From: Hypomyces perniciosus
Lineage: Eukaryota > Ascomycota > Sordariomycetes > Hypocreales > Hypocreaceae
Reading direction: 5' to 3'
Assembly (NCBI GenBank): GCA_008477525.1
Contig: SPDT01000001.1
Location: 1,736,001 to 1,800,000 of the forward strand
Length of the DNA stretch: 64,000 bases
Shown here piece by piece: positions 1 through 64,000 of this stretch (position 1 is its first letter; the number at the start of each line of letters is the position of its first letter). The notes under the pieces are model-generated. The model worked only from the letters and a program-made list of their open reading frames with translations. It did no database searches and was not told the DNA's origin. Made by a program: the position numbers and the translations under genes.

Positions 1-1804
1 TATAAAGCAGTTGTAGCTGCCCAAGAAGGTGATGAAGGCTGATCCATCAGCTGCAAGAGGGAGAAGGCCGTAAGCATTGGACACAAGCGATGTGGAGCGG
101 GAGGGAGAGGAATCTTACTCAACAACTTCCATGGAACGATGGCCAAAGACAGTACTCCACAGAAAAGCTGCCCGCGGACGATTGTGAATACCTTCGGTAG
201 CAGCCCCGTAACATCGGCTCCTGGGAGAGAAGGTCAGGATTCAGGATCAAGCAGGGGATTGATCTCATCTAGGAATGTACTCACCAAAAGGAATGGCATT
301 ACATCCAATATTGACGCCCAGGACTGACAGAGTAAAGCCAAACGAAGCGAAGAAGCATCCCGCACGAGCTGCCGGGCCCCAGAATCGATCGAGGATGGCG
401 TTGAGAAGATCCCATTGGTTCCAGTACGCCTGGCCGAATTTGCCCTGAACAGCAGCGGTGGCACCAATACCAAAGAAGAAAATGAGCGTCTTGCTGGCAA
501 AGATGGACGATGCCTGTCTCCATCCAGCATCCTTGGGTCTTCGGGTGTATCGTGCAAGGTCAGGTTGCTTTTGTCATTTGTTAGTCACTGACATACCGCT
601 CAGATCCAGACTGGGATGGATCGGTACTTACATTGACCAACAGCGCAGACGTAACACCCAAGCAGCTGTTGATGCCACTGAGCATTGCCCATCCTAAGGA
701 TCCGCTACTCGCTGGCACATCCGAAGTAAGTGTGTTGACTTGAATGCCCCCGCCGTATGAGACGCACCAGGCAAAGACACCGATGCAAGCCACAGGGCAA
801 ATGAAGGACTCGGCCTAAGTGATGAACCATGGTCAGGTTCAAGCTGTAATGAACGATGTTGAAGGGTATACGAACTGCAAACAGGAACTTGATTTTGGAT
901 GGATGTACTGCCAGGAAAGGCATCTCGAGAATCCAGAACAGGAAAAAGGCCAAGAGATCTCTCGATGTGATGCCAGCACTGGCGGGGAGGTTGTTGGCCA
1001 TCTGCCACCAAGAGTCGCCAAAGATGCATCTCAGAAGAACACTGAGCAACTGGGATCCGAAGTAAGATTGGACTCCAAACCTGGAGGATTGTTAGTCCTG
1101 AGCCATGCCTCCGCCAAGTGATTCACGATTCTATCACTTACCAAATGATGGCCACGACGGCGCGGACCCAAACGAAGAAGAATTGGCCGTACCTACCATT
1201 ACCAGTAAGTACATGCAACGGGCATCGAGACTTGGGATACATCTCAATGGGGGCTGGGGTTTATTAATACTGACATTCCAAAAACTCCTCTAGCGAGGAC
1301 AGGATAGCCGATGTGGTATTTCGCACCAGGCCGGCCGATGGCTAAAGCCACCGCGGACGAGAGAAGGTTCGCCTTGTGGTTTTTAGTGAAATTCCGCAGT
1401 TTTTTCTGCCATGATGATACTCACAATCATGCATGAGATCAAGGCTTGCCACCAGTTCAAGCCGACAGCGATCAGACTGGCTCCGTTGGACCATTGACTC
1501 GCGTTGAAGGCGTTCTGAGACATCGCACATCATATCAGCAATGTGTTTAAGAAGCCGAGCAAGGAAATTGGTTTACATACACCCCACCAGTAACTGCTGA
1601 GCGAGATCCTGTATTGGAGGTCAGCGGGATGTGTGAGGCGAGATTGCCAAGGTATGACACGTACCATGACCATGTTCTGGCGCTCTTAGGCGTAGGAGCA
1701 AGATCTTTGTTGATCCATGTTGAGGATTTGGTGCCATCCGCAGAGTCTGTACTCAACGCTTCCTTCCACTCCGCCTTTGAACGGGGAACCTGCGGCAGCT
1801 GCAT
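1..1804 (-). CDS. NCS1-family permease (uracil/allantoin/hydantoin transporter type), C terminus cut by window edge
   Basis: Ten exons on the minus strand: 1804-1665, 1608-1581, 1514-1425, 1372-1275, 1192-1142, 1080-876, 814-632, 567-285, 220-119 and 50 to beyond the edge. All joins keep frame with GT-AG introns of 56-82 bp. The start at 1804 gives a cytosolic N terminus carrying the NCS1 hallmark NKDLAPTP...RTWSW. Then come GLNWWQALISCMI, GRPGAKYHIGYPVLARGVFG and IIWFGVQ (the segment that supplies the substrate-binding Trp and Gln in Mhp1 and fungal Fur proteins), then NQPDLARYTRRP. The family moves uracil, allantoin, uric acid, hydantoin or related ureides across the plasma membrane with H+ or Na+. 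It is divergent from the hydantoinase at 2353 and shares a promoter gap with it, so it is the likely uptake step of this cluster. The exact substrate cannot be read from sequence. The last helices lie outside the window. Confidence 0.9.
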
Positions 1805-2352
1805 GTTGGACGCTTGAGAGGTGCTGTTTTGTCGGCCGGCGATGCTCCAGATCTGCTTACAGACGGCCGAGATGGAGCCTATGTCTTATACAGCTCGGAG
1901 CATGTTCATGAAGCTTGTCACCAATCCGCTTATCACAGCCTATCTCAGTGTTATTGTTGTCAGACCACGTCGGTTGATCCGAAGTTGATGTGATCATATC
2001 AGCGTTCCCAAGTGCAATCATAAGGTATATTACACACGATGATAACGAAAGCCTAAATACGGGCGATAATGGCTGATAAATGGGACGGAAACTAGAACTA
2101 TCGGGTCGACCCGATGACAAGGGCTTTTATCCGTCGCTCACTTTTAGATCATCTCCGACAATCTTGTTATCGGCCCGTAGCCCTTGTTTATTACACCAAG
2201 AACGAAGACTAGAGCTTCTCATTGGAATGTAATCTTGAGTCTAAACGTGAGTTGCTCTTCGGATGCCGTTAACCTGCCAGCAGTCGCCACGTCTTGCTCA
2301 GGCCCAATTGCAGTCTTTACCATAGCATATGAGAACTTCGAAGCGGGATACC
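1805..2352. promoter_or_regulatory. Bidirectional promoter between permease and hydantoinase 1
   Basis: This 548-bp gap separates two divergent genes. It holds a perfect 16-bp palindrome at 2100-2115 whose core 2101-2114 is TCGG-GTCGAC-CCGA, the Ppr1/UaY-type site. A related TCGG-N5-CCGA occurs at 1970-1982. Three GATA boxes (2041-2046, 2065-2070, 2075-2080) fit nitrogen-metabolite control by an AreA-type GATA factor. Site identity is seen directly; its use by the regulator at 5452 is inferred. Confidence 0.7.
2101..2114. promoter_or_regulatory. TCGG-N6-CCGA palindrome (site 1)
   Basis: TCGGGTCGACCCGA, extended by A/T on both sides to a 16-bp perfect palindrome. It lies about 300 bp from the permease start and 240 bp from the hydantoinase 1 start. 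It matches the CGG-N6-CCG rule known for Ppr1 and UaY Zn2Cys6 dimers. Confidence 0.75.
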
Positions 2353-4053
2353 ATGCAGGAGTTCGATACCATCCTGCGCAGTGCTTGTGTCAATGGCTCC
2401 TTCGTTTGCGATATAGGGATCAAGCGCGGGATTATCACAAGCCTAGGCATTGATCTTGTTGCAACGGAAGACACTCAAGTCATCGACTGCCAGGGGGCTG
2501 TCGTGACGCCGGGTGGGATTGATGGCCATGTACATCTGTCCCAGGATCGCTCTCCTAGAGCAAAGGAGGCAGGTTATGTCAGTGCCGACACAAGTACGTT
2601 TCCTATTATTCTACCAAGTACACTCTCACGTTCTCCGCTGACATGATTCCTCAGTCGAAACAGGTACAAGGAGCGCCGTGGCTGGAGGAACTACCACGGT
2701 GATACTCTTCGCGGAGCAATCCAAGGGCCAATCTCTAAGGGAGCAAGTTGAGAAATACCATGCCCTTGCAGATGAGCAAGGGTCGTATGCAGATTACGGA
2801 TTTCACGCTATCATCACAGACCCTACAGAGCAAGTGCTAGAACATGAGCTTCCGCAGCTTGCCCATGAAGGGGGTATTATGAGCATAAAACTGTTTCTCA
2901 CGTACAAACACATGAGGATATCAGATCGCCAGGTGCTGCTGGCCCTGAAAAAGGCCCGGGAGCTGGGCATGGTGGCGCTTGTGCACGCAGAGAATGGCGA
3001 TCTCATCGACTTTTTTACCGAGCATCTAGAGGCCCGAGGCCTCACAAACCCGATGTTCAAGGCCGTAGCACATCCCCCCGAAGCTGAAGCTGAAGCCGTT
3101 AACCGCGCCATTACATTTTCCTCCGTCATGGATACGCCAATGCTTATCGTTCACGTCTCTGTCCAGCAATCCATGAACGTCATTCGCAAAGCTCAGTCAC
3201 TTCTGAAACCAGTATTTGCAGAGACATGTCCCCAGTATCTGCTACTAGGGAAGGAGAATCTAGATAGAGAACATTTTTGCGGCGCAAAGTTCATCTGCTC
3301 CCCTCCTTTGCGCAGCGATCCGAGAGACATTGAAGAGATTTGGAGAGGGATCACCAATGGCACATTTACCATCTTCTCATCTGACCATTGCCCATATCGG
3401 TACGGAGCCCCAATCTTGGATCGTTTGCCACCATAACTGGCCAGCTTACATCGACATAGATTTAACGACAGCAGGGGGAAGAAGCTAGGCCTCTCATGTG
3501 GCGGAGATGAGAGCCCAAAGGGAATGTACGTCGTCTCTGTTCATTAAATCGACCGCAGAAAAAGAACCGTGACGTGTGAAAGCTGACCACTAGAAGATTT
3601 ACAAAGATACCAAATGGCCTACCAGGAGTAGAGACACGGATGCCCTTGCTCTTCTCTGAAGGTGTTCTCAAGCGTCAGTGCATTGACGTGAAGAGGTTTG
3701 TTGAATTGACATCTGAAAACCCCGCCAAATTATACGGCCTCTATCCAAGAAAAGGCGCCATCCAAATCGGTTCAGACGCAGACATTGTTATATGGCATAG
3801 CCAGAGCACGTTTACTCCCAGGAGGTTGGAGCACGATCGAGATCTGCATGACGGCTGTGACTATTCGCCATATGAGGGAATTGAGTTTTTGAATTGGCCC
3901 AAGACAGTCCTCCTAAGGGGCAAAGTAGCCTTTCAGGATGGTCTTGTAGTGGGAGAGAAGGGCTTTGGGCGGTTTATGAAGAGGAAATCGTGTGTTCTGC
4001 CTTACCAGCGTCGGATGGGCAAGGAATGGGATGTGCTACGTGCTGCCATATGA
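2353..4053 (+). CDS. Dihydropyrimidinase/hydantoinase-family amidohydrolase (paralogue 1)
   Basis: Four exons: 2353-2593, 2655-3399, 3460-3525, 3594-4053, giving 503 aa. The ATG at 2353 (MQEFD) aligns with the paralogue at 8683; an in-frame ATG at 2329 would add 8 residues. The binuclear-metal amidohydrolase signature is present. GGIDGHVHLSQ supplies the HxH pair (about H59/H61). SIKLFLTYK supplies the lysine that is carboxylated in the family (about K159). HAENGD and LIVHVS give the two metal histidines, and SSDHCPYRF the catalytic Asp. The C-terminal part has the usual SENPAKLYGLYPRKG and a small beta domain. Enzymes of this family open 5,6-dihydropyrimidine or hydantoin rings hydrolytically in the cytosol. 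Length is normal (about 500). The third exon is only 66 nt. It sits between the permease and the racemase-like gene, so it is probably the first catabolic enzyme after uptake. Allantoinase is less likely given the motifs. Confidence 0.9.
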
Positions 4054-4276
4054 GAGATAGGCACCAAATGCCCAACATCAGCATTTTATACAATAAATTA
4101 TTTGTAAGTTCGACGGTTGACGGTTGGATCCCTCGTCTGTTCGATAGCTTCGACGACTCACGAGAGAATGCCTACCCAGGGGTCGGGCATAGTCCTGCTG
4201 GTGCCATATCCCACGGCGAATACATTGCCAATAAATTCATGAAGGAATGATAATATGCGCGGTATACGTTCGAGTC

Positions 4277-5026
4277 TCAGCTAAATATTGATCCCCACTC
4301 ATCTGCCAATTCCCGTGAAGGTATGCCGAGCTGTTGAAGCATACTATACACAACAGTTGCTACCGAATCGAGAACTGTAATTTGATACTTCTTCTCCCAG
4401 GCTCTTGTCCTTTTTGCTGCCGCAAGATTGGTACAGACGATGAGGACAATCTGAGCACCATTGTTGACGACTCGTCCCATCATTTCATCCAGTTCTGTCT
4501 CCTGCACGTTGGCAAAGTCAAAATTGGTGGACAAGCCTGCGCATCGTGACCTATCATCGCTAATAGGCAGGGCTTCGGCCGTGAAGTTCTTGCAGATTGC
4601 AGCATTGACTTCTGGCAGGTATGGCGTTACTATGCCGATCTGAGGTTGAGATGCATGTGTGCTTCGCAGTATGTCCCTCATCGCCAACACCGAAGACGTA
4701 GCCGGTATGCCCGTCGTGTCTTTGATCTTTTGACAAAGGGTCTCGTCCGACGAGAATCCTAGCCAGGATGCTGACGTGCCACTCCACCCAATGATGTCGA
4801 CCTTTGCGTCAGCCAAAAGCCTGGCTGCCTCGAGCATTGGCTCTAAGGTGAATTGAGACGTTGACTCGTCGGACAATTCAATTTTGGTGACTCGAAATCT
4901 TGCGAAATGAACGCTGACATGTGGAAGGCCAGCAACCATTTGCTGTGTCAATAACTCCAAGACCGTGTTCGAAGAGGGTACAATAACTCCCAAGCGAATC
5001 CTGCGAGGGTTTGGTTGTGGCGCCAT
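4277..5026 (-). CDS. Asp/Glu racemase superfamily enzyme, arylmalonate decarboxylase/maleate isomerase type
   Basis: Single exon, 249 aa, starting at 5026 (MAPQ); an upstream in-frame ATG at 5110 would add 28 residues without family similarity. The N-terminal GVIVPSSNTVLE motif is the signature of maleate cis-trans isomerases and arylmalonate decarboxylases. The second half has VLIVCTNLAA with the catalytic cysteine (C198) and the ending VLDSVA. The first catalytic cysteine expected in two-base racemases and isomerases is Gly83 here, in the string GTS (G83-T84-S85). With Tyr136 this matches the Gly-Thr-Ser/Tyr/Cys set of bacterial arylmalonate decarboxylase. It is therefore probably not a simple hydantoin racemase; decarboxylation of a malonate-type acid or another one-cysteine reaction is possible. 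It is convergent with hydantoinase 1 and divergent from the regulator, which places it in the cluster. Confidence 0.82.
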   Translation of the reverse strand: MAPQPNPRRIRLGVIVPSSNTVLELLTQQMVAGLPHVSVHFARFRVTKIELSDESTSQFTLEPMLEAARLLADAKVDIIGWSGTSASWLGFSSDETLCQKIKDTTGIPATSSVLAMRDILRSTHASQPQIGIVTPYLPEVNAAICKNFTAEALPISDDRSRCAGLSTNFDFANVQETELDEMMGRVVNNGAQIVLIVCTNLAAAKRTRAWEKKYQITVLDSVATVVYSMLQQLGIPSRELADEWGSIFS

Positions 5027-5298
5027 GATTTGGTTGGTGTCTTGGTACGAGTTGATGAAGGTCGAATCCTGCTGAGTAGTTTCAAGACGATAACATCTGA
5101 AGATGGCCATTCATTTGGATCTAGAGATCATTTGATCCTCCCCTGCCTACGCATTATGACGGCTAAAACCAATAATTGCTACATATGGAAAAGCGAGCCG
5201 TCGGCGTTTGGTGGCGTCAATAGCGGCTGGAACTGATAAGAGGGCGAAGCGTTCAAGCCAATGAGGCGGATCGGTCCGATCATTATGTGATATTGGTG

Positions 5299-5312
5299 TC
5301 GGATCCTTCCGA
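5299..5312. promoter_or_regulatory. TCGG-N6-CCGA palindrome (site 2)
   Basis: TCGG-ATCCTT-CCGA, about 270 bp upstream of the racemase-like start and 140 bp upstream of the regulator start. Same half-sites and spacing as sites 1 and 3. Confidence 0.75.
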
Positions 5313-5350
5313 TGGTTGATAAGGAATGTAATAATATGGCGATCCCCACG

Positions 5351-5385
5351 GTTCGGAACCGTCTTCGGAACCGTCTTCGGAACCC
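5351..5385 (+). repeat. 12-bp tandem repeat with CGGAACCG units
   Basis: Three head-to-tail copies of about 12 bp (unit TTCGGAACCGTC). The first two contain CGG-AA-CCG (5354-5361, 5366-5373) and the third is degenerate (CGGAACCC, 5378-5385). It lies 67 bp upstream of the regulator ATG, so it may be in the promoter or 5' leader. Confidence 0.8.
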
Positions 5386-5451
5386 GGTTTCGTCGGTATC
5401 TTTCCAAACCGTGACAATTGTCGCTTGAATCCGACGCCCGATATCGAGGAA

Positions 5452-8010
5452 ATGACCGATGAGGATCACGACAGACATGCACGTCCCGCCAAGAGACCCC
5501 GGGTCTTAGTCGCGTGTCAAAGATGCAAGAGTCGGAGACAAAAGGTCAGATAATACTGAAGGGATTAAAGAATATCCTAGTTGAGCCATTGAGTGACTGA
5601 AGAGAGACAGTGTGACAACTCGAGCCCAGCATGCTCGAACTGCAACAGGGCCAATGTGCCCTGCATATACACAAATCATGCCTATCCCCCATCTTATGTG
5701 AAAAGGCTGGAAGAACGAGTCCGCCAACTTGAGGGGAATCTCGCTACCAACAATGGCATTTCGACCCCATCACGATCAATCAGCAACCAAGATGGCCTCC
5801 ATATACCGAGAGAGGAAGTGATGGCGCCCGCTCATTTGGCCAGCCCTGTATCAACCCTTTCACAGGCAAACGAAGAGGTCCCAGGCGAGCTGCGATCTGG
5901 CAGACTTGCTCTAGGATTGGGAGTGTTGTCCTCGTGCGCCGCAGCTGAACCTCACTACTTTGGCTTCTCTGCTGGATTGAGCCTTGCGCACTTCGTCCAA
6001 GTGGCCATAGATTCTGGAGGCAACCCTGCAGAGGCAGATGTCTCTCTACCTCTGCTCGCGGACCGGCCGTTCTCTAACCAAGCACCAAAGGCCAACACCA
6101 GCTTAGCTGATCCTCCCACATTCAAGGCTGGTGTCAGTTACATACGGGCCTATCTGACATCTGTACATCCGTTGTACCCATTCTTGAATCGACAGAGGCT
6201 GTGGCAATTACATAGATCCATCACGAAACATCAGGGAGATCGACATGCAGTCAATGTGGAGAAGATTGACCTGACCATAATGCACCTGGTGTATGCTGTT
6301 GGGTCAAGATGTCTTCAGTTGCTTGGAAGGCGTGGCATTTCGAGCGCAGTTCCTGAAGGCCATTTTCTGAGCGCCATGAAAAACATTGACGAAGACCTCA
6401 AGTTCACGAGCACCAAGTCCATCGAGGTGACGCTGCTTCTGGCCATCCATTCGATGCGGTCTCCATACGGTAAGTCAACTGTCTCGCCGCCACCAGAGGC
6501 CCTTTCGCGCTCTTGGGAGGGGGCAGCATGTACTGACAAGATCTCTTCGATCAAAGGCACCAGTGTTTGGCATCTCTCTGGTCTAGCTATTCGACAATGC
6601 CTCGAGCTGGGACTACATAAACAGCGCATCATTGATCGTCAAAATACAGAGGTCGATCAGTATCGAAAGCGGTTATTCTGGAGTGCGTATATCTTTGAGC
6701 GAAAAACAGCCCTCGTTCTAGGTCGACCGTTTGCCCTTTCTGATGAGGAAATTGACCTTGATCTGCCGGCAAATATGGATGATACTCACGATGAAAACAC
6801 AACAGAGGGTGCGCATGACGACAGTCCAGGCCAGCAACCCCAGGAGAGAACGACTTTGAGCTTTCACCGGTATCATGTACAGCTTTACCAAATCCACACA
6901 CAGCTTCGATTAGCTTTATACCAAATGAGGAAGACAGCCTCGAAGGAGCAGTTGCGTATGACGATTTCTAGACTACTTGATGAACTTGATCATTGGCGAG
7001 AGCAGGTCCTGGAAACTTTTCATGAGACTTCAAAAGGACCGCCACTCCCTCCGCGACCGCCTACAGATAGCTCTGAGGACCAAGAGGCTATCGATAGCGA
7101 GGAGTCATCTCCAGGCGGCGGACGCAAGAGAATGGCTGTATATAGGCCTGTCGAAGTCGAGAAGAACGAGCTGCTATTGGAGTATCACAAAGCTCGGAGG
7201 TCTTTGCTGCAACCCTTGATGACAGAGAGTCGCCACAACTACACCTTCGATGTGGCAGACTATGCAGCATGCGCAGAGGCATCTGGCCAGATATGTCAAC
7301 TTTACCGACGACTTCATCGCTTTTCGCCAGTACCCTTCACACTTAGGGACTTGCATGCCGTTTTCGTGGCAGGCTTCACCTTGATATACTGTGTGTGTAC
7401 CTGTCCGGCCATCTATTCTGTGGAGCGTGTCAGCGACGTTGGGGCTTGCTCTACTGTTTTGTACGTCATTACCGAGCAGTGGTCCAGCGCGAAGAAGTAT
7501 CGCGATGCTTTCGAGACGATCGCGGAGAAGATGATGGACTCAGCCAAGAGATTTCACCAAGGGAATTCCATAGTCTCGACAATGGCAAGCCACCAATGCC
7601 ACTATGACTCTACTAATCAGGAGCCCAATAGCGGCGTAGGATCTAACCAACAAATGATGAGACAGCATGAAGGGCCTCAGGAACTAGGTGATTTTGCTCA
7701 TGCCGCATCAGATTCTCTAGAAGGTACCAAGGATGGAGCTATGAGCGCATCTCACTCCATACGACTTGGTGCGATTTCGACGCAGGCCTCCGAGGATCGC
7801 CCCTTGCGGTCCTTGTTACCGTTTTCTCAATCCATCCCATCGTCCTCTTCATCGTCATTGAATCTTGGTATCGGGCCATATAGTGACACCACGCAGTTTG
7901 TGACAGCAGGACGAGAAGGAATAGGTTTGGACCTCGACTCAGATATTTCTGATATCGAGAGACTCATTTCAAGCGAGGGAATTGACTGGTTTACCGAGGC
8001 TATACTATAA
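5452..8010 (+). CDS. Zn2Cys6 transcription factor of the Ppr1/UaY type, cluster regulator
   Basis: Three exons: 5452-5544, 5611-6469, 6557-8010, giving 801 aa. The first intron falls inside the zinc cluster. Splicing restores CX2CX6CX6CX2CX6C (Cys 22, 25, 32, 39, 42, 49). The second intron (87 bp, no stop, so it could be misread as coding) is supported because removal restores HSMRSPYG-TSVWHLSGLAIRQC, the core of the fungal-specific transcription factor domain. The linker PPSYVKRLEERVRQLE just after the cluster resembles the P-SYV-LE-R linker and coiled coil of Ppr1-like regulators, which bind CGG-N6-CCG. The middle homology region runs roughly residues 170-600. A Ser-rich and acidic C terminus may activate transcription. 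It lies centrally in the cluster and TCGG-N6-CCGA sites are in every promoter gap around it, so it most likely senses a pathway intermediate and activates the five genes. Confidence 0.88.
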
Positions 8011-8413
8011 TCATTCTTATCAGGTATTAATCATAATTGTCTTCTAATGTTGGCTTCACCTTTGTCCTGAAGCATTCGGCCATCTTCAAGTCGATCTCGA
8101 CATTCTGGTCTCGCACTGTCTGAATTGAAGGAAAGAAAAGATACATACATATTTCCCTACACCCTCGGCTCACCGCGTCTAAACAACACAGATAAAGGCC
8201 CAGTGAGAATAGCGATGAAGAGTGAATTACTACTCGTACCTGGGGAGGAGTCCCCAAACTTTGCCAGTAGGATTAGCTAGTTCAACAGTCATTCTCTCAG
8301 GAATCTTTTACGCATGAATGATTCCTATTAGTTTGGTGCATATAAGTAATGGTCCAAAAGCTAGACCGCGGACTGGCGCCACAGCCCACCCATATGGGTC
8401 TTCCGACATGCAG

Positions 8414-8427
8414 TCGGACTGATCCGA
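8414..8427. promoter_or_regulatory. TCGG-N6-CCGA palindrome (site 3)
   Basis: TCGG-ACTGAT-CCGA, about 256 bp upstream of the hydantoinase 2 start. The arms extend to TCGGA...TCCGA. Confidence 0.75.
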
Positions 8428-8628
8428 CAGAGCAGTGAGTTCTTATCAAAACTGTCGCGTGAGGATTTGATTCCCACGCAGAATCTTCGGAATGTCCAGA
8501 AGCTTATGCTTTGACTCACAAACGGTTTATTTGTTGAGACGGTCCATTCTGTCTCGACAACAGACGCCTTGTAGCATCTAATTATCACGCCCCTCTCCCC
8601 AGCATTGAAAGTCTCGCTCGTGGGTAAC

Positions 8629-8636
8629 TATAAATA
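8629..8636 (+). promoter_or_regulatory. TATA-like box of hydantoinase 2
   Basis: TATAAATA, 47 bp upstream of the ATG at 8683. Spacing suggests a short 5' leader. Confidence 0.5.
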
Positions 8637-8682
8637 GTCACCTCAATCGTGAGATTTCTTCCTGGACCTTTTTGTTCGAACA

Positions 8683-10436
8683 ATGGATGCGGATCTGGTC
8701 GTACGCAACGGAATAGTGGTGACAGCTTCCGATGTCTGGCCTGAGAGCGATGTTGTAATCAAGGCAAGATACGTCCATAAAATGTGGAAGTACTATTATG
8801 ATCCTAATCCCCTAATCTTTAGGATGGTGCAATTATTGCTGTAGGGCGTAACCTACCATTAAAGGATGGAGTCGAGGAGATTGATGCCCAAGGGGCTTAT
8901 GTCACTCCTGGAGGCATCGATTCCCATGTCCATTTGTCGCAGTGGTGGAATCCGGGACCAGATGACCCACAGAGGACGATCCCTACGGATGGCCAGATCC
9001 CCAATCTCGATAGCTTTACCGGAGATACATATGAGACGGGATCTAGGAGTGCCATTGCGGGGGGCACAACCACCATCCTCAGTTTCGCCCTACAGTTTCG
9101 AGAGGATGAGAGCATCATCCCAGTCATAGATGAGTACCACAAGCTTGCCGCCGGTCAGTCTTACTGCGACTACTCCTTTCACGTCATCATCACGAATCCG
9201 TCACCGCGCGTCTTGGAGCAGGACTTCCCAGTGATGGTCGAGCAATATGGCATCACAAGTGTCAAGATTTACATGACTTACGCTGCTTCCAAGCTCAGCG
9301 ACTATCAGATCCTGGATGTCCTGTACTCAGCGCGGAAGCTAGGAATCACCACTATGGTTCACGCAGAGAATGCAGACGTCGTGGACTGGATGACCGAGCA
9401 GTTGGAGAAGAAGGGCATGGTTGCGCCGCATCATCATGGGACATCCAGGCCGCCAATTGTTGAAGCAGAGGCGACAGTAAGTCATATAGTCGTCATCCTT
9501 TATTCGTGCGTCTTCGCTGCTCTTGATGACATGATTGTGGCTTTGACGCTTAGCTGAATGATACAGCTGACTCTAACATGGCAAACCTAGAACCGTGTTA
9601 TTAGCCTTTCGGAACTCATGGATACACCCATCTTGCTTGTCCATGTGTCTAGCGAACTTGCTGCAACGACCGTCCGGAACGCCCAGACGCGGCTCCTCCC
9701 GGTTCATGCTGAGACATGCCCCCATTATCTCTATCTCATGGCGGACAAGATGCGAGCCAAAGGCTTTGAAGGTATCATTAACAGCCCTCCCGTTATTTAA
9801 ATAAATCATCTAATGACGTCTCTAGGAGCTAAGTGGGTTTGCTCCCCGCCACTGCGTGAAGATTCATCAGACCTCGAGGCCATCTGGCGTGGTCTACGCA
9901 ACGGCACTTTCACCACCATCTCCTCTGACCACGCCCCAGACAGCTACCACCACCCACAGGGTAAGCAAAGATGCCTGGCTCATACGACTGAGCCTTATGG
10001 AAAGTTCAACGATATCCCAAATGGCCTTCCTGGTTTGGAAACACGTATGCCGCTGCTCTTTGAAGGCGTCTTGGATGGGAAGATCACACCGCAGAAGTTT
10101 GTTGAGTTGACGGCATCCAATCCGGCGAAGCTGTACGGCTTGGATAAGAAAGGCACCATTGCGCTAGGATTCGACGCCGACATTACCATATGGTACCCCG
10201 AGGGCGGCATTAAGCCATTTCGGTTGACGAATGACATGCTGCACCACCGGGTCGATTATACGCCATATGAGCAACGACAGTTCAGGAATTGGGCCAGGTT
10301 TACGATACTGAGGGGGAAAGTGGTTTTTAGGGAGGGAGAGCTGCTTGGAAATGTCAATGATGGGAGGTTTGTGAAGAGGGGGCGCTCGTCGCTCGCAGGA
10401 CCACGAAATGTCTGGACTTCAGAATGGAGGCCGTGA
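8683..10436 (+). CDS. Dihydropyrimidinase/hydantoinase-family amidohydrolase (paralogue 2)
   Basis: Four exons: 8683-8763, 8823-9476, 9591-9771, 9826-10436, giving 508 aa. The first intron uses a GC donor (AAG|GCAAGA) and a TTTAG acceptor; the join gives VVIKDGAIIAVGRN, as expected for the family. Metal and active-site motifs are complete: GGIDSHVHLSQ (about H62/H64), SVKIYMTYA (carboxylated Lys about 175), HAENAD, LLVHVSS, SSDHAPDSY. It keeps the same overall plan as the enzyme at 2353 (shared PNGLPG-ETRMPLLF, NPAKLYGL, YTPYE/YSPYE segments). It differs in the substrate-side loops: a longer loop after HVHLSQ (WWNPGPDDPQ) and a different segment after SSDH. The two copies therefore probably act on different ring substrates or enantiomers. 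It is the rightmost clear member of the cluster. Confidence 0.9.
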
Positions 10437-10679
10437 GATTGAGCTCGGGAGGACGAGCAATCGCTGAGAATATAAAGAATACACTGCGGAGGACTCGGCC
10501 CCGCAGGCGACGCTCTCTTGATTTCTGGAATATCTCCGTGCTTTTCCGACTAACTTATATAGCAGAAGATATTTTCGAGAATGAATTCCCCGTGTAGGTA
10601 GCTCGGACTCGACGATAAGACGGACACTGTCTAAAACGCCATCGAACACATAAAGGGTCATCATTATTAAACTCATACC

Positions 10680-11471
10680 TTACATGACGAGGTATGGCTT
10701 CTCTGCCGTAGCTTCTTCAATAGTCTCATCTGCCTCGAAATGCGTCCTCGTAAATCCACTCGGCATCTTCCCCAAACCCTCCAGCGAATTCCGAACGCCA
10801 AACACCATCGGCGGTGACCCCATAGCTAGCGTCACACACGCTGATAGTATAAGAGCATCAAATGCTCGCAATGGCCTCGTCAAAATGGCTGGCGAGCCGA
10901 TATCCCCTGGGGGCGAGAGGTCAACAAAATACCACATCCGGCCTGCTGCGTAGTACAGATTAGATGGTGCCAGCGCGCGCGAGATTACGGGTTTATCGTT
11001 GAACGGGCCCGGCACCTCAGCGGCCGCAGGGTCGACGGGAAGCGGACCCGGCGGCTCCTCACGGAGGAATTCCGACATGGCCCTCCGATACGCGTTGAAT
11101 GCCCGCACGGCGTGGGCGTCTCCAACCGCCGGCGTCTTCCGGCCGACCTCCCAAAGGTGCCGCTCCCTACCATCGGCAGTTTTGACTACGGCCCAGGTGT
11201 GGCCAACGTCTTCGCCGGAAGGGTACACCTCCTGGCCCTGCGCCGGGTCGGGACTGCGGAGGCCGAACCATATATCGACTTGTTCGCCCTCGCTCATGCA
11301 GGCGAGCATGGTCTGATAAAGCATGGCGAGATGGGTTCCGCCGCCGGGGGCATTGAGGATGAGCTCATCGGCGTAGGAGAGGACGCAGGAGCGAGAGAAG
11401 AATATGTGGCCTTGAGCGTTGAGGATTTCGTCTTTAGCTTCTTTGCCGGGGACAAAGCGCATGCGATCCAT
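10680..11471 (-). CDS. Uncharacterised protein, 263 aa
   Basis: Single exon starting at 11471 (MDRMRFVPGKEAKDEILNAQ), convergent with hydantoinase 2 (243 bp apart). I do not recognise the family. It has no obvious signal peptide. The central part is polar and Pro-rich (EEPPGPLPVDPAAAEVPGP). A hydrophobic segment near residues 205-225 (FDALILSACVTLAMGSPPMVF) could be a buried helix or a weak membrane span. The N-terminal part reads like a soluble globular domain (MLYQTMLACMSEGEQVDIWFG, GHTWAVVKTADGRERHLWEVG). The region is GC-richer than its surroundings. Whether it belongs to the catabolic cluster is open: no TCGG-N6-CCGA site was seen on its upstream side (11472-12504). Confidence 0.7.
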   Translation of the reverse strand: MDRMRFVPGKEAKDEILNAQGHIFFSRSCVLSYADELILNAPGGGTHLAMLYQTMLACMSEGEQVDIWFGLRSPDPAQGQEVYPSGEDVGHTWAVVKTADGRERHLWEVGRKTPAVGDAHAVRAFNAYRRAMSEFLREEPPGPLPVDPAAAEVPGPFNDKPVISRALAPSNLYYAAGRMWYFVDLSPPGDIGSPAILTRPLRAFDALILSACVTLAMGSPPMVFGVRNSLEGLGKMPSGFTRTHFEADETIEEATAEKPYLVM

Positions 11472-12504
11472 TATGGCGGGATCAGTACTACTGGGAATTT
11501 ATCCATCTTGACCGAATTCTGTTTCACTACGGAGTATCATGTTCCACGAGGCTGATGTTAGCTATCCAGAATGTGGCGGCAGCTGAGCCGTAACTCGTAT
11601 TATGGATGTCGATCACAGCTTGCCAACTCGCATCCAATTCTGATGCTCTACCGACGACATTTCCCTTTCCTCGAAGATGAAGATGCATTGACCTGCAAAC
11701 GTCGCCGACTCTCGCCAAGCTCCGCCCAACCCCCGGACAGAAGCACGAATAAGTCCGTCCCGAAGGCGTCGGATTGTCGCCGCGATGTTCCTAACCCTTT
11801 CCCATCGGGGACCTTCATACATACCTACCTAGGCCTAGGTATGTATGCATGATTAAGCAAGCATGGAAAGCTGTTTAGCGTCAATGACGGCGCGCACGCC
11901 ATGGTCGCCGAAAATTCGCACATCCATCTTATTATTATCGCCGTCTCGGCGTCCAGAGCCAAAAGCTAGGGCCAACACTAGAGCAATCGGCGACTGTTGC
12001 ATCATCTAATACAGTGGTGATGAGAAAACCCGGCGTCTTGGTGCTAGTCTGTGTAAAGTACTCCGTACGATGTACTCGGTAAGGAAAATAGTACGAAAGA
12101 TTTGGATCAAACTGACCGATCGAAAAGCTCCCCGAAACTTATTGTCCGGCGACTTATACGGAGTACGCTTGGCAACTCGGGGTCCTGGCCTAGTGCTCCG
12201 TTTGCGTCATAAAAAATAGCACAAGAGTGATTTATAAATGAAGACTGAGGTTTCTCGGGGTTATTCTCCGGCGACCTTGGATGGACTCGGACTGTCGGCT
12301 TATATATAATACATACTTCTCCTACACTTGGCAATTCTGGCCTCTTCATAGTCCTTGCATCTTGCTTTCGATTTTTAAATACACGATAGATCTGACGTCT
12401 CCTGCATGACCTTTACGATTCACGACTGTTCTCTGCTTTTGAATTTTAAGTTTGCTCGGTTCTCTTAATTCCTTGACATTTTGAACTTGGTTCCGTTGAT
12501 CACC
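11472..12504. other. Intergenic, divergent promoters
   Basis: No supported gene. It contains copies of the dispersed motif (GTACTCCGTAC at 12058-12068, TACGGAGTAC at 12157-12166) and TA-rich leader sequence near 12296-12315 upstream of the sulfur transporter. Confidence 0.6.
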
Positions 12505-13553
12505 ATGACCTCCTCCTTTCTCTCCGGTGCTGCCTTTGGGGCTGCCATGATGATGGCTGGCTTCCATCAGCCTTCCATCGTCATTGCTCAGATGAAATTT
12601 GAGAATTGGCATATGGTACAAGCCTTCCTCGCGGCAACAGCGAGTAGCGCGTAAATCTCTCTCTCTCATCCCCATGTTCCACAGGTCATCTAACCAACCA
12701 TCCACATAGTGCCATCTATGCCATCGCAGAGAGACTCGGCTATGTCAAGCTAAAACCAAGAAGCTCTTCGCCTATGGGCTTCTTTGCCAAGTACGACGGC
12801 AATATCGTCGGCGGCGCTCTCCTCGGTGCTGGAATGGCCCTTTCTGGCTCATGTCCAGGCACGCTCTACGCTCAGCTAGCCGCTGGCGTTCACACCGGCT
12901 TCCATGCCCTGGATGGAGCAATACTCGGTGGTCTCCTCTGGACTGGCTTCCTTTCCAAGGTCGTCAAGAAGAACAGGGACAAAACACATGCCAGTCCCAT
13001 AACCGTCACCGTGAACGAACAACTCGGCATCTCGAAGGGCGCTGCATTGGCCCTCATCGAAGCCACCTTCTTCGCTGCCCTGGCTATCACGACAGTGTAT
13101 ACTCCCAAGTATCCTGGTGTCAAGGTCATCGGTGCTGTTGGCGGCCTCCTGATTGGGCTTAGCCAGCTCTTCTCTATCGTGACACGAAAGTCTATGTTGG
13201 GCATATCAGGATCATACGAAGAGTTTGGCAACTTCTTCTGGTGGCTCGTCAAGGGAGCAGAACCTAATACAAAGCCTCAGTCATATCAATCCATGGTGTT
13301 TGCTGCAGGTAGCGTAGCTGGGGCTTGGGGTCTGCTACAAGCTGTACCGTCCTTAGCGGGTGCTCCTGTCTTTGAGGTCCCGCCGTTGCTGGCAATGGTA
13401 GGAGGTGTCATGATGGCCGTGGGATCGCGGATGGCTGGCGGTTGCACGTCAGGGCATGGGATCAGTGGATTATCGTTGTTGTCCATGTCTAGCATGATTA
13501 CCATGGCGACCGCCTTTGCCATGGGAGCACTGGTCGCACCATTGATCTACTAA
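12505..13553 (+). CDS. YeeE/YedE-family (DUF395, TsuA-like) sulfur transporter
   Basis: Two exons, 12505-12650 and 12710-13553, 329 aa. The join (AGC GC|T GCC) restores ATASSAAIYAIAERLGY. The protein is almost entirely hydrophobic helices with two family hallmarks in the two repeats: GSCPGTLYAQ (about residue 85) and GGCTSGHGISG (near residue 295). In bacterial TsuA these conserved cysteines line a path for thiosulfate. Length matches the family. It is probably a plasma-membrane importer of thiosulfate or another small sulfur compound; substrate is inferred from the family. It is convergent with the RidA gene 68 bp downstream. No evidence ties it to the hydantoinase cluster other than proximity. 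Confidence 0.88.
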
Positions 13554-13621
13554 TATCGATGCCATCTCTCTGCAATCAATTTGCAGAGGCGCTTTCTTTT
13601 GCATAGATGATGGAGCTCAAC

Positions 13622-14076
13622 TCATTTATCCGCCTGTCCGCATCCCTTCTTGGCCGTTACTTCAATCTCAATCCTCATCTCCTCTTTCATTAACGCGGAC
13701 TGCACCATGGTCGCCGCAGGTCGCACTTCGCCAAACCACTTCTTCAGCACCGGCCAAGTTTTCGGAAAGTCGTTGCGATCTGGGAGGATATACCGCACGC
13801 GGACAACGTCAGACATGGAGGAGCCAGCCTCTTTCAGTGCCTTGTCGATATTGGCAAGTGTTTGCTCCGTTTGCTCAGCAATATCTGGTGAGATTTGGTC
13901 GGTCTGGTAGTCATAGCTGTGCACAGATCAGAGTTATGATTGGAAACATCGAGGTCAAGCAATGAAGCTCACCCCGTAGTGCCTGAGACGATGACCCAGT
14001 CGTCGACAACGACGGCGCGGGAGTATCCTATCTCCGCCTCAAAGGCAGAGCCAGAAGAGATGTTTTGGCGGGGCAT
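13622..14076 (-). CDS. RidA/YjgF/YER057c/UK114-family protein
   Basis: Two exons, 14076-13973 and 13916-13622, 132 aa. The start MPRQNISSG and the join VSGTTG-YDYQTDQIS are typical of the family. ANIDKALKEAGSSMSDVVRVRYIL, VRPAATMV and the final RIEIEVTA complete the chorismate-mutase-like fold, which forms trimers. Classical RidA deaminates reactive enamine/imine intermediates using an Arg in the FPARS-type motif. Here the aligned segment is RPAAT, so that Arg appears to be replaced by Ala, as in non-archetypal Rid subfamilies. Function may therefore not be standard deamination. Pyrimidine-catabolic operons of bacteria include a Rid protein (RutC), so a link to the nearby cluster is conceivable but unproven. 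Confidence 0.88.
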
Positions 14077-14437
14077 GTCGTTCGTGTAATATCGGCTGGT
14101 TTCTGAATGCGCTTAGATACGAGTATTGACTTTGGATCCTCAATGCCGAATTAATGATGACGAGAGAATGATGTATGAGTCACCTCTTTCCAGTGCTCTC
14201 CACACAGTCGAGGAGGGGTCTGTTTCCTGAAGCGGACGCCACCCAAAGATTCACGCCGTACGAAGTACTTCGTACTTGGCTTCTAATGCGCCCGCGTATC
14301 GTCAAATCGGAAATTGGTATATCGACTTGATAATCATACAGGCAAGGTATAGTATAGCAGAGAGGTTGGTACATAGATTTGCAGATATTTTTGTCGTGGT
14401 ATACATGTATTGTACTTGGTACAGCTCGTTCGATTCA
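14077..14437. other. Intergenic with 18-bp perfect palindrome
   Basis: No gene. It is the upstream region of the RidA gene and the downstream region of the AIM41 gene. GTACGAAGTACTTCGTAC at 14258-14275 is a perfect palindrome built from two inverted copies of the dispersed TACTTCGTA motif. Confidence 0.7.
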
Positions 14438-15058
14438 TTAACTCGTCATCTCCTTGACCATGCTGGCAATGGTCTTCTTATCCACATCCTTGCCCTCGAG
14501 AGCACCGGATATGCGCTTCATCACATCGCCCATCAGAGACTTCCCAGCCGTGCCAGCGCTCTTGGAAGCCTCGACCGCATCTTGAATAATGGCCTTGAGC
14601 TCAGCTTCCCCGATTGTTTGAATGCCGCTGCCGGCCACGTATTCTTCCAATATTTGGATCTGCTGCTGCTCCTTGTCGACGAGATCTTCTCTTCCTGCAG
14701 CCTTGGCATCTGCAATGGCGTCCTGCGCGCTCTTTTGGAGCTTCCGTATTAAAGCGAGGAGCTGCACATCGGTTCGGATCGGCGAAGAGGTCTTGGAGGC
14801 ATTGAGGTTTGCCGCCATAATAGCCCTGAGAACAGACAGTCGTGGCGTGTCCTTGGCTCGCATTGCTGTCTTGAGCTCGCCCTTGAGCTTCTGCAACAGT
14901 GGTGGCGGGGCATCTTCTGAGGTTGAGTAGAATCGGGATACTGCTGGCATTGAGAGACGGCACGTCCTAGAAAGGACTTGAGGTGTCCGCGAGCACCGAA
15001 GTGCCGTGAGCAGATGCATCGTGGGCTTGGAGGCTGCCATTGGATCGATGCGAAGCAA
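14438..15058 (-). CDS. AIM41: Mitochondrial Aim41/YqeY (GatB-YqeY domain) protein
   Basis: Single exon, 206 aa. An Arg/Ser-rich, acid-poor N terminus (residues about 1-46, ending RFYSTSED) looks like a mitochondrial presequence. The rest is a YqeY domain: LKGELKTAMRAKDTPRLSVLRAIMAAN, then EEYVAGSGIQTIGEAELKAIIQ and GKSLMGDVMKRISGALEGKDVDK. YqeY resembles the tail domain of GatB, which helps tRNA-dependent amidation. Yeast Aim41 is a mitochondrial protein of uncertain role (altered inheritance of mitochondria). In-frame Met7 and Met14 are alternative starts; all keep the presequence. Confidence 0.9.
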   Translation of the reverse strand: MLRIDPMAASKPTMHLLTALRCSRTPQVLSRTCRLSMPAVSRFYSTSEDAPPPLLQKLKGELKTAMRAKDTPRLSVLRAIMAANLNASKTSSPIRTDVQLLALIRKLQKSAQDAIADAKAAGREDLVDKEQQQIQILEEYVAGSGIQTIGEAELKAIIQDAVEASKSAGTAGKSLMGDVMKRISGALEGKDVDKKTIASMVKEMTS

Positions 15059-16822
15059 TAGGTTGCGTCTGGAGTGATCGGGTTAGAAAAAAATCACCTG
15101 TTGTTGTAGCGGTGAGTATAGGGTAGGCGCTTAAGACCTTGCTTAAGGACTAGTGTGTACTAATACTACCTAATGTGACAGGACAGCTAATAGTTCATAA
15201 CTCTGTCAAATATGAGACAGAGAAGACAAAAGGAGGCTCAGAAGATTTCTATACTAGCAAAAAAGCTTGTTATTATTGATCCCGAACAAGGCAATGGCAT
15301 CAATCAATGCTTCACACAGAGATCTATCTCGGCTGGTGGCTGGCAAGCCACTGGTCCATCTGAGCGGCGCCATATCACCTGACCATTTTATGGCGCTCCC
15401 ACTTTGACGCACCAGCAAGGATCTCTCCGATCCGAACCCAGGATCAAAGGACTGAGTACGGAGTATCGCCGGACATTTAGCAGGTAGACTAATAGATACG
15501 AATCGCCGCGGGCCCGGGGAATAACATTACTAGTAAATACTACTCCGTACTATACTAGTAGTTACAGAGGTGTTTATACTATTATACCGTGTCTGGTGCA
15601 CAATTCTAGAGACATAATCCTCGTACAAAACAAAAAACATCCTCCCTCATCTGCACGCAGCCCAATCGGCGTGTTGGCCAGCAGTGGGTTTGGCGACGCG
15701 GAATCGGGACACGTACCAGACGCCATCCTTTACCGGCTGCTGCAACTCAAGTTACCACTAATTTGTATGTACGAGTATGTAAGGTAGTAGCAGTAGCAGT
15801 AGCAGCCGCCGGCTCGTGTAATTCATCGCCCGCGGCTTGGCTTACCTGACCCGACCCGACATGACCTTACGAGTACGGCTCGCTTCCAGCTCATGCGATT
15901 CGAGAGCCATTGTACTGGTAGCGAGCTTGACGGACCGACATTGTACATATTTCGTAAACGCACACATGACCCGCGTGTACGAAGTAGGATCGGCGGAAAA
16001 TCTCGCTGAGGTGAGGTAGGTGAATGTCCTCCTGCGTTGCATTCTCCGTGTTGTTCCCCAGTGCCCCTGAATGCTGAATGCTGGGCACACACCACCATAC
16101 ATACATACTACATACACCACCACGCGCGTTTTGCTCCTTTCGCCCAACACACACGACAAGAGAAAGTCCAGACCAAAGATGGAACGCATTTTGGGGGCCA
16201 GCAGTCCATCTCTCACCTATTGGATGCCACCTCGGTGCCCCAAAAGCGGGCAGGACCACCAGCATCAGAAGCGACCACCGTTACTCCGTACTCCGTAGTG
16301 CTGCTGCCACTGCGGCTGCCACTGCGGTCTCGGTCTCTGCCCTATCAGAACACCTCCGTGCAACCCTCCGAAGATACATATCCATGCACAACCCCCTCCG
16401 ATCTCCAGCCGATCCCGGACTTATACTCATTCGTACCTACAATGGATCTGAGCTGCCAGCCCGCATCTGGTTAAGGCAAGTACCGGACGTCAACGCCACC
16501 TGCCATCCCGATCCACCACAAACCTTCTTTCGACTACCGTCCATCCTCCTAGTTTCTCGTTTCCCTCTTCCCTCTATCATTTCCATGTCCTTGTCCGCCG
16601 CCCGAGAAGCCACCCAAAAAAAACTGAAACAAGTCTGAGGCCGCCTTGGAAGCGATGTGTCCGTTGAATCCTGGGCCAAATGACCCATCGCCAAAATACC
16701 TGCCGTACCCAACATACCTGTGCGATCCAAAACAGGTGCTCGTCCACCGGTATCCAGAAGACATGGTCTATGGTCCTTGAACCAGGATGCGGCCTAATTG
16801 GACCCGAGTCTCATGGCCCTCT
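15059..16822. other. Gene-poor intergenic stretch
   Basis: No gene supported. It holds several copies of the dispersed motif (near 15459, 15540 and doubled at 16283-16296), short GTA/GCA repeats near 15785-15810, and polypyrimidine runs. Open frames here lack family similarity and coding-like composition. Confidence 0.6.
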
Positions 16823-18580
16823 TTAACGACGGGGCTTTTGGCCGATAAAGACATACCTAGGCGGATACCCGTAAGCCTCTATGCACCACAAAGACCGCCT
16901 GAGAAGTTGGCGTTGACTCACAGAGGAAAATAGGCCTGTTAGTATCATTAATCTCGCTGTTAGCCGATACCTGTCTTGGGAAAACTGCCATTTGATATCA
17001 ACTGTCCTGGGTCTATACCTTGAACGAAGGGTTGCTGGCCTCGCCCCTGGCCTGTGCTACTAAGAGCTGGAATTCCTCCAAAGGCATCCTGGAGCCAAAC
17101 GGATCATGTCAACAATCGGCGTTGATGCCAGTGGCGGAAACGGCTCGACTTACCCTCGCATATGCGTGAACGGATACAGTCCCGTCGAGTATAGCAGCTG
17201 GCTTACGTTGCCGTTGTTTGCTGCACCAATACCACGATCACGAGGGTCTGCAAACGTCACCAGAGTCATCAGATACTGTGTCTCCCAGCGACAGTGGTTA
17301 ATATGCCCTACCAGTTGACCACGCGCACATAGGCAGGGTCAGGAGCCTCGATTCAATCTCGATGAACCCGACACTTCTCATCCACTCTGTGAGATGCAGG
17401 GCTGCTCGGGGGTCCTTGTGGGCGTGCATCGCTTCGAGATAGCCACTCGACCATCTTGATAGAGCGTGATCTACCCAGTTCAGTAGGTTCAACTCCCCCT
17501 AGAAGGATAGGGAAATGGAGGACTTGCCTCTGGATAATGTTCCGTTATCTGACTGGGCATTGAAATAGATCTCTACCATCTGGCACCAACCGCCCGGCTG
17601 GAGAACACGGTATATATCTCGCAAATAACTTCGCCATCGGTTCGCATGAATCCCGCCGGCAATCATCTGACTGTGAACGACATCAAAATGGTTGGAAGGA
17701 AATGTGAAGCTACCATATCATCCTGTACTCAGTCATCGCTCGTGGCTTTGGGGAGTCGCGCATGTTTGCCTCTGGCTACTTACCTTCCATTCAGATCGTC
17801 GACCTGCAGTTCGAGATTACCAGGGGTCTCGTCCGGGATCATGTGTGGGCTAATGTCTATCCCTAAAACCTGTGTATTGGACTGTCAGCGCAACTAGTCT
17901 TTGAAAGTTTTTCTGGTTGGGCCCAAGATAACGGGGTGTCTGAGGATCCAGTGGATATGGCTGCCTTTCCCTGCTATGACATTTCGAACCTGGATGTGGT
18001 GACAACGGTGGCGATGGTTTCTGGTCTTACTGTCCCTCCTGACCGTTTGGGTGACGACCCTTTGACGGACAGCTTTGATTTTAACCCACGGTTGCACCGT
18101 CTATTCCGAGTCGTAACGCCTGGGGAACTTGAAGAAGCCAAGGGAATGGGGTCATCGACATACCTCTGCGTCGGGAAACTGCAGAGCAACATCAACCGCC
18201 CAATCCGCCGCGCCGTAGCCACAGTCAAGGATTCTCCTCGGCGAGCTTACGGGGGGAAAGATCAGTCTTTCGTCGAAAACCTTGCCAAGAACAGTATGCA
18301 TCATCCCCAAGCGCTCTGCTTCTTCCTATGGCACAAGTTAGGAACCATCTGAAAACGTCGATTACGGCCTTGGCGAGGTAGCGGTGGAATGTGCCCTACT
18401 TCATCGATTGGCGCGAAGTATATGCCATTTGATAAGGCATGTTGCTGGTACGTTCGATCACAGTAGTCGACCGTCTCTATGACCGTCTCATCAAGAGGGA
18501 TGGTCCCATCTCTGGGGAGACCGGTTAGCAATACTGTTAGCTTGTCCGGAGTCGAAGGGTGGCTCTGACTCTGGATCCAT
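16823..18580 (-). CDS. LaeA-like SAM-dependent methyltransferase, 10 exons
   Basis: Exons: 18580-18570, 18511-18400, 18325-18164, 17869-17784, 17709-17528, 17470-17312, 17247-17154, 17088-17019, 16935-16922 and 16856-16823; 307 aa, typical length. Reading order: RTYQQHALSNGIYFAPIDEEEAERL, then motif I (RILDCGYGAADWAVDVA) and post-I (EVLGIDISPHMIP). Next come FDVVHSQMIAGGI, the PGGWCQMVEIYFNAQSDNG segment, DPRAALHLTEWMRSVGF, CAWSTDPRDRGIG, and the C-terminal AYFPLYVFIGQKP. These are the usual landmarks of fungal LaeA/TdiE-like methyltransferases, which act in secondary metabolism and development or on small-molecule substrates. One intron (17471-17527) has a GC donor; exons 1 (11 nt) and 9 (14 nt) are very small. 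The first exon and start are the least certain part. The enzyme looks intact. Confidence 0.85.
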
Positions 18581-21500
18581 GTTGACTTTTGGATTCAAGA
18601 AGGCGGCCAGGAGCTGACTTATTGTCTGACGAATATCACCAGTATCAGGAAATCCCTTGCACAGTGGTATAAAACAGATCGAACGATACTCTTCCCAGCC
18701 TAGTTTTGGACGAAACGCTATTTGGACTTTCGGTGTCATGTGGTACCCAAAGCGTGGCCCCAGTCCATTCATACACGAGCCCCCTCGCACACCAGAAAAA
18801 GCTCTACAGTGTCGGATCAGGGTCAAAATGAGGTCCTAGGCGTGCGGCTGTTGTGGCTGGCCGGCCATCGGAGAGAAAACGGGGTGTGTTTCTTCGTCGG
18901 AAACAGTGGAGCGGGTTTCCAAGAGCCGATTGAACTGGCCAGCGGAAGACCTTGCTGTTTCTCCCAAAGTTGCCGATCTTTTGTGTGTGTGAGTATCATC
19001 CAAAGTACGCACGCCATGGTCGCCTGTGCTCCCCCCTTGTTGAGCGACCAGCCCAGCTCAAGACCAGGGGTATGCTACAGAGGCGGCGAGGCAAAGCTAG
19101 CCAATACACACACAGTGACGCATGAAGGATCCGCCGGCGCTCGGGATAACTGAGACTGCATATATCACGGCCCAAGCCGCTACTATGACGGTTCCGCTCA
19201 ACTGATGAATGGCGCCAGTTCCAACTAAACAGCCGCCATCGCTGCCCAAGCCTGGTGGCCACAGCATGGGTCTAGGGAACAGGACTACTACTATCACGGC
19301 GAGATATTCGGACCTGGTAGCATGTACCTATACCGGAAGCTAGGAAGATAAGTGAGTTGTCATTCTACTTTGTATTGCCCGATCTGTACTTGGATCCCGA
19401 GCGTCGTCGCCACATGTATTAGTGAGGCGGACGTGCATACCTTTGCGGAGGGCAAACATCGCAGAAGGCAAACATGGCGGTATTGGCACGGAGTCCTGCA
19501 GCGCCGTCTCGATGCCCTCCTTGGCTGTCGCACTTCTATCAAACCTTCCTGTTAACGGCCACAGAAAATAGAACGTCGGCCATGTTCCGCACTCTTCGGT
19601 TATCACCGCTCCTTCCAAAAGGGTTTGTATGCTGGGAAGCAAATGCTCATTGGTTCGTGACTTATGGTTGGCCATAGAGAGCGAAACTGTGCTGATCAAG
19701 CCTGGTAATACAGCAGGGTAGAAAACCTCTGACCACGTTCTGCGGCGATTAAATTGATTGGCGTTTGACGTGGCACAAAAGAGTCAAAGCATCTACCGTC
19801 CTGAGAGAGCAGTGGTCTCTTATGGATGACCAATGCCCACCCCAAGACAAAGTGCCGGAGCGCAGTCGGCAAAATGGTGCTGAAGAGAGCTTCATGTATA
19901 GCAAGCAATACGTGCGTTTGGAATATATGCCCGAATTCTAGCAATCAGCGTCGAAAGGGAGACCAAAAACTTCCATGGACCAGCAACACGAGGCTCACCG
20001 CCTCCGGTAGAGTTCTGCTACTACTCGTACACCAGGCACGACTTTATTGAAGCTCCATTATCAGGCATTACTACCGAGATCGGATTGCCCCAGTTGCAGG
20101 GGCTTGTCCAAAGTACAAGATGTCGTTGCCACGTTGGCACTGATTACAGGCCCCCAAGGTCGCGTCATGGCCCCGTGATGTTTCCCCAGCAGGTGCAGAT
20201 CGCAAGTTTGACATGTCAGATGAGGACTGTCTGCGGAGTCGGATATCTACGCCCTCTTTGCTTTTGACCTCAGGGCGACTGCTACGCCTACGGAGTACCC
20301 ATTTACTAACTGATGAGTAATGTATGGGAAAAGGGGATCCCGTTATCTCAGGACGACCAAGACACTTCATATTGGCCGCAGTGTGCTAGTAGCCGCTCCA
20401 ACCCTGAGATGAATTGAGGTTGGGGATCCGCCAGAGATTGAAACAAGGGGAGCCATCCCTAATGATGCACATATTAGCGGCCCACGCGGATCCAAGCTGC
20501 TGGATAGTAACCTACTACGTCCAGGGATGTCGAATTAGGGAAAATTCCGCAATCGGGTGCCAAGAAACAACGAGTGCCTTGCTAGGTGCTATTTCCTCAA
20601 GACAAACCCAACTGTTGAAGCCTGCACCGACAGTGCATCGAATATAGTGTTGTGCCATAAGTGCAAGAGTATACGAAGTACACGTCGCCTACTATTTCGG
20701 CCCGTTCTGGTTGACTGCTGTGCTGTCGCTTTGCTTCGTCTAGTCCCGTCCGGGGCAAGGGGGACACATGCTCGTACTCCATACAGACGGGCATGCATGC
20801 AAAAAAGGCGCTGGGCTAATGGGCATCGGCAAGGGTGCTGGCAGTGTTACGGAGTACTAAATGCCAAAATCCTACCGTTGCTACTGTACTGTTGATAGTA
20901 GTAGTATTGGCGTGTCAGGCGTGTTGGCTACGCCTTCTTCATACAGTCTACCGTGTTTGGTTAGATTGGACGACTATGAACAAACGATTTGATGGGCCCT
21001 ATGCTCACGGCCGACTCGGAAACCTGACAATCTTAGTGAGAGGAGTGAATCAACTGCCGCTGGCTGCGAGGTGCCATTGCTAACGTGTCTTATGGATAGC
21101 TTCGACACCATTAAGTCAGACATGACACGAATAAAGCACGAGTACGGAGTACATAGCTATCTCAGATGCTAATCAATGACGCCCGTGACCATCTCTCCAG
21201 CGGCCGTCATCTCTGCATAGGAGGCTTTGTTGAGACGGGCGGAACCGCTACAGGGGGTCCCTTGCCCCAGCCCCTTTTTTTGCCGACCCGAGCCCTCGGG
21301 ATCTGGAACCAGAATGTCGGGTTCGCTCCTCGGATATGAGAAGCCAACGTATTGCGGTTGGTTAACGGGGGGATTTTGAAGGAAGAGATTTACTTCTTCC
21401 AAAGGTGTCTATGCGTATTCCGCATTGGGCGAATTTACATGCGAAAACCTACATACTATGGAGCGCAGGTTCGTGGAAGGCCCAGTCAATTTTTCACCAA

Positions 21501-22403
21501 ATGGCTTGAATTTGCATGCCAGTCTGCGTGAGACACTCGGCTCTTCTTCTGCATGCCAACTTAGCCGAATTAAGCATACTTATCGAAATGGTTGAGAAAG
21601 AAACAAAATCTTAAACCAATCCTAATTCTCGTGAACATCTAACTAGATACCCAGGTGCAGTAGCTCTCGCGTTCGTTTCAGCCTGACAACTGTCATCATT
21701 GCGGTAGTCGAATCCTAGTACTTCGTACTACTTCGTACTTCGTACTACTCCTGCTTCATTCAGTCCCACCTCTGTTTGCCCTTTGTGATTTCAATCCGGA
21801 CCATTCCGTTCCTTCAGTATCTGGCCCTCTATCATGTGTGTTCATTTGGTAGCCCGTTTGTTTGTAGTACTGCATGGTAATAGTTTCGCAAGGCAACCAA
21901 ACATGCAGATCTTACCTAAATGAGAAAAACAGCCCCTTCAGCAGAACCCCAACACATTGTGATACAACATAACGATTCGTTCGCAGTCAACCTTTCCCCC
22001 TCTAATACCCCTACATCAGTCTAATGCAAAATTCCGGATCCAGTTTGACGTGTTTCCTGCGAATTCGGACCTTCTTCGCTGTCTCTGAAAATTTTTAACA
22101 ACATTGCCGGGACCGAATCCAACGCAATTTCAGAACTGCGGCGACCCCCCATTTCGCCAGGGCACCGTATCATAGCGGCGACGGTTACGCAGGGACTCTG
22201 GCATGGGGGTCGAGACAAGGCAGCATGCGACCCGACTGCGAGTACGAGAGAGGCTGTGTAGCAGCCTGGGCTGGATACCGACAGAACGGATCCATATGGG
22301 GTCAATAATAATAGTACCTCTTAGAAAAGCGGACCATACCCGTCAGCACTGCAATAAATGGCAAAAGTCCCACCGCAAATACCGGGACAATGCAGACCGG
22401 GGT
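18581..22403. other. 3.8-kb stretch without a recognisable gene
   Basis: I see no gene I can support. A hydrophobic minus-strand segment at about 19097-19297 and fragments around 19340-19944 look vaguely protein-like but cannot be joined into a family. The dispersed TACTCCGTA/TACTTCGTA motif occurs near 20288, 20848, 21143 and clustered near 21717-21750. It may contain decayed gene remnants. Confidence 0.5.
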
Positions 22404-24872
22404 TTAACACCATGTGAAAACTGGGTTCCTGCTCTTTACAGCCTCCAGACGCTCCACAATGACTCTGCGCTGATGAGCCATCAGGCCTTCCACAGCGGCG
22501 TACCCGAGGTCTCCCTCGAGGTCATCATGATCAGCGCCAGAGGAGAAGTCACTGCCGTAGAGCTGTTGGGCAATACTGTTGCTGTGTTGCCGTGCAGCGG
22601 GCGTGGCGTACGAGTAACGCCGCTGGTGCTTGTTTTGACGGCGATCTGGTTCGTATATGTTGAGTGTACGTGGCAGGCCTTGATAGCCGCCGGTGTAACC
22701 CCTCGGCTGAGCCTGCTGAGATTCTACAGAAGGCTTGGTCTGTATTTGTGCAGCCGCAGAGCCCAGAATGCCTGAGCCATTCATGGATGCCTCGTCAGGC
22801 GACAGGGCGTTCTCATCGGTTGGGCTAGAAATTTCGAAACGGCCTGGGTGAGGCATGTTTGCTGGGGCGGAAGCAATTCCGAGCAGGTCATCGACAGGGA
22901 CGCGGCCAGCTGGGGCTGAACCGGTAATGTCCGCTTCATCCATGGATTGTCTCTGGGTGGTGCTGCGGCGCATCTCTGAAGACGTCATCCGCATGGGCAC
23001 AGCAACCGGCACGTCGACAAGGTCGTCCCAGACACACACCTTGGCCCGTCGGGTCAACTCAAGTGGACCATGGTCAGGCGTCTTCAGTGCCTCAACCACA
23101 TTCCAGGCCTGGCCTTTCATGACGGCAATCTGCTTTGCGAACATGCGTTCCTGAAAGTCTTCATCCATCTGAAACACTTTCTTGAGGGCTAGCTGCGTCT
23201 CACTCCACCATGCTGTGGATGTGAGCAGTGGCAGAAAGTGGTCCCGGGTCTTCTGAGAGAATGGCCGTCCAATAAGGTCCACTGGAAGGAAGAGCCAGCC
23301 GAATGGGAAACTAAGCACTCATGTCAGTGATACTCAAAAAAAAATGGCTAATGAGAATTGCAAACCAACCTTCGCCAAGCATCTGGGTGCTTCCATGGCC
23401 ACGAGAGTGAGTTGTCAATGGCGCCAACCGACATCTTTGGTTCGTTCTGCCTGTTTCGAGGACTCGAGGCATTCATGGGTTTTTGGCGTTTGTAAGGATA
23501 TGATGCCCGTGTTGCTTGACGGGGCATTTGCGCCGCATCCACCGGCCGTGGGCCTTGCTCTTCTTCATCTTCTTCGGTAACAGGGTCCATGTTGACTTGA
23601 ATGGGGTCTGATGCCAATGATACTGTGTTTGTCTCCCAGTCGACCTTGACCATCCAATTGTCGAGACCGCGATCCGTATTTCTCATGATGTAGTCCAAAA
23701 TGACGAGCTTTTCCAGCTCTTCCCGAAAAGACTGCTTCAGCTGCTCATTCCATATGAACTGGTTGGCAATAGGAGCTAGCCCCGGGCTCTCGTCTTCATC
23801 ATCACTGGAGCTTGCAGCATCTGGCGACGCAGTAGCAGACGGCCTGCAATTCTCGGTCCATCGTCTCTTCTTCTTGCGGTTAGCATCAGTTGACCGGAAC
23901 CCTGACCAGTATTGGTCTGGCCATGGATGTTCTCGCAGGAAAACGTTAGCATCCTTGAAACCTTTCAAAAACACCTGAAAGCTACCAGGTTTAGCAGGCA
24001 GAGGCTTCTTCTTCCTATAGAAGCTTCGCCGGTCCCATAAAGGATAGTGAAATGACTTGGAAGACAACCATACGACATCGGTATATGGCACTAAGTGTGT
24101 CCGTAGTTGGCAGTCCAGTACATAAGCCGCTGCTTCGCTGACGTAGGAGAGGTTGGGAATCAGACTTGGAGAATCAATCAGCAACGGGCGCTTCGTGACA
24201 TATAGTATCTAGGATGACTTACCAGGCTCGCCCGAAGCAGCAAGGAAACAGGTTCCTGTGAATCCACTTGTTCCACTTTGGATTTCCCGCTGCGTACGGC
24301 TCCTCGTCCTTGGGCTTGAATACGCCAACGATCTTACCGTCTGGGTCACGAGCAAAATAGCTGCCGGAGCTTCCCTGGGAGATCATACTCGGGTGAATCT
24401 CTTGTCGGATCGCCAACCGAACACTCTCGACAACAGTCTCGAAATCCGCCTTGGTCATTACACCAGGCTGCGGCTCAGCCAGAGCCTCGGTGGTTATGGG
24501 CCGTACGCCTTCTGGAGGCTGGAACACTGAGTGGTGAATCTCCAACCGCTCCTCCTCTCCCGTGCTAGTCCTCCCCTTGCGTTTGAACCGCGATGCAATT
24601 TCCTCCGCCCAGCGCTCCAACCTGGCGTTGATGGCCTTGATATCGACACCTCCATGGCTTCCAACGCGCTGCCGAAATCTAGGTCTTGATGGCCCAAGTT
24701 TAGGACTGGTCACGCTAGAGTGGTGGCGCGGTGTTATCGGTCCAAAACGGGGTGCAGATGCGGGCTGCAGCGATGCGGTTGATTCAATGAGGACATCGTT
24801 GTCGGAATCGTCGCTGTCGTCAGCCTGCGCGAGGCGTTCGTATCCTGTTGTAGCGGGGCGGTGTCGAGGCAT
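22404..24872 (-). CDS. LSB6: Phosphatidylinositol 4-kinase type II, Lsb6 homologue
   Basis: Three exons: 24872-24223, 24164-23370, 23310-22404, 783 aa. The first 150 residues are polar and low-complexity. The kinase part begins with the nucleotide loop SQGSSGSYFARDPDGKIVGVFKPKDEEPY. It continues with ACLIPNLSYVSEAAAYVLD (join 1), the catalytic loop DYIMRNTDRGLDNWMVK, and the activation segment AIDNSLSWPWKHPDAWRRSFPFGW (join 2). The segment RNLFPCCFGRAC contains the cysteine-rich CCF motif that is palmitoylated in type II PI4-kinases. The enzyme makes PI4P on endosomal, vacuolar or plasma membranes. Compared with yeast Lsb6 (607 aa), it has a long Ser/Pro-rich insert and tail, as in other filamentous fungi. 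Confidence 0.93.
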
Positions 24873-27800
24873 GGCTCAAGGTGATTTTCTAGAGGTCTAT
24901 GATGTCTGGTGATCGTCAACGGCCTTGCATAGCCATTGGTTGACGTTTGGATGAATGATGTAACGACAGAGGGCTGCAGCCTCACCCCTTGAACCTGTCT
25001 TAGGGGGAGCTTGTAAAGGGTAAAGGGGGGAAGTATCTGAATTATTGAACGAGGGTCGTTAAGAAGCAGGGGGAAACACCGGCCGTAATACGGAAAGGGT
25101 AAAAAGAGTTCAGGTCATCATCGTGGCGGAGAATCGAGCACTTTTTGGCTCTGTGGTTGCTTGAAGGAATGAATGATGCCGACAAAACACATGTCACCGC
25201 GAACTATAGCAGTGATGGCGCGTCGACCGTGAATAACCGATGATTGGCTATAGCTCCTTAGTAATCAACACCGTATGTATTTCCTGAATATGAATCCTGT
25301 CTCCCGTACTTGGCACACCTGACTAAACTACAAACGGATAATTGTTTGCACAGAACCAGAATCAGGAGAGCCTTTCCGTAGCTTGCATGATATTGGCACT
25401 CAATCGCGGAATCCCCCAGCTTTAAGCAAGAATAGGCAAGCATCGTTGCTCGTATCTCGGGCTTCTCTTACACCGTCTAGACTGGAGACTGTGACGATGC
25501 TGGACTGTGCAGATTTGAGAGGAACAGAATCCATACCAACAAGTCTAGAAACCGAATAACTCATTAGGTCCTGATATTTCAAACAAGAGTCTAAACTATC
25601 TTGATATCCAAGAATGATGTAACCCCAATGGCATTGCAAAACACGTCGAGTGATAACCAGGGTCTTCCTCATCCCCAATACCCCATTTTCTCGACTATAG
25701 GCGGACGACGATCGCAAACCGAAAGATGACAATAATGCCGGATGAGGTCAAGGGTCCGGTCAAGAGCCCGTTCAAGTCGGAGCGTCTACTCCGTACATTA
25801 CGTGCACATTGACGAAAGTGACAATCATTACAGTGCCTTCGAATTCGACCTCGAGAGCGATATCCGGAGGTGTAGGAACTCTCCGAGCCCCTCCGACAAT
25901 TCCGCGGGAAGAAGATGCAGAGTCGCCGCCAGTCACACGCCAAAAGCGTTTATGTTGCTATAATACGCAGGGGCGAGGATTTACCAAGTTGTTGGTCCAT
26001 GAAGAGTTGATGTTGTTGGCTGAAGTCCGCTTTATGTAGCATTGGCGCTTATGTGCATATGCGCCCGCAAAGAAGATGTTGGTCCATCTCAATGACCTTT
26101 GACAAGGCGATACGCAGTTTCAGGACGACAGGATAGGACAATCAGCCAATGAATGGATAGTCCAGTCCTCCAATCTGACAACTCTTCTGTCATGATCCTC
26201 TCGCCCACCTGTCACACCTTTGGTGACTGGGTGGCGCTCTTGTCACCAACCGGAAACTTGCAGCTGAGAAGCGAAGTGTCGTTAACCAAGAGGTCCGACC
26301 TCTGCCAACTTGCTGGGGTGCCGAGGCGATGGCCCCTCTTTGAGTAACCTTCGCGGCCACCCTCCCTTTGCTCATTTGCCGACAACTACTATCTAGTAGG
26401 TATGTAATAATAGCACATGTCGATCCTTTCAAGTAATATACTTATTCTTAAACCCAAAGTCCGGCTTTCAGCTGTGTTGCCTGCGGTGCTGGTTGAAGTC
26501 TGTGTGCGTTGCCCTGGTCAGTTGGAGATAGATACTACGGTGGTATTAGGCATCTAGATTGTCTAAACTCTGTAGGTAGCATCCCATGGAACTTAAGACA
26601 AGGAGACAACCAAAGTCTAAATCGAGGTGGAGAATGACGCGCAGTTTCTCGTCATCGGCAGGGCTCTGGTATGCCTTTTCCGTGACGAGGTGGAGCGCGA
26701 AGCAGGGCGATGCCCGAAGGATCCTTTCTCCCTCTCTATCACATAACTAACGACTCGGACCACTAGCAGCCCCATCTGCCGATGCCGATATCGATGTCAT
26801 GGGCTAAGACAGAGTGACTAACACTTGTGAAGCGAAACGGTTGGCGATCTTTTGAAGGTTTGTGTGTGGAAGGACAATGCCGAATGAGCGGGGCAAACAG
26901 ACCGGACAGAGTCATGATCGTTGCGCCTCCATGAAGCAACAGAGTGCAGGCTAGCAGAAAGTAGCACAAGCACAACTTGGCAACTCGCCCCGCTGGTGGC
27001 CGCCATCCATCCATCTTAAGAGAGAGAGAGAGAGAGAACGAAGGTTGGATTCCTAGACAGTACATGATATGTCTGGTATGTGCGTTTGCGAGTTGGCGAG
27101 CGAGCTTGCCGTCATTTGCCTTATAATCATAGACTATACTCCGTATTCTAGGCCGATGCATGTCTGCGTCACGCCGGCCCAGCGCAACGGATGCAGGCCG
27201 AATTTCAGACATGGAGTTTCAGGGCTGCCTAGTGGAGTGGCGTATTCCAGACAAGGATTGGTGGCCTTGCCTCCGAATCTGTCGATTGTGTCACGATCTG
27301 CCTTTCACTACGGAGCGCTACTGTTTTCACCAACCCAGTATTCAAGGTTTCTAGGGCCTGTGATTGGAATGGCTTGCCAAACCGTCGACGATGCAATGCT
27401 AAATATTGAACCAACAATGCTTGGCCTCACCCCCAAAAACCCCCCATCTCTTTAGGGCCATGGCCTTCCCCCAAAGGCGCTTAGATACCTAGCTCAGGTG
27501 ACCTCTCGGATGGCCTTCCCCGGAACATTGGATTGCTTACCTTGCCCCTGTCAACTTTACGAGTTGCTGCTCGTACTCCGTACTTCGTACTCCAGACTTG
27601 TGGCAATTATTATTTATCGAATGACCTTTTCTTCTTTTTTCTTGAATCTTTCTGGAATCTGTTTCACCACACGTGCCCTTTTTCTTCTTTTGCCGTTTCA
27701 TCTTCTTCTTCCATTGTCCTAGTACAAGTAATTCCATCTTGCTCCTGGTCGGGCCTATTACATACATCCTCTCTACTCCGTACCTCCTCCCTCTCTTACA

Positions 27801-27932
27801 AGCAGACCGGGTCTGGCTCTCACACACTCCGTCCCTTTCTACTACCACCACCTCCTTCGAGCTCCTGTACCCCTAAGACCACCACCATTATCTATCTACC
27901 TGCTGGATATCAGGCTACTACGAAAACCTACA
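24873..27932. other. 3.1-kb stretch without a recognisable gene
   Basis: No gene supported. The part next to 24873 is the Lsb6 promoter; the part from 27640 to 27932 is a pyrimidine-rich leader of the next gene. An (AG)9 run lies at 27019-27036. Dispersed-motif copies occur near 25791, 27141, 27571 and 27774. Confidence 0.5.
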
Positions 27933-28391
27933 ATGGCAACTGCCAAAGACTCATTCCGCGAGGCCACCCTTGCTCTTGGTTCATCAGCGGACCATGACAG
28001 CACGCGGGGCCGGACCAGGGATCGAAGCATGACAAGGTCCAAGACCATGGGGCCTGACGAATCAAGCACTCTTCGGGGACGATCTCGTCGACGCTCTCCT
28101 TCGCCGTTTGGCCAAACCTCTCGCGCTTCGTCTCCCTCCGTCATATCGCCCACGAGCCGTCTCCTCTTCCACAACCGACTGCGAGACAACAAACGCCGCG
28201 AGCACTGCCCCTCCAGGGTTGTTTCTCCCACAGGCCAGATGGCCCTGCGGCGGCGCCAGAGAACAAGAAGCAGGAGTCGCGGACCTCGGATGGAGCAGGA
28301 ACTCCACCGGTCTCTCGATCTTCTCTCTAGCCTACGAAACGAGATAGTATTCCTCTCTGATGAGGATACTAGTAACAACCAAGCATCTTGA
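27933..28391 (+). CDS. Small Arg/Ser-rich protein, 152 aa
   Basis: Single exon. Composition is dominated by Arg and Ser with RS-type stretches (RGRSRRRSPSPFG, RTRSRSRGP) and an acidic tail (FLSDEDTSNN). A CT-rich region of about 250 bp precedes the ATG, as is common in highly expressed fungal promoters. RS-rich proteins often act in nuclear RNA processing, but no RNA-binding domain is present and I do not recognise a family. The final 25 residues (ELHRSLDLLSSLRNEIVFL) could form a short amphipathic helix. Whether it is truly coding rests on composition and promoter context only. Confidence 0.5.
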   Translation: MATAKDSFREATLALGSSADHDSTRGRTRDRSMTRSKTMGPDESSTLRGRSRRRSPSPFGQTSRASSPSVISPTSRLLFHNRLRDNKRREHCPSRVVSPTGQMALRRRQRTRSRSRGPRMEQELHRSLDLLSSLRNEIVFLSDEDTSNNQAS

Positions 28392-29203
28392 CATAACAAG
28401 ACAACGGAAAATGGCGATAATTACGGACGGTAATGGGACATCAAAATATTACCTCTATTGTATTTGTACGATATTTGGATTGGGTTGGCATTCCCCAATC
28501 GGACACCTTGCTGAGATTGTGAATCTGGGATACTTGGGAATGGGTTTGTCTTTGGCGTTGGCAGAGAGATAAATGAGCGGCCCATCAAAGAATGGGACAA
28601 TATGGGACATGGATAGTTTTGTGTGTCATTAATAGCTACAATATCATTTTCTTCAGTATTTCTGAGAACCAACTTCTTTCTTGTTGGAGAATTGAGACTC
28701 GTGACATCTTGGTGATCAGCGGCAACTTTATAACCTCGAGCATCCTTATCGTTATCGTTACGCTTATCGTCACAGCTGCTGGCAGGTGGCAGAACCTGCC
28801 ACTAGCCACAGCCAAGTCACACCACCACATTCAGGACCCACCACAGATCGTAAGTGGCTCCATCTGAAAGCCATCTTTTTTTGATCTTGGACCTCCAATA
28901 TGAAGATGGGGCTGTTTCTGCCATAACTGGGCCTCCTTTGCATCCCCAGCGCCGGCCGCACAATCCGAAGGCCTGTTTCTTTCTCCTTGAATGCTATGTC
29001 TCCTTCATTGGTACAGCCGAAACCACGAAACTTATCGATATCATCGCGGCGAGAGGCACCCCGGTGCCGCCTCTAGCTCCTCTCTCTTGGCCGATATCAA
29101 CACTCGCGACCTGGCTGCCGCGGGGGGCATGCCAATTCGACCGTCGTTTGTTCGGTGGTATAATAGCTAGCAGTGCGGGAAATCAAATCTTCTGCTAGGA
29201 CCA
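28392..29203. other. Intergenic, upstream of Cya5-like gene
   Basis: No gene seen. It includes the 3' end of the Arg/Ser-rich gene and the promoter of the PPR gene, with a short imperfect CGTTATCGTTA-type repeat near 28748-28770. Confidence 0.5.
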
Positions 29204-32200
29204 ATGCTCGAAAGAACGGCGGCTAGTCTGGAATCATGCAACCTCCAGCGCGTTCTTCCCAAGTCCAACCGCTCAACAAAGCGCTGTCGCCGACTTCATA
29301 CGGGGTTCTGGCAGCATGGCGCCTCTGCTATTGAAATATCCAGCATCTGGCCCATGCCAGCACGGGCTTCTGATCCTGAGCCCGTCGAACCTGCCCCTCG
29401 TCCGCTCCAGACTGGCCTGGTCGCCTCTGCTTTCCTGCTAGACTTCTTGTATCCGAATGGCGCCTCCTCGCTCCTCCGCCGATTGTATCCGAGTCTCCCA
29501 CGACCCCAAGATGGAAGCCATCCGGTCGGCGTTTCTAGACGAAGACACTTCACTTCTTCCACTGCCGCCTCGGAGTCGGGTCCGCAAACTCCTCTCGTGC
29601 GTCACGAAAATACAGAGCCGAGCAATGTACAGACACCAACCAGTTCATTACAAAAAGAACCGTCACGCCAAGTATCTGCGATAACGGATTGTTATGGTCT
29701 TGAAGGCCACACAGAAGACGATATATCGGCAGATTCGTCGAGTTGTGTGAACCACCCACACCCGAAAGATCTGACACAGTCGCAATGGAAAGCGGATGAA
29801 TCTCCTCTTGCGGGCTTGCTTTCACGACAAGATGAGGAGCATTATCATGATGTTTGGGATTTGTACCGCAGGCTGGATGAACAGCAGCAAGCCAGTCATC
29901 GTCGCGAAGTGGTTCTATACCTTTCCAAATCCCGAGGCATTGTCGAGATTGGAAGGGCTATATCATTGTTCCGTCAAGTCCCTGTTGACGAATGGGATGA
30001 TGATTTCCTCGCTGCTGGTGTATTGGTTCTCATGCGCTCTGGTGATTTGGGGTATGCCATTGACAGGCTCAAGGCCGGCATGGAATTCAAAGGCCTCGCT
30101 GGTGGCCTTGAGTATGTACTTGCAGACACCATTTCAAATGAGAAATGGCCAGCGCTTATCGGAGTCTGGTTGGAGTTCTATGCGTCTCATCTGAGATGGA
30201 GACCCGATACTCCACCGGACGATATCCGCTTCGAACGACTCGAGAATCTCCCTGGTCTGGATAGGCTGTTTTTCTCCTTCGAGCGATATCTCTCAATCGA
30301 TGGAGCAAGACCCGTGCGTGCTATAAATTTGTATCGGACCTCAAAGCTTGGTCTCAGTGCGCTTCGACGAAAACTGGCGGAATTGGCGCTGATGCAGCCC
30401 TGTCAACCAAGGCAAGCAGCTGTCATTTTGAAGATCTTTGGGGATCATCAGATGTACCATGATTTTCTGCTTCACGTGCTGGACCGATGGCAGGGCGGTT
30501 CGGAGTTGAAATCCAACATGACCTGGCTTGCTGAACTGTACAAAACGTACCGAAATATGTCAGGCGCAAAACCATCAATTCCCCTACTTCGAGGCATGTT
30601 CAACTTGCACTTTCCCACCGGCATTGAAGGCCTCCAGGAAATCTACCAGGATTGGCGTCGCACTCACGGAGATCTTGACCAATGGGGCTTTGAGAAGTTT
30701 CTCAAGTTTTATGCCGGAGTAGGAGATGTTCAGGCTGTGCAGCAACTATGGCAGCGTTATGTCAAAAGCTACCCACGTGTATTGAAACGTCCCAGAGCCT
30801 TTAGGAGCACCATCAATGTCTATGCGCAGGTCGGAGATGTCGTCAAGGCGGAAGAAGAGCTTCAGACCATGACGAATCAATACGGGGTTAAGCCAGATCT
30901 TGACATATGGAATACTTTGCTGAAATGCTACATGAGAGCCGAGGATTACAGCCGGGTCATAGCTTGTTTCGATGAGATTTGCAAGATGCACCAACCAGAC
31001 TCTTTTACATACGCTCACGTCATGGCTATGAGTGCGAAGAAGGGCGACTTGGAGGCAACCCTCCGTTTCTTCAACATGTCTCAACGAGATGAGGTCCCCG
31101 TGTCCAGGGAAATGGCCATGTCGCTGGTGATGGCATACTGCCGAAATGACCGCTTGATGGAAGCAGAAAGGATATGCGTCGAACTAGCAGAACGAAAGAC
31201 AACGAGCACCGCCATATGGAATCAGCTTATTTATTTCAATGGTATGCAAGGCAAGCTAAGCAAGTGCTATGAGTTTCTTCAGGCAATGAAGAAATTCGAT
31301 GTCGGATGGGATCATCAAACCCATGAGTTTCTTCTACGAGCGCTTGTTAGAGTCGATCAAGTCCAACCTGCCTACCGTCTTCTGCGTAGTGCTTACAAAG
31401 AAAAACTCTTTCCAGTCGGGCCGGAACATTTTGCTATTGTCATGGCCGGAGCAGTCCGTACTGGCGAACTCGGGCTGGTGGAGGTCATTTCTACCCAGTT
31501 ACAGCGAGCAGGACAATCCATGAATCTCGACGCTCAGGTTGCCCTCTTAGAGGCAGCCTTCAAAAGGGCACCATCTGCCAATCGAACACGACAACTAGGA
31601 AAAGGTTTTGTCCCTTTCTTGCGGTCTCTGCTCATCGGCGAGGGTAGTACGAAGGCTGAGGGCTCCGTTTCGGTCGCTCCTGGCGATCTTAGGCATCTCA
31701 GGAAGCAAACCAAGAGCATCGGTCGCGCCATAAAGCTGTTGGTCGATTTGAGAGACTTTGCAACGGTGGAGGAGCTCGTCAATATCTACGCCGGCATATT
31801 CCCCAAATACAAAGGAGCAAAGGCCTTGCCTCCAGAGGTTGTATCTGCTCTGATGCTGGGTTACCTGAAAGACAAGAAGTTGGGCCAGGTGCATATTTTG
31901 TGGGCTCGGACATGGGATGGGGTGCTTGCCAACACGCAACACCGTAAGGCAGCAGGTATTTATCCAATTCATCAATACGATCTCTCTCGGCCGATTACCG
32001 TTGTGGTGAAGACATATAGAGAACAGAATGATGGTGAGGGTCTACTGGGATGCATTGAGCAAGTCACAGAGGCGGGTTTCAAGTTGACCCGAAGCAACTG
32101 GAATCTCATCATTCGATATCTTGCCGAGATGGGCCAATGGGAGCCCGCTATGCGGTGGTGCGAGACAATGCTCATGCCTCGCTGGCGTGGATGGACACCC

Positions 32201-32744
32201 AGCAAGAGGAGTCTCCAAGAGAGACGCCACATGAGAAACACTCGCGTGCTCCAGGCGTCCAAGGCTGCTGTCCTCAGCTTACAGCATCAGTGGCTGAAAC
32301 TTCGTAAGTTGGCCGCCTGGTCCGCTGACGTTTCTGCCAAGTTGAGGGAAATCGAGCGGAAATACCCTCGACTGCACTATGCTTTCACTACTACCGACTA
32401 CGAGAATCTCCCCGGCAATTGGACTACAGACAAAAGAGACAAGTTTGAAAAAGGGAATTGGCGAGGCTCTTAAATCCTTCTCGCATAGAGAGCTGAAGAC
32501 TATGAAGCGGACTTTGGAGAAACAGCTTCAGTTTCAGAGGGATCGTCGACGGGTTGTGAAGAGTCCGTTGCGCACTACAAGTGAACAGACGAAGAAGCGG
32601 GCCTATGTCAAGGCTCTGAAATATGGCGAGCCAAGGAATCGCAGACGCCATTGGAACCATCGAAAGAATCGACCCAAGGGGCAAGTCCCTGGGATGAGGT
32701 TTTCGAATGAATCAAGTGAAAACGAAAAGACGGTGCTTGTATGA
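29204..32744 (+). CDS. Mitochondrial PPR protein, Cya5-like translation/expression factor; reading frame broken near C terminus
   Basis: One long open frame (29204-32473, 1089 aa) with a mitochondrial-type N terminus rich in Arg and Ser and the string RRLHTGFWQHGASAIE, typical of fungal Cya5-like proteins. From about residue 480 onward there are pentatricopeptide-like helical pairs (for example FEKFLKFYAGVGDVQAVQQLW, NTLLKCYMRAEDYSRVI, MSLVMAYCRNDRLMEAERI, NLIIRYLAEMGQWEPA). Neurospora CYA-5 is needed for expression of mitochondrial cox1, so a role in organelle RNA stability or translation is likely. At 32462-32473 the frame ends in GNWRGS-stop. The next frame continues with a strongly basic, coding-like tail (EALKSFSHRELKTMKRTLE ... 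up to 32744). A weak 46-bp intron (32443-32488, donor GTTTGA, acceptor CATAG) or one extra base near 32465 would join them to about 1170-1180 aa. I give the full span on that reading. Confidence 0.85.
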
Positions 32745-33405
32745 TATGGTGTATCATGCTGTGATGATGCCAGCGACAAAAGGTAGAAGGCGGTCATGAA
32801 TAGGGGTTATGATGGCGTTGAATACAAAGGGAAACATATATGAGGAGCGAAATGCTTCGAGGCTCATGATATTTTGACACAAGATAGACTCCCACTTGTA
32901 ATCTATATAATTGAGATGTACAATGCCAATCACGCATAACGATGTGTATACACTCTCAGACTCTACAAGTTTCCCTGCATTGCATTTATTCTAGAACATT
33001 TCCTAGTGATCGATCACTTGGGAAAGTAGATGTATTCATTTCTTTTTCATATTCGGTATTTGTTATGTAGTTCTTTCTCAACTATGTGAGTTCTTGCCTA
33101 CATCATGGTAGGTTCAAAAATCGACGGCGTAGAGCCAGGATGCAGGGTCCAAATGGAGCTGAGATGTAACGAAGAAAAAAGAAATTGCCATGCCTACCTA
33201 TTGATCCCCAACCCAGTCAAATGGGATGAGAAAAGACAAACTCCGGTAGGACCCATTCTATAGATATGTGCCCAAGAAAACAACCCTCCAGGCCCTGAGT
33301 GTCCGCTCAGCCTTTCCATTGGTAATGCTCGTCGGGGAATAAGTTATGCAAAATATGGTGATAAAATAGTCTTTGATGATAGATAGCCTAGATTGTAATA
33401 CCCAA
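32745..33405. other. Convergent 3' intergenic region
   Basis: AT-rich space between the 3' ends of the PPR gene and the Atos-domain gene. No gene or notable repeat seen. Confidence 0.5.
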
Positions 33406-35835
33406 TCAGTCGTCCTGCGAACCGCCGGGTTGGTGAGGTTTCATCCCGAGACCTCGCAAGCGCTGGGAGAGCAAGCCCTCAGCACCAGTTCCTGGTGCAC
33501 CACCGCCGCCCAAGATACCAAAGGCATTGCCTCCATAGCCGAGATCGCCCTTATTCAGCTTCTCGTACTGCGGGGCGCCCCAGAAACCCAGTCCTCCCGA
33601 GTCTTTGGTCGAGGGACGACTATTGGCTTGAGACGAGGACTCAGGGGAGCGTAATCCCGCAGTGACGCTGGTTGTCTCACTGTTGTTATCGCTATCCATG
33701 CGATCCAGCGTAGGCAGACGGAGTGGAATAGGGTCCACGGGGAGAGTATTGCCGGCACCAAAGCCGGATAGCTGAGCAGGTGATCCGATTTCATCCATCA
33801 TATCGAAGGCCCGCATAGAGGCACTGATGGGGACGCCAAGGCTCCGCCTGCGGAACGCCTTTTCAGCAGCAAGCATGGCCCCAGGACCACTAGAGACTGA
33901 TAGCGGTGGGTTCATGACCCGAATAGGCTTGTACGGGGTGAACCGTGGTTCGGGCCAGGTCGTCTCATTGCGCAACTTCTCCTTGCCATCCGGCACACGA
34001 TTGGCAAATACGATGCGAACGCTTTTGTATAAATGATAGCGCCCTTTTGATGGGCAGCAAATATGAAGATGGACAAGATATCTGAGAATCGGGCGTTCCA
34101 TGCCGTCTGCCTGGGACATGTTTGGTATATTATCGATTATGGGGCCTGCCGAATAGCTGCGCTGCCGAATAAATGTTTTTGTTCCGGGGGCCATACCGGT
34201 CAAGTCGTACGGAACCAGGAAGAGCTTGACGGCTGTTTTGTTTTGGTTCTTCACAATGATCTGAATCTGCCCCTGTTCTGGTATCCTATAACTTCCCCCA
34301 GGGGGCGCTTTTGGAGAACCGGAACGACGCTTCGGCCTAGGTTTCCGACGCTCCAGATCTGTGTCCTGGCTGTCCATCCTCACGGGTGCGTCACCACCTG
34401 TTTGCCTTCTGTCGCCATAGCGGCTCTGAGCTTTTCTTCGTGATCGTGACTCCTCTTCTGGATTAGGGAGTCCATTTTCCAAGTCGACCTGACCGACGTA
34501 AGGACTCGGACCGTCATCAGGCCGTGACCTCCCGTGTGGTGTGTTGCCGTAACTGTAGAACACAGCCGGGAAAGGAAGGGTTACATGAGGTGGACACCGG
34601 AGACTAGACTTGCAGCTGCCCTTGCCCAATACACCAATTTGAGCGAGAAACTCGAAAGGCTTCGATGGCGTAGTCGACATGCGACCGCGAAGAATACTCT
34701 CCTCATAAGAGCCAACCATAGAGGCATGCTGGATGGGTGACGTATCTGAGCCGAAAGATGGCCGCCGGGACCGCAAAAATGCCGGGGTCTGGGGCGAAGT
34801 TCCATACTGTTGGAGGAAGCTCGGAGTTGAATTCAAGGATCGACGAGGCTGGTGTGCTTGGTATGGCAATGCCCCTTCTCGTCGCTGCGAGGGAATTCGA
34901 GGAGATAGGAACGGTCTCGACGGCGGAGAGACAAAAGGAGAAGAGACTGTTGACACAAGTGTATGTCTCCTCGATGAATTCATGCTCTTTGGGGGGAGGT
35001 CCATTCCACTAAGAGGCATGGGAAAGCCAAGGTCCTCGTTTGTCTCAGACTGGACCAAGGGGCTTGTAGGTGGCTGATAGACGAAGCTCGATAATGACGA
35101 CAACGGTGAGGTCCCCAATCTGAAGCTACCCGCGCTATCCAGTCGTTGAGTCCTCATCCCACATTGAAACGGCGTAAAGTCCCTCGGCGGCGATGTTGCG
35201 AACCAAGCGTGCTCGGATGGCACACGGCCTTCGTCTATCTTTCCGCCCAGCCCATCATACTGCCTAGCCTCAGCGGCCGCTTCGTCACTTGTGAAGTCTC
35301 CCCTGTGTAATGCTGATCTCGGTCGCTCGATATTCAGTCCATCTTGTAATCTCTCAATAGTGGCATCTGGCGATTTATTCTTCTCTGGTGTGATCTGAGC
35401 TGGTGGAAGTAGGCTTGGTGGTTCGGGGGACGTTTGAGATGTCTTGTCCATGTTCAGAGAGTTATCGTGTTGCAGAATCGACTCGAGCTATAAACAAATT
35501 TTGTTGTTAATAGCTGATATTGAGAGCCGAGAGAGTGAAAATTTGCTCGTGGTGGAGGAGTATCAACGTACATGCCGGTTTGGTATCCATGTTGGACTCT
35601 CCCCTCTCTTCAACATCTGGATCAACTCAGCTCGATCCGACGTCCTGGCCTCCTCGTCGCTCCTCGGGGTCGACGGACGCATTGGACTATCGGGAATGGG
35701 GCCTTCGCATAGCTCAGTTCGAAGACTCTCCTCGGAGAGGCGGCGCATCCTCGATGTCGGCGGCTCGAGGGCCACGAGACCGGGACTCTGGGAGGCCGGC
35801 GGTTCATGTTCGAGATCGTCTTGGAAGATGGGCAT
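33406..35835 (-). CDS. Atos-domain protein (DUF4210 plus chromosome-segregation-type C-terminal domain)
   Basis: Two exons, 35835-35572 and 35487-33406, 781 aa. The short first exon encodes MPIFQDDLEHEP ... SDRAELIQMLKRGESPTWIPNRH, and the 84-bp intron joins it to LESILQHDNSLNMDK. In the middle, VGSYEESILRGRMSTTPSKPFEFLAQIGVLGKG is the DUF4210/Atos conserved block. After a basic Ser-rich linker, IPEQGQIQIIVKNQNKTAVKLFLVPYDLTGM and LRYLVHLHICCPSKGRYHLYKSVRIVFANR form the second conserved domain, annotated as chromosome segregation during meiosis. Animal relatives are the Atos (FAM214) nuclear proteins, implicated in transcription. The rest is low-complexity with many Ser-Pro sites. The fungal function is not established. 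Confidence 0.88.
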
Positions 35836-36480
35836 TTGTGAGGGCTTTTAAGCTACAGCCGAGCTGTGGTTCCAAAAACGGATCGAGGACTGACTGAATA
35901 ATGAAGAAGAAGGCTCAGCTGCCAGGGTGGTGGACGAGGCCGTCGCCGGAAGCGTCACCATCTGGAGCTGATCTGCGACTGTCATATACAGGGATTCCCG
36001 TGTGCTGCGGCGGCTGCTGTGGCTGAGGCTTCTCCCACTGCTGCTCTCGTTTCTGCAAGTAATCGTTTTGTCTTTGGCCAAGAAAGCAAGGGGACAGTCG
36101 TAAGAGTGGTCGGTCATCTCGGAGCCCAAGGCCATATCTGGCGGGCCGCAGGTGATGTAGGTAGGATTAATAGAGCCAACCGTCTTCCGGCGCAGGACTG
36201 GCTCGGATAGTGGAGTCCTTCAGCGTCATCGTTGGGTGGGTTTAGGTCAGTTGGGGCACCTGGAAGGCTGGATTCAGAACCCCACCTCGGTAAAAGTCGC
36301 TGTAGCGGAGCGCTATCGGACAGCCAGCGATTGCAACTCGGTGATCACACGCTCACCCTGCATTTACTGCATTTAGCGCAAGAACTGGTCGGCATTGACG
36401 CTCATTCACCTTCAGCCTCACCGGCCAACCTTGTCCGAGAAGTCGAGGCATCACGTTTCTGTGTAAACAGCCTCTCTACG
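35836..36480. promoter_or_regulatory. Bidirectional promoter, Atos gene and FYV7
   Basis: A 645-bp divergent gap. No gene supported; small open frames here lack similarity. Confidence 0.5.
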
Positions 36481-37180
36481 ATGGCTCCTAAACGAACGCT
36501 GGAGGGCTCTGCGCCGGGCCCTGAGGCTAAGAAGCCTAAGCATGGCTTCAGAGTAGGCCCTGAAAATTTGCCAGACGGCCCATGGCGTCGCAAAGGTTTG
36601 TCTCCCCCTTTCAAAAAAAAATCTTCTTCCCATTCCCACTCATCATCGCTCACATGACATCACACTAGTCACCAAGATAAAGCGGGATTTGATCCACAAG
36701 GCCAAGGTCAAAAAGGCATATGCAAAGATCAAGGCTAGAGAGGGGGAAGCGGCAGCGGCAAAGGAGGTTGAAGCCCCTCCACAGGATCATGACAAGCCAG
36801 AGAAGGATGACGCCCCAGAGGGTGATGAGGAGGAGCAGATTCACCCCACTAGGCAGCTCATGCTAAAGGATGAGGAGAAGGCTCAAGCTGGAGCTGACCC
36901 TGAGAAGACCGAAGGTCCCAGTGATGGTGCACGCCGAAGAACAAGGCGTCCAGGTTATTACGACAAGCAACTGCAAAGGGCTGAGCAGCGGCGGACAGAG
37001 GCGGAGGAGAAGAAAAAGGAGTTTGAGCGACGGATGGAGGAACGGCAGCAGAAGCTAGCAGAGCGTGAGAGATTCAAGAAGGCCATAGCCAAAACGTGGG
37101 ACAAGAATGGCAAAAAGAAGCTGGGGAGAGAGAGCACACTGCTGCTAGAGAAGGTGAAGAAACTTGTCGGCGAGCAATAA
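36481..37180 (+). CDS. FYV7: rRNA-processing protein Fyv7 homologue
   Basis: Two exons, 36481-36595 and 36669-37180, 208 aa; the join gives WRRKVTKIKRDLIHKAKVKKAYAKIK, the conserved core of the rRNA-processing (Fyv7) family. The protein is highly charged: an acidic middle (EGDEEEQIHP), then RRTRRPGYYDKQLQRAEQRR and a long Arg/Glu/Lys helix that is probably coiled coil. It ends in a basic tail with AIAKTWDKNGKKKLGRES. Yeast Fyv7 is a nucleolar component of the small-subunit processome needed for early pre-rRNA cleavages toward 18S rRNA. Longer than yeast Fyv7 (about 150 aa) because of the acidic insert. Confidence 0.9.
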
Positions 37181-40100
37181 TTGCCAGCCATGACAGATTA
37201 ACGACCGAAGCGTTTTCCCATTGCTGGTTTGGGCTACGATACCCTTCCAACAGCTTATCGTTTATTAATATAATAATACGATCTTTCCTAGAAATACTAC
37301 CACACTCCAACTACAGTCAAGTATGGCAATGGATCAGACCTCTCATCAAGGCAATGGCCAGATCAACAGGTGCTGGACAGGTGCTGGACAGGCGAGCACA
37401 GAATCGCTTCTCTATGCCAAGCCCGTTGGTCTTGAGTAAGAAGGTTGTTATGGCCTCTTTGTATGAAGGATCAGCCGACGAGCCAGAGTTTAATAGAGAA
37501 TACGGATGCAGATGGTATGCTATGTGAGTGAGGTTTCAACCGCGTGGGAATTTGGCCGGCGATCACCAACTCATATTCTACTCCGTACTTCGTATGTAAT
37601 AAATAGTAGATTGGCCTCGATACTACTCCGTACTCCGTAGACGTTAGATACAGACATGTGCTGTTGATTCAGCACAGACCATGGATCATAACAAGGGCGC
37701 AGGCGCATCTCAACCCCCTGGCTGTTGTTCTGTTTCAAATGCCCCAGATGGGGTTAACGAGGCTCGTCCAACGGCTCAACGGTCCAACGGTCGCTGCTCG
37801 AACAAAGTAGAGCAGAACCTCGGGAGGTACCTAACGAATAGCGGAATATGCATTAATATCGACGATTGAGCCCAATTGCGAGGCATGAAGTCGAATTGAC
37901 CACTAAACGACAACCAATTTCTGACTGTGGCTGTTGCCGTAACCCGAGAATGAGGATTGGCAGGCACTGAGACATAGCTGTGGTTCATAGTCCGTAGATA
38001 GTAGTAGTCGGTATGGGGGTCAGAACAATATCTAATAAATGGCCAAACAAGGCGCGGAAAGAGTCCTGAAAGGGAACATTGTGTTGGATGGATAATTTTA
38101 CACCGTCCCTTTAAATGCCACGTAACTGAAGGTCTTTCTTTAGGGTATCATCGCGGTACTATCAGGACAGCCCTGTAACTTCGGCAATTCGGATATCGAA
38201 CGTTTTGCCCGGTTTGAACCCCGAGGCGGGATGATACGGATTTGCCCAATCGATTTATTTATTCATCTGCACGTGTAGGCAGAAAGGATGCGAAATGCGA
38301 GAACTGACAGCGGGCGGAGATCGTTTCGACTCTTTCACCCCGGCCAAGCCAGCCCCCAACAATCAAGCCACCACAGATATGCTGTTTCGCCCAAGAGGCC
38401 CTCTATCAAAGTGAAACAGCACCTGGATATGCTGACTAACAGCTGCCTTGCTCCGTTGCATTTGCGTGCCTGTGCCTGGTTCCTGACGAAACCTGGAATG
38501 CTGTCTTGGACTTGGCGAGGGTGCCCTTGAACCCCCTGCTCTCAACGTCTGGTTGGTGGATTTTGGATACTACTGGAGTACTTCGTAGGGAGGGTGAATT
38601 CTATGGAGGTTTCTCATACCCAGCTTTTCTTCCTTGCTGATGCTCGTGTGTGCATGGTTGTCCACTGGTTGTTCACTTGTTCTCCATATCCTATAGCGGC
38701 AGCAGGTATGTTCGTCCGGGTGCCGATTTTGCTAGATACTTGAATACGAGTATCAGTAGCTCTTCGTGTTCACGCACCTAATCCGAGGTCGTTTCAACTG
38801 ATAGCTGATGGTAAGGCGGACAGCTTCGGAGACTTTCCGTGGAGGGTGCAGTAGTGCCAGCGATTTTTGGCCAGAGATATGTACATGCGAGCTCGACGAC
38901 TTGGAGATGGCATATAACAATCCCCAACTCAGGACAGTGAAGCCCCGAAAGATGTCTGTACAAATAAACGTCTCCCGACTTTACTAGCCATTTCGGTCGG
39001 TTTCAGCTATCACTCGTTTGACGTAGTACCATTAGTACTAGCAGCTACCTGTTAATATTATAAGTTACTCCGTCAGCCCCCGTACATGAGATCGAGATGA
39101 GGTACAGCGACCACTTGTCCAGACTTGTACTAGTCGCTCGTGAAGGTCAAACAAACGACTAGTTTTTGATGAAAACCCCGAATCCTTTACGCGGGTTTCA
39201 GTTTCAACCGGAGGCCAACTGGCTACTAACCTTCAAGTACTACTAGTAGTAAGTGCTCGTAATGATTAATGATTCTACAAAGTACCTACATGCTACAAAG
39301 AAAGGGAGTCGAGCAACCCTCCCTTGTCTGTGGACGTCACTAGCAATAACTGCCCCTGACCTTGCTCACTTGTTGTCGACGATGGCTACGCCACACTCCC
39401 AAGTCCCACAGTGGTTCGTATGGAAAACGGAGCTGGTCGTCCGCACACAGCCACTGGCATTTCCTTTTTTACCCTATGGAGACGTTTTAGCATTTCAGAC
39501 TTGGGAAATAGGATTACATGTACATAGGATGGCATGATGCTGTGCCAAATTCCAGAGTACCTTGTGCGGCCTCCTTGGTGTTGACATTCCAGGTGGGATC
39601 CCGCCTGTCTCGCAAAACCTCCACTAGGGACCAATTGGAGAGGGATGAGAGGGAGCACAAAAAAAGAAAGCACACAAGAACTCGATTCCGAAACTCTGCT
39701 GGCATGAATACCTAATACCTGTAACCTCCTACGTACTTCCTACGTACGTGTACGTGCCATCTCATGGTAAGGCCTTAAGGGACTGAGCAGGAAAATGCCG
39801 TCCAAACCATCTAATTTTAGGTACCTCAGATGCTAACCTAACCGAACAGGGTGCCAACTTGTGACACCATCCTGTCACTTCGTACCTTATCCTGATCAGC
39901 ATGGGGAGGTTGTCACGTCAATCAGTCCCTGGTACCTGCTTTGCACCCGCCAGCCAGCCCATCTGTCCGTCCATCCTCTCCCGCTCCAAACTCGGTCTTT
40001 TTCACTTTTCCCTTTCTTTCTTGATCTGCAGTACCGCCTTTGCCATTACTCATCAGCTCGCCGACTGCTGAGTCCGACGCTCGTTCTCGCCAATCGCCCC

Positions 40101-40577
40101 TCGACCCCCTTCAGTCAGTCGTGTGTGTGTTTGGCTTGCGTTCTGCTTCGCTTCGGGAAGTGCGTACGCTGCGTTGCTTTGCGTTGCTTTGCGCTGCTTT
40201 GCCTTGCGTTGCCTTGACTGTTGGCAGCCGTCCTTCTCTCGACCAGACCAGCAACACCCGCCAAACCTGGCACTCTGCCCGAGTCTCTTCACTGCGAATC
40301 CTGCGAACGAAACGGGCCATTCACTTCGCTGCGCTGCGCTGCACTAGCTGCGCTGCCCTACCCCGTCGAACAGAACGATCGGAACGTCTCGCTTCCATGC
40401 ACCGCCATCCGATGATTGCATAACCAGCACCGCAGTTGCAATCCGCCGCCCAACTCCATTGGCTTAGCCTCCCAATTCTACCGACGACCATAATCCCCTC
40501 GCACCGCACCGCACCGACCGCAGATCCCGGTTACACCGAAACTTCACCTTGGCACTGGTCCATCTCCTCAGACGACC
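37181..40577. other. 3.4-kb intergenic region, promoter and leader of LIM-RhoGAP gene at its right end
   Basis: No gene supported. It contains dispersed-motif copies near 37580, 37625 and 38576, and CGTAC-rich palindromic bits near 39730-39755. From 39960 to 40570 there is a pyrimidine-rich and imperfectly repetitive sequence likely to be promoter and 5' leader. Confidence 0.5.
40171..40212 (+). repeat. Imperfect 10-bp tandem repeat in leader region
   Basis: Three to four copies of GCGTTGCTTT and variants (GCGCTGCTTT, GCCTTGCGTT), about 370 bp upstream of the LIM-RhoGAP start codon. Confidence 0.7.
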
Positions 40578-43500
40578 ATGGCTGCCATAATAGACGAGTA
40601 TCTCGAGACTCCCATGGACACAGACGATGTCTTTCCCTGCAAGGGATGTGGAGAGGTTCGTAATCTGCTCCGTACCATGACGCCCGTCTCTTGCTGTACT
40701 CGGTGCTGACATCAACACGTCCTTCAGATCCTTGAAGAAGGAAAAGCCTTCGAACTGGGTATGTTTAGACACACCGCAAGCTTCCCGTATTGGTGGCGAC
40801 TACGTCCGATGCGACTGTTGGAGAGCCACCTATTCTTAACCCCTGATGCTAACATATTGCTTGACAGCTGGTAACCGATGGCACCTGGATTGCTTTCGCT
40901 GCAATACCTGCAGCACCCTCCTTGATTCCGATGCCAACCTTCTCCTGCTCGGTGATGGGTCCCTGATTTGCAACAACTGCACATACAGCTGCAGTGCTTG
41001 CGGCAACAAAATAGAGGACCTGGCCATTCTCACAGGTGACCAAGCTTTCTGCGCCACTTGTTTTCGCTGTCGAAACTGTAAACGCAAGATCGAGAATCTT
41101 CGCTATGCGAGAACTTCCCAAGGCATCTTTTGCATGGGCTGTCACGAGACTCTTATGGCGAGACGACGGAAGAAATCCAAGGCTGCTGCTGCAGCCAAGT
41201 CTCGAGAAAAAGATCAATCTCCCATGATTACAGAAAAGTCTCTCCCCGCACTGCCGCCCAATGTCATACCCCCCAATGCTTTTTCCAATGACCGGGTCGA
41301 TCCGGACACTCCAACAGAATTATCTCCACGGCCTCATACGAGTCAAAAGCAGAATGAGTCTTCATCTAGGGCCAGCTCGAGGCCCTCACGATCTCCCGAA
41401 CGCTCAGTCGATACACCCACCAAACAGGAAGGGCTTAGTCTTCCGTCAACTTCTTACCGAAAGAATCGTAACTCAGCCATCATCTCTGGAACAGCCGTAA
41501 CCAATTCTGGGGATGGCTTCCTAATATCGGTGGCTCTTGATACAAACCCTGCAGCGAATGTCACGCCAAGGTCCACTTCGGATGGTACTGGCGATTCTAC
41601 CAAGAAGAAGGAGAAGGAGAAGGAGAAGGAGAAGGAGAAGGAGTATTTCAGCGCGCCGCCTCGACCGTCCATGTCAGACAAACGGAGTGATTCCCTTTCT
41701 TCCACCCCTCACATCGCCTTCCAAGAAAAGCGCCCACAGTCGTCCGATCAGGAGGCTCAGACGAAAGTTTCCTCCCGCAATACCCCCAAGTCCTCAGAGC
41801 AAGATCAGAACAAGACTTCACCCAGTGACGATTTCAAGCTCCAGGATGCCCCAAAAAGCAAAAAGCCTGTTGGATCTAGGAGCACTAGTTCACAGTCTTC
41901 CGCCAACCCTCAAGACGGCGCTTCCTCCAGGGCAAGTAATGGCATTTCACGCAAGGACGTTGCGTCTATGCTATCGCAAGCGGAGTCACGAAGGGCGAAC
42001 GAGAACATTCCTGGATCACGAATGTCACAGGACTCTAAAATGCAAGATGATGAGGAAATTCGTGCGTCGATTGATTCGAGCACCAGGGGTGCGCCGCGCC
42101 CCGAGAATACCAAGGCAATTGCACGAAAGGAGGTATCATCGGCGGCAAGCAGCCGGAACGGTACATATATGCCCATTTATACCCATAATTCACATTTGGA
42201 CTTTACTGACCCATGATTTCTAGTAAACGGAAAACCGACTTCACAGGCTAGAACGTCTATTTCTGACGACACTTCGTCTACCACACGCCAAACACCCCCA
42301 TCTCGATCTGGCGCATCTGAGCAAGGGGTTAGTGACACTTACATGCAGCCAAGGGCAGCACCTGTGCCACCGGGTGGTCAAATCCAGACCGGTAGTAAAG
42401 AACCACCCTCTTCAAAGGACTCTCATGGTTCTCCTGTCTCACCAAAGCTTCCTAGGTGGAGCAGTGGTGCAGACTTCAGCTTCGAGGAGGACATGGCCAG
42501 GATACTTGGTGCTGATGAAGGAGCCACCTCCATCCTGCGGCGCGTGTCTAATGCTGTACGACACGGGCGTGCAGGTAGCATTGAGTCCAGCCACAACCAG
42601 ACGCCAACCCGGAGCAATCACACCAGGAGTATCAGCGAGACAACGCGAGCAACAATGTCTCCTCGCTGGTCCAAGACACCTCATACAGAGGATCCAAACG
42701 GGTTTGCGCATGATATTAGCAGCCCGGTGTCAGTCGCATCTCCGGACAACCCGGCCGTACTCAAGCGACAACTTAGGAATTCTGAGCAGCGAGTGGCCGA
42801 GCTTGAGAGACAATTCAATACTGAGAAGGATTTAAAGAACCTCAACAAGAAGCTTATTGAAAAGAGGAAGACTGTTTCGGTTCTTGACACTCAGACTGAG
42901 ATTATGATTCGACAGCTTGAGGTGCTGGCCGGGTATGTTGAGCGAGCGAAGGAGACAAAGACTCCTATCGATCCGCGTGAGCTTGAAGAATCTGCCATCA
43001 AGGAGTTCGTGCAAAAGCTTGAACAGGTCAAACTTGCTATGTCTGAAGAGATTGAGCACCTTCACGAAGAGCGGGACCAACTTATTGAAGAGAAGAACCA
43101 GGCTGTCACTGACAGGGATCGTGCTCTCATGGAGTTTGAGCAATTGTCGTCCAAGAATGCGCAACTTGCTGATATGAACAATGACCTTACGCATCAGATC
43201 CAAGAGCGGTTCAAGTCTCAGATTTCAGATACCAAGACATCCAACGGTTTGGGCATCTATGGCCCGATCAAGGGTGGGATGGGATCATCAGTGAACCTGG
43301 ATACCTCAAGCATCACAACTGGCACTACACTGATTGCTCCTGACGAGGATCCAATTCTCGAGAACGGGCCAACTGTGGTCCAAGTCCGAAAGGGTCAGGT
43401 CAAGAAATTCAACTGGAAGAAGGGCTCCAAGACCGTGGCACACAACGTTGCCAAAGGCGTGAATCGGGCCGTTGTTGCCTTCCAAAATGACCGCGAGAGA

Positions 43501-44454
43501 ATGCCACAGCAAGGCTTGGTTGGCGACAACATCGGTTTGCCGTACAATATGACGGTTGCCCAAGTGGATGCCTCTGGCATGCCGGTTCCCGGCCCTCAAA
43601 CCAAGCAGCAGCAGCAGCAGCAGCAACAACAACAACAACAACAGCAGCAGCAACAACAGCAAGCCTTTGGTTTCTTTGGCAAGAAGAATAACGCGTCCAA
43701 GTCTTCCATGTCGACGACTGTCGTCCTAGCACCGGTCGCTGTGGAGCCCCCGTCAACCCTCTTTGGGTCGGAACTTGCTGAGCGATGTGAATTTGAGCAC
43801 CGGCAGATTCCAAACGTGGTGACCCGCTGCATTGAGGAAGTTGAGTTAAGAGGCATGGATCAAGAAGGTATCTACCGAAAGACTGGCGGTAACTCTCAGG
43901 TCATTATGATCAAGGATGGCTTTGACAAGAGCGAGACTTATGACATTTCGGACCCGGATTTGGATATCACTGCGGTAACCAGCGTCTTGAAGCAGTACTT
44001 CCGGAAGCTGCCCACCCCTCTATTAACATTCGACGCGTATGATCGAGTTTTGGAGTCAAACGGTGCGTCTTTATCCCCCTACACTTCAACGTTGCTTCAA
44101 ATGCTAACTAAATCAAGCTATTGCCGATGAGGCGGAGCGGTGCATTCACTTGCACAAGGTATTTACTTCGATGCCGCAAAGCCATCGGGATTGTCTTGAG
44201 TTCCTCATGTTTCATCTCCACCGGGTGGCACAGAGAGAGCCAGAGAACTTGGTGAGTGAACATGACATTTTCTGGTTATGGCCAAACTAAACTAACTTGT
44301 GTATCAGATGTCACCCAAGAACCTTGCTGTCGTCTTTGCACCGACAATCATGCGAGATCTCAGCATCGAGCGGGAGATGACCGACATGCATGCAAAGAAT
44401 ATTGCGGTGCAATTTGTCATTGAGAACACGCACAGAATTTTCGAGGAGGATTGA
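40578..44454 (+). CDS. LIM-domain Rho GTPase-activating protein (Rga1/Rga2 type)
   Basis: Six exons: 40578-40655, 40728-40758, 40868-42160, 42224-44062, 44118-44251, 44308-44454, 1173 aa. Two N-terminal LIM zinc domains are reconstructed only after splicing (FPCKGCGEILEEGKAFE..NRWHLDCFRCNTC; YSCSACGNKI..AFCATCFRCRNC..GIFCMGCHE). A long disordered Ser-rich linker with a Lys-Glu tract follows. Next come a coiled coil (RQLRNSEQRVAELERQFNTE and EIEHLHEERDQLIEEKNQA), a 19-residue polyglutamine run, and a C-terminal RhoGAP domain (FGSELAERCE to FEED). GIYRKTGG holds the arginine finger, so GAP activity should be intact. Yeast Rga1/Rga2 act on Cdc42 at polarity sites. In moulds the orthologue is expected to control hyphal tip growth and septation. 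Confidence 0.94.
41602..41643 (+). repeat. AAGGAG hexanucleotide repeat encoding Lys-Glu tract
   Basis: In-frame AAG/GAG alternation inside the disordered linker of the LIM-RhoGAP. Confidence 0.85.
43606..43662 (+). repeat. CAG/CAA repeat encoding 19 glutamines
   Basis: Mixed CAG and CAA codons (six CAG, then interrupted by CAA blocks) between the coiled coil and the RhoGAP domain. Codon mixing lowers slippage but length polymorphism between strains is likely. Confidence 0.9.
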
Positions 44455-44954
44455 GCTTCCTATTATATATTCACCAATGAACTATTTCTGCTCCCTGGTA
44501 GCAGTTCGGGTTAGGACCTTTTGTCGATTCAGTGAGACGAATCACGGCGTTTGGTGCTTGGTTATAAAATGATATCCACTTCTTTTCTCTCATTTGCCAA
44601 CGAGAGAAAGGGGGGGGAGCAGGGGCTAGATGAAGGATATAGGAAGTGCGGGCCTTACTTCCATCTTCTGTTGGTCTTTGATCTTGCCTGGAATAGCCGT
44701 TTTACAATTTCTGTTGTTTGGGTGCCACGAACGAGATGTATCCCTTTCTTTTTTGGGTTCGAGCGAGCTGGTCACGGCTTGATCACTGGTTGGTCTTGTC
44801 TGCAGCTTGTTGTTGTACTCACTCAGCCCTCCACTACATCATTGCTGCGGAGTTTTATGGAAAGACGGAAGCCACGTTGGTTTCTCGATTATCTCATGTA
44901 TGTGTGCTGTTTAGCTAATCTCTCGAATGGTTCTCGATGTACCCAAGTCCTTCT
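44455..44954. other. Convergent 3' intergenic region
   Basis: 500 bp between the 3' ends of the LIM-RhoGAP gene and the barrel-like gene; no gene seen. Confidence 0.5.
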
Positions 44955-45875
44955 TCACTCATGTTTGCGAAACATACTGTACCAAGCACCGGTTCCAGGA
45001 GCGCAGTAGGGCGTCAACTTGTCAATCTCTTCGGCAAACAATGGGGTTTGGATTGCATCCTCATGAAGCTGTTGATGACACATGAGTTAGCTAGCGGCCC
45101 CCCTTTTTAGAATGGCAAAGAAGAAAGGAGGGCAGAGAATCTTCCGTACGCACCTCAATGCTTTCCCATCCGAGATAGTAAATTGCAAGTCTGCGCTCGT
45201 TTTCTGGCACTACTTGCTCAGCAGACGTGCATGCGACTCCGCTCGTTTCATTGGTATTAGTTGCGTATGCCCACTGTCCACCTGCGAAGCCCTTCATTTT
45301 GTATGTGTCTAGGTATGTCTTGTGCATGGAGGTTTGCAAGGCCTTGTCAGTGAGTGGCGCGTCGTCTGAGAGTCTGATGACTGCCTATACATGCAACGGG
45401 TTAGATGTGCGGACATTCAGTGAGTGAGTGAGTGAGTGAGTGAGGACATACGAATTCGCAAATTGGGGCTTCGAGGGCTTTGACGAGTTCGCCTAATTGA
45501 GAGTCGTTGAACTTGAGTACCACAGATGAGGCGTTTCCGTCCTCGGCGATGTTTGCTAGGTCTGCCATGACGGAGCTTTTGTCATTTGCAGTTTCAGGCC
45601 ACTCTGTGAAGATGACGGGGAAATCAGTATATATATATATATATATACTAGTATTAGAGGGTAAAGCACTGGGGACTGGACATACGGATGACCCAACAGA
45701 CCTCATGGCGTTTCCTGGGGAAGCTGGAGGACTTGGTGGGTGTGGTATAGCCGTAATATTGAGCTGTTGCGCCTGCGGCTGCGACATCTTGACGAAGCTT
45801 TGAGAAGACGGCTGAAGAGACGGTGCTCGATGAGGGTAAAGTGAAGCGTAGAATCTGGGAGAACATGTTGACCAC
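44955..45875 (-). CDS. Conserved fungal protein, probable dimeric alpha/beta-barrel fold
   Basis: Four exons: 45875-45686, 45603-45452, 45384-45154, 45068-44955, 228 aa. All donors are GTATGT/GTGCGT and all phases agree. The join texts are WVIQWPETAND, ICEFAVIRLSDD and WESIELHEDAIQ. Two weakly similar halves, each with a VxxVIxWxE / LAIYYLGWES strand followed by helices, suggest an ABM/Dabb-like ferredoxin fold. A phrase such as LGWESIELHEDAIQTP is common in such proteins. No catalytic signature is visible, so function is unknown. The start MVNMFSQ is chosen because upstream sequence in frame has no further similarity. A naive single-frame reading of this locus runs through two introns and is wrong. 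Confidence 0.75.
45421..45444 (+). repeat. (TGAG)6 microsatellite in an intron
   Basis: Lies just inside intron 2 of the barrel-like gene, 2 bp from its GTATGT donor on the minus strand (reads CTCA repeats there). Confidence 0.85.
45628..45647 (+). repeat. (TA)10 microsatellite in an intron
   Basis: Uninterrupted TA dinucleotides inside intron 1 (45604-45685) of the barrel-like gene. Confidence 0.85.
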
Positions 45876-46921
45876 AGGACTACCGTTGAAGGAGGTTCAA
45901 GGAATTGTAGTGCGATTTCGTGGAGGATTGTCAAGTTTGGAGATGGAGATGGAGAGAAAAGCACTTTGAGGTTCTTCCAATTGTGGTGATTATATATACA
46001 CATCTGTACCTTAAACTTCGGAGCTATAATAACTATCTCCGAGTATACGTCGAGATGATGGGACTCTAGGTTCAAAGTATTGCATTCACTCTGTGCATTC
46101 GGAGAGTTTTGATGCCCCCTGAAGGCTGCCAATGAGATGGCCTCGTTGTGCTTCAACCCACGAAATAGACCAATTAGACCGGTTAGCGCTGGTCTGGGAT
46201 TTGCGACTTATCACCGGAGTGAATGTGATACATAGGCTGGTCTAAGTACCTAATCGGAGCAATATATCTAACCTACATAGTACTAAGATAGGTAAGCTTA
46301 AGCAAAAGAATGCTAGCTCTTTGATGTGTAATTGCTGACTGATATATATTATTATGTACATGACCTCTATAAGTCGAACCTATTCCAAGAATCGTGAATC
46401 ACAAGTGGTAAAGGAGATATATATGCTCGAACCGTAAGTGAGGTCATCGCCAGCTCATCCGCAAACACGCACGTATAAAATAAAAATAGTATGCATTACA
46501 AGACAGTCTACTCAAAAAGTGCCCATAATAAGCAATTCAAACAACCACCCAAGCCTAGAAACACTGCAAATCTGTGTGCCAAAACAACAAGACCAAAAAA
46601 AAGACAAAGAAAAAAAAGACAACAGGAAGCATGTCCCCTCAAGAAGCCTCGACGGCGTGTTACACGATGCCTCGTGGGTATACATATAAAATCTGTCAAC
46701 CAAAAAAACACAAAAAACACCCACGGGCAACCAAGTCTCCTTATTTTGTAATTTCCCCCGGTACGCCAGAGTTCTTTTTTCCAGTTGATTATGGTGTCGC
46801 CTTTTGGTGTGTGGGAGTTTCTTCTCCGTCCAAGCTCCCAACTCTCCCAACGCCTGTTTTCCCTGTTGTTTGGCAGAGCTTACGCTACTACCTGCTTTGG
46901 TTTGTGAGGCGATAAAGGGCT
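45876..46921. other. Intergenic, AT-rich
   Basis: Promoter side of the barrel-like gene and 3' side of STU1. A-rich runs near 46596-46625 and 46700-46715. No gene supported. Confidence 0.5.
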
Positions 46922-49900
46922 TCACGAAGCGATTCCCTCTTCCCGCTGCCTCTTGACAATGTAGTAGGTAATCAAGCTCTTAGGATCATCCTTGATTCCC
47001 GCCAGCGCTTCCCAAAAGTTCGCCTCCCCGACACGAGCATGTAGTGCCACACAGAACTTGACGGCATCCATGCGGACGCCAGAGTCGGTTGACTCGAGGC
47101 ACCGACGCGCCAGGCCTGTAAGCTGGGCGAGCTCGCTCCTGGTTGGCATGAACTCGAGGCGCTTGTCGAGCATCTCCTTAAGAACGTGAAGCCCCATGCT
47201 TAGAGTACGACAGCCCTCTGTAGTGGTGTCCGTGCAGCTCTGTAGACGCTTGGTGAGCACCACGACAGTCTCAGAGCCATCGCCAATGGTAACCAGTTCA
47301 TCAGCCAGAAGCTCCAAGCCACTAACCACATGAGCTCTGGTATCGTAACATCCACGAGTCTGGAGGAGAGATTCCAGGCCCTTTGACACGTGAGGTTGGA
47401 AATTATCCCGCTCCTTCTTCAGCAGCAGCTTTATTGTTGTGAGAATTTGGGCCTTGACATCCTGGGCCTTGTCCGCCGGGAGCTCTACCAGGGGATCTTC
47501 CAGGTATTGAAATAGTCCAATGAGCAGAGCCTCGAATCTTTGGTCAGTGAAGACGGTCTTGCTGTCACGAATAAGAGACTGCAGTTTCCGGAACCCATGC
47601 ACTTCAAGTGATTTTGCCTTGATCTTCGTGATGCCGCTATCAAGCAGACGGGAGTTCTGCCCTGCCTTCTCTTGAGTGTCTGGCTCATCCGACAATGGTG
47701 GTTGACCGTTCGTCGGCCTCTGGAGATTAGCAGCATCTTCGTTGACAGGCTTTTCCTCTAAAACGGGACCTGTGGGCAATGTCGGTTTGGGTGTGGCCTG
47801 ATCATCAGTGAACGGGTCTTCGTAGACTTTTAGTGTCCGAGGAGTTTCGCTCCGTGGTTCCAGCGTGATCTCTGCCCGAGGAGTGATCACAGGGGCTGGC
47901 GAGAGTTGCGCTACTGCGGACGGGCGTGGAGACTCTGGTTTGGGGGGAGCGGATTTCAAGCTGGCAAGAGTCGGCACTACCAGCGTAAGATCCTCATTTG
48001 CCTTAGATGGGCTTGAAGGCATCGCAGACTGTGAATACCTTAGCCTTACAGGACTAGTGAGTGGTGAAGGGATGCCTGTCTGCTTAGCACTTGGTGAGGG
48101 TATGCCCGAAGGCCTGGAGCTTGGCGAAGGGATTCCCGAAGCCTTCGAGCTGGGCGAAGGTATGCCAGAAGGTTTAGCGGTTGGTGACAATATTATACCA
48201 GATTCACTGGCGTGAGAAGCATGTCCTAGACGAGGACGAGAGGCCACTTTCTTAGGTGTCGTATCCTTGAGCTTCGCTATCACAGTCTTGGGCTTGTGGT
48301 CGTGATCTTCCGGGCTGTCAGACTCCACTGAAGAAGGCTGATCGCGCACCGAGTAGGGACCAGCTGTTGCAGGACGAGGCGCATCCGGCCGCCTCCTGGC
48401 CGGCCGCATAGGAGCGCCAGACATTCCTCCCGCATTGACCGAGATCGTAGATTCCTGACGGGGTCTGCTCGGTGGCTTGGCCGAGGATGTAGTGGGTTGA
48501 GTGACAGGTTGGACTGGTCCATTGGACGTTGTCTTCACAGGGGAGAAGGTGGACATGGCCGATCCAGGCCGAGACGGAAGATTCTTTGTCGCCATAGCAG
48601 CAGCCTTCTTTTGAGCCATCATAGCTTCTCGAAGGCTTGGCCTGCTGCCGGTGGACTTAGTGCTCCTGGACATGCTGACGCCGGGTCGAGCAGGCGCATC
48701 CGTCTTCTTAGGGGAATTCGGGTTGCTCGGATCCTTGAGGAGTAACTTCTGGGCCGAGGATTCCAGGTCTGCCATCATCCTGTTTTACTGTCAGATTCCA
48801 CGAATTCATCAAAGGGGTTTGGTCAAGGACTTACGCATCAGCTCTTGCGGGCCATACTCCCCAGAATGCCCAGTAAGCGGATCTCATCCTTTCCCTCACA
48901 CCTGGGTTAGCATCGCCCAGACACTTTTTGATGCACTTTTCCATTAAATCGACGCCCCCGGTATGCTCAATGTGATTCTTATGGTGTGCCTCCTTTTTCA
49001 GTATCGTCTTGATCCACCCAGATGAGTACAACCTAGGTTGCACGTTCTTGTCCTGGCAAGCCCCCCAGATATGTTGCATCAAACGAGGTGTGTATGTGGC
49101 CTTGCTAAGTATGAGATCGACACTAGTGTTGGCCATCTGGGAACTAATTTTCTTCGTGTTGGCCGACAACTTCATCAAGTTCTGCATGAGAAGCTCCACC
49201 AGGGGGTCCATAAGAGGTCCGAATGTGACGGCGATCTCTTGGACCAAGCTGCAGCCCTCTTTAGATAAGCTCGTTCTCAATGAGTTGACAGCCTTGATAA
49301 TACCATCCAACAATGTCCGTAGTCCTGCGATGAAGGCCTCGGGGAAGTCGGACGGGGCATTGCCCGCAACAAGTCTGCGCAACGTCACAGAGCTTTGTTC
49401 TCGTTTCATCCAGTTTTGTTCAGACTCCTTCCCTTCAAAATGCCACACCATTTCCTTGATGATATCGTCCAGCTCGCGATTGGTGTTGACATACTGGGGT
49501 TCAACGGCTTCGGTGGGAGTGTCAGCCATTGGCGTGACTGGTCGTTCGCTTGGTACAGAAGACGAGCTGGTTGATAGGGTTTGGCGTGGGGCAATTGCGG
49601 CATCAGCCGGGGTGTCTGGACGAGTTGTGCTTGGTGCAAGTGCTTTGACGATGGCTTGCTCAATAGCTGGCCGGACTTTGAAGTTCTTGAGCTGCCTCTT
49701 CAGATCGGACTTGGCAGTATTTGATGCATTTCTGGAATTGAGTTTAGCAGGCGTCTAGAAACACGTCTTTCACAATGCACAACGACTTACTTGAAGAGTT
49801 CGATGACGACGTTTTTAGCAGTATCTCGGACCATTCCATCCGCGTCTTCCAGCAGATCCATGAGTAACGGAACGTAGCTGCGAAACTGCAACCCTTGTTC

Positions 49901-50446
49901 TTGGTGTGTCTAGACAGCGGTTAGAGTAGGATGTACGGACAGAAAGTCTCAATATTGACATGGGGCTCGCGGGATTACCTGCAGAAGCCAATGCATGGCC
50001 GCCTCCTTGGTCCTGGGGTTTTTGCCCACCATGGCCGAGTTGCGAATCGAGCGTTCGACATCTGCTGGGGCGGCGCTGTAGATGGTGTTGATAGACTGCA
50101 TAGCGAGAGTGCGGAACTTGTCCTTCGGATCACCCAGCTTCTCGATGACAAGCGGCAAGGTTCGAGCCGCCTCCTTGGCCAAGAACTTGGGCTCCTGGCG
50201 TGACATGCGAGTAAACAGGTGATTCAGCGTAGTGAAGCCGGCATTGGCCAGCGCGGCATGCTGGGAAGCGGACGCAGCCCGGAGGCCCTCAAAGAGATGC
50301 GGCACACACGTCTCCGGGACATTGTGCTGCTTTATGCCCGACTTGATGTTGGTGACATATTGGACCTTGGCATCGAGACTTGCGTCGCTCCTCAAGACGG
50401 TCGCCAGGTGGGCGACCTGCTCGTCGGTAAGCTTCGTATCGGCCAT
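46922..50446 (-). CDS. STU1: CLASP-family microtubule plus-end protein Stu1
   Basis: Four exons: 50446-49979, 49909-49791, 49731-48835, 48779-46922, 1113 aa. The N-terminal TOG/HEAT array begins MADTKLTDEQVAHLATVLRS and includes KEAARTLPLVIEKLGDPKDK and HWLLQTHQEQGLQFRSYVPLLMDLLEDADGMVRDTAK across the first intron. A second CLASP-N TOG domain spans roughly residues 255-500 (NWMKREQSSVTLRRLV..MQNLMKLSANTKK). A basic Ser/Pro-rich linker follows, including four tandem SGIP/TGIP motifs, and a C-terminal HEAT domain ends at IVKRQREEGIAS. CLASPs rescue and stabilise microtubules at spindle midzones and kinetochores. The order TOG-TOG-linker-HEAT is complete. Divergent from the peptidase gene at 51422. 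Confidence 0.94.
48062..48176 (-). repeat. Tandem SxIP repeat in Stu1 linker
   Basis: Four consecutive units of about 10-11 residues with the pattern (K/R)-x-S/T-G-I-P-S-P (PSGIPSPSS, ASGIPSPSS, PSGIPSPSA, QTGIPSPL). SxIP is the known docking motif for EB1-family proteins. Confidence 0.85.
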
Positions 50447-51421
50447 GAACTTGACGTCGAATTGATTCTCCTATCAGCAGCACCATCATTGTCAGACCTC
50501 TGGTTGCGCAAAGAGAGAACCGGATGGGATGGAATGTCATGCGACTCAGCGCCCAACCAGTCACAATGACCCTGGCAAGGGCCACAAGGGGAGGACGGCA
50601 GCAGTTAATTTACTCACAGCCAGATATAAGAGCACGTCGTTTAGGGGTCTCGGCAAATGTTAGAGTCTCAGACAGTGCGTGCGCAAGGGACGTAGGAATG
50701 GCAATGGCATTTGGAGGGGGCAGCGGCGTTTGTCGTTATTGCGCGCGTGGTTCGTGTTTTGTCTGATGTACGAGCAGTGATTGTGATTGTGATTGTGATT
50801 GCAAATCCCGGCCCAAAGAGAAAACAACAGACAGGGAGAGCGGAGACATGTGTTGCGGCGTGACGTGACCATGCCTGTTGCCCCGGTCGCCGCACCGCCA
50901 CATGTGGCATATCGGTGCCTGAGCCGCCTGAGCCGCCTGAGCCTGGAGCTGCCAATGGCCTGTGAGCAGATGCCGGGTGTCAAAGGTGGGGCCGGGTTGC
51001 ATGTATGGTGTACATTGCTGCACAGATCTTTAGCGCACGCGTCAGGGATCTTTAGAACCCCTTTGCCTCAGCATGCAAGTACTGGGTACTAGTACCGGAC
51101 GGTGGCTTCAATGGTCAGATTACCCCACCATCAGACCCAAGCCAAGGGTCGGGTTGCTTCGATGCCCCGCGTGAGTTGATCATTAGAAACACCATCGCGA
51201 AGCAGTCTGAGCTGTTGAATACACATACATTGGCTTATTTTTTTGGTGATAAATAACCCATCTTGCATCGCTTTATATCTTCTACTCCATATATTATTAT
51301 TATTATTATTTATATCCCTTTAGATCACACAGTTTCAAGAGCATATTGTCATTCATTCACTGCGGTCCTCTCTTGGTTACAACATCACATTCCAACAAAG
51401 CAGCATCCACAATATCAAACA
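50447..51421. promoter_or_regulatory. Bidirectional promoter, STU1 and peptidase gene
   Basis: 975-bp divergent gap. It holds a (GTGATT)4 repeat at 50777-50800, short GAGCCGCCT repeats near 50920-50945, a long TAT/ATT tract near 51285-51312, and a TATATC-like element at 51310. No gene supported. Confidence 0.6.
50777..50800 (+). repeat. (GTGATT)4 tandem repeat
   Basis: Four perfect hexanucleotide copies in the STU1 upstream region. Confidence 0.9.
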
Positions 51422-52204
51422 ATGCCTCATTCACCAGCAAATACACCTCTTCCCGCTGTTACCACTCCAGGAGGTCCTCCAGCTTCCCAGCAAAACGGGC
51501 TAGATAGGCAACAAGAAGACGACGCCAATGGAGAGGCAGGCTTCTCCGTTCCCGCGTTGCAATTCCAAGTCCGTGATCTTAAACACATCGGCGCGAAGCG
51601 CTTCCTCGGCGCTGTCAACACCACCGACTGTATGACCATAGGCACCATCAACGTCCTCCGTCTACTGTACAACACTCCCTCCGATCGCGAGACCACTGCT
51701 CCTCCGACAAGCTCCGTAACACTCGTCCTTGAGGACATGCCTGGCGTCGCCTACACAATCGGCTCACACAAGGACGACAACATCAAGGAGATTCACTTCT
51801 CACTGCAGTACATTGCCGGAATCGCTGCATCCCGTACGACTCACGAGATAACAGGCGTCATCACTCACGAGCTCGTTCATTGCTTCCAGTACAATGGTCT
51901 TGGGGCCGCTCCTGGTGGCCTCATTGAGGGTATTGCTGACTGGGTGCGTCTACACTGTGACCTCGCCCCACCGCACTGGAAGCAAGAAACTCCCGGCAAC
52001 TGGGATGCTGGCTATCAGCACACGGCTTATTTCCTAGATTACCTCGAGAAGCGATTTGGTAGTGGTACAGTCCGACGCATCAACGAGAAGCTCAGGACAA
52101 GCAAATATCACGAAGGCGTATTTTGGATAGAGCTCTTTGGACGAGAGGTCAATCAATTATACGAAGAGTATGTTGAATCCTTTGGAGAGAATAGCAAGGC
52201 GTAG
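51422..52204 (+). CDS. Basic-secretory-protein family metallopeptidase (plant and bacterial peptidase type)
   Basis: Single exon, 260 aa from the ATG at 51422 (MPHSPANTP). The zinc motif HELVH (about residues 149-153) is followed by CFQYNGLGAAPGGLIEGIADWVRL, in which the Glu/Asp of LIEGIADW are conserved in the family. QHTAYFLDYLEKRFG and FWIELFGREVNQLYEEY complete it. With this start there is no signal peptide, unlike plant secreted members; the open frame extends upstream to 51263 through an Ile run made by an ATT repeat, but that lies where the promoter should be. Protease activity is inferred from the zincin motif; natural substrates are unknown. Confidence 0.87.
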   Translation: MPHSPANTPLPAVTTPGGPPASQQNGLDRQQEDDANGEAGFSVPALQFQVRDLKHIGAKRFLGAVNTTDCMTIGTINVLRLLYNTPSDRETTAPPTSSVTLVLEDMPGVAYTIGSHKDDNIKEIHFSLQYIAGIAASRTTHEITGVITHELVHCFQYNGLGAAPGGLIEGIADWVRLHCDLAPPHWKQETPGNWDAGYQHTAYFLDYLEKRFGSGTVRRINEKLRTSKYHEGVFWIELFGREVNQLYEEYVESFGENSKA

Positions 52205-52482
52205 GCTCTTCAGAAGGTCCATTTTCAGGAAACGATGCATACCCATACATAGATAGATATAGGTATAAAGATAGACAAATACTCAAATTGCTACCTTGTA
52301 ACCCATACAATGCATACCTTGTCCTTAGGGATAGAGTAGTCACCCATGACTTGTCGGCTGTTTAACACTAGCAATCTTCCATAACCAACGCCGCGCCATT
52401 TATACCCAGAGAAGGAAAGGGGGGAAAAAAGGAAAAAAGGGTTCAACATTGTGGATGTCTACACGAATGACACTTGGTCGGA

Positions 52483-53613
52483 TCATGCGTGCAAAGGAAA
52501 GTCACTTTCGCTCACCACACTGCCAACCTCAGACCAACTAGCGGGGGTAGCCATGCCTTCACTTTCGCTCATAACATCCATATGTTCGGACATGTTTGCA
52601 TCGTTGGCAATATCCTCACCGGAGCCAGCAAGGGATACCGAATCGGTGGGCGTAAGCTCTCCCTCGCTGATCAGCTCCGGCTCAGAGATGGGCGCTAACG
52701 GAGTCACAGGCAGTGGTGAGTAGAAATCACGGCTTGAGTCATGAGCCCATGCCTGGATTGAAGTGTAAGCACTGTGCCGATCATCCTGGCCGGCGGACAT
52801 GAACTCATTCTCCGCAAGTTCACGTTCAAGTGTGAGAGGCAACTGGGCGGCGGCAGATGCAAGAGCGAGATCAATCAATGACGTAGAGGGCTCCAGCGTT
52901 GGGGTTCGGCGCTCTTCCGGATCATGAGTGGTTGCACTGTAGATATCTGTTTCCGACATGACTTCGTGCTTCTCTGGGGAGATTTGGCGGGTTACGGCGT
53001 CCTCAAACTCGTCGCTTGAAATGTGGTGTTCATCCGAAAACGGGTTGCCGTACAGCGCTGTCGTGAAGCCCCGGGCTCCATCACCACGACGGCGAAGACC
53101 ACCTTGGCTGTCTCTCACATCAGCGCCGGAGTTGAAAACATATGCCCCATGCTCGGCGTTCTCGTCTGGTCGAAGGAAATCATCGAACGTTGTTGATCCT
53201 CGGGGAGTGTGGCTCGGCTGCGGCAGACCAAGCGGCGCAGCGGGCTCTCTCTGGTCTTTCTCTTGTTTTTCTAGTCGCACCGAATTCCAGTAGAGCAACT
53301 CATCTCGCTGCCTGCGACGAGTTTCTTCATCGGCATCCACGCCCGGTTCGGCACCTTCGCCACGCCGCGACTGGAAGAATCCCTCAGCGTCTTCGGGTCT
53401 GTTGTAACGAGGCGGCCTGTCGGGGGGATTGATGCTATCGCCCATCGATTGGAAGGCCATGGCGATTCGTCGCCGAACGTCATCCGCGTACTGCCGCAGC
53501 TCAGGGGATTCGTAGAGGGCTATCATGGTAGCCACGGCTACAGAAACGGCGACAACAGCGCCCGAGGCGAGCACCACATGATTGACGGGCATCCTGACGT
53601 TGGGCGGCGTCAA
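52483..53613 (-). CDS. Single-pass membrane protein of unknown function, 376 aa
   Basis: Single exon. A transmembrane helix at about residues 11-33 (VVLASGAVVAVSVAVATMIAL) is followed by a long charged, disordered region: LRQYADDVRRRIAMAFQ helix, RPPRYNRPEDAEGFFQSRRG, RRRQRDELLYWNSVRLEKQEK. The acidic Ser-rich tail contains many SP/TP sites. The layout suggests an N-anchored protein with a cytosolic tail, possibly on the ER or mitochondrial surface. It resembles conserved Pezizomycotina hypothetical proteins but I do not know a named family. Convergent with the peptidase gene (278 bp between stops). Confidence 0.78.
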   Translation of the reverse strand: MTPPNVRMPVNHVVLASGAVVAVSVAVATMIALYESPELRQYADDVRRRIAMAFQSMGDSINPPDRPPRYNRPEDAEGFFQSRRGEGAEPGVDADEETRRRQRDELLYWNSVRLEKQEKDQREPAAPLGLPQPSHTPRGSTTFDDFLRPDENAEHGAYVFNSGADVRDSQGGLRRRGDGARGFTTALYGNPFSDEHHISSDEFEDAVTRQISPEKHEVMSETDIYSATTHDPEERRTPTLEPSTSLIDLALASAAAQLPLTLERELAENEFMSAGQDDRHSAYTSIQAWAHDSSRDFYSPLPVTPLAPISEPELISEGELTPTDSVSLAGSGEDIANDANMSEHMDVMSESEGMATPASWSEVGSVVSESDFPLHA

Positions 53614-54562
53614 GAGAGGGGTAGATGAGGACTAAACTGTCGAATGCAATCAAGCTGTTCGGCTGGTTGGGTTAGTTAGGAGGGAAAGATTTAAATCTTC
53701 TCATGGGTTATAGGTAGAGAGCGCGAGTCGAGTCTCAGCCCCCGTGACGAAGCTACATGGAATGATTGCGCGGTCTTGAACGATGCCTTTGCCACCACTC
53801 GCCCAGGCAGAATCATTGGCTAGTTAGAATTCACACCGTCAACGCGGCCTCCAACTCAGCAGACGTCATGTGACCAGCAGCCTCTCATGTACGGACAACG
53901 CACTCTTGTTGGGAGAAAATCCAATCAAAAAGACGGATTACCTGTTTGACGTATATTCAAAACTAAAATTTCACCCACTGCATCCGCCTTGACAGCCTCA
54001 AATCTCATGGTGCAGCAATGCATGGTACTTTGTAAATCCGAGGTTGTACCCACGTAAATCGAGTGGTGATGTCATGTATTCACGATCTCACTACTTTGTA
54101 CTTCGTGACCCCGACCTCAACGAGCCCATATGCACTTCATATATCCCGGTACTGAATGGTGGATAGTATGAGGCTCTCGGAAGAAATAATACAGACGTAT
54201 TTGATATTGTTGTTAATAATACTAATGATGGCCAAAACACCTATCCTATTGAAAGATGCTGCTCGGTATGCATGTGGCTTAAGAGTTGCATCCGGTAGGT
54301 GGAATTTTCTTTTTCCATCGCGATACATAAGTCACCGCCCGTTCCCCTCACCAGTGACTTGATGATAGAGATTCCAATACTTCGTACGGAGTAGTCCACA
54401 CAGCATTGCTGATTCGCACAGTAAGTTCAAAAGTGCAATTCACAGACCCGCTCTTCAAGACCCGAGTTGACATAGTATCGCACCTTAGTCAACATATTGC
54501 ATTGCATTAGCTGGCGGAGCACTTGAGGGCTACTCTAACGCTCTGCAGGACGAATCCTCAAA
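53614..54562. promoter_or_regulatory. Bidirectional promoter, membrane protein and MYND gene
   Basis: 949-bp gap without a gene. Copies of the dispersed motif lie near 54101 and 54380 (the latter an inverted pair TACTTCGTACGGAGTA). Confidence 0.55.
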
Positions 54563-55207
54563 ATGAGCGACTCTTGCACCTCCTGCAAGAAGGCACCGCC
54601 CGAGGTGACTCTCAGGCGTTGTGCAAAGTGCTCAAGCACGCCATACTGTTCCCGAGATTGTCAGAAGGCCGACTGGAAGTCACACAAGAAGACCTGTGGC
54701 CGAATTCCTACCGTCGCAGCAGATATCGTCAAGGGTTTGGACAAGCAGGTCGACAAGCCCTTTACACGTCTTAATAACAACACCTGGCTCCATGACCGTT
54801 CGGAGAAGGATGTGTATCGGTTACTCATCGATGCCCACCGTATGCGCATCGAGGATACTGCGAACCTCGACGGCGAAATAGGCAACGACAGTGTCTATGG
54901 TGATGGTGATGAAAGTGATATTCTGGCTGGCTTTCGGCGTTTCCTGCAACGCACCGCAGCTCATCCCGGCATCCTTCCGCCATGGTGGAATTCTGAGAAA
55001 CAGAAGGAATGTGAAGACTTGGCCATGGATACATCGCAGTGGTCATGCTTGCTCTCTCCAGTAGAGAAGTCGGACATGATTGAACACTATGGGAACAGCC
55101 TCTTCCCCATGCAGCTTCGTATGCTTGCTGAAGTAATTTACGGTCGGGGCCCGGGAGGTGCGAATGGGGCGGCGATGAGAAAAGCAATGATGATGATGGA
55201 AGGGTAG
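54563..55207 (+). CDS. MYND-type zinc finger protein, 214 aa
   Basis: Single exon. The MYND finger fills residues 5-45: C5-x2-C8, C20-x2-C23, C29-x3-C33, H41-x3-C45, in CTSCKKAPPEV..RRCAKCSSTPYCSRDCQKADWKSHKKTC. The remainder (VYRLLIDAHRMRIEDTAN, GILPPWWNSEKQKECEDLA, EHYGNSLFPMQLRMLAEVIYGRG) is a conserved fungal helical region found after MYND fingers in small Pezizomycotina proteins. MYND fingers bind proline-rich partners and are common in regulators, but the target is unknown. Confidence 0.88.
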   Translation: MSDSCTSCKKAPPEVTLRRCAKCSSTPYCSRDCQKADWKSHKKTCGRIPTVAADIVKGLDKQVDKPFTRLNNNTWLHDRSEKDVYRLLIDAHRMRIEDTANLDGEIGNDSVYGDGDESDILAGFRRFLQRTAAHPGILPPWWNSEKQKECEDLAMDTSQWSCLLSPVEKSDMIEHYGNSLFPMQLRMLAEVIYGRGPGGANGAAMRKAMMMMEG

Positions 55208-56632
55208 TGGATGTGGTTCTAACCAGGGCGATGGACCACACACATTGCTAGTCAAAAGATGTACGGAGTATATCTACCTTATTGAGGCATCTCTTGTCCA
55301 TTGGGGCCTTGATATGCAGCTCGATAGTTTAAGCGAGCCATTAGGCCACTGCAAGCAAACATCCGAGTGTGAATAATATGAGGCTGCTTGGTGTGGTGGT
55401 TGAGACAACCAACAAACAAGCTTGAAGTCGACGAAACAGACAACGGCCCGACAACGACGCGCTTCTGAAGGATAAGTTCAGACATAATTACCCTCACCCA
55501 TCCCAACGCGAGAGAAAAAAAATGATTTATGGAGCGTCCAACAACGTCGTGAGCCTTGGCAGGCCTCTTCAGCGCTGTTCTACCTGCCAATTGGGGGAGA
55601 GATCCAGGTGCTTGCAAATGAAAGGTCATCCTTGGCGACCATCATCCAACACAATCCTGGCCTGTCGACCCCAACGCGGTCGTCAGGTGATGAATGAAGA
55701 TCGAGGGGCTGGCTGGAGGAGCGGCCGTTCAGCACGCCACTTGACACTTGTCGACGCCTGAAAGCATCACTAATTTACGTGATGTTGCATCAAGCCCGGC
55801 AGTCTGTCTGGTGGCTATTTCGACGTTGGAGCTGCTGTGCTAGCCAGCCTCCAGAGGGTAGTTCCGATCGCTGCAGGAGAGGAGATCCGCGGACAGCCCA
55901 CGAGTAACCGGCCTATGACAATGAGAAACAGCGCTGATCGACTTGGTCAATCGGTCAGTCCGGGGTAGCTGGGCATGTTCTTCGGTGACGAATACGGTTT
56001 TGTCTTTGGTTTCCCCATAATCGCCCAGCAGACGTGAAGTCCGGACTGCCCCGAAGAGACATCCTGGGGAAGAGGAGAGAAAAGTTTCCATGTTGGGCTT
56101 GGCGCATAAGCGCACTAAGCCCAATCTGTAGGAAGAGGGTACCATCGCTTCTCTTTGTCACTAAAACCCCAACTCAGAGCCAAAGTAAAATCAAATCAAG
56201 CATTCTTGGCATCAGGGCACTTGCAGAAGCTAAACGTGATAGAGAGATGCGATAAGGTTTTTTGTTTTTTCAGCACCACGTGGACACCTGCTTATTGTGC
56301 AGCAAGAAAGAATAAAGAAATAGTGAGACAGGTGAGTAAAAAACGGGTATGTTTGAATTTCACAAATTCGGGACGCCGGATGTCCCTTCTAGGTAGTAGT
56401 ACTAATAATGCCAGTCGCTAAAAAGAGGAAAACAAAAAAAATTAGAGCTCCACGTCGTGTGCCGCCCAGGCCGAGATGGGGGGAAGGTAGACGATGCGTG
56501 GGGACCTGAACGCCACATGCAGTACGGAGTACTACTACTCTTTTCCAACGCCAATTTTTTTCATGTCATTTTTGTGTCTTGATTCTTCCGTATCTCGTGA
56601 TTGGTGAGTGGTTTGGTGACGGGACATGTCCT
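55208..56632. other. Intergenic
   Basis: 1.4 kb without a supported gene. Dispersed-motif copies near 55262 and 56521. Confidence 0.5.
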
Positions 56633-56913
56633 CTACGAGGACTCGCTGCTGGAGGAGCTGCTGGACGTGGTAGAGTCGGTAGAGTCGGCACGCAAAGCCT
56701 TGATGCGCTCACTGGGAAAGGATGTCAGCAATTGAATTTGACTTGATGTGTATGCGGTCAAGATAGAACGTACTAGTTGGCGCGGTCTTGCAGAGTGCAT
56801 TCCCAGCGGTTGTTGCCAGTCTTGATCTGGAACTTGATGGCCTTGTTATCTCCCAAGCCGGCGGGAGTAGGAGGAACGGCGTTGGCTGGCTGAGAAGGGG
56901 TAGTGGCAGGCAT
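56633..56913 (-). CDS. Small conserved Ser-tailed protein, 72 aa
   Basis: Two exons, 56913-56774 and 56711-56633; the 62-bp intron (GTACGT...CCCAG) splits a Tyr codon. The protein starts MPATTPSQPANAVPPTP, has a compact core NKAIKFQIKTGNNRWECTLQDRANYERIKALRAD, and ends in a Thr/Ser-rich tail with seven consecutive serines. The core looks like a small beta-helix element conserved among filamentous fungi; no function is known to me. Too short for most gene-finders, but the clean splice and compact composition support it. Confidence 0.72.
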
Positions 56914-59900
56914 TGTGGAAGATTGTTTTGTGTAGAAACGAAAAGATTCGTTGGATGAGCAGGATCTGATGTTCGGGGCAGAGTAGAGATCAAGAAAGAT
57001 TACGGAGTACGGTTCTGAGAGAGGTTAGAGGAAGCGGGAGGACGGGGGGCTCAAAGCATTTATACATATCCACGAAGACCTACCTAGACTGTGATTACTA
57101 CCATCACAACCGTTCGTGGAGCCGGACCGCGCCAAAAAAGGCAAGCAAGTGCCTTCCCGGAAGCTAAAACAGAGTTGCAGTTACAGATGAAGATACAGCA
57201 TATACGTATTACTAGTCCGTATCTCCAAGTGACAGGAACCCTGGGTTGAGCCATTTTTTGTCCGCGGCGCGACAATGGCGGCAAAAATGGAACCACGCCA
57301 AACAAGGTCCTGTTACCCCTAAGTTAGGTAGCATGCCGCAATGCGCAAACTATCCTACTCTCGTTGTCATACATACACACAAGCCAGCCTAAGGCGTGGA
57401 CATGATGAACGCCAGACTCCTTCACCTGCTTGCCCTGCCGGCCTCACGATAGTAACCGGCCCCTTGCTATTGGTTGATAAGCAGGCATCTTCGGAGCACA
57501 CGCGCCGGTCGGTTTGGTCAGCAAAAACAGCCCAAAGCCCCCGTTTTCTCCAGGAGACCGGAAATTACGGGGGAGATGCGGCGCCGAAGCGGCAGACTGT
57601 CGGCCAACGAGAGACGCTCGTTCTCACTCGCTGAGTCGCTGAAGTCGATACGGCTGTGACGGAAACGCCGGTGTTCGCTGTTGAGATCCTTGAGGATGGG
57701 TCGCGGCAAGAGGCGCGGCGAACGGAGTCTCATCACCGCGAAATCCGTACCCCGTGTGAACCTCCGTATCCAATACGGTCTTTGGACATGTATGCCCAGG
57801 CGGCCAGGGTCTGTGAGAAGGCTTCTAGAAGGGCGTCGCTGTCTCTTGTCACACCACCAACACAGAGATGCTACTGGAACTAAGAGCTGTTAGTTCAGCA
57901 CGGTGCCCCCATGGCCCCCAAACCCCCCTAATGGGGTTGCACCTCACAACACAGGCGTGTTGATCGCGAGCATCAGCGAGATGCTCTTGTCCAACACATG
58001 AGGGATCAGCATTCAGCAGCCCCACTCTCAATGGCTGACGGCACTGGTTTGCCGGTGTCCAGATGGACTCGTCTTCTGACAGATGCTGATACCACAGTAC
58101 AACTTACAACTCTCAACAAGTTGCCACTATCCAAGGGGTGGCGCCATCCAGGCCTGTCCGTTCATCACACATGCAATGTGCTAATACGCATTACTCGGAA
58201 TAATAACGGAGCACGGACTACTAGCTGAATGATGGCGACAGCGGTTGAACGGGAAAAGATAAAAGGATTTCAGCTTCTTCACCATGTGGGCGACCCGGAC
58301 CGGAGATGACGAGTCTCGGCGCCGTGTCGGAGCGAAAAGACGCGAAACTCAACAAAAAAGCAAAGGCACGAAAGTCAATACACCGGGTCTGTCGGTATTA
58401 ATAATACATCGACCAGAGTTTTTCATTTTCACTGCTTGATCTGAAGGCAAATGACGTCTACAAACACCTACTTTTTTTTTTAGCACTTTTTTGCTTCCTC
58501 CTGTCTCCCAATAGGAGAAAAAGAAGTTAGAGCCATTGGCACCACCTCCTCATTTCCTTCTCCCCACATGGAGCCCCACGATAAGCAAGATGCTGTCCAG
58601 ATGGCGTTTCGATTACAAGATTGATTAAGATTTTTCTTCACCGTAAATTCAGCTTTTGTTGGTTCACATTTGCCCAGCTGGAAATGGGGTCATTACCATG
58701 CCCTTGAGTGTGGTTCATTATCCCGTCTTATTCTTTCTCTTACGTTAAGCCGCCATGTATAAAGTACGGAGTACGGTTACTGCCTATATCCCTTGGCGCA
58801 TTGTCTTGATTCGACGGAGTGCGTTATGCATGTAACTCTCTGCTGCTTCTCTATGCAGCCGAGCTGTCGTATCTGCGCTCCTGAAAGGCCCGAAGGATGC
58901 CCCACGCCACCATCTAGAATGCACGAAACTTACTCGAACATTGCATTACTCGTCTTGTGTTGAGCCTCACCTTGTTTGATTTATAATACACACACTTGCT
59001 GCTTGAGAGCAGCAGGTGGTTGCATTGGACAGACTAAATGCTGTGCGAACTCGGCACGAGATGCCCCATGGGGTTGGAGATGGGCCCCACGATAATGGCT
59101 GATTAGTAGTGCCTAAGTCCTCAACAAGACTTAGAAAGCATTTACATAATCGATTCGATAGTATGTTCACGAATCTAGATGCTTGGACCTGTGAGATAAT
59201 ATCTGCTCCCCTCAATACCTAGTCGCCCGCGACAGCTATTCCATCCCAAATCTGAATCAGACGCCCTGAGCAGTCGCTGCTCTAACCCGAGCGGTGGGTG
59301 AGAGCCACCCTAAGTGGGCATATATGTATTATATGGCTGCCTGCTAAGGCGGATATTTCTACCCCCCTTTGCTACGTTTGCTATAGGTGCAACCTTGGCC
59401 TTTATACAGGAGGCCCTGCTTGGCCAACAACGCCAGCCCTTTAACGTGCACCAGACACCTCCAAATGCCTGACCTCTGTGACACCTCCGTTTAGGCTGTT
59501 CATCTTGTCCACAGGGCATCGTCACTCATTACACAGCTTGAAGTTGTAGACAGTTAAGCATCACGGGATGGGTTTATCCTCTGTATTACCTGGCATTTTG
59601 GAACGAACAAGAAGGCAACCGGTGTGAAGAGATATTTGCCGTGCCTCTGATCTTGCAGACCCGTTATGCTATGGATGGTAGTTGATCACTTCTACACGCT
59701 TTCCTTCCTCGGTACCTACAGTGGCATAGGACCTAAGCTTATAGCTTTCTCTTTTGAATCGCCGACATGTATTCTTCCTGCATATCAACAAACCTAGTCT
59801 TAACTTGCTTCCATAGCTAGGCTATAGCTGGGCTACCCTTCTCCTTATACCGAATAAAGATCCGGTCAGCTAATGGCTGGACCTAACGGAAGACTGAGGA

Positions 59901-60535
59901 GGGATGTTTAGGTGTCTTGTAACTGGAAATCTGTATGTCGCTGCCATGGAAGCCGCTTTCTGATTTCTTCAAATCCCACGTCATATGTTGTTAGTGGTTT
60001 GTGTATAGCCAACCCACCACCATATAGACCTGACGTCGAGAATTCGAGGTATTTCGCATTAACACGTATCTTACAGGTATTTCAGGTACCTCTCTATCTA
60101 ATAAATTCAGTCACTACTTGGGAAACCGCATATCTACTACGCAGATTATATATGGGAAATATAGTATATTTAAAATGGCTTAATAGGTATTCTATATATC
60201 GGCGTAATTTTATTATTATTATTTCATTATAACTATAGATAAAGAAATCAACAATACGCCAGGAACTCTATAGATCTTAATAACCCTGATAAACCTATCT
60301 TTACCCACTAGACAGACCCACTCAGCCGCGCAACTCCAAGTCAGAAATTACTAAGAAAATAACTTTCTAATCCGAATTCTCTGTTTCATGTGACCCTGTT
60401 ATTGACTTATGGGTCCCTAGTTTAACAGTTCTTAATTATCGTCTCAGACTTATCCTCCAAGTCAGTGAGGAGACATCTCATCCTAAGATCACCCGAAAAC
60501 GCCCATCAATAAACACTCTATCACTGAGCGCCAAC
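56914..60535. other. 3.6-kb gene-free stretch, partly AT-rich and decayed
   Basis: No intact gene. Dispersed-motif copies near 57000 and 58764. From about 59300 to 60400 the sequence is AT-rich. On the minus strand there are short protein-like fragments interrupted by TA-containing stops (for example around 59690-59960), which could be an old mobile-element remnant; no terminal repeats were found. Confidence 0.5.
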
Positions 60536-63500
60536 ATGGAATTTGTGACTGTCGCGGCAGCCTCGCTGCTGAGTGTTCCGCTCGACTTTTTGGGCAACCG
60601 TGATCGCATTCTCGAGTCTATCCGAGTCGCCAAAGAGAAGGGAGCCAAACTGCGGACTGGGCCGGAGCTGGAGATTCCCGGATATGGTATGTGTCACTAA
60701 TCACCCAATCGCTCGTTTGCGAAAGGAAGAGCAACAACATAAGCTGGGCTGACTCATGAAAAGGATGTCTCGATCACCATCTGGAAGTACGTCGTCCCCT
60801 GGTCTGGACTGAGCGTCGAAAGCTCGGTTGATGTGTTGTATGACTGTTCACTCACTGACCATGACCCAAGAGCGACACCGAGCTGCACAGCTGGGAGGTC
60901 CTGGCCGAGATCATCGCCGACCCCGTGTGCAAAGACATGCTCATCGATCTCGGCATGGGCGTCAGACACAGGAACATCCAGTACAACTGCCGAGTCCTGT
61001 GCACGTATCGGAAGGTGTACGCCATCAGGGCCAAGCAGGGTATGTGTTTATGTGTTCTTGGGGCCCATGATCGACCCTTATCTGGGCATGTTATTAACGC
61101 AGTGGCGTAGCGCTTGCTGGTGACGGGTTGTATCGAGAGCCCCGCCATTTCACTGCCTGGACGAAGGAGAGGCAGATAGAGATGCACAAGCTTCATCAAG
61201 TTGTGAGGGAAGTGACGGGACAGACGACCGCTCCCATTGGCGACTTCATTCTGGAGACGCCTGATACGTCCGTTACTTGCGAGACGTGTGAGGAGCTGGT
61301 AAGTCATTAGCTATTCTTCATTCCGGGCTCTTGGGAAATTTCCTTGGAACTCGAACTCTCGAGACGCACCAGGAGTAGGCATATCACTGGAGCCAACCCA
61401 TGACGGCGTCAACAGAGACCATCCAGCGCTTTTTTGAGAAAAGAACTGACACCCTTCGCTTAGTTTGTCCCGAGGAACCCATCTATTTTCACTGGCCGTA
61501 CGTAATGTCTGGTTGTACCTCTCTTTAATGACCCCCTTTTCACTGACAATTGGTTCCTGGCTTGCAGTCGACGGCGCTGAGATTATCTTGGTACGGCCCA
61601 CAATTCTATTCTCACCTAACAACGCTACTGAACTGACCTTGCAGTTAGAACTCGAGTGCTTCGCATGCTGAGCTGCGCAAGCTGGGTAAGAAACTTAACC
61701 TGATTTCGAACTCGACTAGGAGTAATGGTGGTCTCTACATCTACGCCAACAGTACTGTGAGTACGATCCCCCCTTAACGTGCCCGCACTTAGTTGCTTAC
61801 CCCTTAACTCGACAGGGTCTCGATGGGGAGGCAAGAATGTTATAGTGAGTTTCGTCCGCCCTCAGTCATTGGAATGGCCCAGGTGCTAACGGACGCTGTA
61901 GTGATGGAAGCAGCATGATCATCCAGAACGGCGAAGTTCTGGCACAGTCATCCCAGTTCTCCCTCCTTCCAGTCGAGGTCATCGTCGCGACCGTTGACCT
62001 CGGCAGAGTCCGTAGCTACCGGACCAGCCACAGCCGCAATGTCCAGGCCGCCCAACAGCCGGAATATCCCCGCATTGAGTGTGATATCACCTTGAGCCAC
62101 CCAAGCTCGAAAGTGTTTCTCTCGGACGAGGTTATTGCGACGGAGATTCCGATCAAGCTTCTAGATCCCATGGAGGAGATCCATCTGGCGACCTCGGTGT
62201 ACCTTTGGCAGTACCTCGTCCGTAGCTCCAGCGCGGGATTCTTCCTGGCTTTGTCGGGAGGTCTCGACAGTTCTACCGTTGCCCTTTTCGTCTTCGGAAT
62301 GTGCAAGTTGGTGCTCAAATCCATTCAAAATGGAGAAGAGAGCACCTTGCGGGACCTGCGAAAAGTGGTCGGGTCGAAAGATTACACTCCCAAGACACCA
62401 CATGAGATTGTCTCGAAACTACTCCATACCTGCTTCATGGGCACAGTCAACAGTTCCGAGGAGACTCGATCAAGTATGTACTTTGATCTTCTTTCTGGCC
62501 TTGACGAGATACCCAGGAGTTTCTCTATCCGAGACCCCCTAAGATCATATCTTAATAGTCCTGAAGTATTCCCGAGCAAGGTCAACTGACAACAACATTG
62601 CACAGGGGCCAAGAGGCTATCTGCACAAATCGGAGCATACCATACGGACCTCAATATCGACAAGGTGGTCACGGCCCACGAGTCGCTTATCGAGGACGCG
62701 TTCGATGGTTTCAAACCCAAGTACGCGGTCGAGGGAGGAACGACGAGCGAGAATCTGGCAAAGCAGAATATCCAGGCTAGGAACCGAATGGTAGTCTCTT
62801 ATGAGCTTGCCCAGCTATCGACCCAGGCGAGGGGCTTGCCCAGAGCAGGCGTATCGCTTCTCGTCCTGGGTTCAGGCAATGTTGATGGTATATGACCACG
62901 TTCACCTCCCTAGCAGAATCCAGACGTAGTTGTGATTCCAAGATGAGACCTGCTGGCTGACAAAACAATAGAAAACCTACGCGGCTATTACACCAAGGTG
63001 AGTGGCTCATACCCGCAGCCGGGGAAACTGTGGTCATCACTAACACGCACAGTACGACGCCAGTTCCGCCGACCTCGCCCCCTTGGGCTCAATTTCGAAG
63101 ACCGACGCGGCAAACTTTCAGCGCTGGGCTCGCGACAACTGGGACATGCCCATCATGACCGAGTTTCTTGAGGCCACACCATCAGCCGAGCTCCTCCCGC
63201 TCTCGGCCGGCGTCCAGTCTGACGAGGTGGAAATGGGGCTTTCTTACAAAGAGCTTTCGGAATTTGGGTACGGACTGGAGCTGCTGCAGTATGGATTGAG
63301 GTTTATGCTAACTACCTGAAATAGGATCCTAAGAAAGGTTCACAAGTTAGGCCCGTGGTCCACTTACCTGCGATTGCTTTCAGAATGGAAACAACGCCCC
63401 GGCTTCGGCCCAAGGGAGACTGCCGACAAAGTCTACAAATTCTTTCGATTCTAGTGAGTAAACCATTGATTTTTATTGTGGAATAGACTGGGAACAACGA

Positions 63501-64000
63501 CAACGGTACTGTCCCTCCTCGGTTCAACACGAAAGTGACGGAGGGAAACTCCGGAGTATGCTCCAGTCTGGATAGTCAACCACAACTTCAACAAACTGAT
63601 TTACATCTTCTGAATACTATATTAACTTAAAACAGTGCTATTTCACGGCATAAGTCCACGATCCTTTCACCGAGCGTGTAAGCATCCTTGAAGACTCCCT
63701 GAATATGGTGTTCCCACTCATCTGATACGGTACAGACATCTCGAATCGTACAACCCGGACGACAACAGACACGAGTATGTCGAGCTTGATTGCGCAAATT
63801 TGTTCAGTCAGGGCCTTGTGGGATGAGACATTATCTTATTCCAGCAGGGCATCCATTCCTTGAAGTTGATTGCTGACGCTGTTTAGTTTACGCCCGTTCC
63901 TGTACGTCGTCGACTGGCCGTGGCAGTTCAACAAGATCAGGGATCATGTTGAAGAGATGGAGCTGAGCTTAAAGAGAAAGCGGGAAGAAAAGAAGGAGGA
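60536..64000 (+). CDS. Glutamine-dependent NAD+ synthetase, 16 exons, 3' end beyond window
   Basis: Exons: 60536-60686, 60764-60786, 60871-61039, 61111-61298, 61464-61497, 61568-61590, 61649-61756, 61816-61844, 61902-62473, 62606-62887, 62972-62997, 63053-63267, 63325-63453, 63636-63677, 63736-63774, and 63887 to the edge; about 714 aa so far. The N-terminal nitrilase-type glutaminase keeps its triad: Glu in [10 protein letters not shown], Lys in IRAKQALAGDG, Cys in ETCEELF. The C-terminal synthetase has the ATP P-loop SGGLDSST, the [17 protein letters not shown] segment, [16 protein letters not shown], and the final [15 protein letters not shown]. It makes NAD+ from deamido-NAD+, glutamine and ATP. 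Several near-invariant spots are altered (for example [12 protein letters not shown] where KMWLANDGNYRE is usual), so it may be a divergent second copy, not the housekeeping Qns1. Intron density is extreme. Confidence 0.9.

What the first reader, a model, noticed from the sequence alone, without database searches (positions are those of the whole stretch)
2100..8427. Three perfect TCGG-N6-CCGA palindromes, one in each promoter gap of the cluster
Sites at 2101-2114, 5299-5312 and 8414-8427 share identical half-sites and 6-bp spacing but different central bases. They fall in the three intergenic gaps that contain promoters, covering all five genes. Eight fixed bases are expected about once per 65 kb by chance. 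The consensus equals that known for Ppr1 (pyrimidine pathway) and UaY (purine utilisation), and the cluster regulator has the matching zinc cluster and linker. This predicts a closed regulon with autoregulation.
Basis: partly seen in the sequence, partly recalled or inferred. Interest (0 to 1): 0.88.

Follow-up and report, generated by a model that had tools for sequence, protein, structure and literature searches.

The report
Shared operator in fungal hydantoinase cluster
In this fungal genome a five-gene cluster, which likely imports and breaks down a ring-shaped nitrogen compound, carries the same DNA palindrome pattern in each of the three gaps upstream of its genes, where the cluster's own control protein is predicted to bind and switch on all five genes; the pattern also stands upstream of two genes likely used to take up or break down purines, so it is probably not private to this cluster.

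Summary
TCGG-N6-CCGA occurs three times in the window, at the stated places, one in each promoter gap of a cluster of NCS1 permease, two dihydropyrimidinase/hydantoinase paralogues, an AMDase-like enzyme and a Zn2Cys6 regulator. A fourth site (7 of 8 bases) lies 33 bp from the middle one. Of 48 CGG-pair architectures, only CGG-N6-CCG is in all three gaps (0 of 2000 simulations; 4 hits, 0.30 expected). The genome holds 402 full sites. Where listings are complete (171 sites, 15.5 Mb) this is the only trio within 6.3 kb; 0.41 is expected by chance.

Close relatives keep the regulator's zinc cluster and a short linker, and the neighbourhood recurs in other ascomycetes. But the linker (9 residues) is shorter than Ppr1's (13). 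The genome's Ppr1/UaY-type protein is a different gene, and the same operator stands before an allantoinase and an NCS2 permease. A "closed regulon" is therefore unproven: two regulators may share one operator. Binding, induction and site conservation in relatives could not be tested. In 54 of the 80 bacterial loci kept, the AMDase-like gene lies near a hydantoinase gene, a lead to its unknown substrate.

The parts
2101..2114 (.). Full site 1, TCGGGTCGACCCGA, in the divergent permease/DHP1 gap; all 14 bases palindromic
   Evidence: gap test
5299..5312 (.). Full site 2, TCGGATCCTTCCGA, in the divergent AMDase-like/regulator gap
   Evidence: gap test
5266..5279 (.).
8414..8427 (.). Full site 3, TCGGACTGATCCGA, upstream of DHP2
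   Evidence: gap test
1..1804 (-). NCS1 permease gene (PF02133), running off the window start; its frame ends at about L044:9473. Start codon provisional
   Evidence: sequence and frames; Pfam 242.8 bits, cut-off 23.5
2329..4053 (+). DHP1, dihydropyrimidinase/D-hydantoinase; exons 2329-2593, 2655-3399, 3475-3525, 3594-4053 (model by hand)
   Evidence: model; TIGR02033 462.2 bits, cut-off 393.25
4277..5110 (-). AMDase-like protein (Asp/Glu racemase superfamily), single exon; start likely the ATG at 5026
5452..8010 (+). Zn2Cys6 regulator; exons 5452-5544, 5611-6469, 6557-8010 (model by hand)
   Evidence: model; PF00172, PF04082; Ppr1 best; relatives
8683..10436 (+). DHP2, second dihydropyrimidinase/D-hydantoinase; exons 8683-8763, 8823-9476, 9591-9771, 9826-10436 (model by hand); first intron GC-AG
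   Evidence: model; TIGR02033 443.4 bits
1930..2172 (.). Seven HGATAR (GATA-factor type) motifs around site 1
   Evidence: 7 against 1.96 simulated, P 0.003; 0 of 212 overlapping 500-bp windows in 10.5-64 kb reach 7

Best explanation
The three TCGG-N6-CCGA palindromes, one in each promoter gap of a five-gene cluster, are likely operator sites at which the cluster's own Zn2Cys6 protein is predicted to bind as a dimer and switch on the permease, both hydantoinase paralogues, the AMDase-like enzyme and itself. Shown: the sites, their placement, the gene families, and a zinc cluster and short linker kept in close relatives. Inferred: two zinc clusters each read one CGG half-site, and the linker and coiled coil set the 6-base gap, as in Ppr1. 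The inducer would be a cyclic ureide (hydantoin or dihydropyrimidine type) or a product of it, taken up by the permease and ring-opened by DHP1 and DHP2. A GATA factor (AreA type, recalled) would add nitrogen control, most clearly in the permease/DHP1 gap. Because the same operator stands before an allantoinase and an NCS2 permease, the genome's separate Ppr1/UaY-type protein could also bind here, so the regulon is probably overlapping, not closed.
For: Sites and placement. Only CGG-N6-CCG of 48 architectures is in all three gaps. 36 loci around other regulator-like genes of this genome, 120,672 bases with overlaps and duplicates, hold 0 full sites (about 1 expected at the genome rate). Regulator: PF00172 and PF04082 over cut-off; Ppr1 is the best solved relative. 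Of 14 close relatives aligned, 13 keep the full zinc cluster with CQRCK at its start (the 14th, P0135, lacks the first half in its model) and all 14 keep AYPx[SA]YVKxLE after it. Neighbourhood, by consecutive locus tags: Sporothrix bragantina DHP1/AMDase-like/regulator 7526-7528; S. curviconia AMDase-like/regulator 7993/7994; Exophiala xenobiotica 2524/2525; E. spinifera 06583/06582; Phialemonium thermophilum regulator/DHP1 4336/4337; in Fusarium beomiforme regulator and hydantoinase run together in one annotated protein (P0125). Of the 22 best regulator hits (P0121-P0142), 14 lie on a contig of the same length as an AMDase-like or DHP1 hit, or are fused to a hydantoinase; the other 8 could not be placed. 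GATA motifs.
Against: No binding or expression data. The linker is 4 residues shorter than Ppr1's and is 9 residues in 7 and 10 in 7 of the 14 close relatives; 8 more distant relatives vary more. The motif is not private to the cluster: 402 copies, two of them before an allantoinase and an NCS2 permease. Genome-wide, a trio this tight is expected 0.67 times by chance. GATA enrichment is carried by gap 1; gaps 2 and 3 alone are not enriched (P 0.38 and 0.20). Neither carbamoylase-type locus (TIGR01879) has a full site in its own promoter, so a complete pathway is not tied together by this operator.
Confidence: 0.66

Rival explanations
1. The sites are operators of the genome's separate Ppr1/UaY-type protein (C3:4305724), so the cluster is part of the purine-use regulon, and the local regulator uses other sites or acts through a partner.
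For: That protein has a Ppr1-like linker and the SYVFYLETR segment. The same operator stands before an allantoinase and an NCS2 permease. Allantoin is itself a hydantoin (recalled). The only other site trio within 7 kb in the 15.5 Mb examined is at the allantoinase locus.
Against: The cluster has its own regulator, kept beside the enzymes in other ascomycetes, and its zinc cluster is also Ppr1-like. The uricase locus and two further PF00860 permease loci have no full site.
Confidence: 0.17
2. Both proteins bind the same sites: a shared operator on which a purine-responsive and a cluster-specific activator compete or cooperate.
For: The same 8 bases occur in the cluster and before the two purine-type genes; both proteins have Ppr1-like zinc clusters.
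Against: Different linker lengths could give different spacer preference; nothing tested.
Confidence: 0.1
3. Chance: an 8-base palindrome that happens to fall in the three gaps.
For: 9 of 100 shuffled windows reach three matches; 0.67 trios expected genome-wide.
Against: Only promoter gaps are hit in this window; unique among 48 architectures; a fourth near-perfect site.
Confidence: 0.07

Closest known systems
Ppr1 (Saccharomyces cerevisiae; solved as 1pyi), CGG-N6-CCG
   Same: Zinc cluster is the best solved match; same half-site, orientation and spacing in the candidate operators; SYVxxLExR segment after the linker. CGGN6CCG for Ppr1 seen in a passage of PMC11534201.
   Different: Linker 9 residues against 13; the genome's own Ppr1-like gene is elsewhere; sits in a cluster with hydantoinases, not with pyrimidine synthesis genes.
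UaY of Aspergillus nidulans (purine use), TCGG-N6-CCGA (consensus recalled)
   Same: Same operator by recall; likely a catabolic nitrogen cluster with GATA motifs nearby.
   Different: Not the orthologue; enzymes of the cluster differ from purine-use enzymes; UaY binding data not seen in any call.
Arylmalonate decarboxylase / maleate isomerase branch of the Asp/Glu racemase superfamily
   Different: Lacks the AMDase-specific GLIVPPAxGxVPxE and ILLSCGGL patterns; NCBIfam cut-offs not reached for AMDase (45.3 of 225) or ectoine EutA (54.5 of 318).
Bacterial hydantoinase operons
   Same: AMDase-like gene with a dihydropyrimidinase gene in 54 of the 80 bacterial loci kept (best 80 of 565 confirmed), directly downstream within 100 bp in 40.
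   Different: Ten neighbours sampled include ABC-transporter parts, GntR/FCD regulators and an amidase; no hit to the NCS1 permease in the 80 loci; Zn2Cys6 regulators are a fungal family (recalled).

Membership tests
Zn2Cys6 fungal transcription factor | PF00172 zinc cluster and PF04082 domain over the curated cut-offs | tested here: met
   33.5 bits (cut-off 21) and 90.5 bits (cut-off 23)
Ppr1/UaY orthologue | Zinc cluster closest to Ppr1 among solved structures | tested here: met
   1pyi E 9.8e-08, ahead of LAC9, HAP1/CYP1, LEU3, GAL4, PUT3
Ppr1/UaY orthologue | Linker of Ppr1 length (13 residues from last Cys to SYV) | tested here: not met
   9 residues in the regulator and 13 in Ppr1; 9 or 10 in 14 close relatives; about 13 in the product of C3:4305724, read by eye across a putative intron
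Ppr1/UaY orthologue | Binds CGG-N6-CCG | not testable with these tools
   sites present; binding needs an experiment
Dihydropyrimidinase/D-hydantoinase (TIGR02033) | Over the equivalog cut-off of 393.25 bits | tested here: met
   DHP1 462.2, DHP2 443.4
Dihydropyrimidinase/D-hydantoinase (TIGR02033) | Metal-site motifs HxH, K, H, H, D (residue roles recalled) | tested here: met
   D[GS]HVHL, S[IV]K, VHAEN, VHVS and SSDH in both
Arylmalonate decarboxylase | Pfam Amdase (PF17645) over its cut-off | tested here: met
   46.3 bits, cut-off 25.9
Arylmalonate decarboxylase | Gly at the first catalytic position, Cys at the second | tested here: met
   GTS and C226 in the window protein; W-x-G-T-[SA] in 119 and CTN[LV] in 111 of the 120 best homologues listed, out of 4166 hits; rule from PMC4996985 passages
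Arylmalonate decarboxylase | AMDase-specific patterns GLIVPPAxGxVPxE and ILLSCGGL; NCBIfam cut-off 225 bits | tested here: not met
   window protein reads GVIVPSSNTVLE and LIVCTNLA; 45.3 bits
Hydantoin racemase / maleate isomerase | Two catalytic cysteines | tested here: not met
   first Cys position is Gly-Thr-Ser; two-Cys rule for racemases from PMC12661438 passages
NCS1 permease | PF02133 over the cut-off | tested here: met
   242.8 bits, cut-off 23.5 (partial protein assembled by hand from exons)

The most novel reading that the evidence does not exclude
A cyclic-ureide breakdown module found in both bacteria and fungi, built around a hydantoinase and an AMDase-like enzyme that acts on the ring-opened ureido acid, has in ascomycetes been placed under a dedicated zinc-cluster activator that evolved, independently of UaY, to read the very operator used by the purine regulon, so that two activators with different linkers share one operator in one nucleus.
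Probability: 0.22. Interest if true: 0.72.

Novelty: new member of a known kind. Interest (0 to 1): 0.47.

Why it matters
If true, it pairs an uncharacterised zinc-cluster regulator, kept in several ascomycete genera, with its operator and targets, and gives a natural case of two regulators with different linkers using one operator. It also points to a substrate class for an AMDase-like enzyme branch. [quoted passage not shown]

Tried and rejected
Considered and rejected: (a) 'Ppr1-type regulator with matching linker': rejected, the linker is 4 residues shorter. (b) 'Closed regulon': not accepted, because of full sites at an allantoinase and an NCS2 permease. (c) The AMDase-like protein as a hydantoin racemase or maleate isomerase: the first catalytic Cys is missing. 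As a true AMDase: its specific patterns are missing. (d) A missing carbamoylase under the same operator: two TIGR01879 loci; the only full site there, C7:332266, lies inside the next reading frame.

Led nowhere: viral-contig scans for the AMDase-like protein and the regulator found no relatives. In the rows listed by paper searches (8 to 15 rows each at most, out of up to 340 papers) I saw no study of this cluster; I saw listings, apart from passages of PMC12661438, PMC11534201, PMC5488104 and PMC5729217 and the abstract and passages of PMC4996985. That is not proof of absence from print. Loci of other regulator-like genes gave 0 full sites in 120,672 bases, which is compatible with about 1 expected. 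The first bacterial reading-frame screen missed many AMDase-like genes because longer frames masked them, and was replaced by tblastn.

Results against my reading: 9 of 100 shuffled windows reach three matches; 0.67 trios expected genome-wide; GATA motifs not enriched in gaps 2 and 3 alone; linker length not constant in relatives; in Phialemonium the tags put DHP1 next to the regulator, without the AMDase-like gene between; uricase and two PF00860 permease loci without a full site. The genome count includes recurring copies: TCGGGTGGTCCCGA or its complement is listed at five places.

Limits: no fungal DNA collection was available, so site conservation in relatives was not tested. The synteny statements rest on locus tags and equal contig lengths in protein listings, which showed the best 120 of 4166, all 75, and the best 120 of 7934 hits.

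Full report
OBSERVATION. Shuffles of the window reach three in 9 of 100 cases, so the count alone is weak. The whole genome (44.0 Mb, 23 contigs) holds 402 sites, one per 109 kb. Placement is the strong part: all three are in the three promoter gaps of one cluster. In a test that did not presuppose the spacing, I counted 48 arrangements of two CGG triplets (inverted, everted, direct; spacers 0-15) in the three gaps. Inverted CGG-N6-CCG was the only one found in all three: 4 hits against 0.30 expected. Of 2000 first-order Markov simulations, 0 had it in all three gaps and 1 reached 4 hits. The fourth hit, GCGGATCGGTCCGA at 5266-5279, is 33 bp from site 2 and was not in the finding. Of the window's 18 CGG-N6-CCG cores, only the three full sites have both outer bases.

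CLUSTERING IN THE GENOME. Listings by spacer base, are complete for contigs C3 and C4 and for the first 3.25 Mb of C5: 171 sites in 15.5 Mb; the other sites were not placed. One trio fits within 6,327 bp, this one (0.41 expected). Within 7 kb there is one more, at the allantoinase locus. So tight clustering alone could be chance; clustering confined to promoters is harder to dismiss.

GENES. From left: an NCS1 permease on the minus strand, running past the window start; DHP1; the AMDase-like gene on the minus strand; the Zn2Cys6 regulator; DHP2. Both DHP proteins pass the D-hydantoinase/dihydropyrimidinase cut-off and keep the metal-site motifs (roles recalled). They are 46 and 50% alike in the two stretches matched. 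In the genome the AMDase-like protein has no other match at E 0.01, and the only other match of DHP1 is the allantoinase. The 20 kb to the left of the window holds no full site; in the 10 kb next to it I recognised the permease end, and did not scan the other frames against family libraries.

REGULATOR. Ppr1 is its nearest solved relative. I aligned 22 relatives, 14 close and 8 more distant. Of the 14 close ones, 13 keep the full zinc cluster starting CQRCK; one (P0135) lacks its first half, perhaps a gene-model fault. All 14 keep AYPx[SA]YVKxLE directly after it, with 9 residues before [SA]YV in 7 and 10 in 7. The distant ones vary more. The regulator itself has 9, Ppr1 has 13. A search of the genome with the Ppr1 segment found its best match at C3:4305724 (57% identity over 44 residues). 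That product reads CVGYDPITKKEIPR and, across a putative intron, SYVFYLETRVEQLE. That gene, not the cluster regulator, is the Ppr1/UaY-type protein here.

SHARED OPERATOR. As an in-genome control I read 7 loci (42.5 kb) of purine or hydantoin genes: uricase, three PF00860 permeases, two carbamoylase-type loci and the allantoinase. Full sites: 4, against 0.39 expected. Two are upstream of genes: about 415 bp before the NCS2 permease at C4:3762 kb and about 246 bp before the allantoinase, start codons provisional. The allantoinase name rests on its two exons, searched apart: each has TIGR03178 as best model, neither alone reaching the whole-protein cut-off. The other two sites lie inside reading frames of neighbouring genes. 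Uricase, two PF00860 loci and one carbamoylase-type locus have none. So the operator is present at likely purine-use genes of this fungus, and the cluster's regulon cannot be called closed.

NITROGEN CONTROL. HGATAR motifs (GATA-factor sites, recalled) number 13 in the three gaps against 5.6 simulated (P 0.003). Seven are in the permease/DHP1 gap; none of 212 overlapping 500-bp windows in 10.5-64 kb reaches 7. The other two gaps alone are not enriched. This fits use of a nitrogen source; it is inference.

CONSERVATION. Consecutive locus tags join DHP1, the AMDase-like gene and the regulator in Sporothrix bragantina, in the same order as here. The AMDase-like gene and regulator are neighbours in S. 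curviconia, Exophiala xenobiotica and E. spinifera. In Phialemonium thermophilum the regulator and DHP1 are neighbours, so the order differs there. In Fusarium beomiforme the regulator is annotated as one protein with a hydantoinase, as the regulator-DHP2 order here would suggest. These are Sordariomycetes and Eurotiomycetes (classes recalled); in Hortaea, a Dothideomycete, a weaker regulator hit and a DHP1 hit share a contig length only. Of the 22 best regulator hits, 14 share a contig length with an AMDase-like or DHP1 hit or are fused to a hydantoinase; 8 could not be placed. DNA of these fungi was not available, so whether the sites are kept is open.

VERDICT. The sites are very likely real operators. 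The cluster's own regulator is the best candidate to read them (0.66); the purine regulator (0.17) or both together (0.10) are the live rivals, chance the rest (0.07). As regulation this is a new member of a known kind. The unusual parts are the shared operator with a different linker, and the pairing of a hydantoinase with an AMDase-like enzyme in both bacteria and fungi.

Noticed in passing
5352-5384: Three tandem copies of TTCGGAACC at 12-base spacing (two continue as TTCGGAACCG, i.e. CGG-N2-CCG), about 70-100 bp before the regulator's start codon.
   Followed up: no
8764-8822: The first intron of DHP2 is GC-AG, not GT-AG, in my gene model.
   Followed up: no
1930-2172: Dense HGATAR motifs in the permease/DHP1 gap.
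   Followed up: partly
L046-L125: AMDase-like gene with a hydantoinase gene in 54 of 80 bacterial loci, 40 directly downstream within 100 bp.
   Followed up: partly
L020 and L021 (G000:C9:125167-125970 and C9:155811-156614): Two Zn2Cys6-type genes with equal scores on opposite strands 30 kb apart, likely an inverted duplication.
   Followed up: no
G000:C3:4490736, C3:4532763, C3:5151350, C7:314711, C8:1604892: The same 14-mer TCGGGTGGTCCCGA or its complement recurs, likely inside a repeat, and adds to the genome count of 402.
   Followed up: no
G000:C3:4309224: A full site about 3.4 kb on the upstream side of the zinc-cluster exon of the Ppr1/UaY-type gene; too far to call a promoter site.
   Followed up: no
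10680-11498: Minus-strand reading frame of 272 residues without a Pfam match, next to the cluster.
   Followed up: no
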